From assembly GCA_004297775.1 (NCBI GenBank), contig SCUE01000007.1, positions 62,001-126,000 on the forward strand: a stretch of 64,000 nucleotides of DNA. Direction: 5' to 3'. This document shows positions 1 through 64,000 of this stretch, one piece after another. Source of the DNA: Chloroflexota bacterium. GTDB taxonomy: Bacteria > Chloroflexota > UBA6077 > FW602-bin22. The notes under the pieces are model-generated. The model was given only the letters and a program-made list of their open reading frames with translations. It was not told the DNA's origin and made no database searches. Numbering within the stretch: the stretch's first letter is position 1; each line of letters begins with the position of its first letter. The position numbers and the translations under genes were made by a program.

Positions 1-632
1 AGTCCAACCGCGACGAGACCAAGTCCGCCGAGGGCCACTCCGAGAGCGGGGAGCCCAGGACCGCCGGTTCGCGGCAAGCCTGTAGGAATGCGTGTTGTGA
101 CACCGGACGGCAACCCCGTCGGAGACGGCGCCGGCGTATCGGTCGGCTGTGGCGTGCCGCCGGCGCGCGCCGTCGCGGCCGCTGCCGTCAAGGCTGCACC
201 GGGTTCGCGACCGGGCCAATAGCCGGCAAGGACAATTCGTGGATCCGGCGCGGCAGCTGGGTCCGGTTCCGGCTCGACGGTCAAGACGAACAGATCGAAC
301 TCACGATTGCCGAGAGTGATGATGGCCTGCGTTCGAGACGTGCCGTCCGCCGTGACGTTGAACTTACCGACGCTGGCGCGCTCGCCGGTCCGAGTGTTGA
401 CGAGCCACGCCTGATACAGTTCGTTCGTCAATCGCGGGAGCCCGTCGGTGACGATCAAGACATCACCTTCGACGGCCGTGATCTCGGCGAACCCGCTGGC
501 CGCCTGCGTGCCGTAGTTCACGACACCCGCAATCTTGCTCAACTGGATACGAATCGGCGCGCCATTTGCGAAGGTGGTCGAAACGAGGAGGAAGGCGAGG
601 CAGACGGCCGCCGCGATGCGTGCAATAATCAT
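1..632 (-). CDS. Secreted RskA-C-like protein with LPxTG-like end (partial)
   Basis: The gene runs off the left edge, leaving about 210 codons. Its ATG (632) overlaps the stop of the upstream gene as ATGA, so it is coupled to the flagellar operon. A signal peptide covers roughly residues 1-26. The middle (about residues 60-130) has the pattern YQAWLVN...G.F...TVEPEP, which resembles the extracellular C-terminal domain of anti-sigma-K factors (RskA). A Pro/Thr/Ala-rich stretch follows, then LPRTGG and a hydrophobic run, like a sortase signal. No cytoplasmic anti-sigma helix is present, so it is probably a surface or envelope protein and not an anti-sigma factor. Its function is unknown. The RskA resemblance is by eye. 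Confidence 0.75.
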   Translation of the reverse strand, partial: MIIARIAAAVCLAFLLVSTTFANGAPIRIQLSKIAGVVNYGTQAASGFAEITAVEGDVLIVTDGLPRLTNELYQAWLVNTRTGERASVGKFNVTADGTSRTQAIITLGNREFDLFVLTVEPEPDPAAAPDPRIVLAGYWPGREPGAALTAAAATARAGGTPQPTDTPAPSPTGLPSGVTTRIPTGLPRTGGPGLPALGVALGGLGLVAVG

Positions 633-1330
633 TCGGAGTTATCCCCACTTACGCGCATGATGAGTTCGACTTCTTCGCGACCGAGTCGTGTCGCGCGCGC
701 GATGTCAGTCGCAGACAGACCCTGAGCAGCCAAGCGTCGGACAGTCTGAATCGTTCCGGATTCCTCGCGATCCCCATCGCGTGCATCGTCGGAGCGATCC
801 GCGGGCGCCGCGGTGGACCCAGATGCCTGCCGATAGGCGTTTGCGGCGGTCGCGGTTGTCGAAGTCACGGGCGGTCGCTGGATCGCCGGTTTGGGATCGG
901 CCGGGCCTGACCAGGCCGAAGCAGCCGGCCGCGCGGTCGGGTTCGCCGGTCGGCGCACTTCGGCCGTCGTCGTTCGGCGCGCCGACAGTGCGACGGCTTC
1001 GCGCTCGCTCGGCGCGGCGGGACGCGCCGGCCGTTTCGAGGCGGCGCCGGTTCGTTGCGCGACGGAATCGAGCCGTTGGAGCGCATCGTTCGCCTCATTG
1101 ACGAGCTTCTCGAGGGTTGCCGCGCGGCTGGTCATGTCGGCGTTGATTTGCTCGGCCGCGCTGCGAAGCTCGGTCACCAGCTCGCCGACGTCCGCGTTGA
1201 GGCGCGATCGATCGCCGACCGGATTCTGTCGAGCATCGCGCCGCAGTTGCTGATACATCTGGTGCATCAGGATCAACACGATCAAGAAGGTCAGGAGTTG
1301 GAAGAAGAGCATAAGAGACATCGCACTCAT
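629..1330 (-). CDS. SwrB/YlxL-like membrane-anchored coiled-coil protein
   Basis: A 233-residue protein with one N-terminal membrane segment (about 5-25), a coiled-coil-like acidic/basic stretch (about 28-95), a Pro/Ala/Arg-rich linker, and a C-terminal helix-turn-helix-like segment (about 195-228, TVRRLAAQGLSATDIARATR). This plan matches SwrB/YlxL and DUF2802/DUF6115-type proteins. In Bacillus the swrB gene lies directly downstream of sigD, as here, where the gene starts inside the fliA stop (ATGA). SwrB promotes assembly of the basal body and export gate. Homology is inferred from architecture and position, because the sequence of this family drifts fast. It also overlaps the downstream envelope gene by 4 bp. 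Confidence 0.7.
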   Translation of the reverse strand: MSAMSLMLFFQLLTFLIVLILMHQMYQQLRRDARQNPVGDRSRLNADVGELVTELRSAAEQINADMTSRAATLEKLVNEANDALQRLDSVAQRTGAASKRPARPAAPSEREAVALSARRTTTAEVRRPANPTARPAASAWSGPADPKPAIQRPPVTSTTATAANAYRQASGSTAAPADRSDDARDGDREESGTIQTVRRLAAQGLSATDIARATRLGREEVELIMRVSGDNSE

Positions 1331-2109
1331 GCGGCATCCTGGGCGCGCATCGACGACCTGAGCCGAAGGACCGCCTGAGCGTGCAATTGGCAGACCCGCG
1401 ACTCCGAGATCTCCATGACCCGGCTGATTTCCTTCATCGTCAGCTCTTCGTAGTAGTACAGGGATAGAACCAGGCGTTCGCGTTCGGGCAGTCGTCGCAC
1501 GGCCTCGACCAGCGCCTGCTCGGACTCCAGCCGTTCGGTCGCCGCGACGGGATCTGGGCTGCCGCGATCCTCGAAGGCGTAGGCCTTGCCGGCCCCGCCG
1601 CCTTCATCGTCGTCGACGACCAGAAGCGAATCGAGAGACATCGTGGTCATGCTCGTTCGTACGACGATCTCGCGATACTGAACAATGTCCATGCTTAGAT
1701 GCTTGGCAACTTCCTGGTCGGTCGGCGGTCGCTTCAGCTTACTCTCGAGTTCGGTCATCGCGGCCTCGATCTCGCGGGCACGCTGACGCGCCGTACGTGG
1801 GATCTGATCGAGCGAACGGAGAGCGTCAATGATCGCGCCACGGATGCGGGCAATCGCATACGTCTCGAACTTGATTCCGCGCGTCGGATCGAAGCGTTCG
1901 ACGGCGTCGATCAGGCCGATCGTGCCGTAACTGATGACATCGTCCGAGTCGATAACAGTCGGCAGGTTGATCGCCAGACGCCCAACGACGTATTTCACGA
2001 GCGGCGCGTACTGGATAATGATCTGCTCGCGCAGGCGCGGTTCGTGCCGCGCGACGTACTGATTCCACAGGGACTCGTTCCACTCGATTTGAACGACCGC
2101 GGATGGCAT
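1327..2109 (-). CDS. fliA: Flagellar RNA polymerase sigma factor FliA (sigma-28)
   Basis: A 260-residue sigma-70-family protein of the FliA/WhiG class, with no region 1. Region 2 covers about 35-100 (YGTIGLIDAVERFDP, FETYAIARIRGAIIDALR), region 3 about 110-160, and the region 4 helix-turn-helix about 205-250 (LPERERLVLSLYYYEELT, SRVCQLHAQAV). It directs core polymerase to late flagellar and chemotaxis promoters. It is the third-last gene of the flagellar operon, as sigD is in Bacillus. No FlgM anti-sigma gene is visible here. An acidic insert (DDDEGGG) separates regions 3 and 4. Confidence 0.96.
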   Translation of the reverse strand: MPSAVVQIEWNESLWNQYVARHEPRLREQIIIQYAPLVKYVVGRLAINLPTVIDSDDVISYGTIGLIDAVERFDPTRGIKFETYAIARIRGAIIDALRSLDQIPRTARQRAREIEAAMTELESKLKRPPTDQEVAKHLSMDIVQYREIVVRTSMTTMSLDSLLVVDDDEGGGAGKAYAFEDRGSPDPVAATERLESEQALVEAVRRLPERERLVLSLYYYEELTMKEISRVMEISESRVCQLHAQAVLRLRSSMRAQDAA

Positions 2110-2120
2110 CGCGCGCTACC

Positions 2121-2384
2121 TTAGCCGTCGCGTCGACGCGATATTGACCCATCGAGTGACGATCCGATCGACGACGGCATCCCGAGCGACCAGCGCAGGA
2201 TCGCCGCGCCGATCACCGCGATTGGCGCCAGGACGAACCAACTGAGCACCGAGCGAAGAAACACCGTCTCTATCATTGCACCCGATCCGAGTGCGACGAG
2301 CCCGAGAGCGACCGACACGGCGGTCGCCGAGGCGAGCGCAACCAGCCGCAGTGAATCGATCCGCCCATCCCCGGCGCCGGCCAT
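2121..2384 (-). CDS. Small two-TM membrane protein in flagellar operon
   Basis: An 87-residue protein with two hydrophobic helices (about 11-38 and 42-66) and a basic C-terminal tail (SRRRDG). I do not recognise a family. Its ATG begins three bases after the stop of the PilZ gene and it ends 11 bases before fliA, so it is transcribed with them. The tight spacing and hydrophobic composition argue that it is a real gene. Its position between the c-di-GMP brake and the sigma factor suggests a flagellar accessory role, which is inference. Confidence 0.6.
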   Translation of the reverse strand: MAGAGDGRIDSLRLVALASATAVSVALGLVALGSGAMIETVFLRSVLSWFVLAPIAVIGAAILRWSLGMPSSIGSSLDGSISRRRDG

Positions 2385-2387
2385 CGA

Positions 2388-3059
2388 CTAGATCTGCCCC
2401 TTGGCGCGCAGTTCTCGCTCACGCTGGAACACGAACTTGATGAGGCGATCTTGCTCACGCGCCGGCAGATCGACGAATTCGCAATGGCTCCGGAAAGTGC
2501 GGACGCCGAGATCGGAGACCCGCTCGTAGCTGCGGAGAATTGAGGCGCTTGCCATTAGGCTTCCGGACTGCCGTGAGAGCGTGAACTTCATGAGCACGCG
2601 CGACGTCTCCGGCAGCCCTTCCTTCGTCATGACGAGCACGCCACCGGCCGAGATATCGAGCACCGAGCCCAGAAGGGTCGGTCCGAACTTCCCGTCGTCG
2701 CCCTCGATCCAGAACTGCCCATCCGTGATCGTCACGTTGACGCGCACATGCCGGCGCAGCGTGACGCCGGCCGTGTCCGCGGGACGGCGAAGGACGGTGA
2801 TCTTCTGTCCCTCGTTCCACTCGGTGCCAATGACGGCGGTCTCGTAGAAGTAGGGGTTGTTGCGACGCGTAATCTGGAGCATCACGCGTTGACCCTGGGC
2901 CAGAACGATGTACTCGCGTGCACGCATCGGCGTCGCCACGGCCAGGGCATTCTCCCTGACTTCTTCGATGCGCGTGACGAAGGCATCGGCCTGACCGCCT
3001 AATTCGAGGGTGGCAGCCATGCCATCCACGAACACCTGCGTACGTTGTACCGCCATCAT
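2388..3059 (-). CDS. PilZ-domain flagellar brake protein (YcgR/YpfA-like)
   Basis: 223 residues. The N-terminal YcgR-N-like beta domain (about 1-95) is followed by a PilZ domain (about 100-215) with both cyclic-di-GMP signature pieces, RRHVR (102-106) and DISAGG (135-140). Family members bind c-di-GMP and slow the motor by contacting MotA or FliG/FliM. The gene overlaps the flhG stop by 4 bp, so it is co-translated with the placement proteins. Two consecutive ATG codons begin it, and either could be used. No GGDEF or EAL enzyme is in the window, so the signal must be made elsewhere. Confidence 0.9.
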   Translation of the reverse strand: MMAVQRTQVFVDGMAATLELGGQADAFVTRIEEVRENALAVATPMRAREYIVLAQGQRVMLQITRRNNPYFYETAVIGTEWNEGQKITVLRRPADTAGVTLRRHVRVNVTITDGQFWIEGDDGKFGPTLLGSVLDISAGGVLVMTKEGLPETSRVLMKFTLSRQSGSLMASASILRSYERVSDLGVRTFRSHCEFVDLPAREQDRLIKFVFQRERELRAKGQI

Positions 3060-3976
3060 GGCACCCTCCGGACCGACGTGGCCGGAAGGCCGCGCTCAGC
3101 CACGCGGTTCAGAAACCCCATGATACTGGATTTTGTTCCGTCAAGTTGACCGCTCGTTTCGACCAATCGTCGCGCAATCGTCGCCATAGCGCGCACTGCC
3201 GGCGAATCAGGATACGCCAGCGCAACCGGTGCCTGCTTGCGAATCGCGCGCGTCACCGCAGGATCTTCCGGGATGTGGCCGAGCATCCGGACGTCGACGT
3301 TGAGGAACTCACGCGCCACGAGAGCGATCTTCCGCGCTACGTCGGTCGCCTCGCCTACGCTATTCGCCTGATTCACCACGAGACTGATGCGTGTCTGCGC
3401 GTCATTGCCCGGGACCTGTCCGCGTACGGCCACCTTGATGAGTGCATAGGCATCGGTAATTGCCGTCGGCTCGGGAGTGGTCACCACGATAACCTCCGGC
3501 GCCGCGCTGACCAGCGACGACACCTCAGCGCCGACTCCGGCGCCAGTATCGATGAGGATGACATCCGCCAGTTCACCGAGTTCACGCAACGATTCGATCA
3601 GCATCGCACGATCATCAGTCGAAAGACTCGTCATTTCCTCGATTCCGGATGCCCCGGGGACGATCCAGAACCCTCCCGGGGCTTGATGAAGGACCTCTGC
3701 CATTGTGCGGGTGCCGATCACGACATCGCGCAAGGTGTAGCGTGGCATGATGCCAAGCGCGACATCCACATTTGCCAGGCCAAGATCGCCATCGAAAACG
3801 ACGACGCGGCGCCCCAGTCGTGTCAGGAGCAGCGCAAGGTTGATCGTGAGATTGGTCTTGCCAACGCCGCCCTTACCACTTGAGATCGCGATCACCCGGC
3901 ATCGCCCGATCGCGGTCGGACGCCGACGCACGCCCATGATCGACCGGAGTTCCGCGGCTTGATCGAAGGCCTTCAC
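3056..3976 (-). CDS. flhG: Flagellum number regulator FlhG (MinD-like ATPase)
   Basis: 306 residues if started at GTG 3976, which overlaps the flhF stop as GTGA. A longer upstream reading would only run through flhF in another frame. The deviant Walker A motif SSGKGGVGKT sits at 32-41, followed by the MinD-type VVFDGDLGLANVD and VILIDTGAGV segments. FlhG/FleN limits flagellar number and stimulates the GTPase activity of FlhF. The usual N-terminal DQA segment is present near the start (FDQAAELRSIMG). It stops inside the start of the PilZ gene. Confidence 0.95.
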   Translation of the reverse strand: MKAFDQAAELRSIMGVRRRPTAIGRCRVIAISSGKGGVGKTNLTINLALLLTRLGRRVVVFDGDLGLANVDVALGIMPRYTLRDVVIGTRTMAEVLHQAPGGFWIVPGASGIEEMTSLSTDDRAMLIESLRELGELADVILIDTGAGVGAEVSSLVSAAPEVIVVTTPEPTAITDAYALIKVAVRGQVPGNDAQTRISLVVNQANSVGEATDVARKIALVAREFLNVDVRMLGHIPEDPAVTRAIRKQAPVALAYPDSPAVRAMATIARRLVETSGQLDGTKSSIMGFLNRVAERGLPATSVRRVP

Positions 3977-5256
3977 CGCGCACCCGCGAGCTGAGGCGCG
4001 GGTGCCTCCCCGATGCCGCGGTAGGCGGAATCGACGATCAGGTCCGCCAGTGCCGACGACGTTGCCTGGACGATGTCCCGTGGCACGTTCTGTCCGTTCG
4101 TCAGGAACGTAATCGGCTTGCCGGTGTGGTGGACGAGATTCAATATCGGTCCGTACGTCGTTGTCTCGTCGATCTTCGTCATGAGCAGGCCATCGAACGG
4201 AATGACGCCGAAACATCTCGCGACGTCAAGCATATCGCGATAGCGGGCGCCGGCCGCGACTGTCAGGAACGCGCGTCGCGATGGCACCGCCAGAACGAAT
4301 CGCCGCAGCTCCTCGAGTTGATCGCGATTGCGCTGACCACGACCCGGCGTGTCGACGATGATGAAGTCGCGGTCGAGGAAATCGCCGACGAAGTTGGTGA
4401 GTTCGTTCGGTGTATACGCCACCGCGAGAGGAACGCGAAGGATGTCGGCATACGTCTTCAGCTGCGGCACCGCCGCGACGCGAAACGTGTCGCACGTGAC
4501 GAGCGCCACGCGCGATCGTTCGACGCCGAGGTTGGCGGCCAGTTTTGCGATCGTCGTCGTCTTTCCGACCCCGGTCGGTCCGACGAGGAACAGGACGACC
4601 GGCTCGCCGTGACTCGCTTTGAGTGGGCCGGATGTCCGAAGCATTCGTCGCAGATGCTTGCCGAGCGTCTCGAGCACGATCGCCCGATCGCCGGTTGCCT
4701 GCAACGAGAGTTCGCCGTCGATCGTCGTCACAAGCGATTGGGCGAGCTCGGACTCCACTTCCTGGTCGACGAGCCGCTTGTAAAGATCGGCGAGCGGCGG
4801 CGCGAGCTTCCGCATACCGGGCCACTGGGCATCCTGGACCAGCTGGCTCAGTGCTCCGCGAAGTTCGCGGACATTCCGTTGCATCTCACGAAGCGCGCCA
4901 ACATCGTCGCGATCGCTCCCGTCGGTGCGTCGCGCACGCCCTGGGTCACTGCTTCCCGGCAGGTTCGACACGCTGACAGCGGTCACTTCGCGCCTCGGTC
5001 GCTCGGGCTCACGCGGCCGGTCGCGTGGCGCGGCGCGAGTGCGAGTCTCGCCGCGGGCAGACTCGTCCGCGTCCGACGGCCGGGGCCGCCCATCGTCAAT
5101 CGCCGCGACAACCTCGACGACCGTGGGGGAGAGTAGTCCGAGTGGTCCCTTGCGGATCTCCGACGAGTGAAGAATCACGGCGTTCGGGCCCATTTCGGCG
5201 CGGATGGCGGCCAGTGCCTCGTTCATCGAGGGCGCCTGGTACTTCTTCATCCGCAT
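3973..5256 (-). CDS. flhF: Flagellar biosynthesis SRP-type GTPase FlhF
   Basis: 427 residues in three parts: a basic N-terminal B domain (MRMKKYQAPSMNEALAAI), a Pro/Arg-rich linker (about 55-120), and an NG GTPase domain (about 140-415). The P-loop GPTGVGKT lies at 226-233, with VTCDTFRVAA and DTPGRGQRN as later G motifs. FlhF directs placement of the basal body with FlhG. The start at 5256 has GAGGTGAG about 7 nt upstream. It lies 16 bp after flhA and overlaps flhG by 4 bp. Confidence 0.95.
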   Translation of the reverse strand: MRMKKYQAPSMNEALAAIRAEMGPNAVILHSSEIRKGPLGLLSPTVVEVVAAIDDGRPRPSDADESARGETRTRAAPRDRPREPERPRREVTAVSVSNLPGSSDPGRARRTDGSDRDDVGALREMQRNVRELRGALSQLVQDAQWPGMRKLAPPLADLYKRLVDQEVESELAQSLVTTIDGELSLQATGDRAIVLETLGKHLRRMLRTSGPLKASHGEPVVLFLVGPTGVGKTTTIAKLAANLGVERSRVALVTCDTFRVAAVPQLKTYADILRVPLAVAYTPNELTNFVGDFLDRDFIIVDTPGRGQRNRDQLEELRRFVLAVPSRRAFLTVAAGARYRDMLDVARCFGVIPFDGLLMTKIDETTTYGPILNLVHHTGKPITFLTNGQNVPRDIVQATSSALADLIVDSAYRGIGEAPAPQLAGAR

Positions 5257-5272
5257 GGACAGCTCACCTCAC

Positions 5273-7351
5273 TTACTCGTCGAGCGTGACGAGTCCGGCC
5301 GATACCACATTCGTCTGCGGCGTAATCTCGGCGAACGACAACACCACGAGGTTCGGTAGCGATCGCTCGGTAAGACGTTTGAGTGGTAAGCGCAGCCGTG
5401 AAGAACAGATAAGAATGGGCTGAAGCCCTTGCTGGGCGAGTCTTTCCATCTCACGCCCGATCCGGCCGAGCAGCCGCTGTGCGCCTTCTGGATCGATCGC
5501 GATCACCGTGCCCTGGTCCGTCTGTTGCAATGCGGCCGCCAGGGTCTGCTCTGCCCGAGGCGCGAGCATCAGTCCGGTGAGTGTGCCAGTTGATTCGTCG
5601 CGGTATTGGCCAGTGATCGTTCGCGACAAGGCGCGCCGCGCGTGCTCGGTGAGCAGATCCGGATCCTTCGACACGCGCGCCTGATCGGCCAGCGCCTCGA
5701 GGATCGTGACCAGGTCGCGCACGGTGACCCGCTCGCGCAGAAGATTCGCCAGCGCGCGCTGGATCTCTCCGAGGGTCAGGAGGTTCGGCACGAGTTCGTC
5801 GACCAATGCCGGATAGTCGCGTCGTAGGCTGTTCACGAGCGCCTGAACGTCCTGGCGGCTGACGATCGAGGGCGCGTGGGACTTGATGACTTCGGTCAAG
5901 TGTGTCGTCAGCACGGATGATGGATCGACGACCGTATAGCCAAGGATCTCAGCCGACTCGCGCTGGCCGGCGTTGATCCACAGAGCCGGAAGTCCGAACG
6001 CCGGCTCGGTCGTCGCAAGGCCTTCGAGACCTTCTTCGGCAGTTCCCGGATTCATCGCCAAGAAGTGGCTGACCATCAATTCGCCGCGCGCGACTTCGAC
6101 GCCGCGCAACTTCACCAGGTACTGATTCGGCCGCAATTGAAGATTGTCGCGCACGCGAATCGTCGGTAGGACGATTCCCAGATCAAGCGCGAGTTGCCGC
6201 CGGATGAGCGTGATACGACTGAGGAGGTTGCCACCCTGCTCCTGGTCGACGAGCGGAATCAGGCCGTAGCCGATCTCCAGTTCCATCGGATCCAACTGAA
6301 GCAGGTCGATCACGTTCTCCGGCGCGGACGGCGTCGCAGTCAAGGCGGCCTGCGCAACCGCGATCTCGGTCCGACGCATGCGTTGCCACATCGTCCATGC
6401 GCCGGCCAGACCAATCCCGCCGACGACGATGAACGGCAGCTTGGGAAGACCGGGGATGATGGCCAGGGTCAATATGACGCCGGAGGCGATCCCGATTGCG
6501 CGCGGGTTGGCGGACAATTGCGTCATGACGTCGCGACCGAGGTTCGACTCGGAAGCGGAACGCGTGACTATGATGCCGGTCGCGGTCGAAATCAGCAGCG
6601 CCGGCAGTTGCGACACGAGGCCGTCGCCGACCGTCAGGAGCGTGTACGTCTGAAGCGCCTCGAACAGCGACGTTCCGCGTTGGAACACGCCGATTGCAAA
6701 GCCGCCAAAGATGTTCACAAGCACGATCACAACCGCCGCGATCGCATCGCCACGGACGAACTTTGACGCTCCATCCATAGCGCCGTAGAAGTCCGCTTCC
6801 TGCTCGATCTTGCGGCGACGTCGTCGCGCGTCAGCCTCGTTGATCAAACCCGCGTTCAGATCGGCATCGATCGCCAACTGCTTTCCGGGCATCGCATCGA
6901 GAGTGAACCGCGCCGCGACTTCGGCGACACGTCCGGCGCCATTCGTAATGACGACGAACTGAATGACCATGAGGATGACGAAGACGACGACGCCTACGAT
7001 GTAGTTGCCGCCGACGACGAACGATCCGAAGGCCTCGATGACGGTTCCAGCCTGCCCATTCAAGAGAATGAGTCGAGTCGCGGCGACATTCAGACCGAGG
7101 CGATAGAGCGTCATGACCAGCAGCAAAGCCGGAAAAACCGCGAACTGGAGAGGTTCGGTCACGTACATCGCGACGAGAAGCACGGTCAACGCCGCGACGA
7201 GGTTGATCGCCAGCAGGAAGTCGAGGATGAACGCCGGGAGCGGGATGATCATCAGACCCACGATGACGATCGCGGCGATCGCCATCACAAGATCGCTGAT
7301 CTGGACGGGGCGGGAGTCCGCCTGAACTGACGCGGGCGCGTTACTTGCCAT
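5273..7351 (-). CDS. flhA: Flagellar export gate protein FlhA
   Basis: 692 residues, the usual length. The N-terminal half (about 20-330) contains eight predicted membrane helices. The conserved FHIPEP-family cytoplasmic loop is clear (RFTLDAMPGKQLAIDADLN, then EADARRRR). The C-terminal half is the cytoplasmic domain that docks chaperone-substrate complexes. FlhA forms the nonameric ring of the type III export gate and couples it to proton flow. It follows flhB by 5 bp and precedes flhF by 16 bp. Confidence 0.97.
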   Translation of the reverse strand: MASNAPASVQADSRPVQISDLVMAIAAIVIVGLMIIPLPAFILDFLLAINLVAALTVLLVAMYVTEPLQFAVFPALLLVMTLYRLGLNVAATRLILLNGQAGTVIEAFGSFVVGGNYIVGVVVFVILMVIQFVVITNGAGRVAEVAARFTLDAMPGKQLAIDADLNAGLINEADARRRRRKIEQEADFYGAMDGASKFVRGDAIAAVVIVLVNIFGGFAIGVFQRGTSLFEALQTYTLLTVGDGLVSQLPALLISTATGIIVTRSASESNLGRDVMTQLSANPRAIGIASGVILTLAIIPGLPKLPFIVVGGIGLAGAWTMWQRMRRTEIAVAQAALTATPSAPENVIDLLQLDPMELEIGYGLIPLVDQEQGGNLLSRITLIRRQLALDLGIVLPTIRVRDNLQLRPNQYLVKLRGVEVARGELMVSHFLAMNPGTAEEGLEGLATTEPAFGLPALWINAGQRESAEILGYTVVDPSSVLTTHLTEVIKSHAPSIVSRQDVQALVNSLRRDYPALVDELVPNLLTLGEIQRALANLLRERVTVRDLVTILEALADQARVSKDPDLLTEHARRALSRTITGQYRDESTGTLTGLMLAPRAEQTLAAALQQTDQGTVIAIDPEGAQRLLGRIGREMERLAQQGLQPILICSSRLRLPLKRLTERSLPNLVVLSFAEITPQTNVVSAGLVTLDE

Positions 7352-7356
7352 CTACA

Positions 7357-8430
7357 TCACGCTCCAACTGGCCTCAACGCGCCGCCCTTGGCGCGGTAGA
7401 CGAACGCAAGGAGTTCGGCCACGACCGCATACATCGCGGCCGGGATCTCGTCGCCGATGTCGCACGCCTTCAGCAGCGCGCGGGCAAGCGGCCGGTTCTC
7501 CATCATCGGGACACCATGCTCGAGGGCGATCTGCTTGATTCGCTCCGCGATGAGACCTTCGCCCTTCGCGACGACGCGCGGTGCCTTCATTGTGTTCGAT
7601 CGGTATTCGAGTGCCACCGCCACGTGGGTCGGGTTCGTGATCACCACATCGGCACGCGGTACCGCCTGCATCATTCGGCGCTGCGCGACGGCGCGCTGAA
7701 GTTGGCGCACGCGCTGGCGGATGATCGGGTTTCCTTCAGTCTGCTTCATCTCTTGACGCACTTCGTCGCGACTCATCCGAATCTGCTGCTCGAATGCGAC
7801 GCGCTGGTATGCGTAGTCCGCCGCGGCGAGCACAAACAGCACCGCCGATGCCCAGGTAGCCAGATCGAGCACGATTGACGTCGCGGCGCCGATTCCGACC
7901 TGCCAGGGAAGGAGCGGCAACGTCACGATCTCGACAACGCGGCTCTCGAGCACACGCCAAACAACGAATCCGACCACCAAGAGCTTCGCGATCGACTTCG
8001 CCAGTTCGACGAGCGATCGTTTCGAAAAGAGGCGCTGGAATCCCTGGAACGGATTGATTCGCGAGAAGTCCGGCTGCAGTGGCTGCATCGTGAAGAGGAA
8101 TCCGACCTGCGCCAGGTTCGCGACGACGCCAGTGATAATCATCACGGCAAAGATCGGCGCCAAGACCGTGAGGGTGCCGATCGCAAGCGCGGCGCCGGCG
8201 GAGACCGCAACCTCGATCGTGATGTCGGGTTGGTCGAGCCGAGTCAACGACTCACGAAGAAGATCGATCGACCAGGTCACGATTCCGGCGCCCGACCAGC
8301 GCAAGAAGAGGACACCGGCCAGCAACGCCATGGCCGCGTTCAGATCGGCACTGCGCGCGCTCTGGCCGCGTCGGCGTACTTCTTCGCGACGCCTCGGAGT
8401 CGCGGATTCTGTGCGTTCCTGCGCTGGCAT
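7357..8430 (-). CDS. flhB: Flagellar export switch protein FlhB
   Basis: 357 residues with a basic N-terminus (RRREEVRRRGQSARS), four membrane helices (about 32-210) and a cytoplasmic domain. The autocleavage motif NPTH is intact at 266-269 (VVITNPTHVAVALEY). Cleavage between Asn and Pro lets export change from rod/hook to filament substrates. The gene abuts fliR with no gap. A rubber-stamp family member with no unusual feature. Confidence 0.97.
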   Translation of the reverse strand: MPAQERTESATPRRREEVRRRGQSARSADLNAAMALLAGVLFLRWSGAGIVTWSIDLLRESLTRLDQPDITIEVAVSAGAALAIGTLTVLAPIFAVMIITGVVANLAQVGFLFTMQPLQPDFSRINPFQGFQRLFSKRSLVELAKSIAKLLVVGFVVWRVLESRVVEIVTLPLLPWQVGIGAATSIVLDLATWASAVLFVLAAADYAYQRVAFEQQIRMSRDEVRQEMKQTEGNPIIRQRVRQLQRAVAQRRMMQAVPRADVVITNPTHVAVALEYRSNTMKAPRVVAKGEGLIAERIKQIALEHGVPMMENRPLARALLKACDIGDEIPAAMYAVVAELLAFVYRAKGGALRPVGA

Positions 8431-9207
8431 CTACGCGCCTATCAGCTGAAGGAGTCGCATCAGGTCATCGCTCAGCGTCTTGAAGACCGTGCCCATCAAT
8501 CCAACCATGACCGGCAGCGCGACGAAGAATGCCACCAGCCCGATGCCGATCTTGAGCGGCTGGCCGACGAAGAACACGTTCATCTGCGGGGCCGACCGCC
8601 CGATCAGCAGAAATGCGACGTCAGTGACGATGAGCGTCGCCGCGACCGGCAAGCCGATGCGGACCGACATCACCAGAGCCTCGGCAGTCAGGCGCACGAA
8701 ATCGTTCGCGACCGCCTCACCGAGCGCAAGTCTTCCCAGTGGGACGATCTCAAAGCTCTGTTGCAGCGCCAAGATCGTCCAGTGGTGACCGTTGATTGTT
8801 AGGAACACCAGACCCGCGAGGAGCGTGTACAACTGATCGATGTAGTTGACCTGTTGTGACTGACTGACGGGATCGAACGCGCTCGCGATCGTAAGCCCCA
8901 TCTGCGTGCCGATCAGTTGTCCCGCCGTCTGCAGTCCGCTAAAGACGACCTGAGCCGCGAAACCGAATGCCAGTCCGACTAGGAGTTCCTGAGCGACCAC
9001 TAAGAGAAACGGTAAGAATGCATTCGGAACCACCGGCTGTGCATCGATCGCGCCCGGCATCATCGTGAACGCGAGGAGAGCAGCTAGGCCAATCTTGGCC
9101 GGGGCGGGAATGTTGCGGCTGCTCAGAATCGGCAGAGTAACGACAACGCCGCCGACGCGCGTGAACACGAGGAAGAACGCTTGGAATGACGTGACCGGAA
9201 TGTCCAC
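8431..9207 (-). CDS. fliR: Flagellar export gate protein FliR
   Basis: 258 residues, largely hydrophobic with about six helices, matching FliR in length and in the segments LLVGLAFGFAAQVVFSG and GLTIASAFDP. FliR, FliQ and FliP form the helical export gate in the basal body. The gene sits between fliQ (3 bp upstream) and flhB (0 bp downstream), the usual order. A separate FliR and FlhB is retained here, unlike the FliR-FlhB fusion found in some Clostridia. Confidence 0.95.
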   Translation of the reverse strand: MDIPVTSFQAFFLVFTRVGGVVVTLPILSSRNIPAPAKIGLAALLAFTMMPGAIDAQPVVPNAFLPFLLVVAQELLVGLAFGFAAQVVFSGLQTAGQLIGTQMGLTIASAFDPVSQSQQVNYIDQLYTLLAGLVFLTINGHHWTILALQQSFEIVPLGRLALGEAVANDFVRLTAEALVMSVRIGLPVAATLIVTDVAFLLIGRSAPQMNVFFVGQPLKIGIGLVAFFVALPVMVGLMGTVFKTLSDDLMRLLQLIGA

Positions 9208-9210
9208 GGG

Positions 9211-9480
9211 TTAGCGGCTGAAAGCGGCGATGCTCGTGAAAACGGAGGCTGTGTATCCGCCGAAGACCTGAAGCATCCACGGGCCCAGCACGATCAGCAC
9301 CAACACCATCGCGGCGATCTTCGGTACGAACGTCAGCGTCATCTCATTGACCTGCGTGACGGCCTGGAAGATCGAGACCAGGAGCCCGACGACTAGACTG
9401 GCGAGGAGGAGCGGCCCAGCCATCAGCAGCATCATCAGGATCGCCTGCTGACCGACGGCGATGATTCCCTCCTGAGTCAT
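9211..9480 (-). CDS. fliQ: Flagellar export gate protein FliQ
   Basis: 89 residues from ATG 9480, the standard FliQ length. The start overlaps the fliP stop as ATGA, and this decides it over an upstream in-frame ATG that would add 14 residues copied from fliP in another frame. Two hydrophobic hairpin helices (about 15-37 and 52-75) flank the conserved QAVTQVNEMTLTFVPK segment. It packs around FliP in the export gate. Start of the mature family pattern: MTQEGIIAVGQQAI. Confidence 0.95.
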   Translation of the reverse strand: MTQEGIIAVGQQAILMMLLMAGPLLLASLVVGLLVSIFQAVTQVNEMTLTFVPKIAAMVLVLIVLGPWMLQVFGGYTASVFTSIAAFSR

Positions 9481-10250
9481 GCGCCGAAGCTCTGCACGAG
9501 CGATCGCACGATCAAATGCCAACCATCGACCATGACGAACAGAAGCAGCTTGAACGGCAAGGAAATCATCACCGGCGGCAGCATCATCATTCCCATCGAC
9601 ATCAGGGCACTCGAAACAACGATGTCGATGATGAGAAACGGTACGAAAACGAGAAACCCCATCTGAAACGCAGTCTTCAGTTCGCTAATGACGAACGAAG
9701 GAACAACCACATAGGTTGGGATGTCCTCGGCCGTCCGCGGTCGCTCGATTTTTGCGAGGCTCACGAAAAGCGAAAGGTCCTTCTCTCGCGTCTGCTTGAG
9801 CATGAACTCGCGCAAAGGCCCAACGGCGCGATCGAGTGCATCCGATTGCCGTATTTCCCCAGCCACATATGGCTGGATCGCGGTCGCGTTGATCTGGTTC
9901 CACGTCGGCGCCATCACGAAGAACGTGATGAAGATCGAGAGACCGACCAGAACCTGATTCGGGGGCAATTGCGGTACGCCGATTGCGTTGCGAATGAGGC
10001 TGAGCACAATCACGGTGCGCGTGAAAGAGGTCAGCATGATGAGCAACGACGGCGCAAGACTCAGGATCGTGAGCAAGACCAGGATTTGGATGCCGCTCGA
10101 CACATCCTGCGGTGACTGTGACTGCTCGAGCGCGAACGCGAACCGGGGAACCGGCACGCCAGGACCGCCCGCCGTCGGCGCCATTGGGGCGCAGGAAACG
10201 AGTAGTCCAGCCAGTCCGGTCAGGCCGAGGACGCGACGTGACGCTCTCAC
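9477..10250 (-). CDS. fliP: Flagellar export gate protein FliP with lipobox-like leader
   Basis: 257 residues. The core has the FliP signatures (LLTILSLAPSLLIMLTSFTR, LKTAFQMGFLVFVPFLIIDI, MMLPPVMISLPFKLLLFVMVDGW). FliP forms the pentameric core of the export gate. The N-terminus is a cleavable-type leader, but it reads LLVSCAP at about 16-22. That fits a lipobox with a +1 cysteine, whereas the usual FliP leader is cut by signal peptidase I. The gene overlaps fliO (upstream) and fliQ (downstream) by 4 bp each. Confidence 0.96.
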   Translation of the reverse strand: MRASRRVLGLTGLAGLLVSCAPMAPTAGGPGVPVPRFAFALEQSQSPQDVSSGIQILVLLTILSLAPSLLIMLTSFTRTVIVLSLIRNAIGVPQLPPNQVLVGLSIFITFFVMAPTWNQINATAIQPYVAGEIRQSDALDRAVGPLREFMLKQTREKDLSLFVSLAKIERPRTAEDIPTYVVVPSFVISELKTAFQMGFLVFVPFLIIDIVVSSALMSMGMMMLPPVMISLPFKLLLFVMVDGWHLIVRSLVQSFGA

Positions 10251-10816
10251 GAAGACTCACCAGGCTGAGTTCGACGGAATTGCGCCGCGAGTGCCCGAAG
10301 TTCGCCGATCTTGTCCTGAATGAACGTCGGCGAGTTCTCGGTGAACGAGCGTAATTGATCGGCGAAGTCGGGTGGTTCAGTCGCTGGTGGCGCCAGGCGC
10401 AATGCTTCGACGTCAGCCGGATCGCTGATCTCCCCGAGCGTCGCCAGACTACTTGATGTCGCGCCCACGACCAGAACTCTCTGCGCGACCGACAGCAGGT
10501 AGATGTTTCGTCCCGGTCCCAGAGCGACGGAGTCGAGGACGTTGATCCGACCCAATCCGGCGCCACCGCCAGCGCGCGCGCGCGCGCGTGGACCGGCGAC
10601 GTAACGACGAAGCGCCCACATCGTGAGGTAGATCAAGCCGATGACGAGACCGAGCTTGATGACGAGATCGAAAGTCAGGGCCCACCACGGCTGGCTGGCG
10701 GGAACGGAGGTGATTTCCGCGTAGTCGCGCACGAAGAAGCCACCGCTACCGTCGCCGGTCTGCGCATAGACCGAGACCGGCAGAAGCGCGATGATGACAC
10801 CAACAACACGCCGCAT
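10247..10816 (-). CDS. fliO: Flagellar export assembly protein FliO
   Basis: 189 residues: signal peptide (about 1-18), a short exported segment, one membrane helix (about 48-68), then a cytoplasmic domain with the FliO pattern RINVLDSVALGPGRNIYLLSVAQRVLVVGAT. FliO helps assemble the FliP ring. The juxtamembrane stretch RARARAGGG is encoded by an alternating CG run. It overlaps fliP by 4 bp. It is the first gene after an 80-bp gap, the largest inside the operon, which contains a hairpin. Confidence 0.88.
   Translation of the reverse strand: MRRVVGVIIALLPVSVYAQTGDGSGGFFVRDYAEITSVPASQPWWALTFDLVIKLGLVIGLIYLTMWALRRYVAGPRARARAGGGAGLGRINVLDSVALGPGRNIYLLSVAQRVLVVGATSSSLATLGEISDPADVEALRLAPPATEPPDFADQLRSFTENSPTFIQDKIGELRALAAQFRRTQPGESS
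10572..10588. repeat. Alternating (GC)n run inside fliO
   Basis: Seventeen bases of strict G/C alternation code the Arg-Ala repeat just after the FliO membrane helix. Such runs are prone to slippage. Confidence 0.9.
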
Positions 10817-10828
10817 GGTGCCCGAAGG

Positions 10829-10846
10829 CTACGGACGTCTCCGTAG
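10829..10846. promoter_or_regulatory. Small intercistronic hairpin between fliY/N and fliO
   Basis: A perfect 7-bp inverted repeat (CTACGGA / TCCGTAG) with a 4-base loop lies in the 80-bp gap between the fliY/N stop and the fliO start. There is no T-run, so it is not a standard terminator. It could be an mRNA processing or attenuation site. The rest of the gap shows nothing recognisable. Confidence 0.4.
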
Positions 10847-10897
10847 GGCGGACATCAGGGATGTACCTACGGGCAGAATCCCGCTTCCCCGATATGT

Positions 10898-11974
10898 CTA
10901 GCGGAGGCTGGCGACCCGGCGCGCGGGCGAGATGATATCGACAACTCGAACGCCGAAGTTCTCGTCGACGACCACGACTTCGCCGCGTGCGATCGGCTTT
11001 TCGTTGACCAGGATGTCGACCGGCTCACCGGCCAACTTGTCGAGTTCGATGACGAAACCCGGACCAAGGTCGAGAACCTCCTTGAGCGTCATAATCGTCT
11101 TTCCGAGTTGAACCGAAATCTTCAGGTTGACGTCGAGAATGAGGTCGAGGTTCGACCCAGCCTCGCCATCGGCAGTTTCGACAAATTGTTGGAACTGAAC
11201 GGGGCGAATATCGGCGCCGTCGCGCACTGAGGAAGCCGAAGCGCCAGGCATATCACTCATCATTGTTTGACCTCCAGATCGCGACCGCGGTGATTGGGCG
11301 GAAAATGGATCGGCCGGCGAATCGAGTGGGCCGGTCGGTACGCGGCCGGCCTGTGCGCGCGGCATCGCCGCCCCGCTAACCGGGTTGCCACCGAGCATGC
11401 GCACGGCGTCCGATCCGACGATCACCGTGGCCGAAACGCGAGCGGCGTCAAGGACGAAGGTGAAATCGACGCGAAGTAGCGTATCGTCCGCCGGTAGGAG
11501 CAGCTTGGCGGCATCCGCCGGTAGAGCCACACCGCTCATCGCGGTCGGACCGAAGCTGACATCGTGTGCCGCGAGGTGCGTATTGAGGATCTCGATCAGG
11601 CTATCGGCGACGCTCTGGATTCGCTGGGCCGCGTCAGGCGGCGCCGAAAGGTCAGCCTCGGCATCGAACTCGAGGGCGGCCGCCGCCTCATCACGGTCGA
11701 CCAGAAGGGCGCACGACGCAACGTCACCGGCACCGGTCTGGAGGCTTGATTCGAGCAAGATGAAACGCCCGGACATCGATGCTTCGATCTCAATCCCCGG
11801 CGCGGTCGACCTCGTGAGGTCTGCGATCTCGACGTCTCGCTGAAGGAACGCCTGGAGCAGTGTGAGCGCATTGTCACGCCCGTCGATCGCGAACGGCGCA
11901 GCAGCAGCGACCTCGTCCGCGCTCGGACCGGTATCGCCACCCAGGGAAAACGGATCGCTAACGGGGTTCCGCAC
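10898..11974 (-). CDS. fliY: Flagellar motor switch protein FliY/FliN
   Basis: 358 residues from GTG 11974, which has GAGGA about 5 nt upstream inside the end of fliM (17-bp overlap). The final 80 residues are a clear FliN/SpoA domain (LDLILDVNLKISVQLGKT, VDILVNEKPIARGEVVVVDE). The longer N-terminal part (about 20-220) has the CheC-like alternating pattern of FliY. A Pro/Ser linker joins the two. In FliY the CheC part dephosphorylates CheY-P; I did not identify both catalytic E..N motifs with certainty. It forms the lower C-ring with FliM. Confidence 0.88.
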   Translation of the reverse strand: MRNPVSDPFSLGGDTGPSADEVAAAAPFAIDGRDNALTLLQAFLQRDVEIADLTRSTAPGIEIEASMSGRFILLESSLQTGAGDVASCALLVDRDEAAAALEFDAEADLSAPPDAAQRIQSVADSLIEILNTHLAAHDVSFGPTAMSGVALPADAAKLLLPADDTLLRVDFTFVLDAARVSATVIVGSDAVRMLGGNPVSGAAMPRAQAGRVPTGPLDSPADPFSAQSPRSRSGGQTMMSDMPGASASSVRDGADIRPVQFQQFVETADGEAGSNLDLILDVNLKISVQLGKTIMTLKEVLDLGPGFVIELDKLAGEPVDILVNEKPIARGEVVVVDENFGVRVVDIISPARRVASLR

Positions 11975-12974
11975 CGATTTCCTCCTCAACGTCAAGGGGA
12001 ATCGCAGCCGTGATGCGCAATGCATTATGCCGACCGAGGACCCCGGGTCGGGCCAGGAACTTCGTCATTCCAGCGACCAGGACCTCGATCTCGTCCTTCG
12101 ACCGACGTTCGAGCGGAATGATGTCGCCGACGCGCATCGTCAACAGGTCCTCGATTGTGACATCCGTCTCGCCAAGCTTTCCGACCACCGGAACGGTGAC
12201 CCGATCGAGGTTCTTGCGGAGATCGTAGGACTGCCCCGAGGAAAGGATGCGCCGAGATCCGGCATAGAAAGCCTGGGCCGTCACCTGGGACATCACCGGT
12301 TCGAGGACGCTCTCAGGAATACATATACGCATGGTTCCCGCACCGTCGAGGATCCGCACCTCGAATGTGATGGTCAGAACGGTCTCGGAGCTGAGCGCGA
12401 TCTGCATGAATTGCGGGGTGAAGGCGACATCGCCGAGGCGCGGTTGGAGTGCCGCGATGTTCGCCCAGGATTCCTTCAGCGCGCTGAGAACCTCCCACAC
12501 GACGGTTTCGAGCAGCGTCTGTTCGACGTCGGTCAACTCGCGACCGCGGCTCAGACCCTTGCCAAGCCCGCCGAGGAGACGATCGACGATGATGAAAACA
12601 ATATTCGTGTGAAGCTCGAGCGCAGCCCGACCGGGGAGTGGATCCATTGAAATGGGATACAGGACGGCCGGGTTCGGCACCTGGCGGACGTACTCGTCGT
12701 ACACGCCCTGCACGACTTCGAGCAGGTTGATCTGAACGACCGTGCGCAGGTACGCCGAGAGAGCGGTCTGCAAGCGCCGTGCGAACGTCTCGTGGAGGAA
12801 CTCGAGCGTGCGGATTTGATCGCGAGAGAACTTGGACGGGTGTCGAAAGTCATAGGTCTTGACCGGTTTGCCGACCCGAACCGAATCGCCGCCGGCGGCC
12901 GAGGTGGCGGGCTCATCGACGGGGAGAGCCGAGAGAAGCGCGTCGATCTCGCGCTGCGAAAGAATGCTGGGCAC
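11958..12974 (-). CDS. fliM: Flagellar motor switch protein FliM
   Basis: 338 residues. The N-terminal CheY-P-binding peptide is present (ILSQREIDALLSAL), followed by the CheC-like middle domain (about 45-230) and a C-terminal SpoA domain (about 255-330). FliM connects FliG to FliN and controls rotation direction. It lies 2 bp after fliL and overlaps the fliY/N start. fliG is not in this window, so the MS-ring/switch genes must be encoded elsewhere. Confidence 0.96.
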   Translation of the reverse strand: MPSILSQREIDALLSALPVDEPATSAAGGDSVRVGKPVKTYDFRHPSKFSRDQIRTLEFLHETFARRLQTALSAYLRTVVQINLLEVVQGVYDEYVRQVPNPAVLYPISMDPLPGRAALELHTNIVFIIVDRLLGGLGKGLSRGRELTDVEQTLLETVVWEVLSALKESWANIAALQPRLGDVAFTPQFMQIALSSETVLTITFEVRILDGAGTMRICIPESVLEPVMSQVTAQAFYAGSRRILSSGQSYDLRKNLDRVTVPVVGKLGETDVTIEDLLTMRVGDIIPLERRSKDEIEVLVAGMTKFLARPGVLGRHNALRITAAIPLDVEEEIGAEPR

Positions 12975-12976
12975 GG

Positions 12977-13603
12977 CTACTGGACCACGAACTCGGTGAA
13001 ATAGACATTCGTGACGTGCTCCGAGTCGCCGAGCAATCGCTGCACGCGGTCTTTGATCTCCTTCTTGGCCTGATCTTTGCCCTCAGCCGATGCAAGGTCA
13101 GCGTACGTCTTCGACGAAAGCACCGTCGTAACCGCGTCCTCGATCGCGGGAATGTACTTCTTGATCGCGGCCAAGAAATCCTTGTCCGGGTCCTTTGACG
13201 CGCCGCCAGTGACAGGTTGGAGCGGTCGATCGCGGCCTGGCTCGAACGAGACGAGGTCGTTGGCGAGCGGCGCGCTTGCCTTCTCCTCTGTATGGGCCTC
13301 GAACTCAATGGCGACGGTGAAACGGAGGTACCGTCGCCCGCCTGGATCGGCGAGATTGACGATCTTGTCCTTCATGACGTACGTCGGGCCGAACTTACGC
13401 AAGTCGGAGGTCGCCTTGTCAGCGGCTGGTTTCAAGGTCTTGGTCGCCGAACCCTTCCCTGGCGCGGCCGCCTCAGTCGGCACGGATGCCCCGCCGACGC
13501 CCATCACGACGAAAAGCACGATTGCGACCAGACCGATGAGGCCGCCGATCACGCCGCCGAGAACGATTTTGTTGCCGGTGATCTTCGCGATCAATCCACC
13601 CAT
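12977..13603 (-). CDS. fliL: Stator-associated protein FliL
   Basis: 208 residues: a short cytoplasmic N-terminus, one membrane helix (about 13-37), a charged linker, and a periplasmic/extracytoplasmic stomatin-like domain (YLRFTVAIEFEAH, then a C-terminal TNVYFTEFVVQ). FliL surrounds and stabilises the stator. The order motA-motB-fliL-fliM fits this. The linker is longer than in enteric FliL. Confidence 0.92.
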   Translation of the reverse strand: MGGLIAKITGNKIVLGGVIGGLIGLVAIVLFVVMGVGGASVPTEAAAPGKGSATKTLKPAADKATSDLRKFGPTYVMKDKIVNLADPGGRRYLRFTVAIEFEAHTEEKASAPLANDLVSFEPGRDRPLQPVTGGASKDPDKDFLAAIKKYIPAIEDAVTTVLSSKTYADLASAEGKDQAKKEIKDRVQRLLGDSEHVTNVYFTEFVVQ

Positions 13604-13618
13604 GTCTGTACTCCAGTC

Positions 13619-14614
13619 CTACGGCTTCTGCGCGACCGTCGCCGGTTTGGGAGCCGGGGGCGCGTAGGTCGGTTGCGTCGCGGCGCCGCCGCTCGCCGCG
13701 GCCGGGGCTGGTTTCGTCGGCGCAACCGTCGCGGCCTCGTCGATCGCGGCCTGAGTTTGTCCGGCCGCGGTGTGCGGCGCCATCAGTATGATCTCGACTC
13801 GCCGATTCGTCGCGCGGTTCTCGCGGGAATTGTTCGGCACGATTGGGCGGAACTCGGCGTATCCGGCGATTTCGAATCGATCAGCCGGCAGGCCGACCGT
13901 TTCGGTCATGAAACGCAGCACCGCCCCGGCGCGACCGGTCGACAGCTCCCAGTTTGACGGGAACGTCGCGGTCGAGATCGGAATGTTGTCGGTGTGCCCT
14001 TCGATGCGGACCTTTCCGGTAGTGGTGTCCAGGAGAGTGGCGAGTCGCGCCAGCACGTCGATCCCCTGTTCGCGAATCTCCGCTTTACCGGGATCGAACA
14101 ACAGGCTCCCGGAAAGAGTTATGACAAGCCCTTCCTTCTTGCTGCCGATGCTGACTTGATCCTGCAATCCCATCTGGGCGACCAGTTCGCCGGCCGTCTC
14201 GGCGACGCGAGCGAATGGCGAGATTTGAACTTGGCCCATCCGGCCGCCTTTGCCAATCAGTTGACCGGTGCCCTGTTGACCGAGCATCGCGCCCGTGTTG
14301 AAGGCGCGTTGAAACGCGATCGCCAGTTCGGAGAACTTGGCAGGGTCCTGGGACGCGGACGCCCAGAGAATGAGGAAAAACCCGAACATGAGCGTGACGA
14401 AGTCGGCATAGCTGACCAGCCAGCGACCGCCACTACCGCCGCCGTGCCCGGCCAGCGCGTCGAAATCGCGCTTGACCGTACGAAGGTCGCAGCCGAGTTC
14501 CCGTGCGATGTCGCGCGGTTTCGAGTGTGGTCGCACCTTGAGAATCTTGGAGATGCGTCGCCGACGCTCAGCGGACGTGTACGACCGGGTTTCGCGGACA
14601 ATCTCCTCTGACAT
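13619..14614 (-). CDS. motB: Stator protein MotB with N-terminal helix-turn-helix
   Basis: 331 residues. About 15-55 read as a winged-helix/HTH_11-like segment (AERRRRISKILKVRPHSKP, DIARELGCDLRTVKRDFDAL), followed by a Gly-rich hinge (57-63). The single MotB membrane helix then carries the proton-binding Asp at 71 (SYADFVTLMFGFF). The plug and OmpA-like peptidoglycan-binding domain (about 150-275, GHTDNIP...NRRVEI) and a Pro/Ala-rich tail follow. Between the GTG codon at residue 27 and the membrane helix there is no ATG, GTG or TTG in frame, so the helix cannot be translated without most of the HTH. It follows motA by 16 bp. Confidence 0.95.
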   Translation of the reverse strand: MSEEIVRETRSYTSAERRRRISKILKVRPHSKPRDIARELGCDLRTVKRDFDALAGHGGGSGGRWLVSYADFVTLMFGFFLILWASASQDPAKFSELAIAFQRAFNTGAMLGQQGTGQLIGKGGRMGQVQISPFARVAETAGELVAQMGLQDQVSIGSKKEGLVITLSGSLLFDPGKAEIREQGIDVLARLATLLDTTTGKVRIEGHTDNIPISTATFPSNWELSTGRAGAVLRFMTETVGLPADRFEIAGYAEFRPIVPNNSRENRATNRRVEIILMAPHTAAGQTQAAIDEAATVAPTKPAPAAASGGAATQPTYAPPAPKPATVAQKP

Positions 14615-14630
14615 CGATCTCGCCTGTGTT

Positions 14631-15473
14631 CTAGGCGGCTTGCTGCCCGGCTGGGCCGCTCTCGGAGCGCTGTCGCGCCGCTTCCCGCTGGGCTGGAATG
14701 ATGAATCCCTCGAGCTTCTCGAACACGAGACGCGGATTATCGCCCGCCTGCACCGCCAGGATGCCCTCGACCATCATGTTGCGCATCGCGACTTCGTGGT
14801 GCGTGTTCTCCTTCATCTTCTCCGCAAGCGGAAGGAAGATCAGGTTGGCGGTCGCGAGGCCGAGGAACGTCGCGATGAACGCGGCCGAGATGCTTTGAGC
14901 CAGGACTTCCTGGCCGGCGGAAGGGTCAAGATGCGCCAGAACCGCGATCAGTGAGGACACCGTACCGATGATGCCAAACGTGGGCGCAAATCCGCCCGCT
15001 TGGGTCAGGAACGTCTGAGGGATGTTGTGACGCCGCTCCATCTCCTGGATGTCGATCTCGAGGATCTGGCGAATCACCTCGGGGTCGGTGCCGTCGACGA
15101 CCTGCCGCATCCCCTTCTTCATGAACTCGTTGTGAATCGCCGCCTCCTCCTCTTCGAGTGAGAGGAGACCTTCGCGTCGCGCCTTCTCCGATAGTCGGAC
15201 GAAGAGCAGCGCCAGATCGACCGGAGCCTCGTGGTGGCCCGGCATGAGTGCCTTCAGGATCGCTTTCGGCATCCCGATCGCGCCCTCCAGCGGCGACGTG
15301 ACCGTCGTCGCCGCCATCGTTCCGCCAACGACGAGCATGTAGGCCGCCGCGACCGGACCGGAAGTCGGGACGTACCCGGCCAACGTTCCGAAGTCGCCTC
15401 CCCCTTCGACGACGATCGCCCCAATGACGAGCAAGACGGCGAGCGCGAGCCCGCCAATCGCAGCTAGATCCAC
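14631..15473 (-). CDS. motA: Stator protein MotA
   Basis: 280 residues with four membrane helices (about 4-24, 38-58, 158-180, 192-214). The large cytoplasmic loop between helices 2 and 3 carries charged residues that contact FliG (ARREGLLSLEEEEA). The helix 3-4 signature GGFAPTFGIIGTVSSLI is intact. MotA5MotB2 forms the ion channel that drives rotation. The gene lies 9 bp after flbD. The usual polar residues for a proton-type motor are present, but ion specificity cannot be decided by eye. Confidence 0.96.
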   Translation of the reverse strand: MDLAAIGGLALAVLLVIGAIVVEGGGDFGTLAGYVPTSGPVAAAYMLVVGGTMAATTVTSPLEGAIGMPKAILKALMPGHHEAPVDLALLFVRLSEKARREGLLSLEEEEAAIHNEFMKKGMRQVVDGTDPEVIRQILEIDIQEMERRHNIPQTFLTQAGGFAPTFGIIGTVSSLIAVLAHLDPSAGQEVLAQSISAAFIATFLGLATANLIFLPLAEKMKENTHHEVAMRNMMVEGILAVQAGDNPRLVFEKLEGFIIPAQREAARQRSESGPAGQQAA

Positions 15474-15482
15474 ACAGACTCC

Positions 15483-15689
15483 CTACCGATCGACCAGATG
15501 CGGACCGACCGCGAAAACCCGCCGGCGATAGGCGACGACATCGTCGATTATCTCTCGGGCCGACTCGCGAACCACAAATTTCCTCTGCGACGACAGTGTC
15601 AACACCGTATCCGGATTGGCCTCGATCGTCTCGATCTGATCCGAATTCAGGTAAAACTGCGACCCATCCAACCGATGAACCAGAATCAC
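15483..15689 (-). CDS. flbD: FlbD/SwrD-like small flagellar protein
   Basis: 68 residues, GTG start with GAGGAGG upstream. The FlbD pattern is complete (MILVHRLDGSQFYLNSDQIE, TIEANPDTVLTL, KFVVRES). FlbD/SwrD increases motor torque in Bacillus and sits next to motA-type genes in many flagellar operons. Here it is the first gene of the operon, and the guaB gene diverges from it. Confidence 0.93.
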   Translation of the reverse strand: MILVHRLDGSQFYLNSDQIETIEANPDTVLTLSSQRKFVVRESAREIIDDVVAYRRRVFAVGPHLVDR

Positions 15690-15806
15690 CCTTGCCTCCT
15701 CGGCTAATCTAGCCCGGAGCAGGCCGGCAACCCATAAGGGTTACGTATCAAAAAACCCGCCGGGGCTCCCCAACGATACAATTACGAAAAGCGGGGAGGA
15801 CGGACC
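15690..15806. promoter_or_regulatory. Divergent control region flbD / guaB
   Basis: 117 bp between two divergent units must hold both promoters. Visible elements are two short inverted repeats (GGCTA-ATC-TAGCC at 15702-15714 and AACCC-ATAA-GGGTT at 15729-15742), a TACAAT hexamer at 15777-15782 that could be a guaB -10 box, and the guaB ribosome site GGGGAGGA at 15793-15800. No good -35 match is evident, and no sigma-28 promoter is clear on the minus strand. Confidence 0.5.
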
Positions 15807-17297
15807 GTGATCGAGGAGCTTCGCGCGACGAAGTTCGGACTTCAGGGCCTGACATTCGACGACGTTCTGCTCTTGCCGAACTACTCGGCGGTCGCGCCGA
15901 AGGACGTCTCGACACAGACGCGGATCACGCGCGGGATCACGATTAACATCCCGATTGTATCTTCGCCGATGGATACGGTAACCGAGGCTCGGCTGGCGAT
16001 CGCACTCGCACGCGAAGGTGGCCTCGGAATCATCCATCGCAATCTATCAATCGAGGCTCAGGCCGATGAAGTCGACAAGGTCAAGCGTTCCGAGTCCGGG
16101 ATGATTGTGGAGCCAGTCACGCTGCGTCCGGATGAGCCGTTGACGCGCGCTCTGGATGTGATGGAGAAGTACCACATCTCCGGGGTCCCGATCACCGAGG
16201 AGAGTGGTCGCCTCGTCGGAATCCTGACGAATCGCGACATTCGGTTCTGTGACGACACATCGCGACGTGTCAGCGAGTTGATGACGCGCGAGAATCTCGT
16301 GACCGTGCCAGTCGGCACGACTCTCGAGGACGCACGTGCCGTCCTGCATCGTCACCGCATCGAAAAGCTTCCGGTCGTGGACGAGAACTTTCGCCTCCGA
16401 GGGCTCATCACGGTCAAGGACATCCAGAAGCGGCAGCGGTTCCCGGACGCGACCAAGGATGATCGCGGCCGGTTGCGCGTCGGCGCGGCTGTCGGCGTCG
16501 GTCGCGACAGCGAGGACCGTGTCGCGGCACTACTCGATGTTGAGGTCGACGTGATCGTCGTCGACACCGCGCACGGACACACTCAGCAGGTCATCGACAC
16601 GGTGCGCCGAATCAAGCGCGCCAGTTCGGTTCAGGTCATTGCCGGAAACGTGGCGAGCGCGGCCGGAGTCCTCGATCTGGCCGAGGCCGGCGCGGACGGA
16701 ATCCGAGTCGGGATTGGTCCGAGCGCAATCTGCACGACGCGCGTCGTCGCCGGCGCCGGAATGCCGCAACTCACGGCCGTGTTCGACTGCGCTCAGGCCG
16801 CCGAACGCGTCGATATTCCCGTCATCGCTGACGGCGGTATCCAATATTCCGGCGACATCTCGAAGGCAATCGGCGCTGGCGCGGACGCGGTTATGCTTGG
16901 ATCGCTGCTCGCCGGCGTGGATGAGAGCCCGGGCGAGCTGATCCTGTATCAAGGCGAGCGCTTCAAGGAATACCGGGGCATGGGCTCACTCGGCGCGATG
17001 AAGCAGCGCGGATATGCGCGCGACCGTTACCACCAGGAAGACGCGGATAACGACGCGAAGCTCGTTCCAGAAGGGATCGAGGGCCGTGTCAGTTACAAGG
17101 GACCAATCGCGAACCTGTTGTTCCAACTCATCGGGGGCCTGCGGTCAGGCATGGGCTACGTCGGCGCCGCGACAATTCTCGAGATGCGGCAGAAGTCCCG
17201 ATTTGTCCAGATTACGAGCGCCGGGCTCCGCGAAAGCCACCCGCACGACGTCCAGATCACGAAGGAAGCCCCGAACTACGGTATGAATATCCGCTAA
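15807..17297 (+). CDS. guaB: Inosine-5'-monophosphate dehydrogenase
   Basis: 496 residues, GTG start 6 nt after GGGGAGGA. It converts IMP to XMP with NAD, the first committed step of GMP synthesis. The TIM barrel is interrupted by a tandem CBS pair (about 95-215), which usually binds adenine nucleotides as an allosteric module. The catalytic loop GPSAICTTR places the active cysteine at 309. The flap and C-terminal segments ([20 protein letters not shown]) are complete. It is unrelated in function to the divergent flagellar operon. Confidence 0.97.
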
Positions 17298-17322
17298 CGG
17301 ACACTCACACGCACGTCAGTTC

Positions 17323-17565
17323 CTAGACGTCCGCCTTGGGTCCCTTGCCGGGGACCTCGGGCAGGAGACAATCCTGGCCCGGAACCAGTTCGTCGCCGTC
17401 GATGCGCCACTTGTTCTTCTCGTAGATACGCACCCAGACGGTCTCGTCCTCGTAGTATTTGCGCGCGAGCGATCGCAACGTGTCGCGCGGCCCGACTTTG
17501 ATCGTGACTCCGCCACTCGACGGCTCTTCAACCTTCTTCTTCTTGAACATATCAAGGATTCCCAC
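17323..17565 (-). CDS. Small cytoplasmic LysM-like protein
   Basis: 80 residues from GTG 17565, chosen because GGAGG lies 6 nt upstream; an internal ATG at 17550 lacks such a site. After a basic head (MFKKKKVEEP) comes one LysM-like module (IKVGPRDTLRSLARKYY, YEKNKW...DELVPGQDCLLPE). There is no signal peptide, which is odd for a peptidoglycan-binding fold. Its gene ends against guaB (convergent) and begins close after the transpeptidase gene on the same strand, so the two may be co-transcribed. Confidence 0.75.
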   Translation of the reverse strand: MGILDMFKKKKVEEPSSGGVTIKVGPRDTLRSLARKYYEDETVWVRIYEKNKWRIDGDELVPGQDCLLPEVPGKGPKADV

Positions 17566-17600
17566 GTATTGCCTCCGCCAACGAGTAGCGCCAGTATACG

Positions 17601-19856
17601 CTACTTCCCGAGCACGATCTCGAACACTTTGCGCCCGAGCGGGGCCGCGACGGTGCCGCCCAAGCGGCCCCCTTCCACCATCACAATCACCACGATCGAG
17701 GGCTCCTCGGCCGGACCGTAGCCCGCGAACCACGCGTGCGCGTCGGGGTTCTGGTTTTCCGCTGAGCCAGTCTTGGCGGCAATCGACTTTGCGTATCCCT
17801 GGAACGCGTAATTGGCGGTACCGCTTGGGGTGCTGGCGACCCGCTTGAGCGCGTCGCGGATAGTTGCGATATTCTGGCCGCTGACCGGAAGGCGCCGCTT
17901 CTCGACCGACTTGAATTCGCGGGGCGGCGAGCCGTCGCCGGGAATGATCGTACGGATGAGGAGCGGTGTCCGCAGGACGCCACCATTGGCGAGCGCGGCG
18001 TAGGCATTCGCGACCTGGAGCGGTGTGGCGTCCAAATAGCCCTGGCCAATCGAGAGATTGACCGCGTCACCCGGAAACCACTCCTGCCGCAGAACTCGCT
18101 TCTTCCAGTCCGGACTCGGCACGATTCCCTCGGATTCTTTCAGGCCCTGTATCCCCGTCGGCTCGCCGAATCCAAACGCGTGGGTGAACTCGGGCAGTAT
18201 TCGGGAATCGAGCTGATCGAGCTTGTGCCCGATCTCGTAGAAGACGATGTCGCACGACTCGACCAGCCCCTGTGCCAGATCGAGCTTTCCGTGCCCCTGC
18301 GGCTTCCAGTCGCCCATGGGATTCCTTGGATTGAGCACGGCCCACTTGCCGTTACAGTCGAACATCGAATTGGCGCGAAACACGCCCTTCTCGAGCGCCG
18401 CGGCAATCGAAACGACCTTGTAAACGGAGCCGGTCGCGTACGTGCTCATATTGGCGCGCGCCTGGAACGGTCGCCGAGGATCATCACTCAGTTTCTTCCA
18501 CTCAACATCGCTGAACCCGAAGATGAAACCGTTCGGGTCGAACGCGGGCCGCGAGACCAGCGCGACGACGCTGTTGTCACGCGGATCCATCATTACGATG
18601 CTGCCGACCTGGTCGCCGAGCACCTGCTCGGCCTTCTTCTGTACCTCGATGTCGATCGTCAGACGAACGTTGCCGCCATTGCGCGCCGGTCGCTCGGCGA
18701 TGACACGCGCGGTGTCACCGTCGGCGGTTTGCACGACGAGTCGGCCGCCGCGCACGCCCGCCAGGACTTCCTCGGCGCCTATTTCGATTCCGCCGCGTCC
18801 GACGAAGTCGCCTTCCTCGTACCCCTTTTGCGCCAGCGTCTTCATGTCGTCCGCGGTGACGGGTGAGACAAACCCGATAACATGTGCGCCGGCTTGCCCG
18901 TGCGGGTAGACGCGAGAATCCTTCTCCTCGGCAAACACGCCTTCGATCTTCGCGAAGCGGGCATTCAGATCGGCCACGCGATCGAGCGGAAAATCGCGCA
19001 GCGGCACCCACCAGTCCGGCTTCGCATCGGCGAGTTTTCGTCGCACGACATCGGGGTTGATGCCGAGGAACTTCGACACCTCCGTAACAACGAGGTTCTG
19101 ATCCTTGATTCGGCCCGGAATCATGCCGAGTGTCACGGCCTTGCCTTGCGCGGCCAACGGCACGCCGTTGCGGTCGAGAATCGCCCCGCGGACCGGGTTC
19201 TCGGGGAAGAAGCGAACGGTGCGATCCGGCGTCAGGTCCCGAAAGATCAATCCCGGCATCCACTCCACGCGCCAGTCGCCGTTCTCGAACACGAGCGGTA
19301 GTGAGTTCTCCTCGGAGAATTCGCCGAGCCGCGCTGCGTCAAACGTCACGGTGAAACGCGCCTCGACGCGATCGACATCCGCCGCGGGCTCAAGGAGACG
19401 CGGCATCTGATACCGGAGAGAGTTGATCGACGCGCCGACCGTGATCGCCTGATACCGGCCGACGAATCGATCCTCGGCAATGTTCTGTGCCGCCGCCTTC
19501 GAGAGCATTCGGTACATGTCGGGGAAGCGATTACGCTGCCACGCCTGCAAATATCGATTCGCGGAGTCGTTCGCCAGTGCGCGGCGCGGCGCGGGAGTGG
19601 GCGCGGCACTGGGCGAAATCACTGGCGCACTTGCAGTCGCGCTCGTGGTCGCGGTTGTCGGCGTTGCCCGGGAGTCCGGCGACGCCGAAGGTTCGACCAA
19701 TCGCGTCGCGGTCGGCAGCGGCAACTGGCTGACCACGCTGGCTGGAACCAGCCCGAAATTCCAGGCCGCGGTAAGTCCAATCCCGGCGATGGCAAGCGCC
19801 GCGACGATCCCGACCGCGATTGAACCCAGGGCGTTGCGTCGACGCCGAGATCGCAT
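17601..19856 (-). CDS. Class B penicillin-binding protein (PBP2/MecA-N type)
   Basis: 751 residues from ATG 19856, the codon just before the basic head MRSRRRRNALG and the membrane anchor (about 8-30). A Pro/Thr linker leads to an NTF2-like MecA-N domain (about 100-215), a dimerisation domain (about 220-400) and the transpeptidase domain (about 420-745). Active-site motifs are SVYK with Ser477, an SxN variant SCD, and KTG with Lys695 (AAKTGSAEN). It cross-links peptidoglycan. The MecA-N domain suggests an SpoVD/PbpA-like Gram-positive-type enzyme. Divergent from the rlpA-like gene. Confidence 0.92.
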   Translation of the reverse strand: MRSRRRRNALGSIAVGIVAALAIAGIGLTAAWNFGLVPASVVSQLPLPTATRLVEPSASPDSRATPTTATTSATASAPVISPSAAPTPAPRRALANDSANRYLQAWQRNRFPDMYRMLSKAAAQNIAEDRFVGRYQAITVGASINSLRYQMPRLLEPAADVDRVEARFTVTFDAARLGEFSEENSLPLVFENGDWRVEWMPGLIFRDLTPDRTVRFFPENPVRGAILDRNGVPLAAQGKAVTLGMIPGRIKDQNLVVTEVSKFLGINPDVVRRKLADAKPDWWVPLRDFPLDRVADLNARFAKIEGVFAEEKDSRVYPHGQAGAHVIGFVSPVTADDMKTLAQKGYEEGDFVGRGGIEIGAEEVLAGVRGGRLVVQTADGDTARVIAERPARNGGNVRLTIDIEVQKKAEQVLGDQVGSIVMMDPRDNSVVALVSRPAFDPNGFIFGFSDVEWKKLSDDPRRPFQARANMSTYATGSVYKVVSIAAALEKGVFRANSMFDCNGKWAVLNPRNPMGDWKPQGHGKLDLAQGLVESCDIVFYEIGHKLDQLDSRILPEFTHAFGFGEPTGIQGLKESEGIVPSPDWKKRVLRQEWFPGDAVNLSIGQGYLDATPLQVANAYAALANGGVLRTPLLIRTIIPGDGSPPREFKSVEKRRLPVSGQNIATIRDALKRVASTPSGTANYAFQGYAKSIAAKTGSAENQNPDAHAWFAGYGPAEEPSIVVIVMVEGGRLGGTVAAPLGRKVFEIVLGK

Positions 19857-20113
19857 GACCGCGATTCTACGTCTCAGGACCCGAACGAATCCGGCAATGG
19901 CAACGGAAATGCAACCGAAAGGCCTGACGCCGGCGATATGATACTGGCTCAAAGCGTATCCGATCGCGGTGCGATCAATACGGGGTGCGCATTCACGGCC
20001 CGCGTGGGCTGGCTGTCTATCACGAGAGACAACTTCTTCGTCTCTGGTGAAATCGCTCGGTGACAGTCCAGTGCTCGATAAGGCGTTTCTGCCGGAGCGA
20101 GTTCGGAGGTGAT
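19857..20113. promoter_or_regulatory. Divergent intergenic region PBP / rlpA-like
   Basis: 257 bp separate two divergent cell-wall genes. It contains an AGAGAC/GTCTCT inverted repeat (9-base loop) around 20020-20044 and the ribosome site GGAGGTGAT before the rlpA-like ATG. No promoter hexamer pair stands out on either strand. Confidence 0.4.
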
Positions 20114-21157
20114 ATGTCAAGTGGCTGGATCAATCGTTGGCTTCTAGCAGGCGTCCTCGCAAGCCTTCTCACGGCTTGCCTGGTGGCGGGCACGACGGCA
20201 AATGAGTCCGAAGATTACGCGCTAGAGACCGGCTGGTTCTTCCGCCAGGCGGCCGGAGAATCGAACGGTCGCGGATTCGCGATCACGAATGAGAACAGCA
20301 TCCGGTTTTGGTCGGAATTCAACCGCCTCGGCGGCGTCGAGTACCTCGGCTATCCGATCTCGCGCCGTTTCTATCTGGATGGCTTCATCAGCCAGGCGAC
20401 CCAGCGTGGAATCCTCCAGTGGCGACCGGAGCTCGGTGAAGCACAGTTGCTCAATGCGATGGAATTCTTGACGCGGATCGGCGCGGACGACTCACTCGCC
20501 AAGCATAAGTTCGTCCCGTATCCGGCCGGGGCGGCCGACGAATCGACCCGCGCGTCGTGGCTCGCCACCAGTGGACCGATTCGCGATGCATTCAACGCGA
20601 TCGATCACGCGCCGACGCTGTTCGGCTTACCGCTGTCGCCGATCGCCGAAATTGGCGGAGCCCGGGCAATGCGATTTCAACGGGGCGTCATCTACGTTTG
20701 GAACGACCGACACCCGTGGGTGAACGAGGACGGCGTCTCGTTCGCAAACGCCGGAGAGTTCATCAAGGAGGCGCGCGGCATTCCCGACGCGGCGCTCGTG
20801 GCCGAGAATCCGCCCGCCGCGCGCAATCGTCGCGATGCCAGCCGCGCGGGTCGGCGCGATGACACGCGAATCAGCGGCGTCGCGACCTGGTACGGCCAGT
20901 ATTTCCATGGTCGATCGATGGCGAACGGCGAGCCGTACGATATGTGGGATCCGTCCACGGCCGCGTCGAACACTCATCGCCTGGGGACGTATTTGCGGGT
21001 GACGCGAGTCGCAACCGGCAAGAGCATCGTCGTACGCGTGACAGATCGTGGCGCGTTCCGAATGCCGATCGTCGTCGACCTGAGCTACGCCGCGTTTTCG
21101 TCTCTGGCCGACCCGTCGGACGGCGTCATCCGGATTGTCGTCGAGCCGATCGACTAA
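20114..21157 (+). CDS. RlpA-like double-psi beta-barrel protein
   Basis: 347 residues from ATG 20114 with GGAGGTGAT ahead. A signal peptide (about 1-33) is followed by a roughly 190-residue extracytoplasmic region rich in W, Y and F (WFFRQAAGE, FWSEFNRLGGVEYLGYP), a basic linker, and a C-terminal RlpA-like domain from about residue 257 (ATWYGQYFHGRSMANGEPYD, RVTDRGAF, VVDLSYAAF). RlpA enzymes act on peptidoglycan glycan strands; the Asp of VTDRG is present. The last 40 coding bases recur about 9.4 kb downstream (see repeat). Confidence 0.88.
   Translation: MSSGWINRWLLAGVLASLLTACLVAGTTANESEDYALETGWFFRQAAGESNGRGFAITNENSIRFWSEFNRLGGVEYLGYPISRRFYLDGFISQATQRGILQWRPELGEAQLLNAMEFLTRIGADDSLAKHKFVPYPAGAADESTRASWLATSGPIRDAFNAIDHAPTLFGLPLSPIAEIGGARAMRFQRGVIYVWNDRHPWVNEDGVSFANAGEFIKEARGIPDAALVAENPPAARNRRDASRAGRRDDTRISGVATWYGQYFHGRSMANGEPYDMWDPSTAASNTHRLGTYLRVTRVATGKSIVVRVTDRGAFRMPIVVDLSYAAFSSLADPSDGVIRIVVEPID
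21114..21153 (+). repeat. 40-bp direct repeat, left copy (3' end of rlpA-like gene)
   Basis: Forty bases, identical to 30587-30626 and in the same orientation, encode the C-terminal SDGVIRIVVEPID end of the RlpA-like protein. After the repeat the copies differ by one base before TA and by the third stop-codon base (TAA here, TAG there). The pair bounds a 9.4-kb block. Confidence 0.95.
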
Positions 21158-21173
21158 TCGCGGCGGTTAGCGC

Positions 21174-21656
21174 TCAATAGGACTCCGTCGGCATCACGAT
21201 CGCGTCGAACACGAAGCTGGTCATGGCCGGGTTGAACGACGGGAGCCAGAAATCGAACTCAGGCTCAGTCGCACCCTGCGCGATCAAGCGAACCTGGAGT
21301 TCGCCTCGGTAGAGGAGGCGCACCCAGCGCTTCTTGCCATCGTACCGTTGGCGCGCATCGAGACCAAGCACGATGCCCCCATCGAACACCTCGTGGCTGA
21401 GCAACTCCGAGTCGGGCATATTGCGCAGGCCGGTCAGAAATCCCTTTTCGAGCTCGGGCAGATCGCGCGCGGCGACGCGCATGCCAAGCGAACTCGCTTC
21501 GAGCGAGATGAAGGTGTCAAGGTTGCCCGGTGAGAACAGCTTCCCCGTCGGGCTGTCGAATGCCTGCCACCAGTCTGGATAGAGCAGCGCCAGCCCGTGG
21601 ATCGAATCGCGGTAGACTGCCAATGGAGTTTGGCCGGGCACTTGACGGGGCTCCAT
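21174..21656 (-). CDS. Conserved-type hypothetical, PsbP/DcrB-like
   Basis: 160 residues without a signal peptide. The pattern IHGLALLYPDWWQAFDSPTG, ISLEASSLGM..., and a final YRGELQVRLIAQG...FNPAMTSFVFDAI resembles the PsbP/DcrB-like fold, in which a beta sheet ends with a late estimate-of-fit helix. I do not recognise the family with certainty. No ribosome site is obvious before ATG 21656. It is convergent with the rlpA-like gene and divergent from the lipoprotein/importer operon. Confidence 0.6.
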   Translation of the reverse strand: MEPRQVPGQTPLAVYRDSIHGLALLYPDWWQAFDSPTGKLFSPGNLDTFISLEASSLGMRVAARDLPELEKGFLTGLRNMPDSELLSHEVFDGGIVLGLDARQRYDGKKRWVRLLYRGELQVRLIAQGATEPEFDFWLPSFNPAMTSFVFDAIVMPTESY

Positions 21657-21684
21657 CGGTCACGATGATAGACTCCAGCCTAGT

Positions 21685-21713
21685 TTGACGGTGCTTCGCG
21701 GCACGTGTATGCT
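21685..21713 (+). promoter_or_regulatory. Sigma-A type promoter of the peptide importer operon
   Basis: TTGACG (21685-21690), a 17-base spacer and TATGCT (21708-21713) lie 46 bases before the lipoprotein ATG. This is a near-consensus housekeeping promoter with a leader of about 40 bases. Confidence 0.65.
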
Positions 21714-21759
21714 CGCGGCCGTCGTCCGTGATGGTGATCGCGGATGGAGAAGGATGGCG

Positions 21760-22005
21760 ATGTCGGCTTGGCGCCCCCGGCAGATCCTGTGTGCCAGTGC
21801 CATCGTCGGACTGCTTGTCGCCGGCTGCGGCGAGGGCGGCGAGCCGCGCAGTTTTGTCAGCAACAAGATCGAAGCGGTGCCGACCAACGTGTCGGGCACG
21901 GGCAACACGTCGGGCATCTCGGCCGGAATGGCGGTCTCGGTCGGCGGCGCCGGCACGCCAACGCCGACGCCGACGCCGACCGCGACGCCAACAACAGGCG
22001 GGTAA
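21760..22005 (+). CDS. Small secreted lipoprotein with Thr-Pro tail
   Basis: 81 residues from ATG 21760; GGAGAAGG 6 nt upstream favours this over the ATG at 21754. A lipoprotein signal ends in LLVAGC with Cys23. The mature part is Ser/Thr/Gly/Val-rich and ends in a Thr-Pro repeat (TPTPTPTPTATP), a flexible wall-spanning tail. No family is recognised. It is the first gene after the promoter and lies 37 bp before the binding-protein gene, so it is probably part of the importer operon. Confidence 0.7.
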   Translation: MSAWRPRQILCASAIVGLLVAGCGEGGEPRSFVSNKIEAVPTNVSGTGNTSGISAGMAVSVGGAGTPTPTPTPTATPTTGG

Positions 22006-22042
22006 AGCAGACACGCACAAATTAGCGAAGGGGAAGAAACGA

Positions 22043-24025
22043 ATGTCGTCAATCAACGGAGTGTCCGCCCAGCGCGGCGCGGTGTCCCGACGGCGTTTCC
22101 TGCGAGGAATCGGCCTCGCGGCCGCGGCGCCGCTCGCGATCGGCGTACTGCAGGCTTGCGCACCCGCCGCCCCACCCACCGCGACAGCCAAACCAGTCGC
22201 GCCCGCGGCACCTGCCGCCGCGCCGACGAACACGACCGCGCCCGCGCCAGCAGCAACGAAACCCGCTGCCGCGGTTCCCGCCCCGACAAATACGGCCGCG
22301 GCGGCGGCTAAGCCAGCCGAAGCGGCAAAGCCGACGGCGGCGCCGAAACCCGCCGCCGCGCCGGCTCCGGCCGGACCTCCGTCGAAGGGCGCTGTGGTTC
22401 CGACACCTCGCAACCAGACGGTGGTGCTCGACCAAGGCACATTCTTCGTATTCGATAGCTTCAATCCGTTCATCCCGAACGGTCAGCAATACAATGCCGG
22501 CTACCAACAGGTCAACAAAGAGTTCTTGTTCTACGCCAACTACGCGGCCGGGAAAATCGAGCCGTGGCTTGGCCAGGGCTGGAAGTACAACGTGGACTTC
22601 AGCGAATTGCAGATTCAGTTGAACCCGCGGGCAAAGTTCAACGACGGCACTCCGTTGACCTCGAAGGACATCAAGTTCGGCATCGAGATGTTCTTGAAGG
22701 ATGCGGCGCTGATCGGGACCGGGGCGGCCGAGATCCGGACCTACGTCGCCAGCGTGACGACCTCGGACGACCAGAATCTGACGATCAAGCTCAAGACACC
22801 GAACCCACGCTTCCACTACATCTTCATCTGCGGCATCGTCAACGGCTTCGAGGTCATCCCCGAGAGCGTTTGGAGCAAGATCGACCCGAAGACATTCAAG
22901 TCGAATCCGCCGATCCGCACCGGCCCGTACAAGCTGGATCGGGTCATCCCAGACCAGTTCATGTTCGTTTGGAAGAAGGACCCGAACTACTGGAACAAGA
23001 GCGTCATGGATCCGGCGCCGGAGTACGTCGTTTACCGCAGCGCGCCGGTCGTCGACTCCTCGATCGAGGAGTTCAAGCGCGGGCAGAGCGACCTCGCCGG
23101 CAACCTGACCTACCCGCACATGAAGCAGGTCAAGGAAGCGTACGCGCCGACCAGGATCTTGACGTCGTTCCGGGACCCGTGCCCGCGCGCGTTCTGGATC
23201 AACTCCGATGCTTCGAAGGGGATCCTCGCTGACTCACGGATGCGTTGGGCTCTCTCGTACCTCACCGACCGCAAGAAGATCGGTCAGACGATCTGGCTGA
23301 TCGAGACACCACCGGCGCAGTACCCGTGGGCCGATTACAAGTCGAACGACACGTGGGCGAACAAAGAGATCGGCGAACAGTACGCGCTCACCTATGACCC
23401 GAAGAAGGCCGCCGCCTTGCTCGACGAGATGGGCGCCGTGATGCAGGGCAGCGCGCGCGTTTTCCAGGGCAAGCCGATCAGTCTCGAGATCATGACTCCA
23501 GCGATCGTCGGCAACCCCGAGTTCTTGATCGGGCAGTCGGTTGTCGACGAACTCAAGAAACTCGGTGTTGACGCCACCGTCCGGTCCTACACCAATCCAA
23601 TCTGGACCCAGAAGTGGAACACCGGCGAATTCGATATCTCGTCACACTGGCTTTGCGGCGTGTCGTTTGACCCGGGTCAACTATATGCGCAGTACCTGGG
23701 GAATCGCGCCGTCGCGGTCGGCCAGGTGGCCACAAACGGCAACCAGGTCCGCTTGAAGAGCGCCGACTTCGACGCTCTGGCTGGCAAGGTCGACGTCGCC
23801 GATCCGACCAATCCGGCCAACAAAGCCCTGTTCGACCAGACGCTGGCGGCGTACTACAAGGCGCTGCCAGCCTTCCCGATCATCCAGACGACCTACCCAG
23901 TGATCACCAGCGACGCGTACTGGACCGGCTGGCCGACCGATGACAACAACTATCAAGTTCCGCTGAATTGGTGGGGCCAGTACGGGCAGGTCATCGGAAG
24001 GCTGAAGCCAACCGGGAAGCAATAG
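22043..24025 (+). CDS. Tat-exported peptide-type ABC binding protein (SBP family 5)
   Basis: 660 residues from ATG 22043. A twin-arginine signal (SRRRFLRGIGLAAAAP) ends in a lipobox with Cys39 (GVLQAC), so the protein is folded before export and then lipid-anchored. A low-complexity Ala/Pro/Thr/Lys linker (about 40-125) precedes an SBP-family-5 domain (about 130-655). Family 5 binds peptides, nickel or oligosaccharides; the ligand cannot be read from sequence. It is followed by both permeases and both ATPases, so this is a complete importer. Confidence 0.93.
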   Translation: MSSINGVSAQRGAVSRRRFLRGIGLAAAAPLAIGVLQACAPAAPPTATAKPVAPAAPAAAPTNTTAPAPAATKPAAAVPAPTNTAAAAAKPAEAAKPTAAPKPAAAPAPAGPPSKGAVVPTPRNQTVVLDQGTFFVFDSFNPFIPNGQQYNAGYQQVNKEFLFYANYAAGKIEPWLGQGWKYNVDFSELQIQLNPRAKFNDGTPLTSKDIKFGIEMFLKDAALIGTGAAEIRTYVASVTTSDDQNLTIKLKTPNPRFHYIFICGIVNGFEVIPESVWSKIDPKTFKSNPPIRTGPYKLDRVIPDQFMFVWKKDPNYWNKSVMDPAPEYVVYRSAPVVDSSIEEFKRGQSDLAGNLTYPHMKQVKEAYAPTRILTSFRDPCPRAFWINSDASKGILADSRMRWALSYLTDRKKIGQTIWLIETPPAQYPWADYKSNDTWANKEIGEQYALTYDPKKAAALLDEMGAVMQGSARVFQGKPISLEIMTPAIVGNPEFLIGQSVVDELKKLGVDATVRSYTNPIWTQKWNTGEFDISSHWLCGVSFDPGQLYAQYLGNRAVAVGQVATNGNQVRLKSADFDALAGKVDVADPTNPANKALFDQTLAAYYKALPAFPIIQTTYPVITSDAYWTGWPTDDNNYQVPLNWWGQYGQVIGRLKPTGKQ

Positions 24026-24028
24026 CGG

Positions 24029-25132
24029 GTGGCTCGCCACCCCAACGGATTGGGCGCGTTGCAGGCTGAGCCTGCAACCGCCCAGCCACCATTCGCGTTC
24101 GACCCGAGAGTTTGGTTGGCCAAGCGCCCGTTCATCGCGTACGCGCTTCGGCGGTTCCTGCTGTTCTTGATCACGCTGTGGGGCGCGCTCACGGTCGTCT
24201 TCCTGTTCTTTCGGATGATTCCTGGTGACCCGATCCAGGCATACATCACCAGTCTCGAGCAAGTCGGCGTCTACAACGTCGAGGCGAGCCGAGAGGTTCT
24301 GGAGCACTACCGACGCGTTTTCGGGCTCGAAGGCAACCTCTTCCAGCAGTACCTCTTCTACCTCAACCAGTTGTTCGTCGAGCGCGACCTCGGGCCGGCC
24401 CTTATCAACTACCCGACATCGGCGCAGGTTGGAATCTTGCGGGCGCTCCCGTGGACGATCGGGCTGCTCGGCCTGTCGGCCGTTTTCGCCTGGACTCTCG
24501 GCATACTCCTTGGAGGCGTCGTCGGGTGGCTGCGCGGACGCTGGTACGCGGAATGGCTCACCAACGTGGCGGTTGGTCTTTCGCATGTGCCGTTCTATTT
24601 CGTCGGGCTAATGATCGTGTTCGTCTTCGCCTATCGGTTGAACTGGTTCCCCTCTAGCGCGGCGTACAACCCCGCCTACGAGCGCGGCTTCAACCTCGAC
24701 TTCATCCTCAGCGTCATCAGGCATGGTACGTTGCCGGCTCTTTCGATCGTGGTCATCGGTGTGATGAACTGGATGATCTCGACGCGCATGCTGATCGTGC
24801 CGACGCTCGGTGAAGACTACCTCACGTTCGCCGATGCGAAAGGGCTGAGCTCGCAGCGCATCCTGACTCAGTACGCGCTGCGCAACTGCTATTTACCGCA
24901 AGTCACCGCTTTCGGGATCTCGCTTGGTGGGATCTTCAACGGCAATGTCCTGGTCGAGGGACTCTTCAACTACCCCGGTTTGGGCGCGCTGCTAATCCAG
25001 GCGATCGGTATCCTTGACTTCAACACGATTCAGGGGATCATCACCATGACCGTCGTGGTCGTTCTGGTCGCAAACCTGATCATCGACATGATCCTGCCGT
25101 TGCTTGATCCACGCGTGAAGTACTGGCGGTGA
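24029..25132 (+). CDS. Peptide-type ABC importer permease (DppB/OppB family)
   Basis: Up to 367 residues from GTG 24029. The family pattern begins at about residue 34 (AYALRRFLLFLITLWGALTV) with six membrane helices and a C-terminal EAA loop (DYLTFADAKGLSSQRI). The first 20 codons lie in a strong hairpin, so the true start may be later, such as TTG 24115. It pairs with the next gene to form the channel, and its stop overlaps that start as GTGA. Confidence 0.92.
   Translation: MARHPNGLGALQAEPATAQPPFAFDPRVWLAKRPFIAYALRRFLLFLITLWGALTVVFLFFRMIPGDPIQAYITSLEQVGVYNVEASREVLEHYRRVFGLEGNLFQQYLFYLNQLFVERDLGPALINYPTSAQVGILRALPWTIGLLGLSAVFAWTLGILLGGVVGWLRGRWYAEWLTNVAVGLSHVPFYFVGLMIVFVFAYRLNWFPSSAAYNPAYERGFNLDFILSVIRHGTLPALSIVVIGVMNWMISTRMLIVPTLGEDYLTFADAKGLSSQRILTQYALRNCYLPQVTAFGISLGGIFNGNVLVEGLFNYPGLGALLIQAIGILDFNTIQGIITMTVVVVLVANLIIDMILPLLDPRVKYWR
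24051..24084 (+). promoter_or_regulatory. Stem-loop after binding-protein gene (attenuator)
   Basis: TGGGCG-C-GTTGCAGGC pairs with GCCTGCAAC-CGCCCA around a TGA loop: 15 bp of stem with one bulged C. A smaller hairpin (GGGTGG-CTCG-CCACCC, 24027-24042) precedes it. Together they sit between the binding protein and permease genes, where partial termination or RNA stabilisation is common. Confidence 0.65.
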
Positions 25133-25992
25133 GGCTCCTTGCCCTCTGGCGGACAAGCGGCAAACTTCAGGTCGGCGCGTCGATCCTGATTCTCTTCTTC
25201 GTGATTTCCGTCGTCCATCCCCTGATCGTCAATGCGATCGGCAAGGGCGACGACCCACTCAAGATCGGCACCTACCAGGCTTGGCTTATGCCCAGCTGGA
25301 GCCACCTGCTCGGGACAGAGCGGTACGGGCGTGACTTGATGGCAATGACCGTGACCGGCCTCTGGGCCTCGCTGCAGGTCGGCGTGCTAGCCGGACTCCT
25401 CGCGACGCTTGTCGGCATCTTGGTGGGCTTCGTGGCCGGATTCAAGGGCGGTGCAGTCGACTCCTTCCTGGCAACGACGACCGACATGTTCCTCGTCGTC
25501 CCAGCCCTTCCGCTGCTGATCACGCTGTCCGCCTACGTGCGAAACGTGTCGCTGTGGCAGGTCAGCCTGATGTTGGCCGCGTTCTCCTGGCCGTTCGCCG
25601 CTCGGACAATTCGCGCCCAGGTTCTGAGCCTCCGCAGCCGGCCTTATGTCGATCTCGCTCGTGCCAACAAGATGACCGACATGGAGATAATCTGGCAGGA
25701 GTTGGTGCCCAACATGTTGCCCTATATCGGCGTCGGCCTCGCCAACGCCTCCCTCGGGGCCATTTTTGCGTTGGCCGCGATCGAGGTGATCGGGCTTGGC
25801 CCGTCCGGAGCGATCGACCTCGGATTGATGATTGGCTGGGCGGTCGGTTGGGGTGCGCTCAGTCTGGGCGCCTGGCCAATCTTCGTGGCGCCGGTGACGG
25901 TTCTGTCGCTGATCTTCCTGGCCGTCAATCTCATCAACGTCGGCCTCGAAGAGACCTACAACCCCCGTTTGCGACGTGTCGCGGGTGCCTGA
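25129..25992 (+). CDS. Peptide-type ABC importer permease (DppC/OppC family)
   Basis: 287 residues, GTG start overlapping the preceding stop as GTGA. It has the DppC plan: an N-terminal helix (about 15-38), a loop with LMPSWSHLLGTERYGRDLM, then five helices and the EAA loop (VDLARANKMTDMEIIWQELV). It forms the transmembrane heterodimer with the upstream permease. It overlaps the ATPase gene by 17 bp. Confidence 0.93.
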   Translation: MRLLALWRTSGKLQVGASILILFFVISVVHPLIVNAIGKGDDPLKIGTYQAWLMPSWSHLLGTERYGRDLMAMTVTGLWASLQVGVLAGLLATLVGILVGFVAGFKGGAVDSFLATTTDMFLVVPALPLLITLSAYVRNVSLWQVSLMLAAFSWPFAARTIRAQVLSLRSRPYVDLARANKMTDMEIIWQELVPNMLPYIGVGLANASLGAIFALAAIEVIGLGPSGAIDLGLMIGWAVGWGALSLGAWPIFVAPVTVLSLIFLAVNLINVGLEETYNPRLRRVAGA

Positions 25993-27121
25993 GGTAGAGC
26001 GGGTGCGGGGCGTAACCGCTAGCGCCGCGGCAACAGTCCGCGAGGCCCTCCTGGAAATCGTGGACCTGGAGGTCCACTACGATACCGTGCGAGGTATTTC
26101 CCGCGCGGTCGACGGCGTGAGCCTAACCGTCAATCGCGGCGAAATCCTCGGCATCGCCGGTGAGTCGGGCTGCGGTAAGAGCACGCTTGCGGCCGCGTTG
26201 CTGCGGCTGGTGCGCCCGCCTGGTTACGTCGGCGGTGGCAAGATCCACTTCCACATCCGTGGGCAGGAGCCGGTCGAACTGCTCTCGGCTGACGAAGCTA
26301 CGCTACGCCGCGTCCGTTGGCGCCACTTGTCATACGTACCACAGGGCTCGATGAACTCGCTGAATCCCGTGATGCGGGTCGAAAACCAGTTCACCGATAC
26401 GATGAGGACGCACAGCAACCTCGATAGAAGCGAGATCAAGGCCCGGGTGGCGGATATTCTTCGCCAGGTCGGACTTGGGCCTCACGTCGCTCGAATGTAC
26501 CCGCACGAGCTGTCCGGAGGAATGAAGCAGCGCGTGGTGATCGCGCTCGCGATAGCCCTTGAACCGGAATTGGTTATCGCCGATGAGCCGACGACGGCGT
26601 TGGACGTCAGCGTGCAACGGATGATCATTCAGACTTTGGCCGACCTGCGCGACCGGATGGGGATGACGCTGATAATCGTCACCCACGATATGGCCGTTCA
26701 CGCGGAGTTGGCCGACCGCGTGGCGGTCATGTACGCCGGTGACATCGTTGAGGTAGGCGATGTACGTCAGATCTTCCAACAGCCTCGGCATCCATACACC
26801 CAGGCGCTGATACATTCGATCCCACAGGTCGGTGGCGTGCGCGCGCGGCTCGCGGGCATCGGCGGGAACGCGCCGACCCCGCTGGCGTGGCCGCCGGGCT
26901 GCCGCTTCCATCCGCGATGCCCGTACGCGATGCCGATCTGCCAGGTGGACACGCCGGAACGTCTTCCGCTGAACGAATCGACCAATGGTGCCCACCCGAA
27001 CCCACTCGTTGCCTGTCACCTCTACGCGGAGAGTCAGGGTCATCGGCTGCCGGCCAGTGGGCAACGAGACTCGGGTGCGGCTTCGCCCGCCGCGGCACAG
27101 CCCCCGATCAGTCAGCAATGA
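25976..27121 (+). CDS. ABC importer ATPase (DppD/OppD family)
   Basis: 381 residues from GTG 25976. Walker A is GESGCGKS, the signature LSGGMKQR and Walker B LVIADEPTTALD are intact, and the switch His follows (IIVTHDMAV). The C-terminal oligopeptide-transporter extension with cysteines (CRFHPRCPYAMPIC...ACHL) is present; in OppD relatives it can hold an iron-sulfur cluster. It overlaps the next ATPase gene as ATGA. Confidence 0.94.
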   Translation: MSRVPEVERVRGVTASAAATVREALLEIVDLEVHYDTVRGISRAVDGVSLTVNRGEILGIAGESGCGKSTLAAALLRLVRPPGYVGGGKIHFHIRGQEPVELLSADEATLRRVRWRHLSYVPQGSMNSLNPVMRVENQFTDTMRTHSNLDRSEIKARVADILRQVGLGPHVARMYPHELSGGMKQRVVIALAIALEPELVIADEPTTALDVSVQRMIIQTLADLRDRMGMTLIIVTHDMAVHAELADRVAVMYAGDIVEVGDVRQIFQQPRHPYTQALIHSIPQVGGVRARLAGIGGNAPTPLAWPPGCRFHPRCPYAMPICQVDTPERLPLNESTNGAHPNPLVACHLYAESQGHRLPASGQRDSGAASPAAAQPPISQQ

Positions 27122-28161
27122 GCACCGAACCGAAGAAAATCTCACTTGAGCAGGTCACCCAAACATTCAGGGGCGGCGCGCTCAGCGCGATCGGCGGCGA
27201 ACTCATCGCCGTTGACCGCGCCACGTTCACGCTGACGGCCGAGCCACCGCAGATCATCAGTCTGGTTGGCGAGAGTGGCAGCGGCAAGAGCACGATCGCG
27301 AGGATCATCCTCGGACTGCAGCACCCGACTGCCGGCCGTGTGCTCTACAACGGCAAGAACATCTTCAAACTCGACAGTGCCGAGTACGATCGGTACAGAC
27401 GCGACGTTCAGCCGGTTTTTCAGGATCCGTATGGCATCTTCAATCCGTTCTACCGGGTGGATCGGGTATTCTGGCGCCCGATCGAGAAATTCGGACTGGC
27501 GAAGAGCAAGGCTAACGGCCTTCAACTGATCGAGGAGTCACTCCACGCGGTCGACCTCCGGCCGGCGGACGTGCTTGGTCGCTACCCACACCAACTAAGC
27601 GGTGGCCAGCGACAACGCGTGATGCTCGCGCGGGTACACATGCTTCGACCCGCGTTCATCATCGCCGACGAACCAGTCTCGATGCTCGACGCCGCCGTTC
27701 GCGTGATGTTCCTGAATGTGCTGCTCGATTTCCGCGAAAAGTACGGGATGACGACTCTGTTCATCACCCATGACCTCTCGACGGCGTACTATCTGGGCGG
27801 CGAGACCATGGTCATCTCTCAGGGACGGATCGTCGAACGCGGCAGAGCCGAGGACGTGATCACCAAGCCTGCCCACCCATACACGCGGCAGTTGATCGCA
27901 TCGGTACCGGTCCCCGATCCGGACAGCCGATGGACCGATCGACTGGAAGTCAGCGAGCAGACGGCCGAGGTGCGCTCGCGCTCGCGCGACCGCTGCCTAT
28001 TCGCCGAGCGCTGCTCGCACGTATCGGATCACTGCTGGAACGCCCGGCCAGCGATGATGTCGGCCGGGAACGCGCAGAATGCGGCTTGCTTTCTGTACGG
28101 CACGGCCGAGCACGACGACCGTGCCGTCGCGATCGCCGAGAGTGTCGGAGGAGCACTGTGA
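27118..28161 (+). CDS. ABC importer ATPase (DppF/OppF family)
   Basis: 347 residues from ATG 27118, overlapping the previous stop. Walker A GESGSGKS, signature LSGGQRQR, Walker B FIIADEPVSMLD, and a C-terminal cysteine cluster (CLFAERCSHVSDHC...ACFL) are visible. It forms the heterodimeric motor with the previous gene product. Its stop overlaps the start of a small membrane-protein gene as GTGA. Confidence 0.94.
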   Translation: MSTEPKKISLEQVTQTFRGGALSAIGGELIAVDRATFTLTAEPPQIISLVGESGSGKSTIARIILGLQHPTAGRVLYNGKNIFKLDSAEYDRYRRDVQPVFQDPYGIFNPFYRVDRVFWRPIEKFGLAKSKANGLQLIEESLHAVDLRPADVLGRYPHQLSGGQRQRVMLARVHMLRPAFIIADEPVSMLDAAVRVMFLNVLLDFREKYGMTTLFITHDLSTAYYLGGETMVISQGRIVERGRAEDVITKPAHPYTRQLIASVPVPDPDSRWTDRLEVSEQTAEVRSRSRDRCLFAERCSHVSDHCWNARPAMMSAGNAQNAACFLYGTAEHDDRAVAIAESVGGAL

Positions 28162-28448
28162 CGTTCGTTTCCCGCCCGCCGATCAGCGTCCGCTCCGACG
28201 GCCCGGCCCGACGGACGCGGCGGCTGATCGGCCTCGGCGTCGCCACGGCGCTAGCGATCGGCATCGCCGCGGCGGTCGCGTCTGGCGGCGGCACGGCGCC
28301 GGCGGCCGCGACCGTGCCGACCGCGCCCGCGATCGCGATTGTGGCCGCGGAACCTACCACCATGCCAACCCCGGATCCCGCCGCGGCCTATTCGCTGATG
28401 GTCAGCGAATCGGACTACTGCAACTGTCAGAAAGGACCATCACCATGA
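28158..28448 (+). CDS. Small single-TM protein within importer operon
   Basis: 96 residues from GTG 28158, with GGAGGAG 5 nt upstream and 4-bp overlaps with both neighbours (GTGA and ATGA). This coupling on both sides shows it is real. A basic head (RRTRRLIG) is followed by one hydrophobic helix (about 28-47), an Ala/Pro/Thr-rich stretch, and a cysteine-containing end (SDYCNCQKG). No family is recognised. It links the importer genes to the two oxidoreductase genes in one operon. Confidence 0.7.
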   Translation: MTFVSRPPISVRSDGPARRTRRLIGLGVATALAIGIAAAVASGGGTAPAAATVPTAPAIAIVAAEPTTMPTPDPAAAYSLMVSESDYCNCQKGPSP

Positions 28449-29524
28449 CTGAGCGCAAGCTAGGAATCGGCATCATCGGCGCAGGGGGGATTGCCAACGG
28501 CGCCCACCTACCGAACTACGCCCGCAACCCGCGCGCGCGGCTGGTGGCCGTGGCCGATATCAACCCTGAGGCCGCGCGGGCGACGGCCGAGCGCTGGGGA
28601 ATACCCAACCATTACGCCGACTACACGGAGCTTCTCGCTAATCCCGAGGTCGAGGCCGTCAGTGTCACGACCTGGGCTGGCGCGCACGCCGATCCGGTCA
28701 TCGCCGCGGCCGCCGCTGGCAAGCACATTATCTGTGAGAAGCCGATCGCAACTCAGCTCGAGGATGCCGACGCGATGGTCGCGGCCGCGGCGCGTGCGGG
28801 TGTCAAGTTCACGATGGGTTACCAGCCTCGCTTCTCGCTCTTGTGGAATACGGTCAAGAGATTGCTCGACGAGGGCGCCATTGGAGATGTCCAGGCGCTG
28901 AATATCTCCAGCACGGCGCCGTCGGCGCACCGAACCCCCTGGTTTCTGCGCAAGGCGCAGGCCGGCGGCGGGGTGCTGATGGACTGGGGCATCTACACCG
29001 CCTTCATGATTAACTGGTTCATGGGTCCGGTCGAGCGCGTCTACGGCACTTACCGGCGCTTCCGCAAAGACTCGTACGCGGGCGGCGAGCTGGTGCCCGA
29101 CGCCGACGTCGAAGACACGGTCGCCGCGACGCTGCAGTTCAAGAGCGGCGCGGTCGGAACCTGGTACTCGACCTGGGCGGCAACCGCTCGCCATGGATAC
29201 ACCTCGATCGACGGCTCTCTCGGTTCAATCCAGATGCGCGGCGGAGCAAGCGAGGGACCGAGCCTCTTCACAACCCGATTCGACGAGCCGGAACACCTGC
29301 GCGGCTGGCGTCAACTGCCGCTGACCGAACTGCAGAACTCGGAGCAGCACTACCGCAAGCTCGACCACCTGATCAAGGCAGTCCTCGACGATCAGCCGCT
29401 CGTCATGACCGGCGCCGATGGGCGCGACGCGCTTGAACTCGTGCTCTCGATCTACCGCTCGGCGGAAACAGCCCAACCGGTCAAGTTGCCGATGGTGCGT
29501 GAGCTCGCCGGGGTGGGCCGCTAA
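28445..29524 (+). CDS. Gfo/Idh/MocA family oxidoreductase (1)
   Basis: 359 residues from ATG 28445 (ATGA overlap). The N-terminal Rossmann fold has GIIGAGGIANGAHLPNY, and the family lysine is in ICEKPIATQLEDA. The C-terminal alpha/beta domain includes DWGIYTAFMINWFMG. These enzymes oxidise sugars, inositols or related polyols with NAD(P). Co-transcription with a binding-protein importer suggests the imported compound, or its breakdown product, is the substrate. Overlaps the next oxidoreductase by one base (TAATG). Confidence 0.92.
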   Translation: MTERKLGIGIIGAGGIANGAHLPNYARNPRARLVAVADINPEAARATAERWGIPNHYADYTELLANPEVEAVSVTTWAGAHADPVIAAAAAGKHIICEKPIATQLEDADAMVAAAARAGVKFTMGYQPRFSLLWNTVKRLLDEGAIGDVQALNISSTAPSAHRTPWFLRKAQAGGGVLMDWGIYTAFMINWFMGPVERVYGTYRRFRKDSYAGGELVPDADVEDTVAATLQFKSGAVGTWYSTWAATARHGYTSIDGSLGSIQMRGGASEGPSLFTTRFDEPEHLRGWRQLPLTELQNSEQHYRKLDHLIKAVLDDQPLVMTGADGRDALELVLSIYRSAETAQPVKLPMVRELAGVGR

Positions 29525-30585
29525 TGGCGACGAAGCTCCGGGTCGGCCTCGTCGACGCCGCCCACCTTCACTTCCGAACGCTCATCAAGGCGACTCTCGA
29601 GAGTCCAACCGCCGACGTGGTTGGGATGGTCATCGACGACGACGAACAGCGGGCACTCTACACCGCCGAATATCCCCACGTGCCGCTGTTCGTCTCCGCC
29701 GAAGAGTTGTACGCGCGAGCCAAGCCTCAGGCAATCATTACCTGCGCTGACAACCGGCGCGCGGCCGAGGTCGTCGCCGAGGCGGCCGCGCACGGCGTTC
29801 ACGTGATGAAAGAGAAGCCCATGGCGGCGTCGCTGGCGCTGGCGGATGAGATGGCAACGACCGCCGCCCGGGCTGGTATCCGACTGATGATCAACTGGCC
29901 GACCAACTGGTCGCCGTCATACCACCACGCCAAGCGCCTGATCGACGACGATCGGATCGGTCGCGTTTGGCAGGTGCACCACCGGTCCGGTCACGGCGGG
30001 CCGCCGGCAGACTACGCGGCGCGCGGTCCGATCGCGCGCATCGGCTGGGGCTGGCTGATCGACCGAGAGCGAAACGGCGGCGGCGCGTTTATCGACTTTT
30101 GCTCGTATGGCGCCGTGCTGAGCCGCTGGATCATGGGCCAGCCGAGCAAGGTCATGGCCATGGGCGGCCGCTATGTGAAGGAGTTCTTCACCGTCGACGA
30201 CAACGCGATCCTTCTGCTCGGCTACCCGCGCGGCCACGCCGTCTGCGAAGGGACGTGGACGCAGCCGGCCGTCCCCCTGCGCATCCCGAGCATGATCTAT
30301 GGAGCGAATGGGTCGATTGCCGTGACCGGCCAGTCGGAGCTGCAGGTCGCTGTGTCTGGCGCCGAGCGCGGCGAGGTGAAGAGTGAGAGTATCACGGCCG
30401 AGCCCCTCGCCAACCACTACCGCTCCGCGCCGGACTACTTCACTTACTGCCTGCTCAACGAGAAACCGTTCGAGGGCATCGTCGCCCCGGAGGTCTCCCG
30501 CGACGCGCAGGAGATTCTCGAGGCGGGGCTGATCGCGATGCGCGAGGGCCGCGAGGTCAGCCTACCGCTGCGTCCCTACTCCTGA
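29524..30585 (+). CDS. Gfo/Idh/MocA family oxidoreductase (2)
   Basis: 353 residues. The Rossmann start is less canonical (VGLVDAAHLHFRTLIKATLE lacks the Gly-rich GxGxxG), but the family EKP motif is present (VMKEKPMAASLALADEM), as is the C-terminal domain (FIDFCSYGAVLSRWIMGQ). The missing glycines raise the possibility of altered cofactor binding. It may work as a partner or second step beside the first oxidoreductase. The 40-bp rlpA-derived repeat follows the stop by one base. Confidence 0.9.
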   Translation: MATKLRVGLVDAAHLHFRTLIKATLESPTADVVGMVIDDDEQRALYTAEYPHVPLFVSAEELYARAKPQAIITCADNRRAAEVVAEAAAHGVHVMKEKPMAASLALADEMATTAARAGIRLMINWPTNWSPSYHHAKRLIDDDRIGRVWQVHHRSGHGGPPADYAARGPIARIGWGWLIDRERNGGGAFIDFCSYGAVLSRWIMGQPSKVMAMGGRYVKEFFTVDDNAILLLGYPRGHAVCEGTWTQPAVPLRIPSMIYGANGSIAVTGQSELQVAVSGAERGEVKSESITAEPLANHYRSAPDYFTYCLLNEKPFEGIVAPEVSRDAQEILEAGLIAMREGREVSLPLRPYS

Positions 30586-30586
30586 G

Positions 30587-30626
30587 CGTCGGACGGCGTC
30601 ATCCGGATTGTCGTCGAGCCGATCGA
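30587..30626 (+). repeat. 40-bp direct repeat, right copy
   Basis: Identical to 21114-21153 (the 3' end of the rlpA-like gene), lying here without the rest of that gene, directly after the oxidoreductase stop. It reads SDGVIRIVVEPIE-stop in the corresponding frame. It marks the right edge of the 9.4-kb block. The following 58 bases to the M20 gene show no clear promoter. Confidence 0.95.
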
Positions 30627-30684
30627 GTAGCGGCATGGTGTACCCTGCCGTCGAGTTCTTTCGGCGGAGGGCCGTGACGACACC

Positions 30685-31863
30685 ATGCTGACAGACCGAA
30701 CGACGACGGCGGGACGCGCCACCGAATTGCTGCGCGACATGGTCGCCATCGAGAGCGTCAATCCGTTCTTTGCCGATGGCGCCCGTGGCGAGGTCGCCAT
30801 GGCCGACTACGTGGCCGATCAATTCACGCGCCTCGGATTCGAACCTCAGCGGCAGATGGTCGTTGACGGCCGCGAGAACGTGTACGCGCGGCTCGACGTG
30901 CCCAACGCCGCGGCGACGATCCTGTTCGAGGCGCACATGGACACGGTTACGCTCGAACCCGTCGGCCGCGCAATGCTCGACCCACGGATCGGCGACGGCC
31001 GTATGAACGGACGTGGCTCGTGCGATACGAAGGCATCCCTGGCGGCGATGCTCACGGCTCTCGAGGCTCTTCGCCAGCGGACGGCTGACCTCCGCTGCAA
31101 CGTCATCGTCATGGGATCAGTCGACGAGGAATACCTGATGCGCGGCATCGTCGCGTTCGCCACCGACGGACCGAAAGTGGACGCCGCGATCGTGGGCGAA
31201 CCAACCGGCAACAATGTCGTCCGAGCCCACAAGGGCCTGGTGCGATGGCGGATCGCCACGCGCGGCCGCGCTGCCCACACGTCCCGTCCGGAAAGCGGCG
31301 ACAACGCGATCTACCAGATGGCCGCGACCATCGCCGGTTTGCGCCGCGCGATCGACCCTGGCTTGAAGACCAAGATGCACCCGCTGCTCTCGCCACCGAC
31401 GTTCACGGTTTCGATGATCGAGGGTGGCCTCGGCGCGAACATCGTTCCGGATCGGTGCGAGATCACAATCGATCGCCGCACTCTGCCCTTTGAGCGGCAC
31501 GCCGACGTCATCGCCGACCTCCACGCCGCCGCGGCAGCTTTGATGCGTCAGGATCCCTCTCTGCATATCGAGATCGCCGAGCCGTTCGCCAACATCGGCG
31601 GCCTCGATACGCCGGATGGCACCCCGATCGTGACGCTTGCGACACGCATCGCCGCGCAGCACGGCGGCGACGTCGTCGCCCGAGGCGTTCCGTACGGCAC
31701 CAACGCGCCCGGCCTGGCCGAGCGCGGCGTTCCGACGATCGTCCTCGGACCGGGCGACATTGGGCAAGCGCACACCGACAGTGAGTGGGTCGATCTCAAC
31801 GAGGTCGAGCGGGCCGCCGAGATGTACGCCCGTATCGCGCTGTCGTTTCCCGGGTCGGCATGA
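30685..31863 (+). CDS. M20 family metallohydrolase (ArgE/DapE type, 1)
   Basis: 392 residues. Di-zinc ligands are visible: FEAHMDTV, NGRGSCDTKA, SVDEEYL and VGEPT, with the lid dimerisation domain around 180-300. The family deacylates N-acyl amino acids or cleaves related amides. It is the first gene of a four-gene run with ATGA overlaps at the first two junctions (dehydrogenase, phosphatase-like, aminotransferase), which suggests one catabolic pathway. The substrate is not determinable. Confidence 0.9.
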   Translation: MLTDRTTTAGRATELLRDMVAIESVNPFFADGARGEVAMADYVADQFTRLGFEPQRQMVVDGRENVYARLDVPNAAATILFEAHMDTVTLEPVGRAMLDPRIGDGRMNGRGSCDTKASLAAMLTALEALRQRTADLRCNVIVMGSVDEEYLMRGIVAFATDGPKVDAAIVGEPTGNNVVRAHKGLVRWRIATRGRAAHTSRPESGDNAIYQMAATIAGLRRAIDPGLKTKMHPLLSPPTFTVSMIEGGLGANIVPDRCEITIDRRTLPFERHADVIADLHAAAAALMRQDPSLHIEIAEPFANIGGLDTPDGTPIVTLATRIAAQHGGDVVARGVPYGTNAPGLAERGVPTIVLGPGDIGQAHTDSEWVDLNEVERAAEMYARIALSFPGSA

Positions 31864-32957
31864 CGGTTGGCCAAACCGCGGCGATAGAGCGTTACGCCGC
31901 TAACGATTTGCGCGCGTTCGTCACGGGCGTACTCGAACGTTTGGCAGTGCCGTCTGTCGACGCGGCCCTCGCGGCCAACGCCCTGCACGCGGCCGACATC
32001 ACCGGAGTCGACTCGCACGGCGTGGCGCGCTTCGCGGGACACCCGAGTTACGTCCCCGGCCTCCGCCGGCGACTCGTCAATCCGCGTCCCGGATCACGAA
32101 TCGTGTCCGAGGCGCCATCCACCGCTCTGATCGATGGCGACGATGGGATGGGCGTCGTGATCGCGTCGCGGGCGATGGACGTCGCAATCAGGAAGGCGTT
32201 CGAAACCGGAGTCGGACTCGTCACCGTCACGAATTCTCGCCATTTTGGCATCGCCGCGCACTATGCGCGGATGGCGTTGCCTCACGGAATGATCGGTATC
32301 GCGATGACAAACGCGTGCCCGCAGGTCGCGTTGCCGGGCAGCGTTGGCGCGCTTCTGGGCACGAATCCGATCGCCGTCGCGGCGCCGACGGGCACTGGCG
32401 CTCCGTTCGTCCTGGACATGGCCACAAGCGTGGGTGCCGCCGGAAAGGCCGAGATCGCACGTCGCGCCGGCAAGACGATGCCGAAAGGATGGCTGGTCGA
32501 CGCCGAGGGACGTCCGACGATCGACCCGGAGGTCTTATTCGGCGGCCTCGGCGGGGCGCTCATGCCACTCGGCTCCAGCGACGATACCGCCGCTCACAAG
32601 GGTTATGGATTGGCAATGGTCGTGGATATCTTGTGCGGAGTGCTCTCGGGCGCAGGACATTCGGCGGCGCTTGATCCGGAGCCGTGGGAATGCGGCCATT
32701 TCCTCGGCGCAATCCGTGTCGACGCGTTCCGTCCGTTGGGCGGCTTCGTCGACGGGATGGCGGCGATGTTTCGCACGTTCCGGACCGCGAAGCGCGCGGA
32801 CGGCATCGCTCCTTTCAAGATTCACGGCGAGATCGAGGCGGCGACGCGCGCCGACCGAGAGGCGCGCGGCGTCCCGCTTCACCCCGCGGTCGTCGCCGAA
32901 CTGAAGACACTCGTTCCCGAATTCTCGATTCCATTTCCGGAGCCGATTCACCGATGA
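31860..32957 (+). CDS. Ldh/AllD-type NAD(P) dehydrogenase
   Basis: 365 residues from ATG 31860 (ATGA overlap). It belongs to the malate/L-lactate/ureidoglycolate/sulfolactate dehydrogenase family, which has a non-Rossmann fold: TGVDSHGVARF, VTNSRHFGIAAHYARMAL, NACPQVALPG, GTNPIAVAAPTG and HKGYGLAMVVDILCG are all family blocks, with the catalytic His in NSRHFG. The substrate is a 2-hydroxy acid; which one is open. Confidence 0.93.
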   Translation: MTVGQTAAIERYAANDLRAFVTGVLERLAVPSVDAALAANALHAADITGVDSHGVARFAGHPSYVPGLRRRLVNPRPGSRIVSEAPSTALIDGDDGMGVVIASRAMDVAIRKAFETGVGLVTVTNSRHFGIAAHYARMALPHGMIGIAMTNACPQVALPGSVGALLGTNPIAVAAPTGTGAPFVLDMATSVGAAGKAEIARRAGKTMPKGWLVDAEGRPTIDPEVLFGGLGGALMPLGSSDDTAAHKGYGLAMVVDILCGVLSGAGHSAALDPEPWECGHFLGAIRVDAFRPLGGFVDGMAAMFRTFRTAKRADGIAPFKIHGEIEAATRADREARGVPLHPAVVAELKTLVPEFSIPFPEPIHR

Positions 32958-33739
32958 ACGAACTCGATTTCGCAGTCGACCTGGCGATCGACGCCGGCGC
33001 GATCCTGACGCACTACTTTCGAACGGGGTTGGCAGTCGAGGCCAAAGGCTGGGCCGATCCCGTGACCGAGGCGGATCGCGCCGCGGAGACACTGATTCAG
33101 GATCGCATCGCCCGCGCCTATCCCAACGACGGTATCTACGGCGAAGAGCATGGGCGCGCCGGCGCAAGCGCATCCGCTCGGCTGTGGGTCGTCGACCCGT
33201 TGGATGGCACCGCCAATTTCGCGGGCGGAATGCCGGTCTTCGCCGTCTGCCTCACGTTGATCGATGCGACCGGACCGGTGATGAACGTCACGTACGATCC
33301 GATGCGAGGTGAAGCCTTCACTGCCACGCGCGGTGGCGGCGCACGCCTCAACGGGCGGGTCCTGAGAGTCGATGACGTGCCCGATCTCTCCGGCGCGTTA
33401 GTCCACATTTCGTTTCCTCGCGACAGACGTCAGTGGCGGCAGGGCTTGGAAATGGTGCGCCTCATCACCGAAGTGGCGCCGCACGCGCGCAATATCGGCT
33501 CGTCGGCGCTCGCTCAGACGTACGTCGCGGCCGGACGACTGCACGCCCACGCGCGCGTCAGCGTCGGTGATTTCGACATCGTCGGCGGTAATTTGCTGAT
33601 CGAAGAGGCCGGCGGCATCACCACAAGCCTGGACGGCGGCGCGTACGGCGACGGGACCCGCGGGCTACTGGCGGCGAGCCCGATCGTCCACCAGCGTCTT
33701 CTGGCAATGGGCTTGGCGCGCACGCTCGACATCGATTGA
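32954..33739 (+). CDS. Inositol-monophosphatase-family phosphatase
   Basis: 261 residues from ATG 32954 (ATGA overlap). Metal-binding motifs: EEH (about 62-64), DPLDGTANF with Asp81, and GDFDIVGG as the late WDxAG equivalent (first position Gly rather than Trp). The family dephosphorylates inositol, histidinol, fructose-1,6-bis- or PAP phosphates. The reference from sequence alone is to the family only. Followed by the aminotransferase after 18 bp. Confidence 0.92.
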   Translation: MNELDFAVDLAIDAGAILTHYFRTGLAVEAKGWADPVTEADRAAETLIQDRIARAYPNDGIYGEEHGRAGASASARLWVVDPLDGTANFAGGMPVFAVCLTLIDATGPVMNVTYDPMRGEAFTATRGGGARLNGRVLRVDDVPDLSGALVHISFPRDRRQWRQGLEMVRLITEVAPHARNIGSSALAQTYVAAGRLHAHARVSVGDFDIVGGNLLIEEAGGITTSLDGGAYGDGTRGLLAASPIVHQRLLAMGLARTLDID

Positions 33740-33757
33740 ATGGGGAGAAGGCAGAGG

Positions 33758-34945
33758 ATGGCGGCAAGCTACGACGTCGTGGCAATTCGATCCGACCTAC
33801 CGGCGTTGCGCGACGTGACCTACCTGAACTTCGGGACCGAGGGCGTCATGGCCGAGTCGGTCCTGGCGAAGTATTTCGAGGTTCTTGGTCGCTTCGAACG
33901 GTACGGCCATTACGAACGCATGCGGATCGTCGAGCACATGCAGGCGTGTCGCGAACGAGTCGGCAAGATCGTCAAAGCCTACGCCAGCGAGGTGTCGATC
34001 ACCCGGAACGGAACTGACGGCGTCAGCATCGTCCTCGGATCGTTCCCTTTCCAGGAGGGCGACGAACTGCTGATCGGCGGTGAGGAGCATCCGGCAATCG
34101 TCTATCCCGCGTTCGCTCTCCAGAAGACGCGCGGCGTCATCGTCCGGCGCTTTCCGTTTCACCACGATCCCTCCCAGACACTGCGCGCGTTCGCGGCCGC
34201 TCTAACGCCGAAGACGCGCTTCGTCGCGTTCAGCCACGTGTCGTGCGAGACGGGGATCCGGAACCCCGCCAAGGCGATTATCTCCATCGCTCACGCGCGC
34301 GGCGTGCCGGTGTTGCTCGATGGCGCACAAACCATCGGCTGCCTTGACATCGACTTCCCCGATCTCGGCGCGGACTTTCTGACCGGCAGCGCGCATAAGT
34401 GGCTCTGCGGGCCGAAGGGAACGGGCATCCTGGTCATACGAACCGACAAGCTCGATTCCCTGACGCCAGCCTATGTCGGCGGCGGCTCATTCGCCGAAGG
34501 ATTCCCCTGGGACAAGCTCGGCGAACCGGCCTCAGTAACGTTCGAGTGGGCACCGGGCGCGGCCCGATTCGAGTACGGCATGCGGAATCCAGCGACCTAT
34601 GCCGGCCTGAACTTCGCGATCGACCACCTGGATTCGCTCGGATGGAAGAGTATCCATTCGCATCAGCGATCGATGACCGAAGACCTGAAGCGGCGTCTCG
34701 GCGCAGTGCCCGGCATCCGCATTCAGACGCCGATGTCATGGTCCGACTCATCGCCGATCGTCAACGTCGCCGTCGAGGGCGTTCGTGGCCGTGACGTGAG
34801 CCAGAAGCTCTGGAATGATTACGCGATCGTGCAACGCGCGGTCCGTGATCCGGATGGCGTTCGCATCTCGACCGGCTATTGCACAACGACAGCCGATCAC
34901 GATCGATTGATCCAAGCGCTCACGGTGATCGCGCGAACAAACTAG
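33758..34945 (+). CDS. Class V aminotransferase (isopenicillin-N-epimerase-like)
   Basis: 395 residues from ATG 33758; GGAGAAGG 6 nt upstream favours this over ATG 33740. Fold-type I PLP enzyme with the Schiff-base lysine at 214 (GSAHKWLCGPKGTG) and the preceding PLP Asp/His segment (VPVLLDGAQTIG). The class includes cysteine desulfurases, epimerases and ureidoglycine aminotransferase. No cysteine-desulfurase active-site loop is evident. Last gene of the M20 operon, ending at a stem-loop region shared with the convergent protease gene. Confidence 0.9.
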   Translation: MAASYDVVAIRSDLPALRDVTYLNFGTEGVMAESVLAKYFEVLGRFERYGHYERMRIVEHMQACRERVGKIVKAYASEVSITRNGTDGVSIVLGSFPFQEGDELLIGGEEHPAIVYPAFALQKTRGVIVRRFPFHHDPSQTLRAFAAALTPKTRFVAFSHVSCETGIRNPAKAIISIAHARGVPVLLDGAQTIGCLDIDFPDLGADFLTGSAHKWLCGPKGTGILVIRTDKLDSLTPAYVGGGSFAEGFPWDKLGEPASVTFEWAPGAARFEYGMRNPATYAGLNFAIDHLDSLGWKSIHSHQRSMTEDLKRRLGAVPGIRIQTPMSWSDSSPIVNVAVEGVRGRDVSQKLWNDYAIVQRAVRDPDGVRISTGYCTTTADHDRLIQALTVIARTN

Positions 34946-34946
34946 A

Positions 34947-34982
34947 CCAGGCTGGGCGCCTGGCGCTCAGTCACTGACTGAG
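34947..34982. terminator. Convergent-gene double inverted repeat
   Basis: CCAGGC-TGGGC-GCCTGG (34947-34963) is followed by a perfect palindrome CTCAGTCA-C-TGACTGAG (34966-34982) that overlaps the end of the protease gene. There is no T-run. It could serve as a bidirectional terminator. Confidence 0.5.
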
Positions 34983-36320
34983 TGAGCCGGACGCCTCTAC
35001 CGCGCCTTCAATGGGTAATTCGACACGGGCAAGCCGGCTTGCTCGACGCACGCCCAACGCGATCGTAGCCACGCCAATACCGACGATCAGGGCGATCATT
35101 GCCAGTCCGTTCGAGCGAGTCGGCGCGGGCGCCGACGACGCGACAACGATCGCTGGCGCGACGATCGGCTTCGCCGTGATGGGCGCGGGCAACGGTTCGG
35201 TCGGCTGCGGCGACTTGAGCAGTGTGCCAAGGTCGTTCGGCGCGGGGATCGCCGACGCGTACGGCCACTCGAACCGATCGGGTGGTATCCCAGCGTCAGG
35301 CATCGCGACGCCAGGCACCAGCGTCTCACCGCGCGGGACCGGCAAGCGATTCGCGGGGACACCACGGGTCGCCGGAAGGTCATTCGCGCGTTCGTCCACT
35401 GGATCGATCAGCGGACGCTTACCGCCGCCGGGTCCAATCGAGAACGCGGCGAAGGGGAGATCGCTGCGGCGCCAGGCGCGTTCGAGTTGCGTCTCGGAGA
35501 TCCAGAGGCTGTGACCTCCGCCGCCGGGAAACGCCGGATCGTGATAGAGGAATCGGTCCTCCTCGTACCCGAAGATGACGATGAAGTGATCGATCGAGCG
35601 GTTCGACCGTTCCTGGCCCGGCAACGACGCGAGATGAACCTGCGGAATGACCAGATGGCCGTTGCGGAGCGCCCGCCGCACTTCGTCGAAGCTCCACTTA
35701 TCGTACACACTGCCGGAGAACAACCCTCGGGCGATCAGGCCGTACTCCTCCGCGATATACGCCAGGACCGACGGCGACGTGCCCGAGGTGTACCACCCGG
35801 CCGTGCCCTGAAGTGAGTTGGCCACGCGGCGGATCTCGGTCGTGGGAACGAATGCCCCAAACGCCTCGATGACCATTCCAATCGCGGCCGGACCGCAGTT
35901 TCCAGCTTCGTAGAGCGACCCGTCGAGTTGGGAACGATACGGGACCGGCAAGCGTGCGCCGATCTCGGTCGTAAACCCCCGCCGGTCGCCACGAGTCGAG
36001 AGCGATCGGCGTTCGCGCGGTGTGCCGAGGTACTTGACAACCACCCAGCCGACTGTGTTATCGAAGCTGACTTTTTGCCAGAGACCGTCGGCGCTGAATT
36101 CATCGAGCAACGTCACCGCGACGCCGCCCTCGGCGACCGCGACGATCGCCGCGCGTGAATCAGGGGCGCCCCGAACGTTCAGCCCGTCGATACTACGGAC
36201 CTGAGCTTCGCGCAGGGGTACGACGTCGCCGGCCGCACTGGCCGTGCTCGCAAAGAGCAAGCTGGCGAGAATGGTCCCAGCCAGCCCCAACGCGCCCACC
36301 CATTTGGGGGGTGATCGCAT
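34971..36320 (-). CDS. Secreted C39-like cysteine protease with SH3 domain
   Basis: 449 residues from ATG 36320, the codon before a normal signal peptide; ATG 36359 would add 13 residues. After the signal comes a bacterial SH3 domain (about 38-100, IDGLNVRGAPDS, GWVVVKYLG), then a C39-like papain-fold domain with Cys142 (GNCGPAAIGM), His (DHFIVIFGYE) and Asp (YHDPAFPG). A Pro-rich stretch and a C-terminal membrane helix (about 405-425) follow. It probably acts at the cell surface. Weak ribosome site. Nothing links it to peptide export. Confidence 0.85.
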   Translation of the reverse strand: MRSPPKWVGALGLAGTILASLLFASTASAAGDVVPLREAQVRSIDGLNVRGAPDSRAAIVAVAEGGVAVTLLDEFSADGLWQKVSFDNTVGWVVVKYLGTPRERRSLSTRGDRRGFTTEIGARLPVPYRSQLDGSLYEAGNCGPAAIGMVIEAFGAFVPTTEIRRVANSLQGTAGWYTSGTSPSVLAYIAEEYGLIARGLFSGSVYDKWSFDEVRRALRNGHLVIPQVHLASLPGQERSNRSIDHFIVIFGYEEDRFLYHDPAFPGGGGHSLWISETQLERAWRRSDLPFAAFSIGPGGGKRPLIDPVDERANDLPATRGVPANRLPVPRGETLVPGVAMPDAGIPPDRFEWPYASAIPAPNDLGTLLKSPQPTEPLPAPITAKPIVAPAIVVASSAPAPTRSNGLAMIALIVGIGVATIALGVRRASRLARVELPIEGAVEASGSLSQ

Positions 36321-36367
36321 CCTGGCGGGCAGCGTACCAGGCGACCGCCCTGGCGTCAAGATGGTGT

Positions 36368-36386
36368 AGCCGGCTTCAGGCCGGCT
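36368..36386. repeat. REP-like hairpin at island edge
   Basis: AGCCGGC-TTCAG-GCCGGCT forms a perfect 7-bp stem, and CCGGCTTCAG occurs twice in tandem. It lies 48 bases upstream of the protease start, at the left edge of the decayed island. Confidence 0.45.
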
Positions 36387-36429
36387 TCAGACCCTGTTCT
36401 GACTCGCGACGCGCCCCTTGGACCCGTCC

Positions 36430-37029
36430 CTCGACCGCGCCATACGCGTCGACATCGAGGAAAGCTGGGGCGTCAGCCGCCAAACCGCACTGGCGCACTA
36501 GCCGCTCACCACGCATCTGGTCCACATGAACGAAGTCGAGCGCGTTCGGATCCTGGATCAGACCGTGGAACGCCTGACTCGTCAGTCCCAACTCGCCGAT
36601 TCCAGACGCCTGGACGAGCGCTTCACACATCACAGTGTCCCGTGGTGGCGCCGCCCCGTCCTCACCCCAGCAGGTGGGATCTCACTGCGTCATGTGCCGT
36701 ATCAACCCGATCGGAGCGACGAAGACGATCACGACCCGTGGCACGCCAGGTTCCCAGAATCACTTGACGACGCCTATGCCAAGTATCTATCGGAGGCACG
36801 CGGAGCCCTGATCCTCACCGCGAACGATGGGACGCGCATGCCGACGGAATTGATCCGCCATCGTGGTTCCTGGCGAGGACACGACGACGTCGAATGCGCG
36901 ACGATGGACTACGTCGACTGGTTCAATCACGGGCGACTGCACGTCGCATTGGGCATGGTCCCGCTGGCGGAGTACGAGGCCGCACACTGCCATCACGTCG
37001 TGCCAGACAATCTGGCAGCGTCCCAATGA
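36430..37029 (+). pseudogene. IS3-family transposase OrfB remnant
   Basis: The end is diagnostic of IS3 OrfB integrase cores: TELIRHRGSWRGHDDVECAT, then MDYVDWFNHGRLHVALGMVP and LAEYEAAH (about 36844-37029). Upstream fragments in the same direction (VDIEESWGVSRQ; TVERLTRQSQLADSRR) resemble the HTH_21/start region of OrfB but are separated by stops. Most of the DDE catalytic core is missing. It is a dead element that marks past transposition. Confidence 0.75.
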
Positions 37030-37057
37030 CCGGAGTCTCCACAAAAGCTGGGGCGGT

Positions 37058-37462
37058 TCACCCTGTGGGAGTCGGCGCTCGCAGGTTGCACGCTTCGCAG
37101 ACGAGCGGCCCCGGGTGGTTGCGGTGGCCGCATGACGGGCAGATCCACGCGAACTTCCAGGTGGGCGACACGCTCGGCGAGCGTGTCGCCATCTTCGGAT
37201 ACGTCTGAGGCATCGAGCGGAGAGACGGCGGCGATGCTGAGGACCGACCCAGCCGTGGATCGCGGCCGCGCACGACGCGAACCAAGAACGCTATGAACTG
37301 TACGATGGCTGCGGCACCCGCAAGAAGAATGAAGATCAAGAGCGCTTGTAAGCGGACATTGACGGCCGGCCAGTGCATCGTTCCACCGAGCGCTGTGGCC
37401 ACGAACGAAGCGAAGACAATGGCCGACAGCACCTGAAACACAACCCAGAGGATCTTCCTCAA
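37058..37462 (-). CDS. Two-TM protein with C-terminal zinc ribbon
   Basis: 134 residues from TTG 37462. Two hydrophobic helices (about 6-26 and 36-62) are followed by a basic linker and a C-terminal four-cysteine ribbon (CPSCGHRNHPGPLVCEAC), like RanBP2-type or zinc-ribbon modules. It lies inside the decayed island and overlaps nothing else. No family assigned. The start is uncertain; GGTAGG lies near it. Confidence 0.55.
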   Translation of the reverse strand: MRKILWVVFQVLSAIVFASFVATALGGTMHWPAVNVRLQALLIFILLAGAAAIVQFIAFLVRVVRGRDPRLGRSSASPPSLRSMPQTYPKMATRSPSVSPTWKFAWICPSCGHRNHPGPLVCEACNLRAPTPTG

Positions 37463-37512
37463 TGGCCTACCCTCGCCGAGCCACTCACACTCGACTCATC
37501 TTCAAAATAGGA

Positions 37513-37521
37513 GGGGGGGGG
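37513..37521. repeat. G9 homopolymer
   Basis: Nine consecutive G in a short noncoding stretch between two small minus-strand genes. It is a possible slippage site or a sequencing-error hotspot. Confidence 0.85.
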
Positions 37522-37534
37522 TGAATCCGCGCAG

Positions 37535-37714
37535 CTAGCGGCGTAGACCCTGGCCGGGCTGGTAGTCGCCCTTCAGCCAGCGGACGAAGTACCGGGCTAC
37601 CTGCTTGCGGATCACGCTGCTCTTCTGCGCCAATGCGGATTCGTCGACGGCGCGCTCGTATGCGAGGAGCGCAGTCTCCACTTCGCGCAGGGCGCTGGCA
37701 CTGATGATCGCCAT
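37535..37714 (-). CDS. 59-residue small alpha-helical protein
   Basis: ATG 37714 has GGAGGG 3-4 nt upstream and opens a 59-codon frame that ends in TAG. The product is mostly helical and charged (SALREVETALLAYERAVDES, VIRKQVARYFVRWLKGDY) with no membrane segment. No family is recognised. It lies 79 bp downstream of the Ntn-hydrolase gene on the same strand and could be a third member of that unit. Confidence 0.5.
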   Translation of the reverse strand: MAIISASALREVETALLAYERAVDESALAQKSSVIRKQVARYFVRWLKGDYQPGQGLRR

Positions 37715-37792
37715 GGTCCCTCCTTCGGCTGGTCGAAATGTAACGACGCGCTCCGCCCCGAGCTTCCAGAGCAGCCGAAACGCCGGGCGGTT

Positions 37793-38575
37793 TCACGGCA
37801 TCGGGATAGGATCCGTCGGCTCATTGCGCTCGGAGATCAGATTCCTGAACCCTCTCAGGGTCGTTTCTGCGGCGGCGATCGCCTGGTGTGTCTCCTCCAC
37901 GTCCGAATTGGCCAGCATCTTGGCGGACGACCCCTTGCCTACGCCCTCATGGATCGCCACCTGAACCTGACCATCCACCCCGCCAGGGTGAGTCTGAATG
38001 GCGTGCTCAATCGTCCAGACCGCCGCAAAAATGCCCTCTGATAGAGAGGGCGCATCATTCGCCCAGAAAATACGACGGATGAACGCTAGGAACGGATCGG
38101 CAATTGACTGCCCGCTTCCGATGGCGACGAACGGCAACTGGTCGGTCGCTGCCTCCGGAGAAGCCTGATGATCGAACTGAAACAGGCTTGGGCCCCCACT
38201 CGTTCCAATCGCCACCAGGGACTGAGACATCAAGCCACCTGTGGCCGCGCCGTTTCCGATGATCGACATGAACGGACGAGCTCGCTCAACCTCCTTTCCA
38301 ATGTGTTTATGGAAGCTATCGCTCAGCGAGGTCATAGCTACTGTCGGATGTTGACTCCTTAGGTTCCCATTAACGTGAGTCTCCAAATCGTGCGCGAAAC
38401 GTTGACCCAAGCCGACCGAGCCCGCAGTGCCGATGATGGCCGATCCGCCGACAATCGTCAGTTTCGTGGCTGAATTCTGTCTGATCGTGCGCTCGCCAAC
38501 ATTCCCAAGCGTTGCCGCACTGTCAGCCGCCAGCACGATTCCATCCCGACACTTGATGCCCACGATGAGGGTCAC
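37793..38575 (-). CDS. Proteasome-beta-like Ntn hydrolase
   Basis: 260 residues from GTG 38575, chosen because removing the initiator Met exposes Thr1 of TLIVGIKCRDGIVLAADSAA, the proteasome-beta/HslV-type start with the catalytic Thr and the Asp of AADS. A Lys expected near position 33 is not certain; candidates are K41 or nearby (SATKLTIV). Gly-rich SGQS and GVDG strands continue the fold, and the C-terminal 60 residues are helical. Homologs form cylinder or ring peptidases (HslV, Anbu, BPH). It begins 7 bp after the winged-helix-like gene, so the two form an operon. Confidence 0.8.
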   Translation of the reverse strand: MTLIVGIKCRDGIVLAADSAATLGNVGERTIRQNSATKLTIVGGSAIIGTAGSVGLGQRFAHDLETHVNGNLRSQHPTVAMTSLSDSFHKHIGKEVERARPFMSIIGNGAATGGLMSQSLVAIGTSGGPSLFQFDHQASPEAATDQLPFVAIGSGQSIADPFLAFIRRIFWANDAPSLSEGIFAAVWTIEHAIQTHPGGVDGQVQVAIHEGVGKGSSAKMLANSDVEETHQAIAAAETTLRGFRNLISERNEPTDPIPMP

Positions 38576-38582
38576 GGCCGGT

Positions 38583-39029
38583 CTAGCCCGGTTTGGCGAA
38601 CACGCTGTTGACCTGCATATCGGGGTACTTGGCATAAACGGCACGCACAAGTTCAGCGAACGAACGAGTCCGCGCCCATTTGACGACCTGGTCGAGGTAC
38701 TCGACCGCCTTCACAGAGGCTCTCGCTCGAAGGTCCGCCGCCGCCGCAACACCCTTGGTCGTAACACGATATTCGACGTACCGCTGACCGATTGGCCGCT
38801 CGATCTCGACCAGATCGTCTCGTTGGAGAGTGATCGCGTCGGCAGAGACGGCCGAACTGAACGGTCCGTAGTGATATGGGACGAACTCATAAAAGTCATC
38901 GCCGACTTCACCGGGGAGCTCCTTCCCGAGCAAGAAGAGCGCCTTCTGCAACTGCACGGGCGAGAGGGAAGCCCTGTCGGCCGACGCGATCGTGATGAGT
39001 GTCCAGTCTCCTGGTCGCAATCGGTCCAT
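38583..39029 (-). CDS. Winged-helix-like protein (YwgA/SocA-like)
   Basis: 148 residues from ATG 39029, with GGGAG 7 nt upstream. The pattern LSPVQLQKALFLLGKEL, FYEFVPYHYGPFSSAVSADA, LVEIERP, YRVTTKG matches the winged-helix plan of YwgA and of the SocA/Panacea (DUF4065) group, some of which are antitoxins or adaptors that deliver partners to proteases. That assignment is by eye. It is encoded directly upstream of the proteasome-like hydrolase in a decayed island. Confidence 0.7.
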   Translation of the reverse strand: MDRLRPGDWTLITIASADRASLSPVQLQKALFLLGKELPGEVGDDFYEFVPYHYGPFSSAVSADAITLQRDDLVEIERPIGQRYVEYRVTTKGVAAAADLRARASVKAVEYLDQVVKWARTRSFAELVRAVYAKYPDMQVNSVFAKPG

Positions 39030-39165
39030 TGATCGTCTCCCTGGTCGCACACGGTGCGCTTCGTATACAGGCGCGGATACTACACGCAGACAGTATCGCG
39101 CGACGTCAACGGGCAGTGCAGAGTTCGAGTTATTACTGCGCGACCTTCTCCGCTGCCAGCCGCGC

Positions 39166-39228
39166 CTACAGCGCCACGGCCGCGATCCCGAACACGAACA
39201 CGATGAATGCGCACGTCTGATCGGTCAC
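39166..39228 (-). CDS. 20-residue hydrophobic micropeptide
   Basis: GTG 39228 has GGAGGG 4 nt upstream, overlapping the stop of the amidase remnant, and is followed by 20 codons. The peptide has a polar head (MTDQTCA) and a hydrophobic tail (FIVFVFGIAAVAL) that could span a membrane. It could be a holin fragment of a former lysis cassette or a small toxin-like peptide. It may also be chance. Confidence 0.35.
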   Translation of the reverse strand: MTDQTCAFIVFVFGIAAVAL

Positions 39229-39237
39229 TGGTCCCTC

Positions 39238-39607
39238 CTACCGTTTCCGAGCGTTCTTGATCGCCACGACGTACTCCTGGATCCGGACCGCCCGGTCGGG
39301 GTGCTCGATCGCGGCGAACTGCTCCGACTCGGCCCAGATGCCATCGAGTGCCGCCGTGATTGGGTCAGGCACCAGGAGCGCCATGAGGCGATCCCAGTCG
39401 AAAGCGCGCCGGCGTCTGACTTCCCGTCGGGCTTGCCGTTGGCCGTGTGCTCGTGGCCGATGATGCCCGGCAGGCCTTGCAGTGAGGCGCGCCAAGTGGG
39501 AATCCGTACCGCTGCGCCCAGGCGCGGATGAGCGCCGCCGTCTCGTCGTACTGGTAGTCGGCGTACGGCGTGGTCGGCGTCGCCTGGGCAAGCTCGATCG
39601 ACAGATG
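39238..39607 (-). pseudogene. Amidase_2-type endolysin remnant, two frameshifts
   Basis: Segments of an N-acetylmuramoyl-L-alanine amidase are spread over three frames. HLSIELAQATPTTPYADYQY and ALIRAWAQRYGF are in the first, GIIGHEHTANGKPDGKSDAG in the second, and FDWDRLMALL plus a C-terminal tail in the third. The GHEH zinc-ligand and KSD.G..FDWDRL blocks are typical. Frameshifts lie near 39475 and 39403. The N-terminus is cut off at about 39607, where the recombinase remnant begins. Probable prophage origin. Confidence 0.7.
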
Positions 39608-39629
39608 CGTTGCGGTGGCAGTGGGACGC

Positions 39630-39990
39630 GACCGCGCGCCCGCCGTGATCCGAAATCGGCCGCTGGCCTGCGCACCGTGCCGCTGGTCCCCGAGGTCGTC
39701 ACAATCCTTTGCGAACTGCGGCGATAGCGCGACCCGAAGTCCCCTGACCACATGTTTCTCGCAACCAGCCGCGAATGGCGCTTTGCTCAAGGTTACTCAT
39801 GGATGTCCGCCGCACGTTCGGCACCGCCGCCGGCGCCGCGGGTGTCCCGCGCCGCCTTCTACGCGGGATGATGGGCCACGCCGACGAGGCGACCACCGGT
39901 GTCTACACGCGCTACGTCGACGCCGACGCCCGCGTGGCTAGGGAACGCCTCGCGAGACACCTCCGCGCGACCTCACGCACGCGAATGGCT
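39630..39990 (+). pseudogene. Tyrosine recombinase remnant (3' part)
   Basis: RDPKSAAGLRTVPLVPEVV, then an in-frame TAG (39725), then DHMFLATSREWRFAQGYSW. After a frameshift it continues with MDVRRTFGTAAGAAGVP, LLRGMMGHADEATTGVYTRY. The R-box (DVRRTF), the late His (GMMGH) and Tyr (VYTRY) of phage-type integrases are recognisable. The N-terminal half is missing. It abuts the 3' end of tRNA-Glu, the usual place for an element integrase. Confidence 0.8.
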
Positions 39991-40037
39991 AGAATTGGCC
40001 GCCCGCACGGCCATTTTGATCTCAGATTCGCGAGAGC

Positions 40038-40114
40038 TGGTAGCGCATACGGGATTCGAACCCGTGGTCTCCGCCTTGAGAGGGCGGTGTCCTAGGCCGC
40101 TAGACGAATGCGCC
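40038..40114 (-). tRNA. tRNA-Glu (CTC)
   Basis: A cloverleaf on the minus strand with anticodon loop CTCTCAA (anticodon CTC), T-arm GGTTCGAATCC, and encoded CCA (40038-40040). The first acceptor pair is G-U. Its 3' end borders the recombinase remnant. Confidence 0.95.
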
Positions 40115-40121
40115 GGGCCAG

Positions 40122-40195
40122 TGGGCGATACTGGATTCGAACCAGTGACCTCCACGATGTCAACGTGGCGCTCTAACCAACTGAGCTAACCGCCC
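40122..40195 (-). tRNA. tRNA-Val (GAC)
   Basis: A cloverleaf on the minus strand: acceptor GGGCGGT/ATCGCCC, anticodon loop TTGACAT (anticodon GAC), T-arm GGTTCGAATCC. CCA is not encoded. It is transcribed ahead of tRNA-Glu, 7 bp away. Confidence 0.95.
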
Positions 40196-40205
40196 GGATC
40201 ACGCG

Positions 40206-40234
40206 ATTATAGAGGTGCGGATTACCTCCGACAA
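40206..40234 (-). promoter_or_regulatory. Promoter of tRNA-Val/tRNA-Glu
   Basis: On the minus strand TTGTCG (40234-40229), a 17-base spacer and a perfect TATAAT (40211-40206) end 10 bases before the tRNA-Val 5' end. It overlaps the region just before selB, so the two units share regulatory space. Confidence 0.8.
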
Positions 40235-40253
40235 ACGACTAGACTTCGGATTC

Positions 40254-42113
40254 GTGCACGTCGTCGGCACCGCGGGACACGTGGACCACGGAAAATCGAC
40301 CCTCGTCCGCGCCCTGACCGGAATCGACCCCGATCGCCTCCAGGAAGAGAAGGATCGGGGAATGACGATCGACCTGGGGTTTGCCTGGCTGACTCTGCCG
40401 AGCGGCGAATCGATCTCGATCGTCGATGTGCCTGGTCACGAGCGCTTCATCAAGAACATGCTCGCCGGGGTCGGCGGCATCGATCTCGCCCTACTGGTTG
40501 TCGCGGCCGACGAAGGCGTCATGCCACAGACCGTGGAGCACGCCGACATCCTCGACCTACTGCGCATCCGTCGCGTCGTGGTCGCGCTGACGAAGACTGA
40601 CCTCGTCGAACCCGACTGGCTCGAATTGGCTCGGACCGACGTCCAGGAATTCCTCGAGCGCGCCGGGCTGCCCGACGCGCCGATCGTGCCCGTCTCCGCC
40701 TTCACCGGCGCTGGGCTGCCCGAACTGGTGGCAACAATCGAGGCGAGTCTGGACGACCTGCCGCCACGCGTGGACGCCAGCCGCCCACGCGTGCCGATCG
40801 ACCGTGCCTTCACCATCACCGGCTTCGGAACGATCGTCACGGGGACGCTTCTCGGCGGTCAGCTTCGTTCTGGCCAGGAGGTCGAGTTGGTGCCGGGTCC
40901 TCTGCGCACTCGAGCGCGTTCGCTCCAGGTGCACAAGAGTCGCGTGGACACGGCCGCGCCGGGAAGCCGCGTCGCGATCAATATCCCCGGTGTCGCGACC
41001 GCCGACATCACGCGTGGCATGGTCCTGACCGATCCCGGCTGGCTCGTACCCACCCTGGCGGCCGATGTCGATCTGCAGGTATCGCGGCACGCCGATCGGC
41101 CTCTACTCCATGGCGCGACGCTGACGTTTCATAGCGGATCAGCCGAGGCAGAGGCCCGTGTCCTCTTCTTGCAAGGGGACTCGATCGCACCGGGCGAGCG
41201 CGCCTGGGCCCAATTGCGATTCGCGGAACTGATGCCACTCGTGAAGGGCGACCTGTTCATTCTGCGATCGCCGAACGCGACGATCGGCGGCGGCGAAGTC
41301 ATCGATCCGCAAGCCCGTCGCCACCGACGCCGCGAAACCGGTGTCGCGGAGAACCTCCGCGTGCTCAGGGAGGGCACTCCCGACGAGATCGTGGCGGCCG
41401 AGATCTCGGTGCGCGGACCGATCGAGATTGAAGCGCTGTCGCGTCGGGTCGGTATCACCCGCGACGATCTGGCGGAGATCGTCGAAGGTCTCAAGGGCAA
41501 CGACGACGCGATCGCATTCGGCGATCAGGTTATGTCACGCGAACGTTGGGAGCGGATCGCGGCTGATCTCCGCGCCCGCCTCGATGATTTTCACGTCCGC
41601 AATCCTCTGCGGCCGGGAATGTCGCGCGAGACGGCCCGGCCCGCCACGGGCCTCAACGCGCGCGCCTATTCGGCCGCGCTCGCACGGCTCGTCGAGGAGC
41701 GACAGATCGAAGACGCGGACGGACTGATTCGGCGCGCCGGATTCCGTGTCACGCTCACGACCGAAATAGAGGCACGCGCAAAACGATTCATCGGCCGTAT
41801 CGCGGCCAACCCCTTCACACCGCCATCGCTCGGCGAACTGCCAGCCGACGAGCGGCCGGACGCCGAACTGGCGCGCGCGCTGGCCGATATGGGGCGAATC
41901 GTCCTGGTAGCGGATGACATCGCCTACACCCCTGAGGCCTTCGAGGACATGCGGCGACGGGTTGTAGAGCGACTACACACGAATGGGAAAGTGACGGTCG
42001 CCGACATCCGCGACCAGTTCGGCACGAGTCGCAAGTACGTACTCGCCTTGCTCGAACACCTCGATCGCACGCACGTCACGAAGCGTGTCGGTGACGACCG
42101 CGTGCTGGCATAG
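40254..42113 (+). CDS. selB: Selenocysteine-specific elongation factor SelB
   Basis: 619 residues from GTG 40254 ([17 protein letters not shown]), where SelB proteins normally begin; GTG 40215 would add 13 residues but lies within the tRNA promoter spacer region. P-loop [14 protein letters not shown] and TKTD G motifs are intact. EF-Tu-like domains 2 and 3 follow, then four winged-helix domains (about 370-619) that bind the SECIS hairpin. It delivers Sec-tRNA to UGA codons. No selA, selD, selC or selenoprotein gene is seen in this window. Confidence 0.96.
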
Positions 42114-42120
42114 GTCGGGC

Positions 42121-43269
42121 GTGCCATCCACGCTCGCGACCAGCCGCGCGCTCTTCGCCGCGATTGCCGTTGGCGCGATCGCGCTGGCGGCCCGCCGTCG
42201 CCAATCAACGTCGGGGCGCGAACTGATCGACTGGACGCGCGCGCGCGCCATCGCCGGACTTCTGGCCGGATCGGACGGATCGGGCACAGCCAGTCGCGAC
42301 CAGCAGATGGCATTCGAGCGGCGCGTCGAAAAGAGCTGGTCGGCAATCGCCGACTACCTGGCGCTTCCCGGTGGCACCCGGTCGATTCCGGTGCTGGCGG
42401 TCACGCGGGCCGAATGGCTCGACGCCAACGTGGTCTCGTTTCGCGCGATGACCGCACCGCTCGAATCACTGGCCGGCCGCGCCTCTGGCCAATTCGGGAC
42501 CGGTTTCTTCGCCGATGCGAACGAGACGCTCCTGACAGCCCAATCGGGACTGCTGCTCGGCTACCTATCACGTCGAGTGTTAGGCCAGTTCGACATCGCG
42601 ATCTTCGGCCGGGAACCGGTCGAGACGGGTAAGCTCTATTTCGTCACGCGCAACATCGAGGAGACGGAGCGACGTCTCGGCCTGACGCCGGAGGACTTCC
42701 GACTGTGGATCGCGCTCCACGAGGTCACCCACGCGGTGGAGTTCGAGCGCGCGCCGTGGCTGCGCGAGCACATGAATACGCTGCTGCGGGAGTACTTCGC
42801 GACTCTAGCCGTTCACCTGGGGGGTGCCGGGACCAGTTTGCGCGATACGATTTCCTTCGCGCGCCGCGTCCGACCACGGCGCGGTGGCTCGCTCGGTCTC
42901 GTCGATTGGGTGATGTCGGACGATCTCAGAGCGATTCTTGAGCGGATGCAGGCGCTGATGTGTCTGCTCGAGGGGTACAGCAACCATGTGATGGACGCGA
43001 TCGGCCAAAGCGTCCTGGCGACCTATCCGATGATGAAAGAGCGCTTCTCAGCGCGGGCTCGGAAACGTTCGACTGGAGAGCGCCTGTTCATTCGCCTGAC
43101 CGGACTGGAGATGAAATTCGAGCAGTACGCGCGCGGCGAGGCATTCGTGAACCAGGTCGCGCAACTTGCCGGCGTCGCGACCCTCGATCGCGCCTGGCGG
43201 GACGCGTCTCTCCTCCCGACGTTGGCCGAGATCGACGCGCCGCGAACCTGGCTGGCACGCGTCGCCTGA
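42121..43269 (+). CDS. Zinc-dependent metalloprotease, DUF2342 family
   Basis: 382 residues from GTG 42121, 7 bp after selB. A membrane-like or signal segment (about 8-24) is followed by a zincin domain with HEVTH at 200-204 (WIALHEVTHAVEFE). The family (zincin_2, often named F420-biosynthesis-associated without proof) is typical of Actinobacteria and Chloroflexota. The actual substrate is unknown. The downstream nurA begins on the next base after the stop. Confidence 0.9.
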   Translation: MPSTLATSRALFAAIAVGAIALAARRRQSTSGRELIDWTRARAIAGLLAGSDGSGTASRDQQMAFERRVEKSWSAIADYLALPGGTRSIPVLAVTRAEWLDANVVSFRAMTAPLESLAGRASGQFGTGFFADANETLLTAQSGLLLGYLSRRVLGQFDIAIFGREPVETGKLYFVTRNIEETERRLGLTPEDFRLWIALHEVTHAVEFERAPWLREHMNTLLREYFATLAVHLGGAGTSLRDTISFARRVRPRRGGSLGLVDWVMSDDLRAILERMQALMCLLEGYSNHVMDAIGQSVLATYPMMKERFSARARKRSTGERLFIRLTGLEMKFEQYARGEAFVNQVAQLAGVATLDRAWRDASLLPTLAEIDAPRTWLARVA

Positions 43270-44436
43270 ATGCCACTCGACCTGACGGCAATCGCCCGGC
43301 AAGCCCGCCGCGATGTGCCAACGGCCGCCGCGGAAGCCGCTGACCTATTCGCGCAGGTGTCATCGGCCGTCGGGGCGCTGAGAAATCTCGACACCGAGCG
43401 GTTGCGCGAGCGGCGGGCGACGCGCCACGATGTCCCCTGGCTCACCGCCGAGCCAACTGAGCCACCGTCGTTACGCAAGGCCGCGCCCGTGCCCCTAACC
43501 GAGTACGCGGTCGTCGCGACCGATGGTTCACACGTCGACCAGGACCACCACGATGCCCTGCCGCACTGGCTTATCAACCTCGGGCTGATCACCTTGCGCT
43601 ACGGCGACCAACCGAGCGCTCAACTCGCAACCCGTTCCGAACTCGGCATTGGGCGCGACGCACTGTACTATCGCCACGACGGGCGACGGCATCGCATCCA
43701 GGGTCAGGTGTTGAACGTCCGTCGCCAGGTCGCCGAAGCGGCGGCTCTGGCGGAACTGTGCGAGGCCTCGCCGGGGGCGGCCGGGTTGATCGATGGCACG
43801 CTGGTTCTCAGCTCGATCAGCCGGTCCACGCAGCCTGAACCAACGGCGTTCTTGACTGAGTATCTGGCGGCACTCGATCGCGTCGAGTCCAGCGGCGGAA
43901 TCATCGCCGCATACATTTCGCAGCCCTCCGGCAGCGACGTCGTCGCCAGTCTACGGATCGGGTGCTGCGATCGGTCGTCGTGCGACCCCATCTGTCGGCT
44001 GGGCGATCGGGCGACGCGTCCGTGCGGTCTTTTTCCGGACGTACTCGACCGCCACCTGTTCGCGGCCATGCTCGAGGCGGGCGAGCGATCGGCCATCTGG
44101 CGCAGCGGCTGGCCAACCTCCCAGCGCTATTACGGACGCCACGCGGTTCATTTCTTCTACTTCGACACCGGCGTCGAGGTGTGTCGCGTCGAGATTCCGG
44201 CGTGGGTCGCGCTCGATCCGACGCGCGTCGATCGGCTCCACGCCGTTCTGTGCGCACAATGCGATCGTGGCGACGACGGATATCCGCGGGCGCTGATCGA
44301 GGCACATCACCTCGCCGTCGTCACCGCCGGCGATCGACGCGCGCTCGACACCGTGATCGATAATGCCCTGACGGCGGGTGGCATCGCCACGCTCGCTTCG
44401 GCCAAGCAACGCGCGAAGCGATTGCGCGCCGTGTAG
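43270..44436 (+). CDS. nurA: NurA-like DNA end-processing nuclease
   Basis: 388 residues. The NurA fold is recognised by AVVATDGSHVDQD with Asp85, GLIDGTLVLSS (second acidic motif), and late blocks HFFYFDTGVEVCRVEIP and YPRALIEAHHLAVV. NurA is a 5'-to-3' nuclease that works with the HerA translocase in resecting DNA ends. herA is not adjacent. It has cysteines around 235-260 (CCDRSSCDPIC) that may bind a metal. The gene abuts the DUF2342 gene, so they are co-transcribed. Confidence 0.88.
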   Translation: MPLDLTAIARQARRDVPTAAAEAADLFAQVSSAVGALRNLDTERLRERRATRHDVPWLTAEPTEPPSLRKAAPVPLTEYAVVATDGSHVDQDHHDALPHWLINLGLITLRYGDQPSAQLATRSELGIGRDALYYRHDGRRHRIQGQVLNVRRQVAEAAALAELCEASPGAAGLIDGTLVLSSISRSTQPEPTAFLTEYLAALDRVESSGGIIAAYISQPSGSDVVASLRIGCCDRSSCDPICRLGDRATRPCGLFPDVLDRHLFAAMLEAGERSAIWRSGWPTSQRYYGRHAVHFFYFDTGVEVCRVEIPAWVALDPTRVDRLHAVLCAQCDRGDDGYPRALIEAHHLAVVTAGDRRALDTVIDNALTAGGIATLASAKQRAKRLRAV

Positions 44437-44506
44437 CCTGCGCAAGCGCGCGTGGATCGAAGCGAAGCACTCGTCGCCGGCGAAGAATTCCCGCTCCAGG
44501 ACGTCG

Positions 44507-45022
44507 CTATGCGCGAATCGCCGCGATCGCGGCCTCCGCCACCTGGGCAGTGACGTCGTCCGAGCGCCCATCGGCGATCGCCTGGCGAACCCCGCTCGAT
44601 ATGATGGCCAACCACAGGTCCGCCAGGATGCGCGGCGGTAGATCCCGCGTCAACCCAGATGCCGAAGCCGAAGAAATCAACAATTCGACTGCACCCAGCA
44701 GACCAAACGCGTCACGCGCGCGATCGCCGAGATAGAGCGCGTGATCGATCAGGAGAACAAACCGAGTCCTCTCAGGCTCATCGCTGGCGGCTTGCAGGAT
44801 TGCGGCGCCAGCGAATAGGAGTTGATCGAGCGGCGAGCCAGTTGGCGGTAGGGCTTCAAGCATCGCCGATTCGAGCCAGGTCGATGACTCGGCCAACGCC
44901 GCGAGCGCGACGTCTTCCTTACTCGAGAAATAGTTGTAGATCGAGCCTTCGGAGACTCCGGCGAGGCGCGCGAGCGTTGGGACGGCGACGGCATGGAACT
45001 GCCCCTCGCCGAAAAGGCGCAC
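44507..45022 (-). CDS. TetR-family regulator, N-terminus in doubt
   Basis: 171 residues from GTG 45022. The helix-turn-helix is clear (VPTLARLAGVSEGSIYNYFS) with a C-terminal ligand/dimer domain of about 120 residues. The frame remains open upstream and encodes the missing helix 1 (KRRGVADKRAAILGAAVRLF), but I see no ATG, GTG or TTG between the upstream stop region and 45022. Either a rare start is used or the first helix is shortened. It sits 62 bp after the BNR protein gene and may regulate it. The gap 44437-44506 to nurA shows nothing. Confidence 0.8.
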   Translation of the reverse strand: MRLFGEGQFHAVAVPTLARLAGVSEGSIYNYFSSKEDVALAALAESSTWLESAMLEALPPTGSPLDQLLFAGAAILQAASDEPERTRFVLLIDHALYLGDRARDAFGLLGAVELLISSASASGLTRDLPPRILADLWLAIISSGVRQAIADGRSDDVTAQVAEAAIAAIRA

Positions 45023-45084
45023 GGCTGCGCCAAGGATCGCGGCGCGCTTATCCGCGACGCCGCGTCGTTTCGGGGCGGCTGAGA

Positions 45085-47103
45085 CTACGCCTTGGCTTCC
45101 GCGCGCGACTCGGTCAGTGTCCAGATCGCGCCTCCCAGGCTCGCCGCGAACAGCACGCCGTCCTTGGCGAAGTTCGGCGACAGCGCCAGCGACACGATAG
45201 CGCGATTCGTCAAATCGTCGTTCAACGCCGACCAGGTCAATCCGCCATTGCGCGACACATAGACGCCATCGCTAGTGCCAGCGTACAGCGTACCGTCCTT
45301 GACATACGTTGACGAGGCGACAAGGCTGACGACCGCCGTGTTCGGTCGCCCAACCCGCTCGGCGAACCAGAGCTGGCGACGGCCCGGACGCGGCGCGGCC
45401 ATTGGACCAGCCATCGGGCGCAGGACGGCGCCCTGCACGCCGACGAACACGGCGCGATCGCGGGCGTACGTCGGCGGCATCGTGATCGTGAGCCAGCGAC
45501 CGGGCGTGTGGTGCGAGGTGAGTGGCACCCAGGACTTCCCACCATCCTCGGAGCGCCAGATCACCACCTCCGCCTTACGATCGACCGCGCCCTCACGGAA
45601 TGTCCCGGCGTAGACCGTGCGGTCGGTCGCGTACTCGGGACTGCACGCGATTGCGACGATTTCGGTTCGATCGAAGCGCTCGGCGACCGTCTCCCAGGTA
45701 TCGCCGCGATCGCGCGACACAACCAGACTCGTTGTGTCGGGGCCCTCGGTCTGCCCACCCAGGACCGCGAAGACCATTCCATCTTCATCGAACGCCGGCG
45801 ACAGCGACACGGCACGCGCGCCTTCAGCCTCGTCCGCGCCCGATGCGAGACGCGACCAGGTCGCGCACGCGTCGACCGATCGAAACACACCGCGATTCGT
45901 CGCAACGAATGCGGTCTTGTCCTTCGCGTAATCGGGTGACAGGACCAACGACGTCACTTCTTGGTCGTCGAGGCCAGCGCCGCGCGAATCCCATGACTCC
46001 CCGCCATCGGACGAAACCGCGATCCCTTGATCGAGCGTGACCGTGAAGAGCGTCTTGTCCTTGCCGAAATCGGGCGACACCACCATCTGGACGAAGAGGC
46101 GCGCCGCGAGTCCTTCGCTCGACGGCAGCCAGGTTTCACCACCGTCCTCCGAGCGAACGACCCCGACGTTCGCGGTGCCCGCGAGGACCAGGCCGGCCGG
46201 ACCGCCCGCGAGCGCCAGCACGGCGTCGGACACTCCATCGGCGCGCTTCCACGACGCGCCACCGTTACGCGACACATACGGCCCGGCGTTCGTGCCAGCC
46301 ACGATCGTGCGATCGCGCGCGAAGTCTGGCGAGAGCGCAACCGCGTTCACGCAAACGTCATCCAGCCCCTTGTTCGACTGGCGAAACTTTCGGCCGCCAT
46401 CGGCCGACAGATAGATGCCCTCATCCTCGCTGCCCACGACGACAACACCGTCATCGGCGAAGGTGGGCGACAAGGCGACGCACTGAAGCGAGACGCCAGC
46501 CAGCTCCGGACCCGATTCGCGCCAGGCGCGACCCGCGTTCGGCGTTCGGTAGAAGCCATCGGTTGTGACGCAGAACGCGGTTTCGTCGCGATCGAATGTT
46601 GGTGAGAATGCCAGAGCCAGGACACCGAGTTCGAGGAGCCCGAAGTTGCTGGCGCTCCACGTTTTGCCGCCCGTCGTCGTACGAAACACACCGGCCGTCT
46701 CACTGCCGAGGAGCGCGGTCTGATCCGCGCCGAAACCGGGTGACACCGCGATCGCCTGCACGGACTCACGGCCGCCCCAGATCTCCGACGGGTGCCATTC
46801 GTCGCCGCCGTTGAACGTTTGAAACAAGCCGCCCGAGCGTGACCCGGCGAAGGCGATGCCGTCTTTGGCGTAGTTCGACGAGATCGCGACGCAGATCGCG
46901 AACGGGCTGGTGAAGCCCACGTTGGCCGGTCGCCACGTCTTACCACCGTCGAGCGAGCGATAGATCCCCGCCATCGTCGAGGCGAACACGGTCTTGTCTC
47001 CGGCGAACGCCGGTGAGAGCGCAAGCCCCGTCACCGTTCCGCCAGAATGGGAACCGCGTGGGCGCCACGCGCCAGTCAGAGGCTTGGTTGGTGTCGGGTT
47101 CAC
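45085..47103 (-). CDS. BNR/Asp-box repeat beta-propeller protein
   Basis: 672 residues built of about 12 tandem units of the pattern SPxFAxDxTxFAGTxxGVYRSxDGGxTW. Each has an Asp-box (SLDGGKTW, SADGGRKF, SEDGGETW, SRNGGLTW). Such repeats form one or two beta-propellers, as in Ycf48/sortilin-like proteins. No signal peptide is visible, so it may be cytoplasmic, which is unusual. Function unknown. GTG start with AAGGAG about 10 nt upstream. It lies between a chaperonin gene and a TetR gene on the same strand. Confidence 0.85.
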   Translation of the reverse strand: MNPTPTKPLTGAWRPRGSHSGGTVTGLALSPAFAGDKTVFASTMAGIYRSLDGGKTWRPANVGFTSPFAICVAISSNYAKDGIAFAGSRSGGLFQTFNGGDEWHPSEIWGGRESVQAIAVSPGFGADQTALLGSETAGVFRTTTGGKTWSASNFGLLELGVLALAFSPTFDRDETAFCVTTDGFYRTPNAGRAWRESGPELAGVSLQCVALSPTFADDGVVVVGSEDEGIYLSADGGRKFRQSNKGLDDVCVNAVALSPDFARDRTIVAGTNAGPYVSRNGGASWKRADGVSDAVLALAGGPAGLVLAGTANVGVVRSEDGGETWLPSSEGLAARLFVQMVVSPDFGKDKTLFTVTLDQGIAVSSDGGESWDSRGAGLDDQEVTSLVLSPDYAKDKTAFVATNRGVFRSVDACATWSRLASGADEAEGARAVSLSPAFDEDGMVFAVLGGQTEGPDTTSLVVSRDRGDTWETVAERFDRTEIVAIACSPEYATDRTVYAGTFREGAVDRKAEVVIWRSEDGGKSWVPLTSHHTPGRWLTITMPPTYARDRAVFVGVQGAVLRPMAGPMAAPRPGRRQLWFAERVGRPNTAVVSLVASSTYVKDGTLYAGTSDGVYVSRNGGLTWSALNDDLTNRAIVSLALSPNFAKDGVLFAASLGGAIWTLTESRAEAKA

Positions 47104-47149
47104 AGGGCTCTACTCCTTGGACCGTGGCACGCGCGGCTGGTCCCCGACC

Positions 47150-48796
47150 TTAGGGATTGACGCCGACGTCGTACATGGTGTGCTTGCGCAACACGAGCGT
47201 CTCGGTTGTCACAATCATCATCGCCCCCGAAACACCCGCCTCGACGGCCGCGCGGACGACCCGTGCCGGATCGTAGATGCCGGCCTCGATCATCGGGACA
47301 ACCTCACCGGTTCGCGCGTCGAATCCGTAGCCGGGACCGGCCTGCCGAACGCGCTCGACGATCGGCGCATCTTCCAGACCAGCATTCAGAATGATGCGAC
47401 GCATTGGCTCTTCGAGCGCCCGCGCTACAATCCGCAATCCGACCACTTCATCGCCAGTGGCCGGAATCGCGAGCACTTTCGGCACACACGCCAGAAGCGC
47501 GATACCTCCGCCGGGCACGATGCCGCCTTCGACTGCCGCGCGAACAGTCCGGACGCCGTCCTCCGCCCGGGCCTTGAGGAGCTTGAGGTCGGTCTCAGTC
47601 GCCGCGCCGACCGTGAGGATCGCGGCGCCTCCGCTCAACTTGCCGAGCCGCTCCCGCGCCTTGTCGTACTCGTAATCTTCCTTCTTCTCTTTGAACCACT
47701 TGATGTCCTTCTTGACCTCGACAAGCCGATCGCGTAGAGCTTGCGGATCGCCGGCGCCGCCGATGATCGAGAAGTAATCCTTGTTTGCCCAGATGCGCTG
47801 CGCGCGCCCGAGGTGGTTCAACTGGACATCTTGGATCATATCGCCGGCATCAAGGCTGATGACCTTGGCGCCGGTCAGAATCGCCAGATCTTCGAGAACC
47901 CGAAGGCGACGATCGCCGTGACCGGGCGCCTTGACCCCGATTGTCGTGATGCGTTTGTGGAGCGTGTTCGTGACAAGCAGCGCCAGAGCATCGCCCTCGA
48001 AGTCGTTCGCGACGACGAATAGGCTCTTCTCACCGGCTTCGATCAGCCGCTGCATCAACGGGATGAGCTGGCTGGCGTCTTTCAGCCAATGATCCGTGAT
48101 GAGCACGACCGGTGAATCGAGCATGGCTTCCATTCGCTCGCGGTCGGTCACCATGTACGGCGACACGTATCCCTTGTCCCAGGTAACGCCTTCGATGTAC
48201 CGCCGGTCGAGCGTTGCGCGCTGCGTCTCCTCGACGGTGATCGTGCCGTCCGCCCCGACGATGTCGAACATCTCGCCCAGGTAGCGGCCCATCTCTTCGT
48301 TGCCGGTTGCCGCGGCTGCGACGCGTGTGATCTCTTCCTGGGTGGACACGGGGACCTTCATCGCATCCAACTCGTCGAGAATGACGCGCAACGCCTTCTC
48401 AATGCCGTGGCGGATGATCATCGCGTTTCCGCCCGCCTCGATGTAGCGCAACGACTCGCGGATGATCGCATCGGCGAGGACGACCGCGGTCGTCGTTCCG
48501 TCGCCGACCTCGTCTTTCACGCGCCAGGCGAGCTGTCGCATGATCATTGCGCCCATGCTCTCGTACTTATCTTTCAGCTCAATGACGCGTCGTAGGATCG
48601 TGCCGCCGTCATCGAGGATCTCCGGACTGCGGTTGTCACCGGTGAGCGGCTGAATCGCCACGCTTCGGGCGATCGGACCCAGGGTCGGTCGAACGAGCTT
48701 GGCCGCCTTCTCGACGCCGCGCATCAACGCGCGTCGAGCGCTCGTGCTGAAGAGCAGGCGCTGGCCCGGCAGGGGAAAGTGATCGGCGAAACGCAT
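47150..48796 (-). CDS. groL: GroEL-type chaperonin (paralog without groES)
   Basis: 548 residues from ATG 48796; GTG 48802 is an alternative. Equatorial, intermediate and apical domains are all present. ATPase residues are conserved: the Asp in EILDDGGTI, GDGTTTAVVLA and the EDG of ARAEDGVRTVRA. The GGIVPGGG hinge and C-terminal segment are recognisable. The C-terminus lacks the GGM-rich tail (it ends MYDVGVNP) and the N-terminus has a roughly 20-residue extension. No groES is adjacent and no CIRCE operator is seen, so it is probably a divergent second chaperonin. Confidence 0.92.
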   Translation of the reverse strand: MRFADHFPLPGQRLLFSTSARRALMRGVEKAAKLVRPTLGPIARSVAIQPLTGDNRSPEILDDGGTILRRVIELKDKYESMGAMIMRQLAWRVKDEVGDGTTTAVVLADAIIRESLRYIEAGGNAMIIRHGIEKALRVILDELDAMKVPVSTQEEITRVAAAATGNEEMGRYLGEMFDIVGADGTITVEETQRATLDRRYIEGVTWDKGYVSPYMVTDRERMEAMLDSPVVLITDHWLKDASQLIPLMQRLIEAGEKSLFVVANDFEGDALALLVTNTLHKRITTIGVKAPGHGDRRLRVLEDLAILTGAKVISLDAGDMIQDVQLNHLGRAQRIWANKDYFSIIGGAGDPQALRDRLVEVKKDIKWFKEKKEDYEYDKARERLGKLSGGAAILTVGAATETDLKLLKARAEDGVRTVRAAVEGGIVPGGGIALLACVPKVLAIPATGDEVVGLRIVARALEEPMRRIILNAGLEDAPIVERVRQAGPGYGFDARTGEVVPMIEAGIYDPARVVRAAVEAGVSGAMMIVTTETLVLRKHTMYDVGVNP

Positions 48797-48836
48797 GCCC
48801 ACGGCTGTAGATCAGACTCCTCGAAGCTGGGCGGAG

Positions 48837-48864
48837 TCTATAGATCGGCATGAAAAAGTGTCAA
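48837..48864 (-). promoter_or_regulatory. Promoter of chaperonin gene
   Basis: On the minus strand TTGACA (48864-48859), a 16-base spacer and TATAGA (48842-48837) lie about 40 bases before the chaperonin start. It is a good housekeeping match. No CIRCE repeat accompanies it. Confidence 0.7.
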
Positions 48865-48912
48865 CGAAGCGAAGCGGCCGTGCACGTAGAACGGTGGGAC
48901 GCGGAGCGCCGT

Positions 48913-48942
48913 TTGACACTGGTGTTGGTACATCGGTATATT
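48913..48942 (+). promoter_or_regulatory. Promoter of the fused-permease sugar importer
   Basis: TTGACA (48913-48918), an 18-base spacer and TATATT (48937-48942) lie 106 bases before the binding-protein ATG. The roughly 100-base leader shows no recognised riboswitch. Confidence 0.7.
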
Positions 48943-49047
48943 GGCGTCGCTCGATGCCGTCTGGATGTTCGGCGGGGAACTGTCGGGGGAATGTAATCCA
49001 GTCAGCGGGCAGCGTGCAGGCATGTCCATTTGGGAGGTTTTGGAACG

Positions 49048-50610
49048 ATGATCGATCCTCGCGCGAAATCCCTGGGACGCCGCGGCTTCCTGAAGTGGTC
49101 CGCATTGGCGGTCGGAGCGACCACCGTGCCAATCCTTCAGGCGTGCGGGGGCGCGGCCCCAACCGCCACGGCCGTGCCGAAGCCGGCCGAGGCGCCGAAG
49201 CCAGCCGCGCCAGCGCCCGCTGCCCCGGCACCGAAGCCACCGGAAGCGGCGAAGCCGGCCGCGGCCGCGCCGACCGCGACACCCGCTCCGTCGCAGACGG
49301 TCGTCCAGGCCGTCGCCGCGCTGCAGAAGCCGAAGTCGAACGCCAAGATCACAGGGAAACTGCAGATTCTGCAGAACCAGGACTTCCACCCGGATCACAA
49401 CGCGTTCGTCCGACTTCTCCTCGAAGAGTGGGGCAAGGCTCAGAACTGGCAGATGGATGTGTCGTACATCGCTGGGTTCCAGGGCGGCTCCGACCTGAAC
49501 CAGAAGTTGGTTGCGATGGTCCAGGCCGGCACGCCTCCCGACCTCATGGATCACAGCGTCAGCCACAAGCAGCAGACGTTCCTCGGCGTGATCGAGGACG
49601 TCACAGCACTGGTGAAAGAGAACGAAGCGGCGCATGGAAAGTCGGTCGTCGGCATTCAGCGCGCGGCCGAGTACGACGGCAAGTGGTGGGGCGTTCCCTA
49701 CTACACCCGCGCCGGTGGCTACTACATTCGCAACGACTGGTTCAAGGACGCCGGCGTAAGTCCTGATACCGAACTCAACACCTACAACAAGATGCGCGAT
49801 GTCGCCCTGAGGATCTCCGACCCGGACAAGAAGCGCTGGGGCTGGGGCATGACCGTCAACCGGTCCGGCGACGGCGAGTCGATCGTCAAGAACCTGATCT
49901 GGGCGCACGGCGGCCGCTTCCAGGATAAGACCGGCCAGTTGATCACTCTGAACACGGCCGAGACCGTTGCTGGGTACGAATGGCTGAAGGAGACCTACAT
50001 CGACCCGAAGTGGGCCAAGGCGCTGCCGCCGGGCGTCAACGCCTGGAACGACATCTCGAATAACGAGGCGTTCCTCGCCGGCACGCTCGGCATCACGCAG
50101 AACGCCGGTACGATGCTCGCCAAGGCGTACTTCGACAAGGTGCCGCACGCCGAGACGATCGGCTTCGTGCAGACGCCGTTCAGCCTGGACGGCAAGGGCC
50201 CGCGCTGCGAGAGCGGCGGCGGCGAGACTCTGCGCATCCTCAAGGGGACCAAGAACCGGGATGCCGCGAACGACACGATCAAGTTCTGGACCTCAACACC
50301 GGTGCAGCAGACGATCTGGAAGATCTCGACCTCGTACGCCCTTCCGGCGTACGACAAGGGTTGGGACGATCCGATCATCAAGGGCAACAAGATCTCGTCG
50401 ACGTTCAAGGCCGTTGTGAACAACGAGGACTGGTGGGGCGACGCCACGCCGGGACCGATCCAGGCCGCGATGGACGCGGTATCGGTATCGAACATGTTCA
50501 CCGACACGATGGGCGAGGTCATCAAGGGTAAGCCCGTCAAGCAAGCCGTCGAGGAAATGCACAAGCGCGCGGTCAAGATCTACAAGGAGTTCGGGCTCAA
50601 GGGCGAATAG
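49048..50610 (+). CDS. Tat-exported sugar-type ABC binding protein (SBP family 1)
   Basis: 520 residues from ATG 49048. The GGGAGG ribosome site is about 11 nt upstream, a little far. A twin-arginine signal (LGRRGFLKWSALAVGA) ends in a lipobox with Cys33 (PILQAC). A Pro/Ala/Lys linker (about 34-85) leads to the SBP-family-1 fold (QNQDFHPDHNAFVRLLLEEW, WWGVPYYTRAGGYYIRNDWF). The family takes carbohydrates or polyols. A strong hairpin and a fused permease follow. Confidence 0.93.
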   Translation: MIDPRAKSLGRRGFLKWSALAVGATTVPILQACGGAAPTATAVPKPAEAPKPAAPAPAAPAPKPPEAAKPAAAAPTATPAPSQTVVQAVAALQKPKSNAKITGKLQILQNQDFHPDHNAFVRLLLEEWGKAQNWQMDVSYIAGFQGGSDLNQKLVAMVQAGTPPDLMDHSVSHKQQTFLGVIEDVTALVKENEAAHGKSVVGIQRAAEYDGKWWGVPYYTRAGGYYIRNDWFKDAGVSPDTELNTYNKMRDVALRISDPDKKRWGWGMTVNRSGDGESIVKNLIWAHGGRFQDKTGQLITLNTAETVAGYEWLKETYIDPKWAKALPPGVNAWNDISNNEAFLAGTLGITQNAGTMLAKAYFDKVPHAETIGFVQTPFSLDGKGPRCESGGGETLRILKGTKNRDAANDTIKFWTSTPVQQTIWKISTSYALPAYDKGWDDPIIKGNKISSTFKAVVNNEDWWGDATPGPIQAAMDAVSVSNMFTDTMGEVIKGKPVKQAVEEMHKRAVKIYKEFGLKGE

Positions 50611-50637
50611 CCCGCGAACTGAATTTCTCGCCTAGGA

Positions 50638-50673
50638 CGAACCGCGGCCGATCGGGCGATCGGCCGCGGTTCG
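50638..50673 (+). promoter_or_regulatory. 16-bp perfect stem-loop after binding-protein gene
   Basis: CGAACCGCGGCCGATC pairs perfectly with GATCGGCCGCGGTTCG around a GGGC loop, 27 bases after the SBP stop and 45 bases before the permease start. A weak T-containing stretch (TGTTCATT) follows. It is likely an attenuating terminator or RNA-stability element. Confidence 0.75.
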
Positions 50674-50718
50674 TGTTCATTCGGACTCGTGGCCTGGACC
50701 GGGCGAAGAGGAGCAATC

Positions 50719-52662
50719 ATGACGATGAGTAGCGAGAGTCTGGTCGCGCGAAGTGCTCGGTCGAACAGCATCGGCCAACAACTCGAGCGAGTATTCGGCC
50801 GCGACTTTCGCGTGGCCTGGCTCTTCTTCCTGCCGACGGCACTTCTCCTCGGCGGCCTGATCGCCTATCCGGTATTCAACGCTGTCTACTTGAGCTTGCA
50901 CGTCGCGGTCGGTCCGACCGTCGGCCGATTTGTCGGTCTCGACAATTACATCGATCTCTGGGACGACCCGATGTTCCGTGAGTCAGTGTTCTTGACGGCA
51001 CGCTTCACGTTCTTCTCCGTGTTCTTCAAGTTCTGGCTGGGTCTCGCCGCGGCGGTGATGCTTCACCAACGGATCAAGTTCCGGAACGTGCTGACGGCAC
51101 TGGTTCTTTTGCCGTGGATCGTACCCGAGGTTGTCACGGCACTAGCGTGGCGCGGCATCTTCGACCCGGTCTTCGGTGGCCTGAACAACGCGCTTCTGAC
51201 GCTTGGGCTGGTCGATAAGGGTATTGCCTGGCTGGGCACACCAGAATTGGCACTCCCGGCCGTGACGGCCGTGAACGTGTGGAAGGGCATTCCCTTCTTT
51301 GCGGTCACGTTGCTGGCTGGCATGAAGTCGATTGATTCCGAGCAATATGACGCCGCGGCGGTCGATGGGGCGAGCGCGTGGCGCCGCTTCATTCACATCA
51401 CACTGCCAGGGCTTCGCTACGTCATCATCGTCTGCACGCTGCTCTCGACGATCTGGACGTTTAACAACTTCGGAATCATTTACCTGTTGACGGGCGGCGG
51501 TCCGGGTGGATCGACGCGCGTCTACACGATCCTCGCCTACGAAGCACTGGCGGGACTCCGCTACAGCTTCTCGGTGACCGTGGCTCTGGCGATGGCGCCG
51601 TTCCTCGGGGTGATCATCTTCGTCCTTGGTCGATACATGATGACAAACAATCAGCGGGTCGACGAAGGCGGTTTGGCTAGCACGATCGTGAGCGCCATCA
51701 CCTGGCCAGTCAGAATGGTCGGCACGGTTCTTGGATTCGTGTTTGGCGTCGTGAACAACGCGGTCGAGGATGTCCTCAGCGGTATGAGTCGCGTGCTCAG
51801 CCGCGGCCAACCCGGCGGAGCATTCAGCCAGCGCACCTCGAAGCGCGCCTCTCGCGCCGCGCTCTACGCCTGCCTTTCGGCGCTCGTCGCGTTCGAGCTG
51901 TTCCCGTTCTACTGGGTCATCATCACCGCTTTCAAGACCGGTGATCAAATTCGGACCTTCCGTTCGATCTTCTGGCCCGAGCCGTTTTCGCTCGACAATT
52001 TCGTGTATATGCTCCAGGAGCGACCGTTCATGCTCTGGATGCAAAACACGTTCAGCGTTGCGCTGGTGGCGACGTTCATCGCGATCCTCGCGTCGTCGCT
52101 TGGCGCCTATGCGATCGTTCGCATGCGGTGGCGCGGGCAGGGGCCAATCTCGACGATCATCCTGATCGCCTACCTCATTCCAGGCGTGCTTCTGATCGTG
52201 CCACTCTTCCAGATTCTCGTCTGGCTAAAGCTCGTCAACTCGCTCGGCGCGTTGATGATTACGTATCCGACGTTTACGCTGCCGTTCGCGACGTGGATGC
52301 TGATGGGGTACTACCGCGCGATCCCCGAGGAACTCGAGGAGGCCGCCCTGATCGACGGCTGTAATCGGTTCCAGGCCTTCTTCCGCATCATCCTGCCGCT
52401 GATCCGGCCTGCGCTCCTGGCCGTGGCGCTGTTCGCTGTCACGGGTGCGTTTAACGAGTTCTTGATGGCGTTCGTCTTCACGACCAGTGAGCAGTACATG
52501 ACCGTCGGCGTCGGTATGGCCAAGATGGTTATCGGAGATATCTTCCCGTTTGGGCCGATGTCGGCCGGCGCGATCATGATGGCCATACCCGTCATCATCC
52601 TGTACACATTCGCGCAGCGGGTTATGGTCGAGGGCCTGACCGCTGGTTCCGTCAAGGGCTAG
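50719..52662 (+). CDS. Fused MalF-MalG-type ABC permease
   Basis: 647 residues from ATG 50719 (GAGGAG 6 nt upstream). It contains two complete MalF/MalG-type permease halves in one chain. The first (about 20-305) has EAA-type loop YDAAAVDGASAWRRFIHITL. The second (about 375-645) has EEAALIDGCNRFQAFFRIIL. They are joined by a roughly 65-residue linker with an extra hydrophobic stretch (about 335-365). Normally these are separate proteins, as in the third importer of this window. No ATPase gene is adjacent, so a shared MsmK-type ATPase is implied. A terminator hairpin follows. Confidence 0.93.
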   Translation: MTMSSESLVARSARSNSIGQQLERVFGRDFRVAWLFFLPTALLLGGLIAYPVFNAVYLSLHVAVGPTVGRFVGLDNYIDLWDDPMFRESVFLTARFTFFSVFFKFWLGLAAAVMLHQRIKFRNVLTALVLLPWIVPEVVTALAWRGIFDPVFGGLNNALLTLGLVDKGIAWLGTPELALPAVTAVNVWKGIPFFAVTLLAGMKSIDSEQYDAAAVDGASAWRRFIHITLPGLRYVIIVCTLLSTIWTFNNFGIIYLLTGGGPGGSTRVYTILAYEALAGLRYSFSVTVALAMAPFLGVIIFVLGRYMMTNNQRVDEGGLASTIVSAITWPVRMVGTVLGFVFGVVNNAVEDVLSGMSRVLSRGQPGGAFSQRTSKRASRAALYACLSALVAFELFPFYWVIITAFKTGDQIRTFRSIFWPEPFSLDNFVYMLQERPFMLWMQNTFSVALVATFIAILASSLGAYAIVRMRWRGQGPISTIILIAYLIPGVLLIVPLFQILVWLKLVNSLGALMITYPTFTLPFATWMLMGYYRAIPEELEEAALIDGCNRFQAFFRIILPLIRPALLAVALFAVTGAFNEFLMAFVFTTSEQYMTVGVGMAKMVIGDIFPFGPMSAGAIMMAIPVIILYTFAQRVMVEGLTAGSVKG

Positions 52663-52666
52663 GCGT

Positions 52667-52700
52667 CGAATCGTGAGCGCCGGCGGTCGCTCACGATTCG
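52667..52700 (+). terminator. Stem-loop after fused permease gene
   Basis: CGAATCGTGAGCG and CGCTCACGATTCG form a perfect 13-bp stem around an 8-base loop, starting 4 bases after the stop. There is no T-run. Between it and rnpB (52701-52777) nothing is seen. Confidence 0.65.
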
Positions 52701-52777
52701 CGGACCACGACGGCGGATCGGCCTGACGGAGGGCATTGCTACGCCGGGACACTCCGGCTTGTCAAGCGCATGTGCGA

Positions 52778-53146
52778 GGCGGCGAGGTCCGAATACCCCC
52801 GATTCTGTACTGGGCGCCATCTATCTCGCGCATCCTGCGATGCGCGGCGGCCTTGCGGCCGCTGCTTGCCTACCGCAATTGCACCCACCAGCGTTTGCCT
52901 GTGCAGCCACGTCACCGTGGACCGCCCCGGATTCTTAGCCCCGGCTTTCACCCATCACCGATCCGTCGCCGGATCGGCTGGTCTTCTCTCTGTTGCGCTT
53001 GGCCTCAACCGGCCTTCTCAGTCCGGCTGGCCTGCCTTGCTGTTTCGGCAGGTCGGTGTACCCGTGACGCGTTGCCGCGACACGGAGGGTGTCGGGAAGT
53101 TCCTCTAGCCGCTTGCGCGGCCAGCGGCGCCTGGGACCTCGTCGCC
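52778..53146 (-). ncRNA. rnpB: RNase P RNA (rnpB)
   Basis: About 369 nt on the minus strand. Conserved blocks of bacterial RNase P RNA appear in order: GAGGAACTTCC (CR-I-like), GCAACAGAGAG, TGGGTGAAA, GCGGTAGGCAAGCAG, and ACAGAATCGGGGGTATTCGG near the 3' end. The predicted P1 helix pairs GGCGACGAGGTC at the 5' end with GACCTCGCCGCC at the 3' end (one mismatch), which sets the ends given. It is the catalytic RNA that trims tRNA 5' leaders, here beside a tRNA pair on the same strand. Confidence 0.88.
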
Positions 53147-53196
53147 GGATCCCGCGGCCGATCGCGAATCGGCTGCCGAGCGAAGTCGTTCGTTCG

Positions 53197-53217
53197 GTGG
53201 CTCGTCCAAAGAGCCAC
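53197..53217. terminator. Hairpin between tRNA-Tyr and rnpB
   Basis: GTGGCTC and GAGCCAC pair in a 7-bp stem with a 7-base loop, 20 bases past the tRNA-Tyr 3' end. No T-run. It may end the tRNA transcript or belong to the rnpB leader. Confidence 0.4.
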
Positions 53218-53236
53218 ACGGGAGAGAACATCGGAC

Positions 53237-53324
53237 TGGTGGTGGGGGCAGGATTCGAACCTGCGTAGCCAGTCAAGGCGGCAGATTTACAGTCTGCTGG
53301 TATTAACCACTCACCCACCCCACC
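53237..53324 (-). tRNA. tRNA-Tyr (GTA)
   Basis: Minus-strand class II tRNA: acceptor GGTGGGG/CCCCACC, anticodon GTA in the loop ACTGTAAA, long variable arm, encoded CCA at 53237-53239. Confidence 0.95.
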
Positions 53325-53339
53325 AGGGTGGAATTCGAG

Positions 53340-53412
53340 AGCGGGGGACGGGATTCGAACCCGCGACAACCTGCTTGGAAGGCAGGCACTCTACCAACTG
53401 AGTTACCCCCGC
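53340..53412 (-). tRNA. tRNA-Gly (TCC)
   Basis: Minus-strand cloverleaf: acceptor GCGGGGG/CCCCCGC, anticodon loop CTTCCAA (anticodon TCC), T73 discriminator, CCA not encoded. It lies 15 bp upstream of tRNA-Tyr in the same transcription unit. A TTGACA lies upstream (53452-53447), without a good -10. Confidence 0.95.
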
Positions 53413-53496
53413 GGGAGGACGTCCGGCGAATGACCCGCTCTTGAGTTGTCAAACCCGCGACTCTGGCGGTAGCTGAGTATAGTCAGGCACGAAAAC

Positions 53497-54687
53497 GTGG
53501 GGCAAGACGACGATGGTCCGCCGCCGCGAGGGCGGAACGCGGGCACCGCGATCTCGATCGATCGGCTCGTCGACGTCGCTCAGTGTGCCATTCGTTATGT
53601 CACGGTAAACCCACCCGGCAGCGAGCGCTCCCTCGCGGAGTGGTTTGGCTCCCACCTGTCGCGCCACGGATTCGCGATCGAGTACGTGTCGAACGGGGAC
53701 GAGCGCGCGTCGTTAGTTGCGCGGCTGCGCGGTCGGGACGAGCGGCCCGGACTGATCCTTTCGGGACATCTCGATGTCGTTCCGGAGGGTGGTCGCGCGT
53801 GGACGCACCCGCCGTTCGCCGCCGTCCACGAGTCTGGATTTCTCTACGGACGCGGCGCGGTGGACATGAAAGGTCCGATCGCGGCAGTGGTCGAGGCGGC
53901 GATCGTGTTCGCGGAATCCGGAACGCTGCCAGCTGGCGACCTGATCGTCGCGCTAACGGCTGGCGAAGAAGTGGACATGAGTGGCGCGCGCGGGATCGTG
54001 GAATCCGGCCTGATCGACGGCGCCGACGCGATCGTGATCGCCGAGCCGACCAATCTCGGAATCGCGATTGCCGAGAAGGGCTGTTACCGCCTGGAGATCG
54101 AGTGCGCCGGACGCGCTGCGCATGCGTCCACGCCCGGCCTCGGCGCGAACGCGGTCCTGGCGATGGCGGAGTTCATCATGTCGCTCGACGCGCTCGATGA
54201 CGGCGCGCGCCATCCGCTTCTCGGTGGCTTGACGTGCTCGCCAAACGTGATCGCCGGTGGTGCAGCCGCGAACGTCGTCGCGGACGCGTGCCGGGCGGAG
54301 ATCGACGTTCGGACGCTGCCAGGTCAGTCGGCCGACGACGTTGTGGCCCGTGCCCGTCGAATTGGCGACGGGGTTGCGGCGCGGCGCGGCGTCACGCTCA
54401 CGATTGGCAATCTGGGATTTCCGCCGGTCGAGACCGACCCCGGCGCGAGCATCGTCGCCGACACCGCGCGGGCGGTCGAAGAGATCGTCGGCGCACGGCC
54501 GATGCCGACCGGAGCGCTGTACGCGACTGACGCGGCGGTCCTGGCGCCAGCGCTTGGTCTGCCGTTCGTGATCATTGGCCCCGGCGATCCCGCGCTGGCG
54601 CACCAGGTCGATGAACGCGTCGCGATCGCGGATCTCGCGCGCGCGGCGCGGATCTACGCGGCGCTGATCGAGCGGCGCCTGCGATAG
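53497..54687 (+). CDS. M20 family metallohydrolase (ArgE/DapE type, 2)
   Basis: 396 residues from GTG 53497 (no clear ribosome site; a leaderless mRNA is possible). Metal ligands and family blocks: LILSGHLDVVPEG, YGRGAVDMKGP, TAGEEVDM, VIAEPT, RAAHAS in the lid domain, and a final GPGDPALAHQVDE. It differs from the first M20 gene (30685) in every block, so it is not a recent duplicate. It stands alone, between tRNA pairs. Confidence 0.9.
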   Translation: MGQDDDGPPPRGRNAGTAISIDRLVDVAQCAIRYVTVNPPGSERSLAEWFGSHLSRHGFAIEYVSNGDERASLVARLRGRDERPGLILSGHLDVVPEGGRAWTHPPFAAVHESGFLYGRGAVDMKGPIAAVVEAAIVFAESGTLPAGDLIVALTAGEEVDMSGARGIVESGLIDGADAIVIAEPTNLGIAIAEKGCYRLEIECAGRAAHASTPGLGANAVLAMAEFIMSLDALDDGARHPLLGGLTCSPNVIAGGAAANVVADACRAEIDVRTLPGQSADDVVARARRIGDGVAARRGVTLTIGNLGFPPVETDPGASIVADTARAVEEIVGARPMPTGALYATDAAVLAPALGLPFVIIGPGDPALAHQVDERVAIADLARAARIYAALIERRLR

Positions 54688-54708
54688 CGGACTGGCGCTT
54701 CATTCGTC

Positions 54709-54738
54709 TTGACGCTGCTTCGTGAGGCTGACTAATAT
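54709..54738 (+). promoter_or_regulatory. Promoter of tRNA-Arg/tRNA-His
   Basis: TTGACG (54709-54714), an 18-base spacer and TAATAT (54733-54738) precede tRNA-Arg by 27 bases. Confidence 0.7.
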
Positions 54739-54765
54739 CGGAGAGCCGGGACGGATCCGGAATAC

Positions 54766-54838
54766 GCGCCTGTAGCTCAGAGGATAGAGCGGCCGCCTTC
54801 TAAGCGGCGGGTCGCGGGTTCGAATCCTGCCAGGCGTA
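54766..54838 (+). tRNA. tRNA-Arg (TCT)
   Basis: Plus-strand cloverleaf: acceptor GCGCCTG/CAGGCGT (G-U first pair), anticodon loop CTTCTAA (anticodon TCT), T-arm GGTTCGAATCC. CCA is not encoded. Confidence 0.95.
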
Positions 54839-54849
54839 CCGGTGGGCGT

Positions 54850-54926
54850 GGTGTCTGTAGCTGAGTGGTTACAGCGCCTGACTGTGGATCAGGAGATCGT
54901 GGGTTCAATTCCCATCAGACACCCCA
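54850..54926 (+). tRNA. tRNA-His (GTG)
   Basis: Acceptor GTGTCTG/CAGACAC, extra G(-1) at 54850 opposite C73, anticodon loop CTGTGGA (anticodon GTG), encoded CCA (54924-54926). Its 3' end faces a recombinase remnant. Confidence 0.95.
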
Positions 54927-54987
54927 CTGTTTGATCTCAAGACGAGCTCGCGCGACGGGGCGATGACAGTAGCGAGACAGTAACACG

Positions 54988-55460
54988 CTACTTGGGCTGC
55001 GCCGTGAGCAGCGCGCCGACTGCCTGGGCGGCCGCGCGATCGGCGCCCTCGAACCGGTGCCCGTACACGTCAATCGTGGTCCCGATGCGGGCGTGGCCGA
55101 GCCTGCCCTGAATCACGCGGGGATGAACGCCGAGGGCGATCATCAGCGTCGCGTGCAGGTGGCGCAGATCGTGGAAGCGCAGGCGAGGCATACCGATCGC
55201 CGTGCACGCGGCCGCGAGCGTCGTCCGCGCTGACTCCACGTAGCGTACTGACCCGTTCGCCCGCGGAAACACGAGGTCGTGATCAATCCAGGCCGGACCG
55301 ACCGCGGCCGCCATCTCGATGACGCGGACACGCTGAGGGCGTAGGACGGCGACGGCGGTGACATTCAATGCAATCGATCGCCGCCCCGGCGCGATCGACC
55401 AAGCCGTCCTCGTCGTCCTCGGCTGGTGGCCGGTCCGCGCGATCGCCCAGGCGGTAGGGC
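54988..55460 (-). pseudogene. Tyrosine recombinase remnant (C-terminal half)
   Basis: The C-terminal catalytic half of a phage-type integrase: RRSIALNVTAVAVLRPQRVR, WIDHDLVFPRANGS, RFHDLRHLHATLMIALGVHP, GRLGHARIGTTIDVYGHRFE. R-box, late His and the Tyr (DVYGH) are present. The N-terminal arm and core-binding domains are gone, and no proper start exists (a TTG at 55368 would begin inside the domain). It lies 61 bp past the 3' end of tRNA-His, the probable attachment target. Confidence 0.8.
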
Positions 55461-55473
55461 GGAGGGGATGATC

Positions 55474-55752
55474 CTACAGCCGGTACTGTGGCCCGCGCGG
55501 GTGGCGACCGCAGGCGAGCAGACCGATGGTCGCATTGTCGATGTGGCGGTAGGCGATCCACAGATCTGACCCGGTGTAGGCGACGTATCGTCGGTCGCCC
55601 GACGGGACAGTCGTGCGGGTGATCCCGTCGATCGAGGGATCCATCCGGATTGCCCGAGCGCGTCGCAGAACCTCGGCGCGCTCGTCGGGCGTGAGTTCCG
55701 CGAGATCCCGCTCGAACTCGGCCGTGGGGACGAGTTCGAACAGCGGTGGCAC
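55474..55752 (-). CDS. RelE/ParE-family toxin
   Basis: 92 residues: FERDLAELTPDERAEVLRRA, DGITRTTVPSGDRRYVAYTG, LWIAYRHIDNATIGLLACG match the RelE/YafQ beta-sheet fold with basic residues. Family members cleave mRNA on the ribosome, while ParE members poison gyrase; which applies is open. The gene starts on the base after the antitoxin stop. The downstream neighbour is the recombinase remnant. Confidence 0.85.
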   Translation of the reverse strand: MPPLFELVPTAEFERDLAELTPDERAEVLRRARAIRMDPSIDGITRTTVPSGDRRYVAYTGSDLWIAYRHIDNATIGLLACGRHPRGPQYRL

Positions 55753-55938
55753 CTACTCGGCGCTCCGACCGTACTTGGTTTCGAGGTCGTCGAACGACAC
55801 GACCCGCCCGGCGGCGAGGTCGTCTTCGCCTCGCTTGACGCGGCGGTGGAATTCGGCGTCGGCGATCAGCGCGGCACGGCGGTCGAGCAACTCCTCGGAC
55901 CGCTTGATCTGCTCGTCGAGTGCGACGTTTCCTGGCAT
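55753..55938 (-). CDS. Antitoxin of the RelE/ParE-type pair
   Basis: 61 residues, charged and mostly helical (LDEQIKRSEELLDRRAALIA), ending in FDDLETKYGRSAE, the kind of toxin-wrapping tail seen in RelB/DUF-type antitoxins. ATG 55938 has GGGGGAG 4 nt upstream. Encoded directly before the toxin, and the upstream DNA carries a strong inverted repeat likely to be its own operator. No DNA-binding ribbon is certain. Confidence 0.75.
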   Translation of the reverse strand: MPGNVALDEQIKRSEELLDRRAALIADAEFHRRVKRGEDDLAAGRVVSFDDLETKYGRSAE

Positions 55939-55953
55939 CTGCTCCCCCTGCGA

Positions 55954-55973
55954 TGTAAAGACAGGACTTTACA
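55954..55973. promoter_or_regulatory. Operator-like inverted repeat of the toxin-antitoxin unit
   Basis: TGTAAAG-ACAGGA-CTTTACA, perfect 7-bp arms, lies 16 bases before the antitoxin start. A second element with ATCGTAC repeated directly after a 3-base gap follows at about 55982-56000. Both suit autoregulation. Confidence 0.6.
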
Positions 55974-56063
55974 GGTTGGCGATCGTACACCATCGTACGA
56001 TTCGCGACCCACACGAACTATCGGTCGTTCCCCGTATTTCGCGAACTGTTTCGGCCGCGGCGG

Positions 56064-56494
56064 ATGATCGTTCCGGCCGTCGTCGCCTCTCAGGTCGCGC
56101 TCATGGCCACCGAGTATCGGGAGCGTGCCACAACGTTCGCGGCCGCGCGGGCCGCTGCCGACGCCTCGGGCCGACCGCTCCTGAATATCGGCTGCCCACG
56201 CCTCAGTTCCGGAACCTATCCGTGCGCCGACGTGTGCCTGGAACTCGATCCGGCACGACTGGTGGCGGGCGAGTCCGCCCGACCGACGGTCGGCGACATG
56301 CGGCGGATTCCGTGACCCGATAAGGCGTTTGGCGCCGTCACCCGCTTCCACGTCCTCGAGCATCTGCCGACCGTCGCCGATGCGGCCCGACCCCGGACTG
56401 GCGTGACAAGGGGTTCAACCTGGACGATCTGGTCCAGGAACTTATCCGTCGGACCGATCCGACGGCTCGCGTCGTGATCCCGCGAAGCCGCTAA
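56064..56494 (+). pseudogene. SAM-methyltransferase-like remnant
   Basis: Motif pieces of a class I methyltransferase are spread over two frames with a stop between. NIGCPRLSSGTYPCADVCLE (nucleotide-binding and acidic loop) leads to VGDMRRIP. An in-frame TGA (56313) is followed by PDKAFGAVTRFHVLEHLP. A shifted frame ends GFNLDDLVQELIRRTDPTAR. The pattern is of the small phage or plasmid SAM methyltransferases. It is dead by a stop and a frameshift. Confidence 0.65.
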
Positions 56495-56610
56495 ACAATG
56501 CCCGCGCCAGCGCCCGAAAAAAGGTCCTCGACACCGGCGGCCGGCACCATCAGTCCGCCCACGCCCAGTCGGCCGGCCACGGGGCAATCCGGCCCAAATC
56601 GAAGGCCAAA

Positions 56611-57399
56611 TCAGGGAGGAAGCAGCATGACCAAGCCAAACTCGCACTTGCATCCCGCGGTCGCGCCGAGCAGACATTTGCGGGAGCGGCGCGCCTTCAC
56701 CGGATCGCGGCCAGGCGAAACCCAGTCGAGATGCTCGGCCTCGCAGGGGAAATGGAACAGATCGCCGACGAAATAGGCAACCGCGCCACCGTCCGCCACC
56801 CGGATGATCGAGTGCCCGAGCGATTTGCCTGGCGCACGAGTCATCGTGACTCCGGGGATGATCTCGATGTCGCCATCGGGAAGATGCAGCAGGCCCAGTC
56901 GATCGAGGCCGCCGAGATTCAACGCCTCAATCGAATTGGGATCGTCACGAACAGGGTTCGCATCCCAGTCCGCGCGACCGATGAAGTGGCGGGCGTTCGA
57001 GAAACGGGCCGTGTCGCCAACCATCGCGCCGGCAACGTGATCGCCGTGGTGGTGCGTGAAGATCACATGCGTGATATCGCTCGGCTGAAGGCCCAACTTT
57101 GCCAGGCCGGCCGTCACGCCAGGCGTCCGGCGATAGCGTGGTGGCATGAAGTGCGACGCTGGCGATGGATCGTCGAACCCCACGTCGATCAAGATTCGCG
57201 CGTCGCCGATCTGGATCACCCCGGTGTAGTGCTCGTTCTCGATGTAACCGCGCTCGTCTGCGCCCGGCAAAGCCGCCCGCCACTCGGCCTCTGGCGCGCT
57301 CAGCTTCGGCGTCCATCCGCCGCGGCCGTCGTTGATCTGGCTGACAACCGCGCGTCCAACGCGACGCGTCGACACGTAGCTCTCTGGGGAATCCATCAC
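56611..57399 (-). CDS. MBL-fold metallohydrolase, C-terminally truncated
   Basis: 262 residues from GTG 57399 (or ATG 57396). The fold is clear: YTGVIQIGDARILIDVGFDD, FTHHHGDHV (HxHxDH), GHSIIRV, FVGDLFHFP. The last conserved block, which carries the final zinc-ligand His (HFPFPG), is absent. After LVM the frame reads LLPP-stop. Activity is therefore doubtful. The break coincides with the right edge of the tRNA-His island. Confidence 0.8.
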   Translation of the reverse strand: MMDSPESYVSTRRVGRAVVSQINDGRGGWTPKLSAPEAEWRAALPGADERGYIENEHYTGVIQIGDARILIDVGFDDPSPASHFMPPRYRRTPGVTAGLAKLGLQPSDITHVIFTHHHGDHVAGAMVGDTARFSNARHFIGRADWDANPVRDDPNSIEALNLGGLDRLGLLHLPDGDIEIIPGVTMTRAPGKSLGHSIIRVADGGAVAYFVGDLFHFPCEAEHLDWVSPGRDPVKARRSRKCLLGATAGCKCEFGLVMLLPP

Positions 57400-57455
57400 G
57401 CTGCCATAATGCCGAAGGTCGGCGACAGCGTCGCGTGCCGGATCGCTCGCGCGAA

Positions 57456-60242
57456 TTATCGTCGTCCGCGCATCGTCGGTTCCGTGAACGTGATCGTTCC
57501 CGTGCCGCGAAGCTGCTCCGATCCCGACCGTATCGACAACTTTGCCGTCGCCATTCCGGACGTGACCGGCTTCGGCGGCATCACAAGGACGCGGATCGTG
57601 TACGTGGTACCCGCGACGACACGTGACGGGATCGAACTGGGATCGAGCGATATTCCCGTGTGTGAAGCTTGGAGTTCGACTCTCGGAGCGTCGATGTCAA
57701 CCGAAGAAAGGAACGAGATTCTCGCGGCGCCGGGAGCAACCAGCCGCTGGCGAACCCTACTTGGCCTCCAGGAAACTCGTGGGGCCGCGATCGAACTTGG
57801 AGCAGCGACCCTGCGAGGCGTTGCCGACGGCCGTGCGGAGGCGGTCGACCGTGTCGACAACCGCTGAGAAGGACCCCCGGGACGCGCGGCCGCGATGCCC
57901 GTCGCAGTCTGCTGACGCACCAAAGCGACGCGCGTCGCCGTCGAAGCCCTCGAAATAGCCACACCGGTCGCCATCTGTGCCTTCGCGAGCGTGATCCGAG
58001 TGGCAGTCATCCGCCCCGGTTGGATGCCCGGCACTCCCGTCGTGTTCTCCAATCGGCGTGTCGCCGAGGGTGTCGGTATTGTGGTCGAAGTGGCTTCCCA
58101 CGTCACCGTTGACGTAGCCGAGGCAGTTGGAGTGATTTGCGGCGCGAATGCGGCCACCGTCCCCTGGGTTCCTGGCGTTGCGGGCAGCATTTCCGCGCCG
58201 TTGCCGGGAATCCAGTCCACCAGACCGACCAGTGGTGCGCACTCCACGGGCTTGATCGGAGTGAATGGCGAAAAAGGATCGACCCCCGCGACCACAACCA
58301 GCGCGCCGCTCGTCCGGCCAAGCGTGTCGGTCATGCGTTTGAGAACTGGTGCATCCAGCCTCGTCCACGCGTCGGCACTCGGACTGTACGCGGAAATCGC
58401 CGCGGCGCCATCAGCGTTCCGCTGATCGAGGACAGCGTAGCCGCCAACCGAAATGATCGACTCCGCCACGTAATCGAAATCCGGCGCGTCCGAACGGCGC
58501 TCCCAAGAATCCGTGGCCGGATTGAACACGTCCACAGATCCAGTCCGCCTGAGAAAACGCGCGTCCACGCCGCCGGCGACCAGAATAGTCCCGTCCGCCA
58601 GTAGCGTTGCAACAGAGTCGTATCGCGGTCTTGGCCACGGTGCACGCTGTCGCCACAGCCCCGTGTTCGGATCGAATGAAATCACTCGACCGGGGGTATC
58701 GACACCGCCGAAGAGGAAGACCGATCCGGTGGCGTCCACGGCCACGGTCGGGCTAGCGGTTTCGATCGGCCTGTCGGCCACCATCACCCATCGATCTTCG
58801 TGAACCACGTATCGGTGCAAGGACAAGCCAGCCGTGGTGCCTACGTGATCTCTCTGGATGACCGCAAACAACTCGCGATTGGTGGCAACCAATCCGATTA
58901 CCTGCTGTGCGCGAGCCGTCCGCTCAATCGATGCTCGTTCGATCCAAACACGCTGATTCGGAACGTATTCGTAGAATCGAAACACCGGCTCTGGGACGAA
59001 TTGCCCGACGTTCACGAATAGGCGATCCCCGAGCGTGGCAGTCGTGGCGTTGTATTTTCCGAACTCAAACGTCCCGCATTGTCGCCACAAATCGCCGTTC
59101 GTCGGCACGGCCGTTTCGACAGGCATCGCCGTCGCGAGCAGTTGATCGGCGCTCGCGTACCATGTGCTGCCCGCTTCCACGAAGTAGTTGGCCTGGTTCT
59201 GACCGGAATTGATGAGCACACCGTCGCCAGCCCGACCTGCTGCGCCGCCAAGGCTGTCACTCGGTTCGCGCGAAAGTCGCATCCAACTGTCAGTCAATGG
59301 GTCGTAGGCGCTGATAAGCGTGCCTGAATCGCCGACACTGAACAAGATCACGCGACCGGCAATCGTAGTCAAGTAGCGGTTGCCGACCGGTGTTGCCGGA
59401 TGGTTCGCCAGCGAGCGCCACGTATCCGTCGTGATGTCGTACCCGTCGAACGACGTGACGCGACCCGATTCGCGGCTGCCCGCGACAACCACCAGCCCAT
59501 TCGGAGCCAACGTCGCGGTCTCTGCGTGGCTTGGATTCACCCAGGGAGCGTGGGTCTGCCATCGGCCCGCCTCGGGGTCGAATGACAGGACCGCGCCGGG
59601 CTCGTAGCCCGCATCAATCACCAGAATCCAGCCGTCCGCGGTGATGGAAATGACGGGTCGCCGCGGCGCCGACGGCATCGCGGCGATGGTTCGCCACGCG
59701 TCATTCGCGAAGTCATACTCAAGAACTGACGTTGCCGGCGACCCGGTCCGGAGGTGGCTCAGCACGCCATACAGTCGCGCATCAGTGCCTGCCAAACCAA
59801 CGAGTTCCTGGTCCTCGCCCAAGACCGGCATCGATGCTCGATTCAGCCACCGATCGGCCACGTGGTCGTACTCGTAGACTGACATCATGGGAGTCGCGAT
59901 GTAGTGGGACTCCTGGCTACCCCGGACGCCGCCGCCGACAAACATCCGATCACCAACGTTTGCGACGAGGGCGTGTTTTCGACCGTCTGGAAACGGGCTG
60001 CGGGGTTGCCAGATATCGCCGGGCGTGGCGGCAGCCGCGGTTGATGTGAGAAACACCGCGACTAGGGCGAACAGCGCCACCACGAGCGAGCGCGTGATTA
60101 CGCGCGTCACGAAGCTGCCGGGCGGCACAAAACTGGGCACTGGCATCGGCGCACCGGAAGTCACCCACGTGACAAGCAGGTGCCGCGACCCGCCGATCGT
60201 CGACAAGAGGGCCGCGAAAAGACCACTCACACCCGTAGTCAT
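57456..60242 (-). CDS. Secreted Kelch-repeat protein
   Basis: Up to 928 residues. A signal-anchor-like segment lies at about 43-72 (VVALFALVAVFLTSTAAAA); ATG 60146 (residue 33) is an alternative start, and neither has a good ribosome site. Two beta-propeller halves follow (about 75-370 and 378-680), each with Kelch-type units (GDRMFVGGGV, SVYEYDHVADRW; FNPATDSWERRSDAPDF). A Thr/Ala/Ser-rich region with short repeats (ATGVAISRAST, ATGIAAARPG) leads to a C-terminal beta domain. It is surface-located, of unknown ligand. The 305-bp gap after its start holds the next promoter. Confidence 0.8.
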   Translation of the reverse strand: MTTGVSGLFAALLSTIGGSRHLLVTWVTSGAPMPVPSFVPPGSFVTRVITRSLVVALFALVAVFLTSTAAAATPGDIWQPRSPFPDGRKHALVANVGDRMFVGGGVRGSQESHYIATPMMSVYEYDHVADRWLNRASMPVLGEDQELVGLAGTDARLYGVLSHLRTGSPATSVLEYDFANDAWRTIAAMPSAPRRPVISITADGWILVIDAGYEPGAVLSFDPEAGRWQTHAPWVNPSHAETATLAPNGLVVVAGSRESGRVTSFDGYDITTDTWRSLANHPATPVGNRYLTTIAGRVILFSVGDSGTLISAYDPLTDSWMRLSREPSDSLGGAAGRAGDGVLINSGQNQANYFVEAGSTWYASADQLLATAMPVETAVPTNGDLWRQCGTFEFGKYNATTATLGDRLFVNVGQFVPEPVFRFYEYVPNQRVWIERASIERTARAQQVIGLVATNRELFAVIQRDHVGTTAGLSLHRYVVHEDRWVMVADRPIETASPTVAVDATGSVFLFGGVDTPGRVISFDPNTGLWRQRAPWPRPRYDSVATLLADGTILVAGGVDARFLRRTGSVDVFNPATDSWERRSDAPDFDYVAESIISVGGYAVLDQRNADGAAAISAYSPSADAWTRLDAPVLKRMTDTLGRTSGALVVVAGVDPFSPFTPIKPVECAPLVGLVDWIPGNGAEMLPATPGTQGTVAAFAPQITPTASATSTVTWEATSTTIPTPSATRRLENTTGVPGIQPGRMTATRITLAKAQMATGVAISRASTATRVALVRQQTATGIAAARPGGPSQRLSTRSTASARPSATPRRVAAPSSIAAPRVSWRPSRVRQRLVAPGAARISFLSSVDIDAPRVELQASHTGISLDPSSIPSRVVAGTTYTIRVLVMPPKPVTSGMATAKLSIRSGSEQLRGTGTITFTEPTMRGRR

Positions 60243-60477
60243 CTCACGTCAGCCTAGAACTGATCGCTGGTGCCGTCAACCGACCTGGGCGCGAAACGGC
60301 CCTGTTGTCACAGATCTGTACGGTCGGAAAGGGATTGCGCCAGATACCCGTCCTAACTTGTCTCTGCTACCGAATTTGCGATTCTTGGACCGCGGCCGAC
60401 GTCGCGTTGTGAACCGCCTCGGGGAAGCTCATTGCTCCGCACTTTGAGCAGATGGCGCAATGAGCGATTACACCTAG

Positions 60478-60506
60478 TTGACACCCTAATGCTCAGACCA
60501 TACGAT
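60478..60506 (+). promoter_or_regulatory. Promoter of the third ABC importer
   Basis: TTGACA (60478-60483), a 17-base spacer and TACGAT (60501-60506) precede the binding-protein ATG by 41 bases. The rest of 60243-60477 shows no gene or clear structure. Confidence 0.8.
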
Positions 60507-60547
60507 GGCCCCCGAACCACCCAATACGCGCACGAAGGAAGGACAAC

Positions 60548-61993
60548 ATGGATTTTCTGTCTCGTCGCGCGCTGTTTCGCTCGGTAGCCGCCACCGTTTT
60601 GCTCGCCGCCTGCGGCCCTCTGCCACCTACTCAGGCGCCGCCAAAGCCGGCCGAGCCGGCCAAGTCGGCAGAGGCGCCCAAGCCGGCCGCCCCGGCGCCC
60701 GCCGGGCCTGCGCCAACGCCGACGCTCCCTCCAGTCTTCACGCCTGTCCCACAGGCGGCCGGCACCACCAAGATCCTCATGCGCGTTCACTGGTCGGGCG
60801 GACGCTTCAACGATTTCCAGAAGATCATCAACGACTACAACGGGACGCAGGGTACGAAGGACAAGATCTATCTTACCCTCGAGCGCTTCATCGCCGGCCA
60901 GGCCGGACCGATCGCCACCTTCATCGCCGACTTCCAGGCCGGAACCCAGGAGGACATCTACCACCTCAACGACGCCTATCTGGCCGACCTCGCCGCGCGC
61001 AACTTCTTCGTCGCGCCGCCCCAGGAGATCCAGGGCTACATCAAGCAACACTTCTTGGCGTCCGCCATTAAGACCGGCACGTGGCAGGGCAAGGTGATGG
61101 GGCACCCCACCGAGAACCAGCCCCACATGATGTTCCTGCACAAGAAGCTGTTCACTGAGGCCGGCATGGACGCCGTCAAGGACGCGCCCAAGACCTACGA
61201 CGACATCCGCCGCCTATCCAAGGCGCTCACCAAGAAGGATGCCTCAGGGCAAAAGACCCAGGCCGGCTACATCGAGCACATCAACAGCGGCGAGCGTGTC
61301 ATGGTCCAGCGGATGCTCTACCAGGCACTTGAGGGCGCGCCGCTGGTCGACGACACGAAGACACCGCCGGTATGGGACGTCACATCGGACGGTGCGCGCA
61401 AGTTCACCGACCTGATTTACAACATCGCTCAGGACGGCAGCGGCTCCGCCGAGATGGGCGCCCAGAACCTGATTTGGCAGGGTGCTAAGGGCGGGATCAT
61501 TACCCACGATGCCTGGGCGGTCGTCTTCCAGGTCATCGCCGCCGGCCTTCCCAACCTGATCAACGAGCAGCACACGATCAGTCTGCGTAGCTCTGACGGC
61601 TCCAAGGCTGGCAATATCAGCCGCAACTACCACTTCCTCGTGTCGTCGAAGAGCAAGAACATCGACCTCTCCTGGCAGTTCCTCAAGTGGATGAACGACG
61701 GCCCCGAGTACCGCATGCAGGACTTCCAGACCAACGTGTTCGGCTTCGTACCGTCGGTCAAGGACTACCCGATGCCAAAGCCCTTCCCCGATCAGATGAA
61801 GGCCGCATTCACGCAGTCGATGGGTGAATCGACCCAGACGGCTATGCCGGTGGTTAAGGGTCTGGCCGAGGTCTACAACATCATGCGCGACAACTACGAC
61901 GCCCTCGTCCTCAAGAAGGTCAACAACAAGGAGTTCACCGAGAGGTTGGACGCCGAACTCAAGAAGGCGATGCAGAGCGCCTACGCCAACTAG
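60548..61993 (+). CDS. Exported sugar-type ABC binding protein (SBP family 1)
   Basis: 481 residues, ATG after GGAAGGA. Short twin-arginine-like signal (SRRALFRSVAATVLLAAC) with lipobox Cys22. An Ala/Pro/Lys linker (about 25-72) precedes the SBP-family-1 fold (FQKIINDYNGTQGTKDKIYL, TENQPHMMFLHKKLFTEAGM). Ligand not determinable. It is followed by a hairpin and two separate permease genes. Its codons look richer in GCC/CTC/AAG than those of the flagellar genes, an impression only. Confidence 0.93.
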   Translation: MDFLSRRALFRSVAATVLLAACGPLPPTQAPPKPAEPAKSAEAPKPAAPAPAGPAPTPTLPPVFTPVPQAAGTTKILMRVHWSGGRFNDFQKIINDYNGTQGTKDKIYLTLERFIAGQAGPIATFIADFQAGTQEDIYHLNDAYLADLAARNFFVAPPQEIQGYIKQHFLASAIKTGTWQGKVMGHPTENQPHMMFLHKKLFTEAGMDAVKDAPKTYDDIRRLSKALTKKDASGQKTQAGYIEHINSGERVMVQRMLYQALEGAPLVDDTKTPPVWDVTSDGARKFTDLIYNIAQDGSGSAEMGAQNLIWQGAKGGIITHDAWAVVFQVIAAGLPNLINEQHTISLRSSDGSKAGNISRNYHFLVSSKSKNIDLSWQFLKWMNDGPEYRMQDFQTNVFGFVPSVKDYPMPKPFPDQMKAAFTQSMGESTQTAMPVVKGLAEVYNIMRDNYDALVLKKVNNKEFTERLDAELKKAMQSAYAN

Positions 61994-62011
61994 CTTAGCT
62001 AGCTAGCCACC

Positions 62012-62039
62012 GGTTCGGCACCCGGTCGGGCGCCGAACC
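62012..62039 (+). promoter_or_regulatory. Stem-loop between binding-protein and permease genes
   Basis: GGTTCGGC and GCCGAACC form the outer stem, with CCCG-GT-CGGG nested inside and one A-C mismatch between them. It lies 18 bases after the SBP stop. It is a likely attenuator. Confidence 0.7.
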
Positions 62040-62067
62040 ACTTCAAACCCCAGGAGGAAGGCAGACG

Positions 62068-63009
62068 ATGGCAGAGGCCACGAGGGTTGTCGCTCGCACC
62101 GACCTGCTCTACCGGCTTGGCCTGCGCCGCCTGGCGGCTCGCGAGGCTGCTCTCGGCTACACGATCGTCGGCGTCGTCTACCTCTTCTTCGCCGCCTTCA
62201 TCTTCGGCCCGCTGCTGCTCGCCGTCTACATCTCGACGACCAAATGGGATGCGCTCAGCCCGCTCTCCGAGGCGCGATTCATCGGGCTGGATAATTACAT
62301 CGATCTCTTCTCCGACGATCGCTTCCGCTTGTCGATGATTCATGACTTCGAGTTCGCGGTCAAGGCGTACTTCGGTCAGATCGGTCTGGGTCTCGGCTTG
62401 GCGCTCATTATCAGCAACATCCGCCGGTTCCAAGCGCTGGCAAGGTTCATCAGCTTCGCGCCATTCGTGTTACCCCTTGTCGCCACCGCGATCGTCTTCT
62501 TCATCCTGATGAATCCGGTGTGGGGCAGCTTCAACGCCGGGCTCAGGCTTGCCGGACTGCCGCCCAGTCAGTGGCTATCGTCGCCCGAGAGCGCGATGAA
62601 CTCGACCGCGCTGATGATCATTTGGAAGTACGCCGGTTACTACATGGTGCTCTTCCTGACCGCGCTGATGAGCGTGCCGCAGGAGTACTACGACGCGGCC
62701 CATATTGACGGCGCCGGTCCGCTGCAGTCCTTCCGCTACATCACATGGCCACTCATCCGGCCGGCGTTCCTATTCATCTCGATCATCAACGTGATCGGGA
62801 ACCTGCAGGTCTTCACCCCCATCTTCATCATGACCGGCGGCGGCCCGAACCGGGCTACTGAGGTCGTCGTGCTCCTGATGTACAACACCGCGTTCAACAA
62901 CTTCCGTTACTCACTCGCCAACGCGATGGCCGTGATTCTCTTCCTCGTCATCCTGGCGCTGACCGTGCTCCAGATGAAGGTCCTCAGAAAAGGCGGAATG
63001 GAAACGTAG
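62068..63009 (+). CDS. Sugar ABC importer permease (MalF/UgpA family)
   Basis: 313 residues; GGAGGAAGG is a strong ribosome site upstream. Six membrane helices and the EAA loop (YDAAHIDGAGPLQSFRYITW) fit the MalF-type half. It forms the channel with the next gene. No extra periplasmic domain is present. Confidence 0.93.
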   Translation: MAEATRVVARTDLLYRLGLRRLAAREAALGYTIVGVVYLFFAAFIFGPLLLAVYISTTKWDALSPLSEARFIGLDNYIDLFSDDRFRLSMIHDFEFAVKAYFGQIGLGLGLALIISNIRRFQALARFISFAPFVLPLVATAIVFFILMNPVWGSFNAGLRLAGLPPSQWLSSPESAMNSTALMIIWKYAGYYMVLFLTALMSVPQEYYDAAHIDGAGPLQSFRYITWPLIRPAFLFISIINVIGNLQVFTPIFIMTGGGPNRATEVVVLLMYNTAFNNFRYSLANAMAVILFLVILALTVLQMKVLRKGGMET

Positions 63010-63019
63010 GAGCCGGTTG

Positions 63020-63898
63020 ATGGCTGATACTGAAGCGCTTCCAGTTGGCCGGGTCCACACCCGAAGGCCGCGGCTCAACCGGGTTGTTGGCGAAATCCTC
63101 TCCTGGGTCTTCCTGGTGGTTTCGGCCGTCATCATGCTTGCGCCGCTCCTCTGGATGGTTGTCGGCGGATTCAAGGAGCAGTGGGAGATCATGGCGGCCA
63201 CCCCGGCGGTGTGGCTGCCCAACAATTGGCGTTACGACAATTACCTGTATGTCATCGAGCGCAGTCCGCTGGTTGTCGGTTACCTGAACAGCTCGATCAT
63301 CGTTCCCATCGTCACTGTCATTCAGGTATGCACCAGTGTCGTCGCCGGGTATGCCTTCGCCAAACTTCGCTTCCCGGGGCGCGATCTGCTATTTGTTGGC
63401 GTGCTCTCAACGCTCATGCTCCCCGGGTTCCTGATCCAGATCCCGCTGTTCGTCCTCGTCGTTCAGCTCGGCTGGTTGAACACCTACCAGGCGATGATCG
63501 TCCCGTTCATCTTCTCCGCCTTCGGCATCTTCCTGATGCGCCAGTTCATGCTCGGAGTACCGACCGAGTACATTGACTCGGCCCGCATCGACGGGTCGAG
63601 CGAGATCGGTATCATCTGGCGGATCGTCTTCCCGCTGACAAAGGAAGCGTCCGCCGCTTTGGCTATCTTCGTGTTCATCTTCCACTGGAACGAACTGTTC
63701 TGGCCTCTGCTGGTCTTGCGTCAGCGGCCGATGTTCACGCTCCCGCTGTCGCTCTTCGCGCTCCAGGGCGACTACGGCGACTATTACCACCACGTGCTTG
63801 CCGGCGCCACCCTCGCCGTCATCCCTGTCGTGATCGTCTACCTCGTTCTGCAGGAGCACATCATCAAAGGCGTGACGCTGACCGGTCTGAAGGGCTAG
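63020..63898 (+). CDS. Sugar ABC importer permease (MalG/UgpE family)
   Basis: 292 residues from ATG 63020; AGGAG 7 nt upstream favours it over TTG 63017. Six helices and the EAA loop (YIDSARIDGSSEIGIIWRIV). The family C-terminal end is complete (HIIKGVTLTGLKG). It lies 10 bp after the first permease gene. No ATPase gene follows within the window. Confidence 0.93.
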   Translation: MADTEALPVGRVHTRRPRLNRVVGEILSWVFLVVSAVIMLAPLLWMVVGGFKEQWEIMAATPAVWLPNNWRYDNYLYVIERSPLVVGYLNSSIIVPIVTVIQVCTSVVAGYAFAKLRFPGRDLLFVGVLSTLMLPGFLIQIPLFVLVVQLGWLNTYQAMIVPFIFSAFGIFLMRQFMLGVPTEYIDSARIDGSSEIGIIWRIVFPLTKEASAALAIFVFIFHWNELFWPLLVLRQRPMFTLPLSLFALQGDYGDYYHHVLAGATLAVIPVVIVYLVLQEHIIKGVTLTGLKG

Positions 63899-64000
63899 AC
63901 CCGACTTCCGCCAACCACGATGCGCACGGGTTGGCTCGGGAGAACGGCGTGACACCGGGCCGTGCGGCAAAAGTTCCGCGTGGTAACGGCCCGGCCGTCG
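63899..64000 (+). other. Window end; possible start of next gene
   Basis: A GTG at about 63950 with GGGAGAAC upstream opens a frame to the edge (17 codons). It is too short to identify. Otherwise nothing is seen. Confidence 0.25.

Follow-up and report, generated by a model that had tools for sequence, protein, structure and literature searches.

The window, 64,000 nucleotides of contig SCUE01000007.1 from a Chloroflexota bacterium, contains a flagellar gene cluster in which motB encodes a protein with an additional N-terminal helix-turn-helix (HTH) head (Table 1). Downstream of motB lie fliL, fliM and fliN, followed by export genes (fliO to flhA) and, further downstream, by flhF, flhG and the genes for a YcgR-type PilZ protein and a flagellar-type sigma factor. 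Pfam matches confirmed FlbD, MotA, FliL, FliM, FliN, the sigma factor, the PilZ protein and the FlhF-type GTPase; the remaining genes of the cluster, flhG included, were assigned from sequence and position. The small flbD gene lies directly upstream of motA (~15480-15690, minus strand; GTG start, 68 aa; Pfam FlbD, 2e-24) and was missed by length-filtered ORF lists. Downstream of the sigma factor gene, positions 629-1330 (minus strand) encode a membrane-anchored DUF2802/DUF6115 protein that is FipA/SwrB-like, at scores below the Pfam cut-offs; its C-terminus (LSATDIARATRLGREEVELIMRV) is HTH-like by eye.

Genes for flagellin, FliG and FliR are present elsewhere in the source genome, and the flagellum therefore looks intact from its gene content. 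A genome search found a single MotB, the headed one. Three genes encoding a FliG C-terminal domain were observed in this genome (C24:187704, C16:83125 and C7:246628). The C24 gene lies in a fliF-fliG-fliH/I/J operon, and the C16 and C7 copies lie away from recognised flagellar genes. Such orphan FliG paralogs beside a single MotB are odd. The genome of a second genus in the same family (G001) has four FliG C-terminal-domain matches. Flagellin_N matches number six in each of the two genomes, several of them at separate places.

Table 1. Features of the motB gene, its product and the adjacent motA gene in the window.
Feature	Position	Strand	Basis
motB with N-terminal HTH head, 331 aa	13619..14614	minus	ATG at 14614, stop included; ORF and translation
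HTH head, residues 1-54	14453..14614	minus	AlphaFold2 (predicted fold), Pfam, conserved in G001
Gly-rich linker AGHGGGSGG, residues 55-63	14426..14452	minus	sequence; pLDDT <50 at residues 59-66
MotB membrane helix, residues 69-87, with proton-binding Asp71	14354..14410	minus	MotB alignment, AlphaFold2
OmpA-like peptidoglycan-binding domain, residues 172-271	13802..14101	minus	Pfam OmpA, 6e-17
motA	14631..15473	minus	Pfam MotA_ExbB, 6e-30; 16 bp upstream of motB, same operon

Every sequence test applied identified the motB product as a MotB. Pfam analysis of the full protein gave MotB_plug at residues 56-105 (3e-17; 62.3 bits, cut-off 24) and OmpA at 62.1 bits (cut-off 27.2). Asp71 was invariant across 45 aligned MotBs. 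The preliminary description, which had read this gene as a MotB with an extra N-terminal head joined by a Gly hinge to the MotB helix and its proton-binding Asp71, was borne out on both points. By MotB topology, the head is cytoplasmic. We conclude that the product is a genuine stator subunit in which a DeoR/FapR/Lrp-type HTH is set before a complete MotB via a Gly-rich linker, and we hold the fusion and the fold of the head with very high confidence.

The fold was assessed from profile matches and predicted structures. The isolated head gave nine weak Pfam matches, the majority of them to HTH-type families, including HTH_11 at residues 17-54 (E 7e-4). None of 40 shuffled window heads matched any HTH family in Pfam. 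The G001 head exceeded the Pfam threshold for HTH_24 (24.3 bits, cut-off 21.9) and did not reach the HTH_11 cut-off. AlphaFold2 placed helices at residues 14-27, 33-40 and 44-55, both in a model built from the two head sequences (mean pLDDT 78) and in the full-length model, where block means of pLDDT were 92-95 over residues 11-50. In a Foldseek search against the PDB, the top match was FapR (probability 1.00, rmsd 1.1 Å over 43 columns), followed by DeoR, TrpR, Rex, Zalpha and Lrp, and almost all matches were DNA-binding HTH domains; the E-values were not significant (best 0.27), as expected at ~40 residues. PDB sequence searches with the head or a two-head profile returned nothing significant (best E 0.065, Zalpha). 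The predicted structure has no beta-hairpin wing after helix 3, and the third helix runs straight into the Gly linker. These data suggest that the head is a compact three-helix HTH. The preliminary description had named the lack of such a fold in a prediction as evidence against its reading; the fold was predicted. Its assignment of residues 15-55 as DeoR/HTH_11-like stood as to the fold, with DeoR among the structural matches, but the HTH_11 score of the window head (19.9 bits) lay under the Pfam cut-off of 25.

Only two genomes, both uncultured, represent the family, and G001 carries the same fused head with the same start in a cluster that is syntenic from the sigma factor gene to guaB. The two heads share 79% amino acid identity, and their codons agree at 54% of third positions and 83-84% of the first two. 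We observed a dN of 0.20 and a dS of 0.88, and the resulting dN/dS of ~0.2 indicates that the head is under purifying selection. Residues R17-R20, K32, R34, R45, T46, K48 and R49 are identical in both heads, and the net charge is positive in both (15 K/R vs 9 D/E in the window; 14 vs 9 in G001).

The head is not a start-site artefact. The preliminary description had argued this from the lack of any ATG, GTG or TTG between residue 27 and the membrane helix, which is correct on the sequence. Comparison with G001 upheld its conclusion. At residue 27 the window has GTG where G001 has GTT; at the joint of head and MotB (residue 54) the two have CTG and GTC, respectively. ATG1, just past the motA stop in both genomes, is therefore the only shared start. 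It is extremely unlikely that the true motB start is internal, with the head untranslated as part of MotB, or that the frame is an assembly error. Residue 54 CTG is a possible rare start, and MotBs of order relatives begin MAGGHGG.S..RWL, which aligns with the joint (ALAGHGGGSGGRWL). However, G001 has GTC at this codon, no clear purine-rich ribosome site precedes the joint, and selection acts at the amino acid level on the head from ATG1 in two genera.

The N-terminus of the order-relative MotBs is also close to the sequence that follows the head (AGHGGGSGGRWL). The resemblance is striking and points to an origin in which the head was placed ahead of an already complete MotB, with the linker as the old MotB N-terminus. 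This evidence is suggestive only, because in the tree the headed MotB pair sits on a long branch whose deep position is unresolved.

We searched for the head in other genomes. A MotB match was present in 45 of 400 genomes of the phylum, and only two of these, the window genome and G001, had the head. The phylum is Chloroflexota, as one locus from a same-phylum genome shares 87% DNA identity over 182 bases with a named Chloroflexi contig. The head was absent from the other ~43 Chloroflexota genomes with a MotB match, and no HTH was found at ~80 MotB loci of named genomes from many phyla, which typically have 10-30 residues before the helix. Judged from these sequences, the head is therefore a lineage-specific addition, restricted to the family among the genomes searched. 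A gain in the family is simpler than loss everywhere else. The preliminary description had also named homologs that start after the head as counting against it; such homologs are the rule outside the family and do not occur inside it, the pattern of a lineage-specific gain and not of a mis-called start. An upstream match in one further genome (G011; query 14-282) was a chance match that runs through stop codons and begins inside the end of motA. A search for paralogs of the head in the source genome gave three other matches (E 0.28-0.7), with no HTH protein among the translations checked; a candidate near a fliG gene was an unlikely reading frame. Among open-licence papers, we found no description of a MotB with an HTH. 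An HTH domain was thus found in no other MotB of the material searched, which covered genome collections and literature in part.

We compared the protein with known systems. Like other MotBs, it has a membrane helix with the critical Asp, a wall-binding OmpA domain and an operon shared with motA; unlike them, it adds a 54-residue head. The head resembles FapR-, DeoR- and Lrp-type HTH domains in its predicted three-helix fold and recognition-helix pattern, but it lacks a wing and an effector domain, it is attached to a membrane stator, and DNA binding is putative here. DNA binders of the ToxR/CadC type are laid out as an HTH pair on a dimeric membrane protein, and so is RodZ. ToxR and CadC share the topology of a cytoplasmic N-terminal HTH, a single membrane helix and a periplasmic domain, but their HTH is OmpR-like and winged, whereas the membrane and periplasmic part of the window protein is a proton-channel stator subunit; Pfam gave no Trans_reg_C (OmpR-type winged HTH) match in the window protein. 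RodZ likewise has a cytoplasmic HTH, one membrane helix and a periplasmic part. Its HTH belongs to another family and it has no MotB parts; by Pfam profiles, the full window protein matched neither HTH_25/XRE-type HTH nor a DUF4115-type periplasmic domain. The headed MotB therefore lacks the defining features of both ToxR/CadC and RodZ.

What the head binds must be judged from its sequence and predicted structure, and we slightly favour DNA over a protein partner because the recognition helix keeps a transcription-factor pattern, RTVKRDFDAL. Two order relatives have regulator-like proteins with MTIHRDLDAL and RTIQRDLQAL at the corresponding place, and the head shows 39-40% identity to these proteins over 44-48 residues. 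Both heads carry identical Arg and Lys residues at the positions expected to face DNA, although their excess conservation was not significant with two sequences (p 0.07). The DNA-binding HTH fold matches, the positive charge, and the head, start and synteny shared with G001 were also counted in favour. Counted against were the absence of a wing and the capacity of HTH folds to bind proteins. A search for near-perfect palindromes (arms of 8 bases with one mismatch or none) upstream of motA in the window, the only region searched, found none, and palindrome candidates in G001 therefore have no window counterpart. In addition, the linker between head and membrane helix is short (~9 residues), which may keep the heads beside the MotA ring and out of reach of DNA. 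Overall, we regard DNA binding by the paired heads as a tentative reading, with a chance somewhat short of even. The preliminary description had offered DNA binding and a link to gene control as inference, with protein binding as the alternative, and these roles stay putative here.

The same placement would suit a protein-docking module that, in the manner of RodZ, recruits or gates stators via FlhF, FlhG, YcgR, a FliG paralog or MreB, and such a role is quite possible. The RodZ HTH binds MreB, and RodZ has the same order of parts. The head would sit beside MotA, well placed for protein contacts, and a YcgR-type protein, FlhF and FlhG (the last by position and sequence) are encoded in the same cluster. 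The same operon encodes the DUF2802/DUF6115 protein, which resembles FipA; in gammaproteobacteria, FlhF is bound by the cytoplasmic DUF2802 domain of FipA (PMC11620751). The head has no sequence similarity to the DUF2802/DUF6115 protein, which speaks against docking, as do the strong positive charge and the DeoR/WYL-type DNA-binding pattern of the recognition helix. It is rather improbable that the head serves structurally, as a cap or spacer inside the MotA ring, a neutral gain kept by descent that, for example, stabilises assembly or limits leakage without a specific ligand. Its confinement to one family, its closeness to the membrane and the flexible linker would fit a cap. So would the long branch of the headed MotB pair, since with its placement unsettled the stator may differ in other ways too. 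However, the dN/dS of ~0.2 and an HTH core almost unchanged across genera argue for a constrained surface and not merely a folded plug.

If the paired heads do bind DNA, a mechanism can be proposed. In described stators, five MotA subunits surround an axle made of two MotB helices, and the unit is attached to the wall through the OmpA domain (PMC9389320, PMC11940548). The headed MotB would likewise be the dimeric, non-rotating axle of a MotA5:MotB2 unit. Because MotB is a dimer, two heads per stator would lie next to each other facing the cytoplasm, level with the MotA ring or beneath it, and the MotB dimer would stand in for the dimerisation domain of a transcription factor. Wall-anchored or free stators could then tether or regulate a promoter, as ToxR/CadC-type regulators do, and stator assembly or load would thereby be coupled to gene expression. 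Membrane-bound DNA-binding regulators have been described (PMC5430869). The full proposal, in which the headed MotB doubles as stator subunit and membrane-bound transcription factor, and wall binding or load alters whether the paired heads hold a promoter, is speculative and, taken as a whole, unlikely.

If this proposal were true, genes would receive a direct report from the motor on its assembly or mechanical state. Load is sensed through stator exchange, and in surface sensing the route from mechanical state to gene expression is an open question. Such a route would be very direct if the stator subunit itself contained a domain of DNA-binding type. A head that binds protein instead would still offer a new means of recruiting or regulating stators.

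Follow-up and report, generated by a model that had tools for sequence, protein, structure and literature searches.

Carbohydrate-type (CUT1) importers belong to the best-studied class of ABC importers, and their permeases, as in MalFGK2 (2r6g) and LpqY-SugABC (7cad, 8ja7), consist of two chains encoded by two genes, with six helices per half, EAA loops and a family 1 binding protein. A published survey lists 35 CUT1 membrane proteins, of which each system has two and each protein 6, 7 or 8 segments; it gives FutB 12 segments and an internal repeat and classes it as a ferric porter (PMC3654945). Both halves likewise lie in one chain in FbpB (9j4r), where the substrate is iron. The FbpB/FutB group is not known to have a long linker helix. 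In the unrelated TRAP transporters, the two membrane subunits may be separate or fused, depending on the system, and those of HiSiaQM are joined by a genuine extra membrane helix (PMC9352664). No description of a fused CUT1 permease was found in the literature searched, which left out most subscription journals, and automated annotation may well already label these proteins as permease subunits. The locus presented here repeats, in a sugar-importer family, the design already known from iron importers: it very probably encodes a covalent MalF-MalG pair of CUT1 type that was joined once through a linker and would be fed by a lipoprotein and driven by a shared MalK-type ATPase.

The window, i.e., the whole stretch of 64,000 nucleotides analysed, corresponds to positions 62001-126000 of contig C19 of a Chloroflexota genome. 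On its forward strand, the gene for the fused MalF-MalG-type permease (50719..52662) runs without a stop through 647 codons, from the ATG at 50719 to the TAG at 52662, as established by translation. The ATG lies 108 bases past the stop of a binding-protein gene, and inspection of the sequence revealed a Shine-Dalgarno-like AGAGGAG ending 5 nt upstream of it. Two stretches of the 647-aa chain match BPD_transp_1 in Pfam. The MalF/SugA-like half 1 (residues 1-308; 50719..51642) and the MalG/SugB-like half 2 (residues 384-647; 51868..52659) are each predicted to contain six membrane helices, and all these segments are read on the forward strand. An EAA loop is recognizable by sequence in half 1 at residues 210-232 (51346..51414, +; conserved A212, D216, G217 and P230), where it is expected to form a putative ATPase docking site, and in half 2 at residues 540-562 (52336..52404, +; conserved E540, A543, D546, G547 and P560). 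The linker between the halves (residues 309-383; 51643..51867, +) contains a helix predicted by AlphaFold at residues 319-361 (51673..51801, +). An earlier note on this DNA had proposed MalF and MalG halves, each with an EAA loop, in one 647-residue chain, and translation, Pfam and the sequence bear this out; its linker of 65 residues becomes one of about 65-75, according to how the helix ends are set in the model. The same note held that the fusion fixes the heterodimer and its stoichiometry, and a fixed 1:1 ratio of MalF to MalG is indeed supported, because one frame encodes both. It had also rightly placed separate MalF and MalG genes in another importer of the window, where their frames overlap (61999-63006 and 62978-63895; L145).

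The best NCBIfam matches are MalG for residues 369-647 (136.9 bits) and MalF for residues 68-263 (124.8 bits); these scores, well below the equivalog cut-offs, place the halves in the MalF/MalG family but not among the true MalF or MalG proteins. The nearest solved structures by sequence are SugB for half 2 (1e-35) and SugA for half 1 (3e-29). The permease halves are thus of the MalF/MalG family and adjoin a family 1 sugar-type binding lipoprotein, as in CUT1, with one chain of two halves in place of two separate proteins of 6-8 helices. Since CUT1 systems have two membrane proteins each, the fused permease counts as a CUT1 variant and not as a standard member. With the single-chain ferric permeases FbpB and FutB it shares the joining of two type I permease halves into a single polypeptide, but neither sequence kinship to FbpB nor an iron-type binding protein, the partner being of sugar type. 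The AlphaFold2 model built with 26 fused sequences (mean pLDDT 77.6, pTM 0.79) has six membrane helices, the helix 319-361 and six further membrane helices, the membrane-span status being our own assignment. Of known structures, FbpB of Thermus thermophilus (9j4r, chain A) matches it best (Z 29.1, 473/490 residues, rmsd 3.4) and is also the top match in Foldseek; SugA, SugB, MalF and MalG match the model with one half each. At E 0.001, the sequence matches include SugA/B and MalF/G, and 9j4r is not among them. Carbohydrate-type and ferric permeases could sensibly be read as having fused their halves separately. The shared fold partly predicts an FbpB-like arrangement for a 12-helix chain.

The fusion recurs in related genomes, where the earlier note had suggested looking for it. 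Among 29 genomes of the class, the source genome included, 12 contain 16 matching loci at E <= 1e-100 without an internal stop. Of 400 genomes sampled from the phylum, 22 gave a match at E <= 1e-80; 21 of these have both halves in one frame, and the match in the remaining one (G272) is interrupted by a contig end. A scan of 84,980 named genomes with two peptide patterns, which missed at least the type with a 145-residue linker, found 350 relatives, from which 80 loci were kept. A long-linker fusion is present in 27 of the 80 (L051-L075, L077 and L078), the others being split or partial, and the 27 records are titled Chloroflexi/Chloroflexota, Thermomicrobiales, Caldilineaceae, Litorilinea, Anaerolineae and, once, 'bacterium'. 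The bearers of the fusion are a group of uncultured Chloroflexota bacteria, represented in part by metagenome assemblies. Many loci are common to both collections, and 53 sequences were reduced to 37 after the removal of identical copies. In a tree of the aligned halves without the linker (71 rows, quick method, long branches flagged), the 37 non-redundant fusions form one clade with SH-aLRT 100 and need one change; outside it fall nine Rokubacteria split pairs and the split pairs of the source genome itself. The tree left out L112, which is split with a short second half, and loci with split pairs absent from the pair list. Two other single-frame fusions, L143:1363-3285 (G022) and L144:1486-3525 (G025), take other positions on long branches, and the first EAA loop of L143 is degenerate by eye; they may be independent fusions or artefacts and were excluded from the 37. 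On this tree, the fusion arose once, in a Chloroflexota ancestor, and it is conserved. Of 2687 plasmid records that match, none reaches at least 60% identity; among the matches listed, 18 of 25 are annotated as two genes, and the rest carry a single annotated gene or lack annotation. PADLOC gave no match.

An assembly or sequencing artefact, in which the stop between two ordinary genes was lost, would be easy in principle, as just one stop codon keeps the in-frame MalF and MalG genes apart in a split pair of the source genome (L033/L034, G000:C16:32285-34027). The earlier note had named an indel that removes such a stop, with relatives encoding two genes, as the finding that would speak against a genuine fusion; the close relatives are fused and the split ones lie outside the clade. 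Inspection of 17 split relatives showed that their MalF stops 9-17 residues past the equivalent of residue 303 of the fused protein (P0001), and by eye none of them has a segment resembling the linker helix ahead of the first helix of MalG, so that roughly 50 residues of the linker are new. Compared with the nearest relative, dN/dS is 0.39 in the linker versus 0.17 and 0.11 in the halves, which shows that the linker evolves as coding sequence, constrained yet looser than the halves. In the face of 37 stop-free fusions in one clade, a linker that split pairs do not have and its dN/dS, we reject the artefact, whose probability we regard as negligible. The linker is also the most variable region, with a mean column identity of 0.33 versus 0.66 and 0.69 in the halves, which would suit a product that works as two chains after cleavage or through an internal start at the linker end. 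This reading is very improbable against a linker length of 64-85 residues in 34 of the 37 fusions (the other three have 107, 145 and 145) and the retention of W329 in 76%, P330 in 68% and E350 in 73% of them, the best-kept linker residues.

Confidence in the AlphaFold model is lowest in the linker (block pLDDT 48-73), with 54-73 in the helix 319-361 and less than 50 in the flanking stretches. The extra hydrophobic stretch mentioned in the earlier note is present, though weak: its best 19-residue Kyte-Doolittle mean is 1.65, and it carries a proline and charged residues. On the summed 2005 biological scale, it scores 4.6 versus 4.5 and 5.8 for the weakest real helices of the protein; as it scores no worse than these, hydropathy alone cannot decide the topology. 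Hydrophobic clustering exceeds that of shuffles at p<0.05 in 15 of 37 linkers and at p<0.01 in none, and the amphipathic moment does so at p<0.05 in just 5 of 37, for which reason an amphipathic helix is not claimed. The earlier note held that two six-helix halves in one orientation need such a crossing in the linker or an even count of helices; the argument for a crossing is contradicted by the model with six helices per half: six is an even number, so the end of half 1 and the start of half 2 are both cytoplasmic and no crossing is needed. A single crossing would invert half 2 and leave its EAA loop facing away from the cytoplasm, hence the stretch should lie at the membrane surface, be re-entrant or cross an even number of times. 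A thirteenth membrane helix, with an odd number of crossings, could draw on the Kyte-Doolittle value, on the closeness of the biological-scale score to those of the weakest real helices and on the extra helix that joins the fused domains of HiSiaQM (PMC9352664). We consider it very improbable: the charges and the EAA loop of half 2, which would flip, demand the orientation of half 1, the stretch contains the proline and charges, and the model shows one 43-residue helix with moderate confidence. The charges agree with cytoplasmic linker ends, the K+R/D+E counts being 5/0 at the C-terminal end of the linker (residues 362-380) and 3/0 in each of the short cytoplasmic loops 116-123 and 467-478. 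We favour a linker helix that would sit on the cytoplasmic surface of the membrane and strap the halves together.

For the 107-residue linker of L058, AlphaFold predicts two helices, 314-343 and 350-386, with a block pLDDT of about 40-55 at the turn. The two 145-residue linkers come from one genus and two genomes (L138 in G303 and L139 in G324, on the minus strand), in open frames of 775 and 750 aa (L146:5430-7679). By eye they contain about four hydrophobic stretches, of which three and two, respectively, are above the cut-off, and Pfam found BPD_transp_1 only and nothing for the linker in a protein of this type. The tree places them closest to L136, whose linker of 78 residues is of the ordinary kind. 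The linkers of 107 and 145 residues look like extra membrane helices; several ordinary linkers score one segment, an odd number, at the same cut-off, so the idea of an even number fits and is unproved. We tentatively hypothesize that the linker is an evolving membrane element that keeps an even number of crossings, from an in-plane helix through the hairpin of L058 to at most four segments in L138 and L139, and that the fusion in addition insulates the importer from mispairing in genomes where dozens of similar split permeases share a few ATPases; this is a doubtful proposal. Such a graded series of linkers would make it possible to test how membrane proteins gain helices without flipping the second half.

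In the source genome, a second fused permease, 48% identical to the first, lies about 2 kb past the window end (G000:C19:127980-129926; L031, L145:5881-7926). It has its own binding-protein gene, whose product is 36% identical to the first binding protein and matches no Pfam model at 0.001. The nearest relative genome (L075) contains tandem cassettes in the order binding protein, fusion, binding protein, fusion. The other 58 half-matches in the source genome, counted manually by row, comprise 30 on the MalF side and 28 on the MalG side, i.e., about 28 split pairs. Open frames of about 605 aa were considered as further fusions; the one on C16 was rejected, as a stop separates the genes and the length is due to read-through. 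At G000:C5:78316-79185, a MalF-type match falls into two pieces within one read-through frame and is possibly decayed or frameshifted. MalK-type OB domains occur only three times in the genome, each on a contig other than C19, and no ATPase gene was found adjoining the fusion in the window. With all three OB-domain ATPases encoded elsewhere, the fused permease probably relies on a borrowed ATPase, as do most of the related split pairs. Importers without an ATPase gene of their own use a common one in Bacillus subtilis, where the sharing of MsmX among importers is documented (PMC7658222). In a first look at the class genomes, permease candidates had a median of 71.5 in those with the fusion (n=12) versus 12 in those without (n=17; Mann-Whitney p 0.002), a weak link, because more transporters also mean more chances of fusion.

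These observations can be combined into a mechanism. Two CUT1 permease subunits would have been joined once in a Chloroflexota ancestor through a linker of about 50 extra residues, and the chain would fold as a ready-made MalF-MalG pair in which a cytoplasmic linker, containing one long helix, connects two sets of six helices. With both linker ends in the cytoplasm, the two EAA loops would meet a dimeric MalK-type ATPase that is shared and comes from another locus; substrate would be delivered by the lipoprotein whose gene lies immediately upstream. The benefit of the fusion may be that it prevents mispairing in a genome with about 28 split pairs of similar sequence. As a natural covalent MalF-MalG pair, the chain would offer a test of whether the halves of a permease must move apart freely. 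If insulation holds true, it would bear on the question of how mispairing is avoided where dozens of sugar importers are served by few ATPases. Apart from these points and the linker series, this is an ordinary gene fusion.

The substrate-binding lipoprotein gene (49030..50610, +) matches SBP_bac_1 (PF01547, E 2.3e-23), and its product is the predicted partner of the fused permease. A homologue was matched in 43 of 51 rows of the fused clade, duplicate loci counted, and in 6 of the 8 rows without a match the start of the fusion is at or near a contig end. Between the two genes, a perfect 17-bp inverted repeat with a 4-nt loop occupies 50637..50674. The fold of the 111-nt spacer has -54.1 kcal/mol and a z of -3.63, equalled by none of 200 shuffles; no T-run terminator was reported at the hairpin. 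The spacers of relatives, folded with simple shuffles and guessed start codons, have a z of -2 or below in many rows and near zero or positive in others. Between malE and malF of E. coli lies a REP, and the binding protein is made in excess; by analogy, the hairpin could hold the permease at a lower level than the binding protein.

As to the substrate, sugar acids are a lead with about even chances. A glucarate dehydratase-like gene stands beside the fusion in 7 of 27 loci and an RraA-like gene in 7 of 27 (clusters at 100 bits); the family names of such neighbours were tested on 10 genes from L070, L052, L072 and L065, and the dehydratase matches among these were below the equivalog cut-offs. 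About 3.5 kb past the second fusion, the source genome encodes a protein with SBD_N and NBD_C domains, as in four-carbon acid sugar kinases. Another substrate, such as an oligosaccharide or a polyol, beside which the dehydratase genes would stand by coincidence, has a probability only just short of even. The solved relatives of the binding protein, such as CbpB/CpbB, MalE3, GacH and others, are named as sugar or maltose-type, and no sugar-acid genes were found in the flanks of the window copy or at many of the relatives' loci. Against such a substrate, the fusion is accompanied at several separate loci by RraA-like genes and by dehydratase-like genes of the enolase superfamily.

The neighbours of the fusion in the window are a chaperonin gene, tRNA genes and a peptidase gene. 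The chaperonin gene (47150-48802, -), which adjoins the importer, encodes a Cpn60 with 186 bits in Pfam, lowish for its length, and could be a divergent extra copy. Farther away, the window encodes a 672-aa protein of the propeller type with BNR/Vps10-like repeats (45085-47103, -) and a NurA-domain nuclease (43270-44433).
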